In this document: in pieces, positions 1 to 25,263 of the stretch
How positions within the stretch are numbered: the first letter of the stretch is position 1
Layout: the number at the start of each line of letters is the position of its first letter
Virus record (IMG/VR): IMGVR_UViG_3300036715_000954
Location: 1-25,263 of that record
Reading direction: 5' to 3' (one strand)
Length of the DNA stretch: 25,263 bases
Origin: a virus
Notes under the pieces: generated by a model
Told to the model about the DNA's origin: nothing
Databases searched by the model: none
Seen by the model: only the letters and a program-made list of their open reading frames with translations
Position numbers and translations under genes: made by a program

Positions 1-2
1 GG

Positions 3-326
3 GCCATCACCCAGCGCTGGGCGCTTCGCTTCACCAGTTCCAGCACGTTCGACGTGATCGGGGAAAACGTCGGCAACCTCGGCAACTACAGCATCAACGC
101 GGACTGCTCGCCCATCAACCCGATCAGTGGACAGCCGTATTTCACCATTCGCTCCACCGGCTGGGGCCTGGGCTGGGCCGCTGGCAATGTGCTTCGCATC
201 AACACCGTTGGCGCGATGTACAGCTACGCGGCAGTTCGCACCGTGCAGCCCAGCGCCGCAGCGGGGACGGATTTCAAGTTCGAGCTACTGGTGCGCGGCG
301 ATGTGGACCGCCCGCCTTCGCCTTAA
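3..326 (+). CDS. Virion structural protein, C-terminal part (5' end outside window)
   Basis: The frame is open from the window edge and closes with TAA at 324-326, so the start lies upstream. The visible 107 residues are rich in Gly, Asn, Thr and aromatics and end in a beta-strand-like stretch (FKFELLVRGDVD). Similar C-termini occur in late structural proteins of siphophages in which several such genes precede the tail hub. The next gene follows after 9 nt, with AAGGAG overlapping this stop. The assignment as a virion or tail-associated protein rests on composition and position. The exact role is unknown. Confidence 0.6.
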   Translation, partial: AITQRWALRFTSSSTFDVIGENVGNLGNYSINADCSPINPISGQPYFTIRSTGWGLGWAAGNVLRINTVGAMYSYAAVRTVQPSAAAGTDFKFELLVRGDVDRPPSP

Positions 327-335
327 GGAGTACCC

Positions 336-1508
336 ATGACGACAACCGTCAAGAATTTCAATTCCACCATGACCGGAGCACCGGTGCTGACCGGGCAGGC
401 CGGGGCGATGAAAACGCTGCTCAAAACCTGCCTGGTGGACGGCTTCGCCTCCGCCTCGGTGCAGGCGCTCAACGTCGCATCGAATGTGGCCACAGCCACC
501 TTCGCCGCGCCCCATGCCTACACGGTAGGCTCCATCGTGCTTATTGCCGGGGCCACGCCCGCCGCGCTCAACGGAGAAAAGCTCGTCACGGCCACCACGG
601 CCACCACCATCAGCTATGCCGCCACTGGTGTGCCAGACGGGGCAGCGACCGGAACCATAACCGCCAAGCTCGCACCGGCTGGCTGGCAGGAACTCTACAC
701 TGGAACAAACCTCTCGGCGTTCAAGCCCACCGTTCCGGAGGCGACCGGCTGCATTCTGCGAGTGGATGACACCGGCACCAAAAACGGGCGCGTGCGTCTC
801 TATGAGACCATGAGCGACATCAACACCGGCACCGGACCAACGCCCACCGATACGCAGGTTTCGGGCGGCCTCTACTGGCCCAAGAGCGCGACGACCGATG
901 CCACGGCGCGGTCATGGTACTTCGTTGGCGATACGCGTGGCTTCTATCTCGCTGTTGCCCCGAATGGCAGCAGCCGCTTCACCATCCTCTACGCGGGTGA
1001 CATCGCCAGCCTCAAAAGCGGCGATGCATATGCGTGTGTCATCACGGGCAACGAGGCAGATCAGACGGCGCTTGCTTCGGGCGCTCCAAACGGCTGCGTC
1101 GGATACTCTGGACGATCAGCGCGGGTCGGCTGCTACATGGTGCGCGACCATCTTGGAGTCGGCCAATCGGTCAGCGCTCAGCGACTAGGCGCGCATCACA
1201 ACGGCAGCACGGCGGACGCCTATGCGGGCACCGCTGGATACAGCCTTGGCACCTACCCGAATGGCGCGAACAATGGCTTGCTGACCGGCTCGCTGGAGCT
1301 TTTCAGCACCGCGATTCGTGGCGGCTTCCCCGGCCTGCTGCACCCGGTGCAGGATATGACCAGCGCCAACCTAGCAGCCGGTCAAACCGTGCTCGGAACC
1401 GACGATTACGCAGGCCGAACCCTCATGGCGCTGCGCGTGCGCGCGCCGGGAGACTCGACCAACGCAGGCACGGCGTTCCTCGACCTGACCGGCCCGTGGA
1501 GCCGTTGA
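336..1508 (+). CDS. Virion structural protein, 390 aa, Ig-like insert
   Basis: ATG at 336 is preceded by AAGGAG at 325-330. The protein is Thr/Ala/Gly-rich with no signal peptide or membrane segment. Residues about 45-110 form a repetitive beta-type stretch with alternating small residues resembling an Ig-like or bacterial surface fold. The rest (about 115-390) has the Trp/Tyr/Gly pattern of phage tail or tail-fibre-associated proteins. It lies in a run of structural genes ending at the tail hub. It is most likely a minor tail component. I do not recognise a named family and infer the role from context. Confidence 0.65.
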   Translation: MTTTVKNFNSTMTGAPVLTGQAGAMKTLLKTCLVDGFASASVQALNVASNVATATFAAPHAYTVGSIVLIAGATPAALNGEKLVTATTATTISYAATGVPDGAATGTITAKLAPAGWQELYTGTNLSAFKPTVPEATGCILRVDDTGTKNGRVRLYETMSDINTGTGPTPTDTQVSGGLYWPKSATTDATARSWYFVGDTRGFYLAVAPNGSSRFTILYAGDIASLKSGDAYACVITGNEADQTALASGAPNGCVGYSGRSARVGCYMVRDHLGVGQSVSAQRLGAHHNGSTADAYAGTAGYSLGTYPNGANNGLLTGSLELFSTAIRGGFPGLLHPVQDMTSANLAAGQTVLGTDDYAGRTLMALRVRAPGDSTNAGTAFLDLTGPWSR

Positions 1509-1509
1509 T

Positions 1510-2880
1510 ATGGCCTCTGCGCGGTACTGGCGAATCAACGGCCTGGAAGCCTGGGCCGGGGGCGACCTGGAGGTGTTCGCCTGGAACTGGTACGACGGCT
1601 CGAACCGCGTGGACGCGGCAGCGACCGTAACCAGCAGCCATGCTCCGATTGCAGGAAGCCTATCCGACCTGCAAGGAACATCAACCAGCGCGCGCTGCCG
1701 GTTTGCCGCGTCTGCCGTGCGCAGCGGCGGGTTCTACATTTTGTGGGACTTCGGCGCAGCCGTGACGGATATAACCCCGCGCATCGGCGCGGCTGGACTC
1801 GCAGAGTTCGTGGCCTATGGACGCCTTCAGTATTCAACCGATGGCGTGACATGGTTCACGGATGTGAACTTCGGGCGCGTGCTCTATCCTGGCCTGGAGC
1901 AGTTCACGCCATCAGACCCGATCCTCCGATATGAACCGACATCGAACTGGGACTCGGCATCGACAGGTTCTGCCGTAACCATCAGCGGGCGGAAGGCTAC
2001 GGTGTGGAGCGACCCGTCAGGCTACGTGCGAACGGACATCGCCAAGACCAACGGGCGGAGAGTTTTTGGTCTTCGGCTGGATGCAATCACCGCGCCACAG
2101 GTCTTCTTCGGCGGCATGGCAGCGCTGTCAGGTTGGGGCGCGTTCACCGGCGGCAAGCACTGGATTGAGTATGGGTACGACGACAATCTCTACTACTACC
2201 CGGACGGAACTGCTATCAGTGTCTCAGGCCAACCCGGCGCGCCACAAGCGGCAGGCGACATCATGTACTTCGATGTCAATCTCGACGATGGGACGATGGC
2301 GCTGCGGAAGAACAGCAGCGCATGGTCGAGCCGCGTGAGCCTGCCGAACTTCGTGGTCGGAGCAGATTACGTCATCGACATGCAGGCGCCATCTTCCAGT
2401 ACCAGTTCGTGGTCCGCTACCCTGCTCACAACAACCCAAGAACTCGCGGGCGTTGTTCCGTCTGGAGCGTCTGCCTGGGATATCCAAGCCGGTACAAACA
2501 TCTTCCACGATCCGACAGACTCGCGCGGCTCATCGCCATCCCGCGCCATGATCGTATCATCCGCGCCGGTTGACCCGGTGCGCATCGCTGCACCTAACCG
2601 CGTGCGCATGGCGCGTGATATGGAGTTCGGCGGCATCGGCACGATCTACGGCACCACCAAAATCAAGGGCACGCCCAACACACCGACCAAAGCGCGTGTG
2701 CGGCTGCTGCGTGACCGCGACGGGCTGCTCGCCCGCGAGACCTGGAGCGACCCGGCAACCGGGGCCTATAGCTTCACCGGCATCGACACCGCGCAGATGT
2801 TCACCGTGCTCGCGCAAGACCTCAACGGCGCGTTCCGCCCGGTTGCAGCGAGCCAACTCAAGCCGGAGGAACAGCCATGA
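1510..2880 (+). CDS. Multidomain virion protein with SPRY-like middle and carboxypeptidase-regulatory-like C-terminus
   Basis: This 456-residue protein starts with ATG 1 nt after the previous stop. Three parts are visible. Residues 1 to about 140 resemble a galactose-binding or discoidin-like beta sandwich (YWRINGLEAWAGGD, then FYILWDF). Residues about 150-340 contain an SPRY-like pattern (FFGGMAALSGWG, GKHWIEYGYDDNLYYYPDG). Residues about 375-456 match the small C-terminal domain common in phage tail proteins (TKARVRLLRDRDGLL, then GAYSFTGID). Such architecture suits an exposed, carbohydrate-contacting tail part. The stop overlaps the next start in ATGA. Domain names are by pattern only. Confidence 0.6.
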   Translation: MASARYWRINGLEAWAGGDLEVFAWNWYDGSNRVDAAATVTSSHAPIAGSLSDLQGTSTSARCRFAASAVRSGGFYILWDFGAAVTDITPRIGAAGLAEFVAYGRLQYSTDGVTWFTDVNFGRVLYPGLEQFTPSDPILRYEPTSNWDSASTGSAVTISGRKATVWSDPSGYVRTDIAKTNGRRVFGLRLDAITAPQVFFGGMAALSGWGAFTGGKHWIEYGYDDNLYYYPDGTAISVSGQPGAPQAAGDIMYFDVNLDDGTMALRKNSSAWSSRVSLPNFVVGADYVIDMQAPSSSTSSWSATLLTTTQELAGVVPSGASAWDIQAGTNIFHDPTDSRGSSPSRAMIVSSAPVDPVRIAAPNRVRMARDMEFGGIGTIYGTTKIKGTPNTPTKARVRLLRDRDGLLARETWSDPATGAYSFTGIDTAQMFTVLAQDLNGAFRPVAASQLKPEEQP

Positions 2881-3299
2881 CATGGAGCGTTTCCACCGCC
2901 GTGCTCGAAGCGCAGCTTGCAGCTACCATCGCTCAAGCCGACAGCGGCCCAGGCAATGCGCGGCTTCAATTCTTCACCAATGCCTATCCAGGCCCAGGCG
3001 CACCGGGCCAAGCTCCGCAGGCTGAGATCATGCTCGCCAAGCCCTGTGCCACCGTCACGGGCGGCGTGCTCTCGTTTGCGCTGGCATCAGAGCCCGGAGG
3101 GCTGGTGCTGACGGCTGGCATTCCGCGCTGGGTGCGCTGGCTGAGCGCATCGGGCGATCGCATCGCAGACGGCACCGTGACCGACGCATCCAGCGGCGGC
3201 GATGTGCAGATTACAGGCGGCACCACGCCATCGGGCGACAACAGCCCCATGCTGCTCGCGGGCTCCATCATTCAACTGGCATCAAGCGCCCTAACCTGA
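2877..3299 (+). CDS. Small beta-rich virion protein, paralogue of 22540-22947
   Basis: This 140-residue protein is translationally coupled by ATGA overlap to the upstream gene. By eye its second half (WVRWLSASGDRIADGTVT followed by SSGGDVQITGG) aligns with the protein at 22540-22947 (FRIYASDGT, then GTVTATGGGGDLQ). The N-terminal pattern of both (V..A.L.A, then A-L-x-x-x-T-x-A) also agrees. The two are therefore likely duplicates within one genome. It is probably a small virion part next to the tail hub gene. The function is unknown. Confidence 0.65.
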   Translation: MTWSVSTAVLEAQLAATIAQADSGPGNARLQFFTNAYPGPGAPGQAPQAEIMLAKPCATVTGGVLSFALASEPGGLVLTAGIPRWVRWLSASGDRIADGTVTDASSGGDVQITGGTTPSGDNSPMLLAGSIIQLASSALT

Positions 3300-3300
3300 C

Positions 3301-5184
3301 ATGGCGCAGACCGACCTCGTTTTTTGGCAGACGCCAGCCACCGGCAACCCGGTAGAGCTGGTGTTTGGCGACGACGGAGCACCGGTCACGCAGACCTACA
3401 GCGCCAGCGCGGTCGGATCAATCAGCGGCCTTGCCGGAACCATTCACGCACGCTGCGGCGTGCGGCTGGCCTGCGCCGGTTCCATCTCAGGCCTTGCGGG
3501 CGGCATCAACGTCAGCATTGACCTCAACGTCGCCCGCCCGACCGTTGGCCGCACCGTCAGCGTCGCGCAGCACGCGCAGCCGATCTCGATTGCAGAGCGC
3601 ACCGCAGACCAGCAGGCAGCGCCGCTGCGCCCGGGCGTGGTCGGCAAGCAACAGCAATCCGCGTCGCTCAGCGCCAGCACGCAAGACCGTGAACAGCAGA
3701 CCTTGACGCTGCGCACGGCGGCATTCTCCGCCTACAGCGAGGCGATGGGGCTCAGCCCCTGGGCACGCGCCGTGCTGTTCGAGGATGCGGGCCGTCTGCG
3801 CGCCCGCGCTGTTGAAGCGGAGCAGCAAGCCGATCGGCTGCGCGATGCCCGCGCCGCCCGCTTCGAGGATGCGCGCCGCCTGCGCCATGACCGCCTCAGC
3901 AGATTCGAGGAGGCGGCCTCGCGCCGCAGCGCCCACCACGGCAGCGCAGGCTACGGCATCCCGTGGCGTCTGCCCAGGGGCGGCAGGTATCAAGAGGCTT
4001 GGCCGCCGCGCCCTGGCGTGAGCGCAGCGCCGCAGCCGCCTGCACCACAGCCATGCTACATCCCGGCCATTCCTGCGCATCTGCTGTTCAGCCAGGCGGA
4101 AGATGCCACGCTGCCCGCGCATCTGCTGTTCATCTGCGACGGCTACACCGATCCCACCGGCCCGGTCGTGGTTCCTGTTCGGAGGGTATATATCGTGCTC
4201 AACAACGTCTCCCTGACCCGCGTCAGCGACAACCTGGACCTACCCGTCACCTCCATTAGCCTGTCTCTCGACATCAACTCATGGACATGGGGCTGGGATG
4301 CGCAGATGCCCGCGAGCGCCGAGGGCCTCGTGTCGCCAACCGCCATGCTCACGCCGGTTGAGCTCGAAGCCAGCGTCAACGGATTCTCGGTGCGCCTGCT
4401 CGCGGAAGGCATCTCACGCGAGCGCCGGTTCGGCGCAGCCACCATCCGCGTGACCGGGCGCGGCAAGAGCGCCCTGCTCGCAGCGCCCTATGCGCCGGTC
4501 ATCAACTACATGCAGGCATCCGCCTTCACCGCGCAGCAACTCATGGCCGACGTGCTGACCGCCAACGGCGTCGGCATCGGCTGGGGCGTCGATTGGGGAC
4601 TGACGGATTGGTCGGTGCCGTCTGGCGTGTTCGCATTCCAAGGCTCATGGATGGACGGCGTGGTCAAGATCGCACAGGCCGCAGGAGGCTACGTGCATCC
4701 GCACCCGACCGCGCAGACGCTGCGCGTGCGCCCACGCTACCCGCTGCCTCCGTGGCAGTGGGGCACGCTAGCCGCCGATGTGGTGCTGCCTGACGACGCG
4801 GTGGAGCAAGAATCGATCCAGTGGGTAGACCGCTCGCTCTACAACCGCGTGTTCGTGCGGGGCGAGGCACAGGGCATCCTCGGTCAAGTCACCCGTACCG
4901 GCACGGCGGGCGACATGCTCGCGCCGATGGTGGTGGACCCGCTGATCACCCATGCAGACGCTGCACGCCAGCGCGGTATCTCGGTGCTGTCGGACACCGG
5001 TAGGAAGCTCGAACTCAGCCTGCGCCTACCGGTCGCAGCGGACATGGGCGGCCTGCTCGAACCGGGCAAGGTAATCAGCTACCAAGACGGTGCTGCTACA
5101 CGCAAAGGAATTGTCAGATCGGTGAAGGTTGACGCCAGCTTCCCAAACGTCTGGCAAACCATCGGCGTCGAATCCTTCGCATAA
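3301..5184 (+). CDS. Tail hub / baseplate-hub-like protein with repetitive N-terminal extension
   Basis: This 627-residue protein has its ATG directly after the previous stop, with no clear ribosome-binding site, so coupling is likely. Residues 1-80 hold a duplicated GSISGLAG segment. Residues about 150-215 are a charged, predicted helical region with repeated F-E-D/E-A-x-R-L-R units. A Pro-rich linker with two PAHLLF copies follows (about 240-270). From about 285 the VYIVLNNVSLTRVSDNLDLP start and the later alternating beta pattern match tail-hub proteins of Nazgul/Sano-like siphophages. It probably caps the distal tail and contacts the tape measure and adsorption parts. Hub assignment is moderately secure. 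The N-terminal role is unknown. Confidence 0.65.
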   Translation: MAQTDLVFWQTPATGNPVELVFGDDGAPVTQTYSASAVGSISGLAGTIHARCGVRLACAGSISGLAGGINVSIDLNVARPTVGRTVSVAQHAQPISIAERTADQQAAPLRPGVVGKQQQSASLSASTQDREQQTLTLRTAAFSAYSEAMGLSPWARAVLFEDAGRLRARAVEAEQQADRLRDARAARFEDARRLRHDRLSRFEEAASRRSAHHGSAGYGIPWRLPRGGRYQEAWPPRPGVSAAPQPPAPQPCYIPAIPAHLLFSQAEDATLPAHLLFICDGYTDPTGPVVVPVRRVYIVLNNVSLTRVSDNLDLPVTSISLSLDINSWTWGWDAQMPASAEGLVSPTAMLTPVELEASVNGFSVRLLAEGISRERRFGAATIRVTGRGKSALLAAPYAPVINYMQASAFTAQQLMADVLTANGVGIGWGVDWGLTDWSVPSGVFAFQGSWMDGVVKIAQAAGGYVHPHPTAQTLRVRPRYPLPPWQWGTLAADVVLPDDAVEQESIQWVDRSLYNRVFVRGEAQGILGQVTRTGTAGDMLAPMVVDPLITHADAARQRGISVLSDTGRKLELSLRLPVAADMGGLLEPGKVISYQDGAATRKGIVRSVKVDASFPNVWQTIGVESFA

Positions 5185-5194
5185 GGAAACGGAC

Positions 5195-5419
5195 ATGCGC
5201 AACCTCTTCGCTGAACTCCGCGATCTGCTCCGGCATGGCCCGGTGCAGGTGGGAACTGTATCCAGCTACGCCAACGGCCTCGCCACCATTACGCTACCAG
5301 GCGGGGGCGTCATTGTCGCCAAGGCGAGCGCCGCGACCGTCGGGCAGCAGGTGTTCGTGCAAGACGGTGTGGTGCAGGGGCAAGCCGCGAATCTCACACT
5401 GGAACAGATTGACATCTAA
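5195..5419 (+). CDS. Small tail-associated protein, 74 aa
   Basis: The start at 5195 is chosen over longer options because AAGGAA sits just upstream and the longer version would overlap the tail hub gene heavily. The product begins MRNLFAELRDLLRHG and continues with an OB-like beta pattern (VQVGTVSSYANGLATITLPG, then GQQVFVQDGVVQG). Such short barrels occur next to tail hubs, where they may act as small spike or hub-associated parts. It lies between the hub gene and the lysis cassette. The role is inferred. Confidence 0.65.
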   Translation: MRNLFAELRDLLRHGPVQVGTVSSYANGLATITLPGGGVIVAKASAATVGQQVFVQDGVVQGQAANLTLEQIDI

Positions 5420-5421
5420 AC

Positions 5422-5736
5422 ATGAGCGCAGACCAGATTGCATCTCTCGCAAGCGACATTGAGCACATCCGCGAAAACCAGGATGCCATGCGTTCTGCCA
5501 TTGAGCGCATGAGCGAAGCCGTGACCAGGCTTGCCGTCATCGAGGAACGACAGGCATCCGCATCGCAAGCCGTCGAGCGCGTCATGACCGTTGTCGAAAA
5601 GATTGATGAGCGCGTTCGCACTCTCGAAGTGGCGGAGCCGATGCAGGCAAGGACAAGCGACTGGGTGCAGTCCGCGATGGTTGCTTCTGTCAGCGCGGCG
5701 GCAATGTTCATGGCACACCGGATGGGGCTGTTCTGA
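5422..5736 (+). CDS. Coiled-coil protein with C-terminal membrane segment; holin candidate (XhlA-like layout)
   Basis: This 104-residue protein has a long predicted coiled coil (about 5-70) followed by one hydrophobic segment (about 82-98, VQSAMVASVSAAAMFM) and a short positively charged end. This layout resembles haemolysin XhlA-type and other single-span phage lysis proteins. Its stop overlaps the endolysin start in TGATG, which supports a role in lysis. It may be the holin or a holin partner. No second multi-span holin is visible. The start has no strong ribosome-binding site. Confidence 0.55.
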   Translation: MSADQIASLASDIEHIRENQDAMRSAIERMSEAVTRLAVIEERQASASQAVERVMTVVEKIDERVRTLEVAEPMQARTSDWVQSAMVASVSAAAMFMAHRMGLF

Positions 5737-6224
5737 TGGAACGCATCTCGACGACGAAATGGAAAACCATCGGCGCTACGGCTGCCGTGGTGGCATCAAT
5801 CGCGTCGTTCGAGGGATACCGTGACCGCGCCTATGACGATGGCGTTGGCGTGCAGACCGTCGGGTTCGGCACGACTCAGACCGGCTCAGGCAAAGTCAAG
5901 CCCGGAGACAAAACCGACCCCGTGCGCGCCGTGATTGCCTTGCAGCGCGGAGCGGATCAGCGGGCGCGACAGCTTGCCGAGTGCATCGGAGACGTTCCGC
6001 TCTCGAAAGGCGAGTGGGATGCTTATGTGTCGTGGGCCTACAACGTCGGTACCGGCGCAGCTTGCAATTCGACGCTGGTGAAGAAGCTCAAGCAACACCC
6101 GCCGGACTACACCGGAGCCTGCCGCGAACTGCTCAAATGGACGCGGGCCGGTGGGCGTGAACTGCCTGGGCTTGTGAACCGCCGCCAGGCCGAATATCAG
6201 ATGTGCATAGGGGATGCGCCTTGA
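5736..6224 (+). CDS. SAR endolysin, GH24 lysozyme
   Basis: This muramidase (162 aa) cleaves the MurNAc-GlcNAc bond of peptidoglycan. The catalytic triad has canonical spacing: Glu26, Asp35 and Thr41 (E-x8-D-x5-T). Residues about 10-25 form a weakly hydrophobic, Ala/Gly/Ser-rich segment (TIGATAAVVASIASF), typical of a signal-arrest-release anchor that exports the enzyme in inactive, membrane-tethered form. It is coupled to the upstream holin candidate and overlaps the spanin gene start. The length is usual for P21-type endolysins. Confidence in the family is high and in the SAR mode good. Confidence 0.92.
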   Translation: MERISTTKWKTIGATAAVVASIASFEGYRDRAYDDGVGVQTVGFGTTQTGSGKVKPGDKTDPVRAVIALQRGADQRARQLAECIGDVPLSKGEWDAYVSWAYNVGTGAACNSTLVKKLKQHPPDYTGACRELLKWTRAGGRELPGLVNRRQAEYQMCIGDAP

Positions 6225-6733
6225 ACCTAATCAGCATCATCGTTGCCGCCTTTCTGTTCGCGCTCGGGGTAGCTTCTGGCTACGGCATCGAGCGCCGCGC
6301 CCGTATAGCCGAAGTGGCCTCAATCAAGGCAGAAATTAACAAGCGCGAAGCCGCCGCCGCCGAGGAATCACGCCGCCGCATCGAAGCCGCGCAGAAAGCC
6401 GCAGACGAAGCCATCGCAGCGCGCGATGCACGGATGGCAGAACTCGATGCCGTCAACCGGAGATTACGCCATGACCTTCAGACCGCTACCACGGGCCGCC
6501 CTTGCTTGTCTGCTGACGCTCGCGGGCTGCTCCAGCAATCCCCAGCTTTCAGCCTCAAACTGCCCACGGCCACCGTCGGCCATGCTTCAGCCGCTCCCGC
6601 CGTTGCCGCCGATCCCAGCGACAGCACGGACGCAGACGTCGCAGAGTGGATCGTTGACGCAGCCGCGCTCTACGAGCAGTGTCGAGCGCGCATCGATGCG
6701 CTGAGGGATTGGTCTATGCAGTTGCCGCAATGA
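6221..6733 (+). CDS. Rz: Inner-membrane spanin (Rz-like)
   Basis: The start is taken as TTG at 6221, overlapping the endolysin stop in TTGA with AGGGGA upstream. A GTG at 6203 is possible. The protein begins with one membrane anchor (ISIIVAAFLFALGVASG) followed by a long Ala/Glu/Arg coiled coil reaching into the periplasm. Rz proteins pair with a lipoprotein partner to fuse inner and outer membranes in the last step of lysis. The partner is encoded inside this gene in another frame (6471-6704). Length about 170 aa fits the family. Confidence 0.85.
   Translation: MNLISIIVAAFLFALGVASGYGIERRARIAEVASIKAEINKREAAAAEESRRRIEAAQKAADEAIAARDARMAELDAVNRRLRHDLQTATTGRPCLSADARGLLQQSPAFSLKLPTATVGHASAAPAVAADPSDSTDADVAEWIVDAAALYEQCRARIDALRDWSMQLPQ
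6471..6704 (+). CDS. Rz1: Outer-membrane lipoprotein spanin (Rz1-like), nested within Rz
   Basis: This 77-residue ORF lies entirely inside the Rz gene in a different frame, with GGAG 8 nt before its ATG. It starts with a signal peptide ending in a lipobox (LLTLAGC, Cys about 18) followed by Ser-Ser-Asn and then a Pro-rich region (PLPPLPPIP). These are the hallmarks of Rz1-type o-spanins, which are lipidated, sorted to the outer membrane and bound to Rz through their C-termini. Nested architecture as in lambda Rz/Rz1 supports the call. Confidence 0.85.
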   Translation: MTFRPLPRAALACLLTLAGCSSNPQLSASNCPRPPSAMLQPLPPLPPIPATARTQTSQSGSLTQPRSTSSVERASMR

Positions 6734-6794
6734 TGTTCATCTAGGCCCACCAAAGACCCACACCATCGGCAAAGCCGCTCCGATGCGTGATTTC

Positions 6795-6815
6795 TGGTGC
6801 CGGCTCGAGGCACCA
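6795..6815. repeat. 7-bp perfect inverted repeat (TGGTGCC/GGCACCA)
   Basis: TGGTGCC and GGCACCA are separated by 7 nt (GGCTCGA). There is no T-run after it, so it is not an intrinsic terminator by itself. It sits between lysis genes and integrase, where attP would be expected. It could be a core-type site or part of the lysis mRNA 3' end. The function is not shown. Confidence 0.4.
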
Positions 6816-6824
6816 CGAGAATTG

Positions 6825-6852
6825 AGCCGATCCACTGCGGATCGGCTTTTTT
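6825..6852 (+). terminator. Rho-independent terminator after lysis cassette
   Basis: AGCCGATCC and GGATCGGCT form a perfect 9-bp stem with a 5-nt loop, followed by six T (counting the last base of the stem). It lies about 90 nt after the spanin stop and closes the late structural/lysis transcript before the integrase gene. Confidence 0.9.
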
Positions 6853-6941
6853 CTTTTCAGAATCAACCACTTATGCAAGGCGGATAGATCAGCCAGCAAC
6901 ACCAAACCCGCCCAAACCTTCCCGCAGTGGCGTATCATCGC

Positions 6942-6970
6942 GGCCCAAAAGTGGCCCAGCGAAAGGCCCA
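6942..6970. repeat. Three phased GGCCCA repeats upstream of integrase
   Basis: GGCCCA occurs at 6942, 6953 and 6965, spaced 11 and 12 bp, roughly one helical turn each, just before the integrase ribosome-binding site. Such phased short repeats could be integrase arm-type sites or an autoregulatory operator. This is inference from spacing only. Confidence 0.35.
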
Positions 6971-6994
6971 AGCTATTCGGTAGGAGCGGTTGAG

Positions 6995-7993
6995 ATGGCG
7001 CGGATTGAGCGGCGTGGGAAGCGATGGCGCGCGCGTGTGCGTGTGGGCGGTCGGGATTTGTCGGCAAGTTTCGGAACCAAGGCCGAAGCGGCAGCATGGG
7101 CCACGGCCCAAGAGGCTGCGCTTGCGTCTGGCAAAAGCGGGCTGGCCCCTCCCGGTGCGCGGTTTGGCGACCTGCTGCGCCGGTACATTGATGAGGTGCT
7201 GCCTGGGCATCGAGGCGGCAGGCCAGAGGCGCTGCGCCTTGAGGCTGTCCTTCGGGATGAGATTGCATCGGTTCGCCTGTCTGATCTTGGGCCAGAGCAT
7301 TTCGCGGCATGGCGTGATCGGCGGCTGCTGCGTGTCTCCGGTGCGTCGGTCATCCGTGAGATGACCACGCTGTCAAGCGCGTGCGCCGTTGCCGTGCGGG
7401 AGTGGCGATGGCTGCCTGAGAATCCGCTGTCGCGTGTTCGCAGGCCCAAAGAGCCAGCGCCGCGCACGCGCATCTACTCAGACGACGAAATAGCCGCCGT
7501 GCTGCAAGCGTGTGGGTATGAGCCGGATAAACAGCACCTGACGCAACTCGCCCGCGTGGGAGCTGCGGTCATTTGGTCCGTGGAGACGGCCATGCGGGCT
7601 GGTGAGATCGTGGGCCTGACGTGGGCCGACGTTGACCTACAGCGCCGCGTCGCGCATCTTGCGATGACGAAGAACGGCTCAGCCCGCGATGTGCCTCTGT
7701 CCACGCGCGCGCTTGCGTTGCTGGGCCAACTGCGCGGCACACCAGGATGCGAGGCGCTGGTGTTCGGTATCCGTAATTCAGCGAGCCTAGATGCGCTGTG
7801 GCTCAAGGCACGCGACCGCGCGATGCTCAATGACGCCCACTTCCACGACCTGCGAGCGACGGCGCTCACGCGCATGGCGAAGAAGCTGTCCGTGCTGGAA
7901 CTTGCGAAGGTGAGCGGGCACCGAGACCTGCGCATCCTCTCGGCGGTGTATTACCGAGAGGATGCGGCGAACTTGGCTGACAAGCTCGGGTAG
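6995..7993 (+). CDS. int: Tyrosine recombinase / phage integrase
   Basis: ATG at 6995 with TAGGAG 8 nt upstream is preferred to an earlier in-frame GTG at 6797 that overlaps the terminator region. The 332-residue enzyme has the usual parts: an N-terminal arm-binding-like domain (1-55, with a beta pattern ending in KAEAAAWA), a core-binding domain (55-150) and a catalytic domain. Conserved catalytic residues are visible: Arg201 (TAMRAGE), Lys226 in the beta hairpin, His284-x-x-Arg287 (HFHDLR), His309 (SGH) and Tyr319/320. It integrates and excises the phage by site-specific recombination. It converges with the leftward antirepressor gene. Confidence 0.95.
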   Translation: MARIERRGKRWRARVRVGGRDLSASFGTKAEAAAWATAQEAALASGKSGLAPPGARFGDLLRRYIDEVLPGHRGGRPEALRLEAVLRDEIASVRLSDLGPEHFAAWRDRRLLRVSGASVIREMTTLSSACAVAVREWRWLPENPLSRVRRPKEPAPRTRIYSDDEIAAVLQACGYEPDKQHLTQLARVGAAVIWSVETAMRAGEIVGLTWADVDLQRRVAHLAMTKNGSARDVPLSTRALALLGQLRGTPGCEALVFGIRNSASLDALWLKARDRAMLNDAHFHDLRATALTRMAKKLSVLELAKVSGHRDLRILSAVYYREDAANLADKLG

Positions 7994-8006
7994 CAGCCAA
8001 AGCCCC

Positions 8007-8759
8007 TCACGCGGTGGCGTGCCGCATGAAGGTGGCTTGGCTCTGGAGGCGCTTTTGAATGTACGCCAAGCCTTTCCCGGTCACCAAGGTTCGTGTGTAG
8101 GTGTGGCTCTCACCGCGCTCGTCGTTGTATTGCCTCTCGACCACGCGGAAGTACCCTGCGTCTAGGTGGTGCTGGTAGGGCAGGTTGTTGTGCATCAGCA
8201 AGCCCTCGTCGCGCAGGAACTTGAACAGGCGGTTCGGCCCGGTGCCGAGCACCTTGGCAACTTCCTGAATGCTCTGGCAGTTGATGGCTTCTGCCACCGC
8301 GTCATGGAACTTCGCCTTGGGGGCTTGCTCCTGCACCTTGGCTTCGAGCGCCATCACCCTCTCGGTGTAGGCCAGCAGCGCATTGCGCAGCTTGGCCGGG
8401 TCGGACAGCGCCGTGGAGATGTCGATCACGTTGGCATTGGCCCGACGCTCGCACTCGATGAAGTACAGCCGGGCTTGCTTGCCACGCTCGTTGCGCTCGA
8501 CCATCGCAAGCTCTTTTGCCATGTCGAGGCTGATAGCGTACTCCTTTGAAGATCGCCCCTGACCCTTTTCCCCGAAATTGGGGAGAAGGTACGCAACGTA
8601 GTCATGGTTCTCGATGAAGCCGTACTGGGCAATGCGATCCTTGATCCACGTCGAGAAGTCCTTGCCAACCTCGAGGAAGGCGTGCAGGTCGCGTGCGTTG
8701 ACGGTATGGACGGTGCTGTCGCCGATCTGGCGCTCTGCCACTTGGATGAGTTCGTTCAT
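8007..8759 (-). CDS. Phage antirepressor, AntA-type N-terminus plus KilAC C-terminus
   Basis: The start is ATG at 8759 because AGGAG lies 8 nt upstream. A GTG at 8768 lacks suitable spacing. Residues about 10-95 match the AntA/AntB antirepressor domain (VNARDLHAFLEVGKDFSTWI, then GFIENHDYV and EYAISLDMAKELAMVERN). Residues about 135-245 match the KilAC antirepressor domain (AINCQSIQEVAKVLG, then LFKFLRDEGLLM). Such proteins inactivate phage repressors by direct binding and favour induction. It is the second gene of a pair with its own promoter and a structured leader. The matching repressor is not obvious in the window. Confidence 0.88.
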   Translation of the reverse strand: MNELIQVAERQIGDSTVHTVNARDLHAFLEVGKDFSTWIKDRIAQYGFIENHDYVAYLLPNFGEKGQGRSSKEYAISLDMAKELAMVERNERGKQARLYFIECERRANANVIDISTALSDPAKLRNALLAYTERVMALEAKVQEQAPKAKFHDAVAEAINCQSIQEVAKVLGTGPNRLFKFLRDEGLLMHNNLPYQHHLDAGYFRVVERQYNDERGESHTYTRTLVTGKGLAYIQKRLQSQATFMRHATA

Positions 8760-8764
8760 GGCGC

Positions 8765-9304
8765 TCACTCCTCGTCGTCGGACAGGGAGGCGATGTACGC
8801 CACATGGTCGAATCCAAGACCTGCGTTAGCGCGGCGCACCAGGTCTTGTTCGGTGATCCGGTCGAGGTTGGAACCGAGATGCTTGGCGGAGACCGCCAGC
8901 CACCGCGATACCGTGTTGAAGAAACCGCAATACTGGCCCCGGAACGCATCGAAGGTTTCGCTCCACTCGCTGCATGTGGAGCGATCAGCCATCGCCTTGC
9001 CGCCCTCTTGCTCGAAGCGGATCATGAAGGACTCGACGATGCCGGTCAGCCAATAGACAGGGAAGTCAACCTTCTCTTCACGCAGGAACTTCAGGAAGGA
9101 CAGCGCCATCGCCTCGCCAGTCTCGTAGCCACCGAGGTAACCGCCAGAGGCAGGGACGTTCCAGCAGGGCGAAGCGGACTCGGTGCGCCGGCCGGCCACG
9201 AACGGCAGGCGACGGAAACCGGATTTGCCACGGGTCTTGCGCTTGATTGGGTTGGGAGATTTGCCGACGAATGCGGCGGGGAGATGGGTAACAACAGCAG
9301 CCAT
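8765..9304 (-). CDS. Conserved phage protein of unknown function, 179 aa
   Basis: ATG at 9304 has AGGAGG five nt upstream. This ribosome-binding site abuts the 3' arm of the leader inverted repeat. The N-terminus is basic (KSPNPIKRKTRGKSGFRRLPF). The middle has a Gly-rich turn (GGYLGGYETG) and a helical remainder ends in acidic residues. There is no membrane segment or recognised catalytic motif. It ends 5 nt before the antirepressor start, so the two are co-transcribed and may work together in induction or host take-over. I do not recognise a family with certainty. Confidence 0.7.
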   Translation of the reverse strand: MAAVVTHLPAAFVGKSPNPIKRKTRGKSGFRRLPFVAGRRTESASPCWNVPASGGYLGGYETGEAMALSFLKFLREEKVDFPVYWLTGIVESFMIRFEQEGGKAMADRSTCSEWSETFDAFRGQYCGFFNTVSRWLAVSAKHLGSNLDRITEQDLVRRANAGLGFDHVAYIASLSDDEE

Positions 9305-9313
9305 GATGGCCTC

Positions 9314-9379
9314 CTGATAGATCGTTCAAATTCGCCTCCTGTTAAGAGAGGCGGCCGGGCGCTTGAACACCGCTATCAG
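9314..9379 (-). promoter_or_regulatory. Leader inverted repeat abutting the RBS of the 8765-9304 gene
   Basis: On the leftward transcript CTGATAG-N4-GTTCAA (9379-9363) can pair with TTGAAC-N3-CTATCAG (9329-9314), 7 + 6 bp, and the second arm runs directly into the AGGAGG ribosome-binding site. A smaller 6-bp hairpin (GAGGCG/CGCCTC, 9333-9353) lies inside. A third copy of the element at 9518-9538 offers a competing partner. Confidence 0.65.
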
Positions 9380-9483
9380 ACGGCCCACAGTTTTCCCCCG
9401 AAGGGTCTTGTATGGCTGTGGACACCCGGCCATAAGCTGACATTGGACCGTGTGCACGGGACAATGAAGAAACCTATGGACGC

Positions 9484-9511
9484 AAAAAAACCGCAGAACT
9501 GTCGGGTGCGG
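9484..9511 (-). terminator. Intrinsic terminator-like hairpin in the leader
   Basis: Read leftward, CCGCA and TGCGG form a 5-bp stem with an 11-nt loop and are followed by seven T. It lies about 35 nt after the predicted start of the leftward leader, so it could end transcription early and yield an RNA of about 60 nt. The stem is short, so efficiency is uncertain. Confidence 0.5.
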
Positions 9512-9517
9512 AAGCCG

Positions 9518-9538
9518 CTGATAGAAGGTGTGTTCAAG
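9518..9538 (-). repeat. Third copy of the CTATCAG/TTGAAC leader element
   Basis: Leftward strand: CTTGAAC-N7-CTATCAG, close to the predicted 5' end of the transcript. It is complementary to 9362-9379 (extended match of about 12 + 7 bp including one G-U), the same segment that can pair with the arm at the ribosome-binding site. This is the basis for a switch model. Confidence 0.6.
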
Positions 9539-9550
9539 CACCTGTGGCGG

Positions 9551-9579
9551 ACTCTAGCACCGAGATGGCGGGCTGTCAA
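9551..9579 (-). promoter_or_regulatory. Leftward sigma70-type promoter for the 8765-9304 / antirepressor pair
   Basis: Leftward strand: TTGACA (9579-9574), 17-bp spacer, TAGAGT (9556-9551). The -35 box is perfect and the -10 matches four of six positions. Predicted start is near 9544, giving a 240-nt leader before the ATG at 9304. Confidence 0.7.
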
Positions 9580-9581
9580 CC

Positions 9582-9604
9582 ACCGTGCGCGAGAACCGCA
9601 CGGT
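9582..9604. promoter_or_regulatory. 23-bp palindrome immediately upstream of the promoter -35 box
   Basis: ACCGTGCG and CGCACGGT flank a 7-nt centre, a perfect 8-bp inverted repeat ending 2 bp from the -35 hexamer and about 50 bp after the dUTPase stop. There is no T-run, so an operator or activator site is more likely than a terminator. Confidence 0.5.
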
Positions 9605-9655
9605 CGGTCCGTTGCCTATGGCTGGAGGCTCTGTGCATGGTCAACGGAGCGTTTC

Positions 9656-10102
9656 TCATGAGCCGGTGCTACCGAACCCTCCACCCCCGCGCGCCGTCTC
9701 CGTCAATTCGTCCGCTTCCTCGAACTCAAGCCTAGGGACTTCGCAGATAAACGCTTGCGCGATCCTGTCGCCGGGCTTGATAAGCATCGGCTCGTTGTAG
9801 ACAAATCTCCAGCGTCGCAGCAGCACCTTCACCTCGCCTCGGTAGTCGGAATCAATGACACCAGGAAACGCCTCGACGCTGTGAGTGAATGCCAGCCCGC
9901 TTCGAGGCGCGATGCGCATCATGTACCCTGGCGGAATCTCAAACGCCAATCCGGTTCCTACAACAAGCTGGCAACCAGGATGTAAAACACCTTCGTCGAT
10001 ACCGGTAACCGTCGCCGCATACAGGTCGAAACACGCAGCCCCTTCGGTCGCATAGACCGGCATCCTGGCCTCCGGGTGCGTCCGTTTCACCTTGATCTTC
10101 AT
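9656..10102 (-). CDS. dut: dUTP pyrophosphatase (dUTPase)
   Basis: This 148-residue enzyme hydrolyses dUTP to dUMP and pyrophosphate, keeping uracil out of DNA and supplying the dTTP precursor. All five trimeric dUTPase motifs are present: ACFDLYA with Asp26 (I), PRSGLA 66-71 (II), GVIDSDYRGEV 81-91 with Asp84 and Tyr87 (III), KPGDRIAQ 109-116 (IV) and the C-terminal Gly-rich RGGGGFGSTG 139-148 (V). ATG at 10102 has GGAAGGAG upstream. It is the last gene of the leftward early operon before a separately promoted pair. Length is typical. Confidence 0.96.
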   Translation of the reverse strand: MKIKVKRTHPEARMPVYATEGAACFDLYAATVTGIDEGVLHPGCQLVVGTGLAFEIPPGYMMRIAPRSGLAFTHSVEAFPGVIDSDYRGEVKVLLRRWRFVYNEPMLIKPGDRIAQAFICEVPRLEFEEADELTETARGGGGFGSTGS

Positions 10103-10153
10103 GCTAACTCCTTCCGTCGCCTAAGGCGCATCACGCCGCCATGTTGATCTTCG

Positions 10154-10735
10154 TCATTGTGAATGCGCTTTCATTTTCTTCGCATTGGGAGCAACTGTCT
10201 TGATGGCGTCAGCCGAACAAATGTTATCAGTTGCCCACTTGCAAGCTGATTGCCATGCCTCCCATAGCCTTTGCAATTCATCATCCGAATATATGATTAC
10301 GTTCCCATCATCGTTCGCAACGTACCTATTAAGAAAAGACGGATCAGCGTCTATAGCTAATTTTGTTTTTACCCAAGCCACAAATTGTGTGTGCTCTGGA
10401 CCTCGAATAGCAATTTCCGCGTTCACGTCAGTACGATAAGAGCATCTAAAGCAATCTACGCAGTATGCGCAGGCGACGCAATCGGTGCATCGAAGGCATT
10501 CGAAGCATCCTGTACAGTTGTTGCATCGAGAGCAATCAATGCAGCCAGTGCAGCCAATGCAAGAATCGCAACTGGTGCACCCGATGCAATCCGAGCATCC
10601 CGAGCAATCAACGCAGTCAATGCATCCTGTGCATCCGTCATCATCAAGTTCCTTGCATCGTGCGTCGGCTTCCTCTTGGCTTTTGGTGCTATATGACCTG
10701 TTCCCTCTTGGTGAAACCTCAGACACGTATCGCAT
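10154..10735 (-). CDS. Cysteine-triplet repeat protein, 193 aa, unknown function
   Basis: Residues 35-98 contain 22 cysteines, exactly one every third residue (C-x-x repeated without a break; x enriched in Gly, Asp, Ser, Thr and Ile). A polar N-terminus (1-34) precedes it and a normal-looking 95-residue domain with several Trp follows (WVKTKL, LQRLWEAWQSACKWA). There is no signal peptide or membrane segment. DNA is visibly AT-richer than its neighbours, suggesting separate acquisition. The weak GAGG upstream and overlap with a tiny ORF (10719-10814) suggest coupling. Metal binding, disulphide solenoid or redox function are all possible. I do not recognise a named family. Confidence 0.8.
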   Translation of the reverse strand: MRYVSEVSPRGNRSYSTKSQEEADARCKELDDDGCTGCIDCVDCSGCSDCIGCTSCDSCIGCTGCIDCSRCNNCTGCFECLRCTDCVACAYCVDCFRCSYRTDVNAEIAIRGPEHTQFVAWVKTKLAIDADPSFLNRYVANDDGNVIIYSDDELQRLWEAWQSACKWATDNICSADAIKTVAPNAKKMKAHSQ

Positions 10736-10814
10736 GATTCAATCCCTCATTGGTTGCTGGCGTCATCAATACCGTGTTGCAAGACAGCTTACGTCGTCTG
10801 CTGTAATCCATCAT
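10719..10814 (-). CDS. Possible 31-aa leader peptide overlapping the cysteine-repeat gene
   Basis: ATG-ATG at 10814/10811 has an excellent AAGGAG six nt upstream, far better than the signal of the next gene. The frame (MMDYSRRRKLSCNTV... ending NHAIRV) runs 31 codons and stops at 10719-10721, 17 nt inside the cysteine-repeat gene. It may be a true small protein or a translational-coupling leader. No family is recognised and the call rests on the ribosome-binding site and overlap. Confidence 0.4.
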   Translation of the reverse strand: MMDYSRRRKLSCNTVLMTPATNEGLNHAIRV

Positions 10815-10849
10815 TTCTCGCTCCTTCTGTCAAAAATCGCCGTTCCAGA

Positions 10850-11128
10850 TCATTCAGGCTCGCCGCACAAGACCGTGACGCCGTAGGTTTCAACCCCATA
10901 CCGGTTGGGCTTCGCAACCACGTACCCATCGGCCTTGAGCCTGTTCAGCGCCCGCGTGACAGAACGAGTCCAATGCCCGCCGTCAGGGTCAATCTCGCGC
11001 AGATGGTCGATCAGTTCGCGCGCGCTCCAGTACCCGCCTTCCTCGCGCAGCATAAGCCAGATAGCGCGCCTGCGGTCGCGTGCTTCCATTTCCACGCAAT
11101 TCCGTTCGATTGCCTCTGACGCGCTCAT
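10850..11128 (-). CDS. Small winged-helix-like protein, 92 aa
   Basis: The start overlaps the upstream gene stop in ATGA. The sequence has the pattern of a winged-helix DNA-binding fold: helical N-terminus (RRRAIWLMLREEGGYWSARELIDHL), a recognition-helix-like stretch (HWTRSVTRALNRLKADGYV) and a final beta hairpin (VVAKPNRYGVETYGV). It lies in the early operon between RecT-type genes and the cysteine-repeat gene. It may be a regulator or a helper of replication or recombination. The fold is inferred from pattern only. Confidence 0.65.
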   Translation of the reverse strand: MSASEAIERNCVEMEARDRRRAIWLMLREEGGYWSARELIDHLREIDPDGGHWTRSVTRALNRLKADGYVVAKPNRYGVETYGVTVLCGEPE

Positions 11129-11646
11129 TTCCCAACCTCCACACGATACACATGCTGACGCTGCATCCGCCGCGCAACCTCGCGCAGCGCAAGTTCCATC
11201 TGCCTGGGCGTCGAGTTGGCGACAAGCTGATCGTGAATATCAAGCATCGTTGCCAGCGTCTGAAGCTCCGGGCCTGTGGCGACCATACGCCCTGTGCAAA
11301 CGCTGCGCGCCTTGATGCGCATCAGTGCTTCCTGGGATTCCTGCACGACTGGAACCAGGAAGTCCGCTTCGCTTTGGCTATTCCCGTCTCGCTTGGCTAC
11401 CTTGTCGATATGTTCCGCGCGCACGAGGCAGACATTGGCGATGATGGCGAGCGTGTCGAAGTCCCCGGCTTCGTCGCTGGCCTTGCCGGTGCGTAGCGCC
11501 TCGTACACCATATGCCCAGGCAGTTGCAGCTTGGTCTGCTCCGCCTCGTCGAACGGAAGGCTTCCAACGAGTGCGCGCAGCGGCGCGGTTGGAGATGCCT
11601 CCCAGCGGCGTTTCTGCGGGCGATTCTTTGTCCGTCCGGCCATCAT
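11125..11646 (-). CDS. Conserved phage protein, 173 aa, function unknown
   Basis: The start is placed at ATG 11646 because it overlaps the DUF3310 gene stop in ATGATG. A longer reading from 11883 would run through the whole of that gene. The N-terminus is basic (AGRTKNRPQKRRW). The remainder is mostly helical (EALRTGKASDEAGDFDTLAI, then QSEADFLVPVVQESQEALMRI). Similar helical proteins are common in early regions of Burkholderiales phages without known function. It ends overlapping the winged-helix-like gene. Confidence 0.65.
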   Translation of the reverse strand: MMAGRTKNRPQKRRWEASPTAPLRALVGSLPFDEAEQTKLQLPGHMVYEALRTGKASDEAGDFDTLAIIANVCLVRAEHIDKVAKRDGNSQSEADFLVPVVQESQEALMRIKARSVCTGRMVATGPELQTLATMLDIHDQLVANSTPRQMELALREVARRMQRQHVYRVEVGK

Positions 11647-11909
11647 GTGCCCCCGTCCTGTTTCAGGCTCACCAGCTTTTCCAGGTAGTGCATGGCCTTT
11701 TGCAAGTCTTGCAGTGCGTCTCCCTTGCGCCCCGCTCGGGCCAGATACTTGATAGCGTTGCCGCGAAGGAAGCCCTCGAATTCCGCAGCGCTCATCCATG
11801 ACTGCATCGCTGCCCACGGCTGAACGGAAAGCGACTTGTAGTGGTCTCCGCCGATCTGGTATGCGTCGGCAGGTCTCCCGCATACGTCAAACCGTTCGCG
11901 CTCATTCAT
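11643..11909 (-). CDS. DUF3310 family protein
   Basis: This 88-residue protein has the DUF3310 (SaV-like) pattern from about residue 20: GGDHYKSLSVQPWAAM, then FLRGNAIKYLARAGRK, then DLQKAMHYLEKLV. The ribosome-binding site is GGAGG seven nt before ATG, and the start overlaps the upstream stop (ATGA). The family is widespread in phage early regions. Its biochemical role is not established, although a nucleotide-metabolism link is often assumed. Its presence with dUTPase and recombination genes fits an early DNA-metabolism operon. Confidence 0.85.
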   Translation of the reverse strand: MNERERFDVCGRPADAYQIGGDHYKSLSVQPWAAMQSWMSAAEFEGFLRGNAIKYLARAGRKGDALQDLQKAMHYLEKLVSLKQDGGT

Positions 11910-12310
11910 TCAATCACCTCCACACGTCCGTCCTTGTGATACAGCCGATTACCAATCCTGCTCGGCATCGAAAACCAGGCCAGCCGTGATTGAGGCAGGC
12001 CCGGAATCGGTCGCAGGTCCGATCCGTCGTAGACCTCTCCGATCGATGCGTTGACCAACGTGCGCGATTTGGCAACATCTGCGCTTTCCTTCGGGACCGA
12101 TGCACGTCTCGTTGAAACCGTATAGCGCCCACCTGCGCCTTTGGTCATAGAAATCAGGCCAAAACCGCACAGTGCGCGCAGTTCTTCCCTGACGATCTCA
12201 AGTTTGCCTCCTGAAGCTTCAGCGACCTGCTTGACCGTCACGTCGCCGCCCATGCGATCAACGAACGCGATGCAGCGGCGCTGGAGTTCAGTGAGTTCCC
12301 CACGGCTCAT
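11906..12310 (-). CDS. HTH-containing phage protein, 134 aa
   Basis: Residues about 1-65 look like a winged helix-turn-helix (ELTELQRRCIAFVDRMGGDVTVKQVAEASGGKLEIVREELRALCGFGLI by pattern). The C-terminal half is beta-rich (YTVSTRRASV, LAWFSMPSRIGNRLYHKDGRVEVIE). It overlaps RecT upstream and DUF3310 downstream by ATGA, so it is part of one translationally linked unit. It may bind DNA as a regulator or a recombination accessory. No closer family is recognised. Confidence 0.65.
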   Translation of the reverse strand: MSRGELTELQRRCIAFVDRMGGDVTVKQVAEASGGKLEIVREELRALCGFGLISMTKGAGGRYTVSTRRASVPKESADVAKSRTLVNASIGEVYDGSDLRPIPGLPQSRLAWFSMPSRIGNRLYHKDGRVEVIE

Positions 12311-13206
12311 GGTTGCTTGTCCTCATCTGCCTCAAACTCCGCAGTCCAGTCGTCATGCTGTGAAGTCGGAGCGCTTGCGCTCTGCGCCTCTGGCACCGGC
12401 GCGTCCACATGCTGCTGCTCGAGAACTTCCCCGGTCTCAGCATCAACCGTCATCACGTTGTCCTGCGGAATCCCGATCTCGGCGTGCTCGTCGGCCTCGA
12501 TTGCCGTTGCAAGCTCAACGCTGATTGGCAGCCACTTGAACAGGCGGCGTGTCACGGTCTTGAGCGCCATCGCCTCGAAGTGCGTCACCCACGGACCGCT
12601 AGACCCGGCGCGGGACTGCGCTCGAACTGCCTCGACCTCGCGGCGGCTCATGACATCGAACTGAACCCCGCCGTCCTTGAGCTTGGCGACCGAGTACACG
12701 AAGCGCAGCTTGTCAGGCTGCACCCTGTTAGGGTTGTCGAAGTCGGGGATGTGGTGAAGGTTGCTATCGAGCCCAAGCGACACCTCGAACGCGTCCCCTT
12801 CGTACACCGGGCGGGCCTCGATGCTCACGATCTGCCCGCTGCGGCGGGCCAGGTCGATCATGCCGCGATAGCCGACGATGAACTGGACTTCTGTGCGCCC
12901 GGCCTTGCGGTTCTCGAAAGGGATCAGGTACGCATGCCCGAGCGGGCCACCCGGCTCCAGCCCAAGCTGAGCGCATGTCATGAGCGCCCCGAGGAAGCTG
13001 GTTTGGTCGCAGCGTGCGAGCGCCGGGTTCTTCCGCACCTCGGTCAAGGCCACGCGTGCGAGGCGCTCGGCGGTGACGTGCTTGGGAAGCGCAAGCTGCA
13101 TCTGCGCCTTGATCTTCGGGTCGGTCAGCAATGCGGCGATGTCGTTGGCTGGCTTGCGAGCGGCGGGAGCTTGGCCCGTGACTGCGGCTTTGAGGGTAGT
13201 TGCCAT
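12307..13206 (-). CDS. recT: RecT-family single-strand annealing protein
   Basis: This 299-residue protein has characteristic RecT regions: LPKHVTAERLARVALTEVRKNPALARCD, LGLEPGGPLGHAYLIPF, VQFIVGYRGMIDLARRSGQ and the C-terminal FEAMALKTVTRRLFKWLP (by pattern). These proteins anneal complementary single strands produced by a partner exonuclease in homology-directed phage recombination. The acidic, Gln-rich tail (about 240-299) is variable in the family. It starts immediately after the YqaJ exonuclease gene, its usual partner, and overlaps the next gene by ATGA. Confidence 0.93.
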   Translation of the reverse strand: MATTLKAAVTGQAPAARKPANDIAALLTDPKIKAQMQLALPKHVTAERLARVALTEVRKNPALARCDQTSFLGALMTCAQLGLEPGGPLGHAYLIPFENRKAGRTEVQFIVGYRGMIDLARRSGQIVSIEARPVYEGDAFEVSLGLDSNLHHIPDFDNPNRVQPDKLRFVYSVAKLKDGGVQFDVMSRREVEAVRAQSRAGSSGPWVTHFEAMALKTVTRRLFKWLPISVELATAIEADEHAEIGIPQDNVMTVDAETGEVLEQQHVDAPVPEAQSASAPTSQHDDWTAEFEADEDKQP

Positions 13207-13207
13207 G

Positions 13208-14326
13208 TCAAATCTCCTTCAGGATGAACCGGCGCGAGCCGGGTGTTTCGGTGGTGTGTGCTGCGATAATGTCAGCAGGAGCTTTCAGCGCTTCTGCGAC
13301 TTCTTTCCAATCTATGCGGCGGATCTTCTTTGATGCTCTCCAGGTCACAAGCAGCTTTCCGTTGAGCATGAGAGCGGATCGCTCTCCGAGTGCGCGTTTA
13401 ATCTTGTCGGCAGCGTTTTGAAAATCAACATCGGCCTGCTCCATGCGGGCCTTGGCAATGCGCGCTGCGTTGTATGCAGCGAGCAGGTTATCAGTGGCCT
13501 CGACGAACTCTCCGTTGTCAGACGGGAACAACCGCTCCACGTCTTTTGCCTTGGCAGGCTCGGGCGGCTTGCGCGTCAGTACGTGCTTGTGCCAAAACTC
13601 GTGAGCACGCTCCAGCATCGCGGCGATGGTCTCGTCGTCCGCATAAATGCGCCGGATCACCATACGCTGGCCACCGATCAGGGCGGCAACGTCGCACCAC
13701 GGCTGGCCCGTGATTGCCATGTACCACATGACTTGTGCCTGGTAGTGGACAGGCACGGCGTCCTCGTCGCCATCGCGGCCCCACTCGCTCGCCTTGAACA
13801 TGCTGGCGGTCTTGACCTCGAGAATCCCATCCGCGCCCAGCAGCGTGCCTCCGTCCTCAGCCACGCGAACACGACTCCCTGGCGAGACGATGGCGCGGTC
13901 GATATTCCCGATTGCCCACTCATGCTCAGGGTGGCGAAGGATGCGGTTGACGCGCTGCACCGAGCGTTCTGTGCGCTCGTAGTACTCGTGGGCCACCACA
14001 TCCTCCAGCAGCATTCCCCAGCGCACGGCCTCAGCGTTGCAAATATCGTCTTCGGTCGTTTGGCCGGTCTTGACGAACCACACATCGACAGCCGTTTTCC
14101 AGGGCGACAGGCCAAGGATTGCCGCGATGTCGGAGCCGCCGATTCCGCTGCGGCGCTTGGATAGCCATTCGTCGCGGGCGTCGGTCGTGATATAGCTGTG
14201 CGCGCTCGGTGCTTCAGCATCGGCGACTTGAGTCAATGTCGCCTCATGGACTTGATCTGTTGCAATCCGTTGGCCTTCGGCGAACGCCCGCAGGCAGTTT
14301 GAAAAAACAGGGTGAATGTTGTTCAC
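13208..14326 (-). CDS. YqaJ-type viral exonuclease (lambda Exo / RecE-like fold)
   Basis: The product (372 aa) is a PD-(D/E)xK nuclease that resects double-strand ends to supply substrate for RecT. Visible motifs are RRSGIGGSDIAAILGLSPW (58-76), the Glu in LLEDV (about 108), Asp143 in GNIDR, and the catalytic ILEVKTA with Glu170 and Lys172, followed by VHYQAQVMWYMAITG. The start is GTG at 14326 with AAGGGA upstream. Lysine- and arginine-rich C-terminal residues may bind DNA. It is directly followed by recT, so the pair forms a phage recombination module. Confidence 0.93.
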   Translation of the reverse strand: MNNIHPVFSNCLRAFAEGQRIATDQVHEATLTQVADAEAPSAHSYITTDARDEWLSKRRSGIGGSDIAAILGLSPWKTAVDVWFVKTGQTTEDDICNAEAVRWGMLLEDVVAHEYYERTERSVQRVNRILRHPEHEWAIGNIDRAIVSPGSRVRVAEDGGTLLGADGILEVKTASMFKASEWGRDGDEDAVPVHYQAQVMWYMAITGQPWCDVAALIGGQRMVIRRIYADDETIAAMLERAHEFWHKHVLTRKPPEPAKAKDVERLFPSDNGEFVEATDNLLAAYNAARIAKARMEQADVDFQNAADKIKRALGERSALMLNGKLLVTWRASKKIRRIDWKEVAEALKAPADIIAAHTTETPGSRRFILKEI

Positions 14327-14374
14327 GGTTGTTCCCTTTCATGAAAATACAGATTCGATCTCTTCTTCCAGGCG

Positions 14375-14575
14375 CTAACGCTCGCGGCTGTTGATCTTCT
14401 TTTCGAGCCACGGCGCTGGGCGGCAACGGCGGTCAAGTACGTGGTACTCGATGTCAGGAGGTGACGGCGGACGCCAGAAGTCAGCATCGCCACCAGTGCA
14501 TCCAATGTCAGCGGGCGCGAAGTAGGTCACGCGCACCACGCACGGGATGCCTGCCACGCGGGTTTCTATGTCCAT
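14375..14575 (-). CDS. Small conserved phage protein, 66 aa
   Basis: ATG at 14575 overlaps the upstream stop in TGATG, with GGTGG upstream. A GTG nine nt earlier is less likely. The product (MDIETRVAGIPCVVRVTYFAPAD, then PPDIEYHVLDRRCRPAPWLE) follows a pattern seen in many phage early regions: short, beta-rich and ending in a charged tail. Function is unknown. It is the second gene of the leftward early operon, upstream of the exonuclease. Confidence 0.7.
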   Translation of the reverse strand: MDIETRVAGIPCVVRVTYFAPADIGCTGGDADFWRPPSPPDIEYHVLDRRCRPAPWLEKKINSRER

Positions 14576-14793
14576 CACAGCCACCCTGCTGCAATGAGTG
14601 CGAGGACAACGACCAGCATTGCCAGCATGAAGACAGTCATGCGATCCTCAGTGAGAATCTCGCTCCGACCGGTGTCTTGACTTAGCAGCGCATCCTGGAT
14701 GCTGATGGCGTCGCTGTCCATGTCCGGGCGCTGGCGTTTCTGGTATGCAGACCCGATCTTCAGGCCTGTCTTTGTGGTGTATGGTGGTTCCAT
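14575..14793 (-). CDS. Small membrane protein, first gene of the leftward early operon
   Basis: This 72-residue protein has AAGGAG six nt before its ATG. The N-terminal 50 residues are polar. Residues about 52-72 form one membrane span at the very C-terminus (MTVFMLAMLVVVLALIAAGWL by position). Tail-anchored small proteins at the head of phage early operons can act in superinfection exclusion or host inhibition, but nothing in the sequence specifies a role. It is transcribed from the leftward promoter at 14839-14868. Confidence 0.7.
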   Translation of the reverse strand: MEPPYTTKTGLKIGSAYQKRQRPDMDSDAISIQDALLSQDTGRSEILTEDRMTVFMLAMLVVVLALIAAGWL

Positions 14794-14829
14794 TACTTGC
14801 TCCTTCGTTACGCGGCTTCATCGTGCTGC

Positions 14830-14879
14830 GTTGACTGAAGTATACACCAATAGGCACAGAAAAGTCTATTCCAGTCAAC
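14830..14879. promoter_or_regulatory. Inverted repeat spanning the leftward early promoter
   Basis: GTTGACTG (14830-14837) and CAGTCAAC (14872-14879) are perfect 8-bp arms. AATAG and CTATT form a second, inner pair. They bracket both promoter boxes of the leftward early promoter, which suits a repressor operator or a looped dimer site. Confidence 0.55.
14839..14868 (-). promoter_or_regulatory. Leftward early promoter
   Basis: Leftward strand: TAGACT (14868-14863), 18-bp spacer, TATACT (14844-14839). The -10 box lies in the 13-mer GTATACTTCAGTC, which is repeated almost exactly at the rightward promoter. It would drive the operon from the small membrane protein to dut. Confidence 0.55.
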
Positions 14880-14951
14880 AAAGTTGTAACGGTGTGTATC
14901 TGTAGCAGGCGGCGGCGACCGGATCGTGTCGGCCAATCACATGACGCGCAC

Positions 14952-14964
14952 GTATACTTGAGTC
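14952..14964 (+). promoter_or_regulatory. Rightward promoter -10 box / operator 13-mer before the small HTH gene
   Basis: GTATACTTGAGTC contains TATACT (14953-14958) only seven nt before the ATG at 14966. It differs by one base from the 13-mer on the other strand at 14845-14833. No good -35 box is seen, so an activator or alternative start is possible. A start here would make a leaderless mRNA. Confidence 0.5.
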
Positions 14965-14965
14965 C

Positions 14966-15181
14966 ATGAACTACCGACTTGATACCACCACCGACGAACA
15001 GATCGTGACCAGTGCGCTCGCACGCTGCGGCGGCAACGCCCGCGCGCTTGCCCGTGTGCTCAATGTGAAGCCCATGCGCGTGTACAAGTGGATCGAGCGC
15101 CGACGCTTGGCCGTGCCTTGGCGCTTGTACCTGTCTGCTGTGCTTGCCGACCCGGCATGGCCGCCGAAGGACAAGCTCTAG
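14966..15181 (+). CDS. Small HTH regulator candidate, 71 aa
   Basis: Residues about 12-50 read as a helix-turn-helix of the Fis/Cro type (TDEQIVTSALARCGGNARAL, then ARVLNVKPMRVYKWIERRRL). The end is short (VPWRLYLSAVLADPAWP). It is transcribed divergently from the early operon, so it is placed like a Cro- or CI-type switch protein. There is no clear ribosome-binding site, so translation may start on a leaderless mRNA. It is the best visible candidate for the protein that binds the shared 13-mers. No S24-type CI repressor is found. Confidence 0.7.
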   Translation: MNYRLDTTTDEQIVTSALARCGGNARALARVLNVKPMRVYKWIERRRLAVPWRLYLSAVLADPAWPPKDKL

Positions 15182-15199
15182 AAAAAATCAGGAATTCCC

Positions 15200-15229
15200 A
15201 CCTATTCCCAAGCAACTCTGACCTATTCC
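15200..15229. repeat. Two ACCTATTCC direct repeats 21 bp apart
   Basis: ACCTATTCC at 15200-15208 and 15221-15229, two helical turns apart, next to the palindrome GGAATTCC (15191-15198). They lie in the short convergent gap between the small HTH gene and the leftward cargo gene. A binding-site role is possible but not shown. Confidence 0.35.
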
Positions 15230-15296
15230 GTCTGTTCGAGGGAAGGTAGGGCCGTGGCGGCATCTCGGTGTGCAGTCGTGGGCGGCATATCTGGCG

Positions 15297-15680
15297 TCAT
15301 GCCATGCCTTCTTGCACCGCCTTGAGCGAAGCATTTAGCGTCGTCCAGTCCGCGTCGTCATCAAGGGTCAAGTCGAGTTCACGGCTCTCGCCAGTCTTCA
15401 GGTGCAGCGCTTGGTAATGCGCTTTCATGGCGGGGAGCGTGATTTCCAGGGACACATCCCACGCGCCCAGCGTCCATTCGGCCTGCACGCCGCCATCGGC
15501 GGTGGGATAGAGATAAGGTAGCGGCAAATCGGGCGCGTAGTGCTCGTCAAAAGCATGCGCTAGGCGTAACAAAGCGGCGCGTTCCGGCGCCCGCCCCTGG
15601 CCATCCAGCCAGCCGTCACGCAGCTTGGCCAGTTCTTCCAGGCGGGTTTCGATGTCCATCTGGTTCAATGTCGTTGCCAC
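15297..15680 (-). CDS. Cargo (moron-like) protein of a GWLDG...LPYLYPT-GGVQAEW family
   Basis: GTG at 15680 has GGGAG six nt upstream. An ATG at 15659 is possible. The 127-residue protein has a recognisable bacterial pattern: LEELAKLRDGWLDGQGRAPE near the start, then LPLPYLYPTADGGVQAEW and VSLEITLPAMKAHYQALHL. Homologous stretches occur in accessory genes of bacteria and mobile elements, but the function is not established. It is the only leftward gene in a rightward block, preceded by two terminators and a strong promoter. It is probably expressed from the prophage by readthrough or under a separate signal. Confidence 0.7.
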   Translation of the reverse strand: MATTLNQMDIETRLEELAKLRDGWLDGQGRAPERAALLRLAHAFDEHYAPDLPLPYLYPTADGGVQAEWTLGAWDVSLEITLPAMKAHYQALHLKTGESRELDLTLDDDADWTTLNASLKAVQEGMA

Positions 15681-15724
15681 GATGCGCTCCCGGCCAGTCC
15701 CTGCGCCGCAAGAACCCGGCGCAC

Positions 15725-15783
15725 AAAAAAGTAACCCGCCTGTTTGAGGATGCGCTCGCGCGCATAGCCTTGGCGGGTTTTAT
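15725..15783. terminator. Bidirectional terminator-like structure upstream of the cargo gene
   Basis: AACCCGCC (15733-15740) and GGCGGGTT (15772-15779) form a perfect 8-bp stem. A second hairpin, ATGCGC/GCGCAT, is nested inside. Read leftward it is followed by AC and six T. Read rightward by TTTTATT. The same DNA also has an open leftward frame that ends inside the cargo gene. Confidence 0.55.
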
Positions 15784-15800
15784 TGCTCGCATTGTACAGC

Positions 15801-15827
15801 AAAAAAATCCCCGCGCTTGGCGGGGAT
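15801..15827 (-). terminator. Intrinsic terminator of the small RNA
   Basis: Leftward strand: ATCCCCGC, 5-nt loop, GCGGGGAT, a perfect 8-bp GC-rich stem followed by six further T. It is one of the strongest terminator signals in the window. Confidence 0.88.
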
Positions 15828-15880
15828 AAGCTGCTGGGGGAGACAGCAAGGAAGGAGGGGAGACGCACCCGATGGGTGTG
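15801..15880 (-). ncRNA. Putative ~80-nt small RNA with CU-rich anti-Shine-Dalgarno stretches
   Basis: A near-consensus promoter lies directly upstream and an intrinsic terminator ends the unit, so an RNA of about 80 nt is predicted. Three hairpins are visible: CACCC/GGGTG, UUGCUG/CAGCAG with loop UCUCCCC, and the terminator stem. The linker between the first two contains CUCCCCUCCUUCC, which is unpaired and complementary to purine-rich ribosome-binding sites. A GTG-initiated leftward frame exists but lacks a ribosome-binding site and crosses the terminator. It may act in trans or as an attenuated leader of the cargo gene. Confidence 0.65.
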
Positions 15881-15885
15881 CTGAC

Positions 15886-15913
15886 ATTATACCGTCGGCA
15901 CGGCGCGGGTCAA
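15886..15913 (-). promoter_or_regulatory. Strong leftward sigma70 promoter of the small RNA
   Basis: Leftward strand: TTGACC (15913-15908), 16-bp spacer, TATAAT (15891-15886), matching eleven of twelve consensus positions. Predicted start is near 15879-15882. Confidence 0.8.
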
Positions 15914-15964
15914 GCTCACCTGCCGCGAGCAAAGACGACGGCCGCTGATTCGCTACGCTCAGCG

Positions 15965-15978
15965 ACCGAGACCTCGGT
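15965..15978. repeat. ACCGAG/CTCGGT palindrome in the intergenic region
   Basis: A 6-bp perfect inverted repeat with a 2-nt centre, about 50 bp behind the small-RNA promoter and 85 bp before the rightward operator. The rest of 15914-16028 shows no gene. A regulatory role is possible. Confidence 0.35.
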
Positions 15979-16028
15979 AGGTTTGCACCAGGCGCGGAGT
16001 CTACTGCGTGCGGCTCAGCTACGCTGCT

Positions 16029-16053
16029 TACATCTCAAGTTTTGATGTATGAT
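16029..16053 (+). promoter_or_regulatory. Rightward promoter with overlapping TACATC/GATGTA palindrome
   Basis: TACATC (16029-16034) and GATGTA (16044-16049) form a perfect inverted repeat with a 9-nt centre. It overlaps the candidate -10 box TATGAT (16048-16053). The partial -35 is CTTACA. It sits 33 nt before the Cro/YdaS-like gene, a typical place for self-repression. Confidence 0.5.
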
Positions 16054-16085
16054 GTTGCCACCGCAACCGCAACGTAGGAGGTGAC

Positions 16086-16325
16086 ATGCAGCAAGCTCAA
16101 ACCGACGCACTGCGCCGGGCAATCGAGGTCGCCGGTGGGCTGACCAAGCTCTCCGCACTCATCGGGTGCTCGAACCAGCGAGTCTGGAACTGGACCGCAG
16201 CCGGACGCGCTCCCGTGAAGATGTGCCCAAGAATCGAGATGGCCACCGGCGTGCCGTGCGAAGAACTGCGCCCGGACATCAACTGGAGCTACATGCGGAA
16301 GCGGCTCCAAGGCGGTTCGCAATGA
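16086..16325 (+). CDS. Cro/YdaS-like HTH regulator
   Basis: ATG at 16086 has an ideal TAGGAGGTGAC upstream. The 79-residue protein has the YdaS/Cro pattern: ALRRAIEVAGGLTKLSALIGCSNQRVWNWTAAG with the helix-turn-helix over about 17-42, then VKMCPRIEMATGVPCEELRPD. YdaS-type proteins act as Cro-like repressors at the head of phage replication operons. Its stop overlaps the DUF1376 gene start in ATGA. It likely binds the palindrome at 16029-16049. Confidence 0.85.
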   Translation: MQQAQTDALRRAIEVAGGLTKLSALIGCSNQRVWNWTAAGRAPVKMCPRIEMATGVPCEELRPDINWSYMRKRLQGGSQ

Positions 16326-17182
16326 ACTACTACCCCTTCCACATCGGGGACTACGTCAGCGCGACCCGGCATCTAAGCTGGGAAGAGGATGCCGCCTTCC
16401 GCCGCCTGCTGGACGTGTACTACCTGACGGAAAAGCCGCTCCCGGACGACCTGCGCGCCGTGTGCCGCCTTGTCATGGCGCAGACCGAATCCCAGCGCGA
16501 AGCGGTGCGCGTGGTGCTGGAAGAGTTCTTCGAGCTGGCCGACGCCGGGTGGGTGAACAAGCGCGCGGACGAAGAAATCCAGGCGATGCTGGACAAGCAA
16601 CAGAAGCAGCGCGAGAAGGCAAACAGGCGGTGGGATATGCAGCGCGCGAAGCCCGGCAATGCCGCGCCAGGCAATGCCGCAGCAGGCAATGCCGCAGCAT
16701 CGCCGGATTATGCCGTGGCATGCGATTTCGATGCCGTGGCAATGCCACCAACACCAACACCAACACCAACACCAACACCAACACCAACACCAACACCAAA
16801 AGTAGATAAGCGCACGCAGAGCGTGCGCAATGGCGCGCGCATGGCGCGCATCGCCGGATGCCCGCCCGACGTTGACCCGCAGACGTTCGGCGACTGGCTG
16901 GAAGTCCGCAAAGCCAAGAGAGCAGGCCATGTCACTCAGACCGTGATCGACAGCATGAGACGCGAGGCGGGAAAAGCCGGGATCAGCCTGCAAGACGCTG
17001 TCGCGCACTGCTGCCTGGCTGGATGGCAGGGCTTCAGGGCGGACTGGTACACGTCGGCGAAGCAGTCTGGCGGGCATCAGACGGCAGGACAGCGGCCGTT
17101 TTTCAACAAGCAGATCGCGCTGGAGGAAGAAAACCGGCGCGTGGCGCAGGAATGGCTGGCACAACAAAGGAGCAAGGCATGA
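16322..17182 (+). CDS. DUF1376 (YdaU-like) protein with Pro-Thr repeat linker
   Basis: ATG at 16322 overlaps the upstream stop in ATGA, and the longer in-frame reading is rejected. Residues 1 to about 85 form the DUF1376 domain (MNYYPFHIGDYVSATRHLSW, then LLDVYYLTEKPLPDD), often found N-terminal to phage replication-initiation modules. A low-complexity linker follows, with three GNAA units and then eight Thr-Pro pairs encoded by a hexanucleotide repeat. The C-terminal part (from about 165) has ARIAGCPPDVDPQTFGDWLEVRKAKR, and its end (FRADWYTSAKQ) suits DNA binding. It is likely a replication-initiation protein of the phage. The DUF1376 call is firm and the role is inferred. Confidence 0.85.
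   Translation: MNYYPFHIGDYVSATRHLSWEEDAAFRRLLDVYYLTEKPLPDDLRAVCRLVMAQTESQREAVRVVLEEFFELADAGWVNKRADEEIQAMLDKQQKQREKANRRWDMQRAKPGNAAPGNAAAGNAAASPDYAVACDFDAVAMPPTPTPTPTPTPTPTPTPKVDKRTQSVRNGARMARIAGCPPDVDPQTFGDWLEVRKAKRAGHVTQTVIDSMRREAGKAGISLQDAVAHCCLAGWQGFRADWYTSAKQSGGHQTAGQRPFFNKQIALEEENRRVAQEWLAQQRSKA
16747..16799 (+). repeat. ACCAAC hexanucleotide tandem repeat (8 perfect units)
   Basis: Eight exact ACCAAC units (16747-16794) plus a partial ninth, lying in frame within the DUF1376 gene and encoding Thr-Pro pairs. Because units are 6 nt, gain or loss changes linker length without breaking the frame. Confidence 0.95.
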
Positions 17183-17856
17183 CACCAAAAGAGCAGGACG
17201 AATTTTCAGAATTGGTCTCGGCGGCGATGGCGTACTACGGTGCGACAGCGAGCCCGTACCTGCTGTCGGTGTGGTGGGCGGCGTGCGAGCGGTACACGAT
17301 GGAGCAGGTGCGTCAGGCGCTCACGCGGCATGCCATGAACCCAGACACGGGCCGGTTCGCGCCGAAGGTCGCGGACATCGTGCGGCTGCTTGAGGGCACG
17401 ACTGAGGACAAGGCGGCCCTGGCCTGGGGGAAGGCGCTCGACGCTGCGCAGCGCGTAGGGGCGTACTCCGACGTGGTGTTCGACGATCCGGCGATCCATG
17501 CGACCATCGAAGACCTTGGCGGGTGGCCGCAGTTTTGCCGGGTCGAGACCAAAGACCTGTCCTACCTGCAACACCGGTTTTGCGAATCGTACCGGGCCTA
17601 TGCCGCGCGCGGATCGTTCGAGTACCCGCGCAGGCTCGGAGGCGATCGGAGCTCGGACGACGTGTACCGGATGCGCGGGCTGGAGCCTCCAAAGCCGCAC
17701 GTGGTTGGGGACAAGGCGGCGGCGCGGATGGTGTACAAGGGCGGAGCTACTGGCGGCAAGGCTGTCACAATCGCAGACCTGGGGCAGATAGTCGCCAAGC
17801 GCATCGGCGGCGCGGAGCGCGAAAAATCGGCCCTACAAGACGCGATCAGGTCATGA
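17179..17856 (+). CDS. Replication-associated phage protein (helicase-loader-like candidate), 225 aa
   Basis: ATG at 17179 overlaps the previous stop in ATGA, with AAAGGAG upstream. The N-terminal half (LVSAAMAYYGATASPYLLSV, WWAACERYTMEQVRQAL, then FAPKVADIVRLLEG) is a pattern common in lambda-P-like or DUF6475-type proteins downstream of replication initiators. The C-terminus (MVYKGGATGGKAV, then AKRIGG) is charged. It has no Walker motifs, so it is not the helicase itself. Position directly after the DUF1376 gene supports a replication-loader role by inference. Confidence 0.65.
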   Translation: MTPKEQDEFSELVSAAMAYYGATASPYLLSVWWAACERYTMEQVRQALTRHAMNPDTGRFAPKVADIVRLLEGTTEDKAALAWGKALDAAQRVGAYSDVVFDDPAIHATIEDLGGWPQFCRVETKDLSYLQHRFCESYRAYAARGSFEYPRRLGGDRSSDDVYRMRGLEPPKPHVVGDKAAARMVYKGGATGGKAVTIADLGQIVAKRIGGAEREKSALQDAIRS

Positions 17857-17916
17857 CGCTACCCATGTATCAACCATGCCAAAAAAATCGCGCTACTGGC
17901 CTGTAAACGCGTCAGA

Positions 17917-18177
17917 ATGGCATTTATGGAGTGCAAAGGATGCAAGCGAGACAAAACGGCGCGGCTGTCGGATGGCCGCATGGTGTGTACGTGGTGCCTG
18001 GCATGGCTGACCGAGTGCGAGGCTCGCTATCTGCTGGCGATGCCTCTGGAGGTCAGACGCGATGCGCTGGCTGCGCGGGAGGCTGCGCGCGGGTCGGTCG
18101 AGGATTTGAAGGCCGCGATGGAGCGGATGCACGCGCAAAGGCGATCCTCGATGCAGTCAAGGACGGGGCGGAGGTGA
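17917..18177 (+). CDS. Small zinc-ribbon-like protein, 86 aa
   Basis: The start is ATG at 17917 or 17926. Neither has a strong ribosome-binding site. Two CxxC knuckles in the first 30 residues (MECKGCKRDKTARL and VCTWCLAWL) form a probable zinc ribbon. A Glu/Arg-rich helical part follows (MPLEVRRDALAAREAARGS). The family is common in phage early/middle regions with no assigned role. The C-terminal residues differ from what one expects for the helix, and an alternative frame there looks more protein-like (see findings). Confidence 0.65.
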   Translation: MAFMECKGCKRDKTARLSDGRMVCTWCLAWLTECEARYLLAMPLEVRRDALAAREAARGSVEDLKAAMERMHAQRRSSMQSRTGRR

Positions 18178-18234
18178 TGCCGGGGCAGATTCGCTGGGCG
18201 CTCAGGCAGACGGGCGATCTATGAAGGAGGGGCG

Positions 18235-18609
18235 ATGATCGTCTCTCTTCCGTGGCCACCACGGGCCACCAGCCCGAACGCCCGGGCGCATTGGGCCACA
18301 GTTCACCGCGCACGGTCACGGTATCGGGCGGACGCGCGCATCTTGGCGGTGGCTTCCGGGGCGCGCGATTTTGCGAAGGCTCTGCCTGAAGGCGCTCCGC
18401 TGCGCGTCACGCTGCGCGTCTACCCTCCTGACAAGCGCAGGAGGGATTGGGACAACATCGTCGCGTCGCTCAAGTCTGGGCTTGACGGCATCGCGGATGC
18501 TCTGAGCATCGATGATTCGCGCTTCCAGATTTCGATTGACATGCTGCCGGAGGTGGTGAATGGAGGGCGCGTCGATGTCGTGGTTGACGCAGACGGCTCG
18601 CGCGGCTAG
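18235..18609 (+). CDS. rusA: RusA Holliday-junction resolvase
   Basis: This 124-residue enzyme cuts four-way DNA junctions. Conserved residues match RusA: Arg-rich KRRRDWDN with Asp71 and Asp73, Lys80 in SLKSGLDG, Asp84, and Asp93/94 in IDDSRF. The start has the textbook AAGGAGGGG four nt before ATG. That ribosome-binding site is perfectly complementary over 10 nt to the small RNA at 15801-15880. The position between replication and packaging genes is typical. The enzyme likely resolves recombination intermediates before packaging, working with exonuclease and RecT. Confidence 0.95.
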   Translation: MIVSLPWPPRATSPNARAHWATVHRARSRYRADARILAVASGARDFAKALPEGAPLRVTLRVYPPDKRRRDWDNIVASLKSGLDGIADALSIDDSRFQISIDMLPEVVNGGRVDVVVDADGSRG

Positions 18610-18657
18610 TCGCCATGCCGAAAAGTTTACAATTGGCAGCATGAACGAGGTGACGAT

Positions 18658-19125
18658 ATGCCGAGGCTGACCAAGGACACGTGGGCGGATGTGCGTGCGG
18701 ATCGTGAAGCTGGGGCGTCGTTTCCTGAGCTTGCTGCCAAGTATGGCGTTTCTCACCAGGCGATTCAGAAGCGCGCGAAGGCCGAAGGGTGGAGCGACGG
18801 AACCGATGTTGCAGAAGTCATCCGGCGCAAGGTTGCAGAAAAGGTTGCAAGAGTAGTTGCAGGTTCCAACCCGCAAAAACGGGCTGAATCCATAGACGCA
18901 GCCGCCGAGAAAAGCGCCTCAGTGGTGCGCATGCACCAGGGTGAGTGGGAAGACCACCGGGCGCGCTTCGGATCTGTTCCGGAGGATTTTGAATCCGGCA
19001 GGCTCGCCAAGATCAGCGCGGAAATGCTGCGCATCCGGCAGGACGGTGAGCGCAGGGCATGGGGCTTGGATGAGGCTTCCGCGCAGCCGACCATCGTGAT
19101 TGAACGCAGCTACGGTTCAAAGTGA
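18658..19125 (+). CDS. terS: Terminase small-subunit-like protein
   Basis: ATG at 18658 has GAGG seven nt upstream. The N-terminus holds a helix-turn-helix (ADREAGASFPELAAKYGVSH, then QAIQKRAKAEGW), as in small terminase subunits that recognise phage DNA. The middle is a helical, Ala/Glu-rich region and the end is short. The stop overlaps the terminase large subunit start in GTGA. Context makes the DNA-recognition role probable, but the family is diverse and the match is by pattern. Confidence 0.7.
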   Translation: MPRLTKDTWADVRADREAGASFPELAAKYGVSHQAIQKRAKAEGWSDGTDVAEVIRRKVAEKVARVVAGSNPQKRAESIDAAAEKSASVVRMHQGEWEDHRARFGSVPEDFESGRLAKISAEMLRIRQDGERRAWGLDEASAQPTIVIERSYGSK

Positions 19126-20324
19126 CCCGCATCGTCATCCCGCCGATTGACCTGCACCCAGGCCAGCGCAGCGTGCTCGAGACACCGGCGCGCTTCAAGG
19201 TTATCAGCGCAGGGCGGCGATTCGGGAAAACCCTGCTAGCTGTGGAATGGCTGGCGCTGATGCAGGGCGGGGCGATCGATGGCAAGCCAGTGGCATTTTT
19301 CTCGCCATCGTACAAGCTGCTGCTTGATGTGTGGGGCGACATGGAACGCACGCTCAAACCCGTCACGCGCAAGGCCAACCGGACGGAGATGCGCATCGAA
19401 CTCATGACCGGAGGCGTGATCGACTTTTGGACGCTCGAGGACAAGGACGCTGGCCGTGGCCGCAAATACTCCCGCCTCGTGATCGATGAGGCCGCGCACG
19501 CGCGCTATCTGAAGGACGCTTGGGAGCGGGCAATCAGCCCGACGCTGACGGACTACAGCGGAGATGCGTGGTTCATCAGCACGCCGAACGGGATGAACTA
19601 CTTCTACGAGTTGTTCAAACGCGGTGGCGATCTGGCATATCCAGATTGGGCGAGCTTCCACATGCCGACAAGCTCCAACCCGCATATAGACCCATCGGAG
19701 GTCGAGCAAAAGCGCCGCGAGCTTCCCGACCTGGTGTTTCGCCAGGAATACTTGGCAGAGTTCGTCACCTTCGGCGGTGGGCTGGTCAAGCCAGAAATGC
19801 TGGCAGATGCGCCATGTCCGCCCGGATTGCCCGTTGTGCTTGGCGTTGACCTCGCCATCAGCGAGCGAGCAGGGGCGGACTACACCGCCATTGTTGCGCT
19901 TGCTCGTGACCCCGACACCGGCATCGTGTACATCAAGGAAGCCGAGAGGCATCGGTGCGGGTTCCACGAAGTACTCCAGCGCATCAAGGCCGCTGCAGCG
20001 CGCCACAGCCCGCGCGTGATCGCGGTCGAGCAGACGCAGTACCAGGCCGCCGTGGTGCAGGAACTGACGCGCACGACAACCCTTCCGGTGCGTGGAATCC
20101 GGCCCGACAAGGACAAAGTGACGCGGTTCCTTCCGGTGCTCACGCGCTATGAGCAGCGCATGATCCGGCATGACCCGTCAGGTGTGCCCGCATGGTTCCG
20201 CGACGAATTGCTCTCGTTTCCTGAGTGCGAGCACGACGACGCCGTGGACGCGCTCAGCCACGCCTTTTCTGCGATCGGAATGGCGGCAACACGGCCTGTT
20301 GCTGCTGGTGGGAGGACGTTCTGA
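19122..20324 (+). CDS. terL: Terminase large subunit
   Basis: This 400-residue packaging motor has both catalytic parts. The ATPase has Walker A AGRRFGKT (30-37) and Walker B RLVIDEAA (118-125). The RNase H-like nuclease has Asp243 (VDLAIS), Glu303 (IAVEQTQYQ) and the acidic cluster HDDAVDAL (371-378). It cuts concatemeric DNA and drives it into the capsid. The start is GTG at 19122, overlapping terS in GTGA. The protein is compact but complete. Confidence 0.95.
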   Translation: MTRIVIPPIDLHPGQRSVLETPARFKVISAGRRFGKTLLAVEWLALMQGGAIDGKPVAFFSPSYKLLLDVWGDMERTLKPVTRKANRTEMRIELMTGGVIDFWTLEDKDAGRGRKYSRLVIDEAAHARYLKDAWERAISPTLTDYSGDAWFISTPNGMNYFYELFKRGGDLAYPDWASFHMPTSSNPHIDPSEVEQKRRELPDLVFRQEYLAEFVTFGGGLVKPEMLADAPCPPGLPVVLGVDLAISERAGADYTAIVALARDPDTGIVYIKEAERHRCGFHEVLQRIKAAAARHSPRVIAVEQTQYQAAVVQELTRTTTLPVRGIRPDKDKVTRFLPVLTRYEQRMIRHDPSGVPAWFRDELLSFPECEHDDAVDALSHAFSAIGMAATRPVAAGGRTF

Positions 20325-20731
20325 TGATGCCGGAGATTGTCGATTTGCTCGGGCACGGGGCGGCTGCGCGCCTTGCCTTGTCCTTCAATGGCCGTGAAAT
20401 CCGAGTTCCATCCCGTCACCAAGGCCGCACGTGGGATGCGCTGGTGCAGGCCATCGGAGCCGAGGCCGCCGCCCGGTTCTGCGAGTACTTCAAAGGCGAG
20501 CGGGTCTATGTGGCCAGCAGCCAAAAGATGCACACTGAGCACAATCGCCGCCGTGCTGCTGAGATGCGCGCGCAAGGCAAGAGTTGGTCAGAGGTGGCGA
20601 AGGCACTCACGCGCCCGACTGGATACACCGAGCGCGGGGCGCGCAAGCTGCTGGAGAAAAGCGGGTCGGCTGCGTTTGCGTCGCTTCCGCTGTTTGGTGA
20701 CGAGGCGCCGGACTTAGTTCCGAACGGATGA
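20324..20731 (+). CDS. Mor-like DNA-binding protein between terminase and portal
   Basis: ATG at 20324 overlaps the terL stop in TGATG, with GGGAGG upstream. The 135-residue protein resembles Mor-family activators: WDALVQAIGAEAAARFCEYF, then GERVYVASSQ, and a terminal helix-turn-helix (MRAQGKSWSEVAKAL, then TERGARKLLEK). Mor proteins activate middle or late transcription in Mu-like phages. Its location inside the packaging cluster suggests it may act on late genes. The family call is moderately confident. Confidence 0.6.
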   Translation: MMPEIVDLLGHGAAARLALSFNGREIRVPSRHQGRTWDALVQAIGAEAAARFCEYFKGERVYVASSQKMHTEHNRRRAAEMRAQGKSWSEVAKALTRPTGYTERGARKLLEKSGSAAFASLPLFGDEAPDLVPNG

Positions 20732-22533
20732 TGGAGCGACAGGAAACATCATCGAGCATCATGGCACAACCACCGACCGCATACACCTCAGCCGTATCCA
20801 TCGAGCGGGCATTAGCACGATTCGGGTGGCTCGGGGACGCCGATGAAGTCCTCGCTCAGCTCGGAATCGACCGCAACAAGCTTCGTCGGATTGCAGATGA
20901 TGATGAGGTGTCGGCAGCGCTGGATACGCGCCGCGATGCCGCGCTCAATACGCCGTGGCGCATCGAGCACGACCAATCGCGCGCGCGGCAGTTCTTTACG
21001 GATGCGGCGTCGGGTGCGATTCCAGCCATCATGTCGGCAGCTTGGGGCGCTGTCCCGTATGGCTACAGCGTGTTCGAGGTTGTATATGCGGACGCAGGTG
21101 GAGGCCGGATCGCCATCGGAAGCATCATCGAGTGCCCGTTCGAGTGGTTCATGCTGCGGCCTGACGGCTCGCTGCTTTGGCGCAACGACCTTACTCAAAC
21201 CGACCCGCGCAAGTTCTTCGCCATCGTTCACCAGGGAAGCTTGCGCAAGCCGATGGGCGAGGCCCTGCTGGCAAAAGCCTATTGGCCGTGGTATTTCAGA
21301 ACCCACGGCTGGCGCTTTTGGGCCAAGTTTCTTGAGCAGGCCGCCGTTCCGCTGCTAGTTGGGCGCACGCTCTCGGACAAGCAGGCGATGGTGGAGATGC
21401 TGCGCAGCCTCTCGAGCGGGCCGGTGGCAGCGCTTGACCGAGATGAAGAAATCGTCTCGGTCGATACTCCGGGCAACAGCCCCAACAAGTTCACCGAGTT
21501 CGAGATTGCCTGCACCCGGAGAATACAACGCCTGATCCTTGGGCAGACGCTCACCAGCGGAACCGACGGCGGAAGCGGCAACCGCGCATTGGGCGAGGTT
21601 CATGACGAAATCCGCCAGGAAAAGCGCCGCGCCGATATTCGCTTGCTCACTGACGCCGTGCAGCGGGTACTTGACACCCTGGCCGCGCTCAATGCCTTGC
21701 CAGCGCCTCGATTCGTCATGGAGGATGAGGCCGGATTGCAAATGGATCGCGCAAAGCGCGATGAAATCCTTGTCCGATCCGGGATGCTCCAGTTCACGCG
21801 CCGCTACCTCGAGGAAAAATACGGCCTGGAGCCGGATGACTTCAATGAACTCACGCCGGATCAGGCGGCGGCAGTTGCAGACGTTGGCGTCGGTGCGGGA
21901 GGCCCTCCGGCGCAGCCGGTAGGCGCTGGCATGGCGGCAATATTTGCAACTCAAGACGCGCCGCACAAACCAGACCGCCCGCGCTTCACCGCAGGCCAAC
22001 AGGCCATCGAGGATGAGATTGAGCGCATCCTGCCGTCCGTGGCCAGCCCGATCGATTCCGCCGCTATCAGGTCCGCCATCATTGGTGCGGAGAGTGTGGG
22101 CGACCTGTACGAACGACTGGCCGTCGCCATGCGCGATGCGGATGCCTCTAAGTTCGGGCAAGTATTCGAGCGAGCCATATTCGCCGCCGATGTGATGGGA
22201 TATCTGCATGCAGGCGGAAAAGCGCAAACGAGCGGAGAGGCCGCATCCGCACCGACGGTAAACCTTACAGCGCCCATCACGATCAACATGCCTGAGCAGC
22301 CCGCTCCGGTCGTGCGCATGGAGGCCGCGCCCGCGCCGATCGTCAACGTCGAACCGCCTGTTGTCAATGTGCAGGTCGCAGCTCCAGAGGTCAGCTTCAC
22401 CGCCGAAGTGCCACCCGCGCAAGTTGTGGTGGCACATCCGGCCCGCGCCATTCAGACCGTCGAGCGCGATCCGAACACCCTCGAAGTCACACGCACCGTC
22501 ACGACCTACGAAACCGACCAACCCAAGGAGTAA
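20728..22533 (+). CDS. Portal protein, DUF935 / Mu gp29-like, with V-N-V repeat tail
   Basis: This 601-residue protein forms the dodecameric channel through which DNA enters the capsid. The DUF935 family pattern is visible: VSIERALARFGWLGD, ALDTRRDAALNTPWRIE, then WGAVPYGYSVFEVVYA and FAIVHQGSLRKPMGEALL. The C-terminal 110 residues form an unusual Pro/Val-rich tail with repeated APVV, NVEPP and VNV units. The start overlaps the Mor-like gene stop (ATGATG). The Mu-type portal next to a non-Mu terminase context is notable. Confidence 0.85.
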   Translation: MMERQETSSSIMAQPPTAYTSAVSIERALARFGWLGDADEVLAQLGIDRNKLRRIADDDEVSAALDTRRDAALNTPWRIEHDQSRARQFFTDAASGAIPAIMSAAWGAVPYGYSVFEVVYADAGGGRIAIGSIIECPFEWFMLRPDGSLLWRNDLTQTDPRKFFAIVHQGSLRKPMGEALLAKAYWPWYFRTHGWRFWAKFLEQAAVPLLVGRTLSDKQAMVEMLRSLSSGPVAALDRDEEIVSVDTPGNSPNKFTEFEIACTRRIQRLILGQTLTSGTDGGSGNRALGEVHDEIRQEKRRADIRLLTDAVQRVLDTLAALNALPAPRFVMEDEAGLQMDRAKRDEILVRSGMLQFTRRYLEEKYGLEPDDFNELTPDQAAAVADVGVGAGGPPAQPVGAGMAAIFATQDAPHKPDRPRFTAGQQAIEDEIERILPSVASPIDSAAIRSAIIGAESVGDLYERLAVAMRDADASKFGQVFERAIFAADVMGYLHAGGKAQTSGEAASAPTVNLTAPITINMPEQPAPVVRMEAAPAPIVNVEPPVVNVQVAAPEVSFTAEVPPAQVVVAHPARAIQTVERDPNTLEVTRTVTTYETDQPKE

Positions 22534-22539
22534 CCCATC

Positions 22540-22947
22540 ATGGCTATCCAGTTTTCTGTTCCCGTCCGCAACGCCCGTCTCGACGCCATCGAAACCGCCA
22601 TCGGAACGTCTGCAATCCTGAAAATCCGCACCGGCGCAGCCCCGGCATCGTGTGCCACGGCAGACTCCGGCACCGTGCTCGCAACGGTCAACCTTCCCTC
22701 TGACTGGATGGTAAACGCTGCATCCGGCAGCAAGGGCATGTCCGGGACGTGGCAGGACACAAGCGCCGATGCATCCGGCACTGCCGGGCACTTCCGCATC
22801 TACGCCAGTGACGGCACCACATGCCACCTGCAAGGCACGGTCACGGCGACGGGCGGTGGCGGCGACCTACAAGTCGATAACGTCAACTTCGCCGTTGGTC
22901 AGAGCTTCACCGTGACCAGCTTCACCCTGACCGACGGCAACGCCTAA
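22540..22947 (+). CDS. Small beta-rich virion protein, paralogue of 2877-3299
   Basis: This 135-residue protein starts 7 nt after the portal stop, with AAGGAG at the end of the portal gene. Its pattern (ILKIRTGAAP, then GHFRIYASDGTTCHLQGTVT and GGGGDLQVDN) aligns with the protein at 2877-3299, indicating duplication. It may be a decoration or fibre-base protein. It begins a set of structural genes inserted between portal and the head morphogenesis gene. Function is unknown. Confidence 0.65.
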   Translation: MAIQFSVPVRNARLDAIETAIGTSAILKIRTGAAPASCATADSGTVLATVNLPSDWMVNAASGSKGMSGTWQDTSADASGTAGHFRIYASDGTTCHLQGTVTATGGGGDLQVDNVNFAVGQSFTVTSFTLTDGNA

Positions 22948-22953
22948 ACGATC

Positions 22954-23760
22954 ATGGCAATAACCACACTCGACCAACTGCTGGCTGGGATGCTGCCGCC
23001 TGCGTCCATCGTCAAGGCCGCAACGCCAACGCTGGTCGCGGGCCGACCGCAGAGCTTGTTCTACCTCGCGGGCGCACCCGGGGCGGCTGTTGCGCCGTCC
23101 TCTAATCTTGCGGGAACCGCTCTCTCCAACTACGCGGGGCAAATACCTTTCCCTTCCGCAGTCTACGGCGAGAACGTCAATCTGGCGCGATTCCAGGCCC
23201 AGGCATCCATCGCTGGCACGCTCATCTTATGCGACCGGCTCTGGCACAACTCGGGCTTGAGCCTGACCACAACGGCCGCGCAGACGATCAACTCGGTGAC
23301 GTGGCCCGCGCGCGATGCAAGCGGCGCGAGCAATGGAAACCAGGTTCTGATCGGCCTCGAGGTCACGACAGCAACCGGATCGGGAACGCCAACTTTCACC
23401 ATGTCCTACACCAATCAGGTTGGCCTGGCTGGTCAGATTGGAACCGGCATTCTGACAGGCGTTGCGTCATCAGCTGTAGGGGCGTTCTATCCTATGGGCC
23501 TGGCCGCTGGAGATACCGGAGTGCAATCGGTGCAGACCTTCACCCTCTCGGCCTCGTGGACATCCGGAGCCGCCTCGCTGGTTGCATACCGAGAGATCGC
23601 GCGGTTGGAAATCACGTCATCGAACGTGCCAGCAGCCATCGACGCGATCACCTCCGGCATGCCGCGCATGTATGACGGCAGCGTGCCGTTTTTGCTGTTC
23701 GTTCCTTCTGCCACGACGGCGAGCAACATCAGCGGGCACGTGGTGTACTCGCAAGGCTAA
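22954..23760 (+). CDS. Virion structural protein, 268 aa
   Basis: The product is Ser/Thr/Gly/Ala-rich, without signal peptide or membrane span. It starts with a short helix (MAITTLDQLLAGMLPPASIV) and continues as a beta-type protein (TLVAGRPQSLFYLAGAPG, then NVPAAIDAITSGMPRMYDG). Similar proteins sit near portal genes in several siphophages and are thought to be virion components. Its stop is 3 nt before the repeat protein. The role is inferred from context. Confidence 0.65.
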   Translation: MAITTLDQLLAGMLPPASIVKAATPTLVAGRPQSLFYLAGAPGAAVAPSSNLAGTALSNYAGQIPFPSAVYGENVNLARFQAQASIAGTLILCDRLWHNSGLSLTTTAAQTINSVTWPARDASGASNGNQVLIGLEVTTATGSGTPTFTMSYTNQVGLAGQIGTGILTGVASSAVGAFYPMGLAAGDTGVQSVQTFTLSASWTSGAASLVAYREIARLEITSSNVPAAIDAITSGMPRMYDGSVPFLLFVPSATTASNISGHVVYSQG

Positions 23761-23763
23761 CCT

Positions 23764-24918
23764 ATGACCGCCGCCGTGCAGATCAACGGCTGGCTGAAGG
23801 CGCGGTACATCAAACGCAGCGCCGCGCAGACCTACGCGCGCATTTCCTGGGGCGACTGGGACAACACAGAGGCGCAGGTTTGGGGCGCATGGATTTTCGG
23901 ATCTATCGCAAGCGACCCGGGAACGGGTACGCTGGCCGCGACCCTGGGCGCGGCATCGGTATCTGCAAAGGGACGCCTGGAGATAAAAGGCACCGCCAGC
24001 GCGACGCTTGCCACCCTGACCGCATCCGGCAGCGCTGCGCTGGCCATCAAGGCTCATTGGGCGGCAACGCTCGATGCGGCGCTGCTGTCGGCATCGGGAT
24101 CGTTGGGGTCGGCAGGCATCAATGGCGCGCTTGATGCAACGCTGGAGCAGGTTGTAGCCATCGGAACGGGTACGCTGGCGATCAGCGGTCAAGGGGCGGC
24201 TGTGCTGGCCGGTGCCACTCTGTCGGCATCCGGCGCGCTTGCGATCAAAGGGCAAGTGGCCGCAGCGCTTGCATCCGCAATCGCATCAGCCTTCGGCTCG
24301 ATTGAAATCCGCGCGCAGGCGTCCGTGACGCTGGCCAACGCCACAGCGGGCGGGGCCGGGCAGCTTGCCATCGGAGCTCAGACAGCAAGCATGCTTGAGG
24401 CTGCTGCACTCTCGGCGACCGGAGCGATTGCCGTGCGTGGGCAGGTGGCAGCGATGCTCTCAGACGCAGCGATTGCGGCCACGGGCATCCTTCGGATCCG
24501 CGCGCAGGCATATGAGACGCTTGCGGACGCCAGCATGACGGGCACTGGGGCGCTGCGCATACGAGCGCAAGGCTGGGCCGTCCTTGACGACGCGCTGTCA
24601 GCGGGCGAGGCCGCCTTGGCCTTGGCCGCGCAGATGACCTCCGGGCAGCTTGGGGACGCCATCTGCGCCTCCGGTGGGATGCTTGCTATCCGGGCGCAGG
24701 GCGCGGCAACTCTCGCCGAAGCATCGTGCATGGCTGAAGGAGCGTCAAACAGCCCGTCGCTATCGCTCGCCGCCATCGATGCACTGGCCGCTGCCGTGTG
24801 GGCGCAGCCGCTGCCGCTGCCAGACTCGCCACCAGTATACGCACCCGGAGCAGGCATGTTGTCCGCGGCAGAGATTGCCCGCGCCGCGCACGCGGTATGG
24901 GCGCGGGGCCTGCCATGA
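23764..24918 (+). CDS. 21-residue tandem-repeat virion protein
   Basis: Residues 1 to about 55 form a distinct head (INGWLKARYIKRSAAQTYAR, then WGAWIFGSIASD). From about 57 to 325 there are around a dozen imperfect 21-residue repeats with the motif A-x-L-x-x-A-x-L-S-A-S-G-x-L-A-I-K/R-G/A-Q, strongly Ala/Leu/Gly. The C-terminus has IDALAAAVWAQ and AAEIARAAHAVWARG. Such repeats build extended beta or solenoid rods, so a fibre or whisker is plausible. The same style of repeat appears at the N-terminus of the tail hub. It overlaps the next gene in ATGA. Confidence 0.7.
   Translation: MTAAVQINGWLKARYIKRSAAQTYARISWGDWDNTEAQVWGAWIFGSIASDPGTGTLAATLGAASVSAKGRLEIKGTASATLATLTASGSAALAIKAHWAATLDAALLSASGSLGSAGINGALDATLEQVVAIGTGTLAISGQGAAVLAGATLSASGALAIKGQVAAALASAIASAFGSIEIRAQASVTLANATAGGAGQLAIGAQTASMLEAAALSATGAIAVRGQVAAMLSDAAIAATGILRIRAQAYETLADASMTGTGALRIRAQGWAVLDDALSAGEAALALAAQMTSGQLGDAICASGGMLAIRAQGAATLAEASCMAEGASNSPSLSLAAIDALAAAVWAQPLPLPDSPPVYAPGAGMLSAAEIARAAHAVWARGLP
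23932..24740 (+). repeat. Coding tandem repeats of about 63 bp
   Basis: About a dozen degenerate 63-bp units encode the 21-residue repeats of the structural protein. They vary at the base level, so they are old rather than recent duplications. Confidence 0.7.
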
Positions 24919-25175
24919 CGACGGCGGGCGCGAGACTTCGGTCGCTGGCTGGGCGGGATGGACCGACAGGCGCACTGCTGCTGATGATCAGCAGTGGAGC
25001 AACCGCAGGCGCAGCGCTGGTTTCCTACTCTGGATTGCCTGTTGGTTCTGCTTCCGATCACTTGATGGTAGACAGGGCGCAGCCGTGGCAAGGCGGTACG
25101 TTTGGATTTGACTACGACAGCGTGCGCAGGAATAGGCCGCGCCGCAAGAGGGATGACGAACTGATATGGCTGTGA
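24915..25175 (+). CDS. Small structural-region protein, 86 aa
   Basis: ATG at 24915 overlaps the stop of the repeat protein gene in ATGA. A Gly/Ala/Ser-rich middle (GALLLMISSGATAGAALVS) could be a weak membrane segment or beta strand pair. The end is very basic (RRNRPRRKRDDELIWL). Its stop overlaps the next start. The function is unknown. A linker or chaperone for the fibre-like protein is possible. Confidence 0.6.
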   Translation: MTTAGARLRSLAGRDGPTGALLLMISSGATAGAALVSYSGLPVGSASDHLMVDRAQPWQGGTFGFDYDSVRRNRPRRKRDDELIWL

Positions 25176-25263
25176 AGGTTCCACTCGACGACCCGGCGTC
25201 GAAAATCATTGCCGATCTGCGCAGCCAGAACGTCACGCTGCCGGATGTGTTCTACGCGCTCGA
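25166..25263 (+). CDS. Start of a probable head morphogenesis (MuF-like) protein, cut by window end
   Basis: ATG at 25166 has GAGGGA upstream and lies inside the end of the previous gene. The 32 visible codons (MAVKVPLDDPASKIIADL, then NVTLPDVFYAL) match the N-terminus style of MuF-like proteins that follow DUF935 portals and help build the procapsid. Only the start is present, so this is an inference from position and pattern. Confidence 0.45.
   Translation, partial: MAVKVPLDDPASKIIADLRSQNVTLPDVFYAL

Follow-up and report, generated by a model that had tools for sequence, protein, structure and literature searches.

The gene P0001 lies within a stretch of viral DNA of 25,263 nucleotides (IMG/VR record IMGVR_UViG_3300036715_000954, positions 1 to 25,263), all of which is referred to here as the window. 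On balance, its product is probably, though with considerable reserve, the rod of an exchangeable virion appendage consisting of a base and a tethered rod, with the N-terminal anchor most likely docking on P0003, the product of the gene immediately upstream. The rod is most likely a short, stiff structure on the surface of this virus, which infects bacteria. The relevant features of the window are collected in Table 1.

TABLE 1 Features of the window around the rod gene and in the tail protein P0002
Feature	Position	Strand	Basis
GSISGLAG doublet in tail protein P0002, residues 39-67	3415..3501	+	Profile comparison; unrelated to rod repeats by profile
Portal protein (Mu type)	20728..22533	+	Pfam PF06074, E 1.4e-66
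P0004, phrog_3758 virion structural protein, first cassette gene	22540..22947	+	PHROGs E 3.6e-33; travels with P0003 and rod gene in close relatives
P0003, predicted jelly-roll protein, proposed base/docking partner	22954..23760	+	AF2 pLDDT 94.5; VIA Z up to 8.0; directly precedes rod gene in relatives
Rod gene P0001 (384 aa: N-terminal anchor, repeats of 21 residues, tip at the C terminus)	23764..24918	+	ORF/translation, relatives, codon-position bias
N-terminal anchor module, residues 1-46	23764..23901	+	High identity with L021-L026; HMM matches
About 13 units of 21 residues, each with three short predicted strands over most of the array	23932..24741	+	Lag-21 z 11.3; AF2 strands
C-terminal tip, two short predicted helices (335-346, 368-380)	24742..24915	+	AF2 model, low pLDDT
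Small ORF overlapping the rod stop codon (ATGA)	24915..25175	+	Sequence; residues 2-86 without family match
Start of SPP1-gp7/MuF-like minor head protein, cut by window end	25166..25263	+	Complete copy in L004 matches phrog_220, E 2.8e-55

P0001 carries an array of 21-residue repeats

The 21-residue repeats that had been proposed for positions 23932 to 24740 of the window, corresponding to residues 57 to 326 of P0001, proved to be real. The BLOSUM62 self-similarity at lag 21 was 1.175 (z 11.3, 33% identity), whereas 500 composition-matched shuffles reached no more than 0.35 anywhere between lags 5 and 69. The periodicity was echoed at lags 42 (z 8.8) and 63 (z 7.7), and in that range the only other lag with a z above 2.5 was, weakly, 66. 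About twelve units had been expected; fixed-frame slicing gave 13, with both ends slipping slightly in register, so that the count is about 13. The further expectation of Gln at the unit borders held for 9 of the approximately 13 units (residues 143, 164, 185, 206, 227, 248, 269, 290, and 312; step 21, final step 22), while seven other Gln residues fall outside this series. The repeats contain no Pro.

At the DNA level, the array was not detected by Tandem Repeats Finder even at the lowest score, and the units share a mean DNA identity of 39%, an underestimate in that the fixed frame of the comparison ignored register slips between units. Relatives of P0001 differ chiefly at codon position 3, with 60, 42, and 115 differences at positions 1, 2, and 3, respectively, between its repeats and those of the L011 relative, which indicates a real protein under selection. 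No match to P0001 was found in Pfam or NCBIfam, the best PHROGs hit had an E value of 0.28 and thus identified no catalogued tail fiber family, and the best PDB sequence hit, at E 0.08, was not significant. Searches of the phage collection by tblastn with P0001, L022, and L019, and of genome contigs with the P0001 alignment, returned nothing.

The rod units had also been linked to the GSISGLAG repeats at the N terminus of the tail hub, P0002, a phrog_6079 tail protein. The two GSISGLAG copies, at positions 39 and 60, are exactly 21 residues apart; the 21-mer profile scored on this region was equalled by 200 of 500 shuffles, and the proposed kinship was rejected as being at the level of chance.

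Relatives combine the same anchor with different repeats and tips

The P0001 alignment matched 20 loci in viral contigs. Full-length matches, designated type a, came from 14 of these and comprised 11 distinct proteins of 380 to 385 residues with 68 to 100% identity, a constant length that has to be read with the selection of the set by full-length match; three loci were identical to the P0001 of the window. The type-a repeats are, as judged from sequence, old, because in 121 of 130 comparisons a unit was most similar to the one with its own index in the other protein. A recent duplication of the window's repeats was rejected on this ground. The tip has changed little across the 11 distinct type-a proteins and is likewise retained in the more distant L046 and L051. 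Each predicted tip helix carries an AVW motif at its end or close to it, and this motif is possibly a partner-binding peptide.

The proteins of L021 to L026 match the first ∼46 residues of P0001 at high identity and then continue with other 21-residue repeats (type b). Their C termini are unlike that of P0001 in L021 to L025, and L026 ends at the contig end. Since these proteins pair a closely similar anchor with other repeats and another C terminus, P0001 is modular, composed of anchor, rod, and tip. The N-terminal module is conserved while the rest varies, and would serve for attachment; in L046, an extra ∼200 residues lie between anchor and rod. Residues conserved in the anchor include the W of its N-terminal motif and the W/F-F pair at its end.

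The number of units changes as well. In L022, the type-b repeats are near-identical 63-bp DNA repeats (10.4 copies, 82% mean identity), and the four distinct complete type-b proteins, of 427, 448, 448, and 469 residues, differ by 0, 21, or 42 residues. The anchor and repeats of L069 and L073 differ at two residues plus one inserted 23-residue unit, and their C termini are different. Whole-unit changes were therefore observed in type b and between L069 and L073, and none was seen in the window's subtype, which is constant at 380 to 385 residues. The ruler function suggested for repeat number is conjectural; repeat number does set protein length, as sister proteins with closely similar anchors differ by whole units.

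Periodic ORFs follow genes of the P0003 family

With P0003 as the query, 94 loci were confirmed among IMG/VR viral contigs, and 72 of the 80 best listed were examined; left out were four duplicates (L035, L036, L043, and L050), L077, which has no downstream ORF, and L054, L078, and L080, in which the match reaches the locus end or nearly does so. A next ORF was present at 70 of the 72 loci, and 61 of these ORFs were distinct and at least 160 residues long. An ORF was called periodic when its z was at least 5 and none of 200 shuffles scored as high. In these contigs, picked through P0003 and with 22 of the 72 loci belonging to the largest P0003 cluster, the ORF after the P0003-family gene was periodic in 50 of 61 distinct cases versus 4 of 373 among the remaining ORFs at these loci, and those four included one further rod-like ORF (L068) and one overlapping the L081 rod. 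When P0003 was clustered at 70% identity, 32 clusters had such an ORF, and in 25 of them half or more of the members were periodic, 4 being mixed. The most common periods were 21 (n = 21) and 20 (n = 12), followed by 14 (n = 5), 22 (n = 4), and 23 (n = 3), with single cases of 40, 16, 9, 28, and 12; 11 of the 61 ORFs had no clear periodicity.

An HMM of the anchor matched 36 of the 70 ORFs after P0003 and none of 1,683 others. It was seeded from nine of these ORFs, so that the 36 arise partly by construction, which does not apply to the zero. The remaining 34 had no match, although several resemble weaker anchors by eye; per cluster, 13 of 36 have a match. Anchored ORFs of 68 to 96 residues without a rod occurred at L058, L064, and L093. 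A wider anchor motif scan was weak, giving 14 stretches, of which nine were due to chance and five encode the anchor in frame (four already known with P0003 upstream, one cut at a contig end).

Two ORFs in this position had other repeats. The ORF at L099:7848-8684, after two P0003-like genes, has collagen-like Gly-X-Y repeats instead of 20-mers, and that at L063:4667-7903 combines a polysaccharide deacetylase domain (PF01522, E 3.2e-17) with a 40-residue periodicity.

Public phage records and genome contigs added few cases. P0003-like genes were present in 6 of 50,697 public phage records, and none of the five other than LR756502 had a plain anchor-plus-rod protein next to P0003. In the cultured phage PA-SR01, a 63-residue ORF is followed by a 675-residue protein (L176:8678-10705) with a 35-residue period (z 5.9), in which AVW motifs also occur. 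In ctCJ8213, two P0003-like genes precede a protein that its depositors name alginate lyase and whose N-terminal region is repetitive (period 22, z 4.3); this arrangement would fit a stalk bearing an enzyme. The 256-residue protein of ctuNt529 had no significant period (z 1.2), and ctEqG8 and Rctr197k had no rod in the next two genes. Among genome contigs, the P0003 search gave seven loci. Periodic downstream ORFs were found in L197, L200, and L201, a 73-residue anchor-like ORF without rod in L196, and no rod in L198 and L199; L195 encodes the same weakly periodic (z 2.4) 243-residue protein as L062. L195 and L201 come from Rubrivivax pictus and Leptothrix discophora, respectively, where the pair would belong to a prophage.

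P0003 is a predicted jelly-roll protein encoded directly before the rod

The AF2 model of P0003, built from 53 sequences, had a pLDDT of 94.5. Across the 53 members, the best Pfam E value was an unconvincing 0.026, NCBIfam gave no match, and in PHROGs a single member had a marginal match to the tail fiber protein family phrog_9942 (E 6.2e-4). With Foldseek, four rows fell below E 0.001, all of them birnavirus capsid proteins with a TM score of at most 0.21. The VIA rows were jelly-rolls and other beta-sandwiches with Z up to 8.0; among them were TNF/C1q-like lectins, the Sf6 tail-needle knob, and the phage 7-7-1 fiber tip (Z 6.1 to 7.3), and ExsF bound to its anchor peptide (9h3d) scored 6.0, the level of general jelly-rolls. 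The model thus suggests that P0003 belongs to the jelly-roll fold class, with no specific relative or family.

The gene directly upstream of the rod gene therefore encodes a predicted jelly-roll protein, which would be the base. Of the 20 loci of the P0001 alignment, which are close relatives of one another, 19 have a gap of 7 bases between the end of P0003 and the anchor gene, and the contig of the 20th extends just 5 bases upstream. The block P0004-P0003-rod is 73 to 92% alike in L041 and L045, while the portal and MuF proteins are down to 28 to 30%. P0004 was tried as a marker of the cassette and rejected as too broad: of the 68 loci returned, 63 were examined (L144, L153, L172, L174, and L175 were left out), and a P0003 match came next in 20 of the 63 by script, or in at least 22 when L122 and L124 are counted by eye.

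Paralogues of both proteins were observed. P0005, at the tail end (window 2877-3299), is a second phrog_3758 protein (E 9.6e-8) and a paralogue of the head-end P0004. At 14 of 72 loci (L096, L103, and 12 others), there are two or three P0003-family ORFs, as if the base were built from P0003 paralogues.

The repeats are predicted to form a beta-structured rod

The original prediction of a beta-solenoid was recovered by modeling of the full protein, and only the middle of the structure was confident. The AF2 run was of a monomer with a shallow alignment of 7 close sequences. It gave a beta-solenoid with three short strands per 21 residues, that is, per turn, through most of the repeats. The pLDDT was 82 to 89 over residues 141 to 220 and at least 70 over residues 121 to 240, but it was 48 to 69 in nearly all remaining repeat blocks and mostly below 45 at the termini, giving a mean of 59.6. 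The shallow alignment and the low outer pLDDT weaken the prediction, as does a bias of the program, which, according to PMC11795689, gives confident yet unrealistic solenoids with buried charges for perfect repeats. The repeats of P0001, unlike those, are imperfect. Moreover, charge is rare at their main hydrophobic positions 3, 5, and 13 (0.10, 0.02, and 0.01, respectively, over 143 summed type-a units), in which they differ from the stacked-charge solenoids described in the same source, where AF3 is reported to produce fewer false solenoids.

When the rod model was submitted to VIA (94 chains aligned), the top rows were parallel beta-helices, including 5lw3 (Z 22.4, rmsd 4.2, 294 residues), 2vbk (Z 20.5), and the P22 tailspike 1tsp (Z 20.0, rmsd 3.3, 284 residues), while the LpxD and GlmU helices aligned with an rmsd of 11.6 to 11.8. 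The helices of 5lw3 and 1tsp are right-handed and those of LpxD and GlmU left-handed; the handedness of the putative rod helix would be read from these alignments, not from coordinates. Foldseek with the rod model gave no match at E 0.001 in the viral and PDB libraries.

From the modeling, the repeats of P0001 likely form a beta-structured rod, and the chances that this rod is a single-chain beta-helix appear about even. If it is one beta-helix, its ∼13 coils would make a stub of ∼6 nm rather than a long fiber, because beta-helix rise is usually 4.8 Å per coil. Type-a and type-b repeats aligned in one register by profile comparison. A single fold or core for all rods of the family nevertheless seems unlikely from these profiles, because type b has Asp opposite the conserved Leu of type a.

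The repeats could instead build a homotrimeric shaft, either a triple beta-spiral or an interlocked triple beta-helix as in the adenovirus fiber and many phage fibers, to which every chain would contribute short strands, with P0003 as a trimeric base. This arrangement is rather unlikely, although three observations suit it. P0003 aligned to several trimeric folds: the TNF/C1q-like lectins and the Sf6 tail-needle knob are trimers, and so is the phage 7-7-1 fiber tip according to PMC12796354. The periods of the rods vary (14, 16, and 20 to 23), as would suit a shaft with variable loops, and the AF2 run covered the monomer only. Against it, the modeled monomer closes into a plausible helix of one chain, in which positions 3, 5, and 13 line up as hydrophobic ladders, and the window's repeats lack both Pro and the 15-residue spacing of the triple beta-spiral.

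A still less probable explanation is that the rod is a slippage-prone spacer under low constraint, or a partly disordered linker, and that the solenoid is an artifact of AF2. The solenoid bias for repeats noted above (PMC11795689), the mean pLDDT of only 59.6, the variable number of type-b units, which are 82% identical in DNA, and their Asp in place of the type-a Leu are all in its favor. The type-a units speak against a spacer of this kind, as they appear to be old (positional match in 121 of 130 comparisons, ∼39% DNA identity), change mainly at codon position 3, keep their hydrophobic and Gln positions, and belong to proteins of 380 to 385 residues.

Site on the virion and surrounding genes

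Three ORFs fuse the anchor to other virion proteins. In L083, it is joined to Phage_tail_L (E 1.1e-60), and in L090, it is followed by 20-residue repeats and an SU10 adaptor (E 1.5e-21); L055 has a weak anchor (E 0.69) in a protein of 1,742 residues, part of which matches phrog_6079, the family to which the window's P0002 belongs. As a virion site, the fusions point to the tail or neck and the window's gene order to the head. An improbable alternative is that P0001 serves in assembling or cementing the head or neck, as an elongated bridge from the portal region to the capsid, and is not an adhesin. Its gene does lie between those for the portal and MuF, the category of phrog_3758 is head and packaging, and L090 joins the rod to a head-tail adaptor, but repeat type, number, and tip vary among close relatives, which would be unusual for an assembly part, an upstream gene of L042 weakly matches the tail appendage family phrog_8094 (E 3.1e-4), and the fusion partner in L083 is tail-tip protein L.

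Downstream of the MuF-like gene, L004 carries protease, decoration, and major capsid genes. In the window itself, integrase, antirepressor, dUTPase, RecT, and YqaJ genes sit between two structural blocks, and the record (window 1-25263) therefore looks like a circularly permuted or cut temperate phage genome in which the stretch from MuF to the middle tail genes is missing. Elsewhere in the window, the complementary strand at 10154-10735 encodes a 193-residue protein with a long Cys-rich run of CxxC-type repeats (Tandem Repeats Finder period 27, 10532-10633) that could be metal binding, and nine perfect CACCAA copies at 16746-16799, within the ORF at 16166-17182, encode a Thr-Pro run and are a candidate slippage site.

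Comparison with known systems

One close parallel in arrangement is the adenovirus fiber on its penton base. As described in PMC12796354, it has a conserved docking N-terminal tail of ∼45 residues, a repeat shaft, and a separate base protein, as proposed for P0001, and adds a C-terminal knob. P0001 differs from it in that no globular knob is predicted and no significant match to solved structures was found. Its repeat also has 21 residues, not the 15 of the triple beta-spiral, and no 15-residue repeat was found in P0001. On the Bacillus exosporium, BclA/F-Anchor places an N-terminal peptide on the BxpB/ExsF jelly-roll trimer and carries a stalk of variable repeat number with a C-terminal tip domain (PMC10470788 and PMC11952670). 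That stalk is collagen on a spore and not on a virion, whereas P0001 has 21-mers without Pro and no Gly-X-Y stalk. By analogy, P0001 may work like both systems, but it is a member of neither, since it has another type of repeat and another sequence.

P22/Sf6-type tailspikes and other phage beta-helix fibers resemble P0001 in that parallel beta-helices are the best structural matches of the rod, and the P22 tailspike has an N-terminal attachment domain. Unlike them, P0001 is smaller, has regular 21-residue coils, and has no significant PDB sequence match. Gene 26 of the Pseudanabaena phage Pan4 likewise encodes a repeat protein (residues 301 to 580, lag 20, z 35) two genes after a P0004 homologue; its termini and unit differ, however, and it matches phrog_2295, which P0001 does not. 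No paper on such phage repeat rods was found by title and start of abstract in a literature search that left subscription journals mostly outside its coverage. Collagen-like prophage proteins of Escherichia coli represent a related idea (PMC3368898).

Proposed appendage

In the proposed appendage, the anchor (residues 1 to 46) would dock to the virion, and gene order suggests P0003, encoded immediately upstream, as the most likely partner. The 21-residue repeats would stack into a short beta-structured rod, predicted to be beta-helical, that holds the tip at a set distance. The tip, with its two AVW helices, would lie at the far end and bind host, glycan, or partner, so that display on the virion surface would serve adhesion or spacing. 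Tips are exchanged among relatives, and rods and tips would be swapped by recombination, with type b also gaining and losing whole units.

Extended to the family, this amounts to a portable and so far uncatalogued system of a conserved P0003 base and a tether gene, in which the anchor is kept and the rod type (units of ∼12 to 28 residues), length, and tip are swapped, so that a single docking standard is common to phages whose portals are quite unlike; this extension is put forward tentatively, at slightly less than an even chance. The principle of a base plus a tethered rod is already known from adenovirus and Bacillus spores. If the proposal is true, phages would have a natural plug-and-play display, with one conserved dock and interchangeable repeat rods, and a function would be given to the P0003 family, which has no Pfam or NCBIfam family and is rare in public phage records. 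Near-identical anchors with rods that differ by a single unit make the idea that repeat number sets length directly testable.
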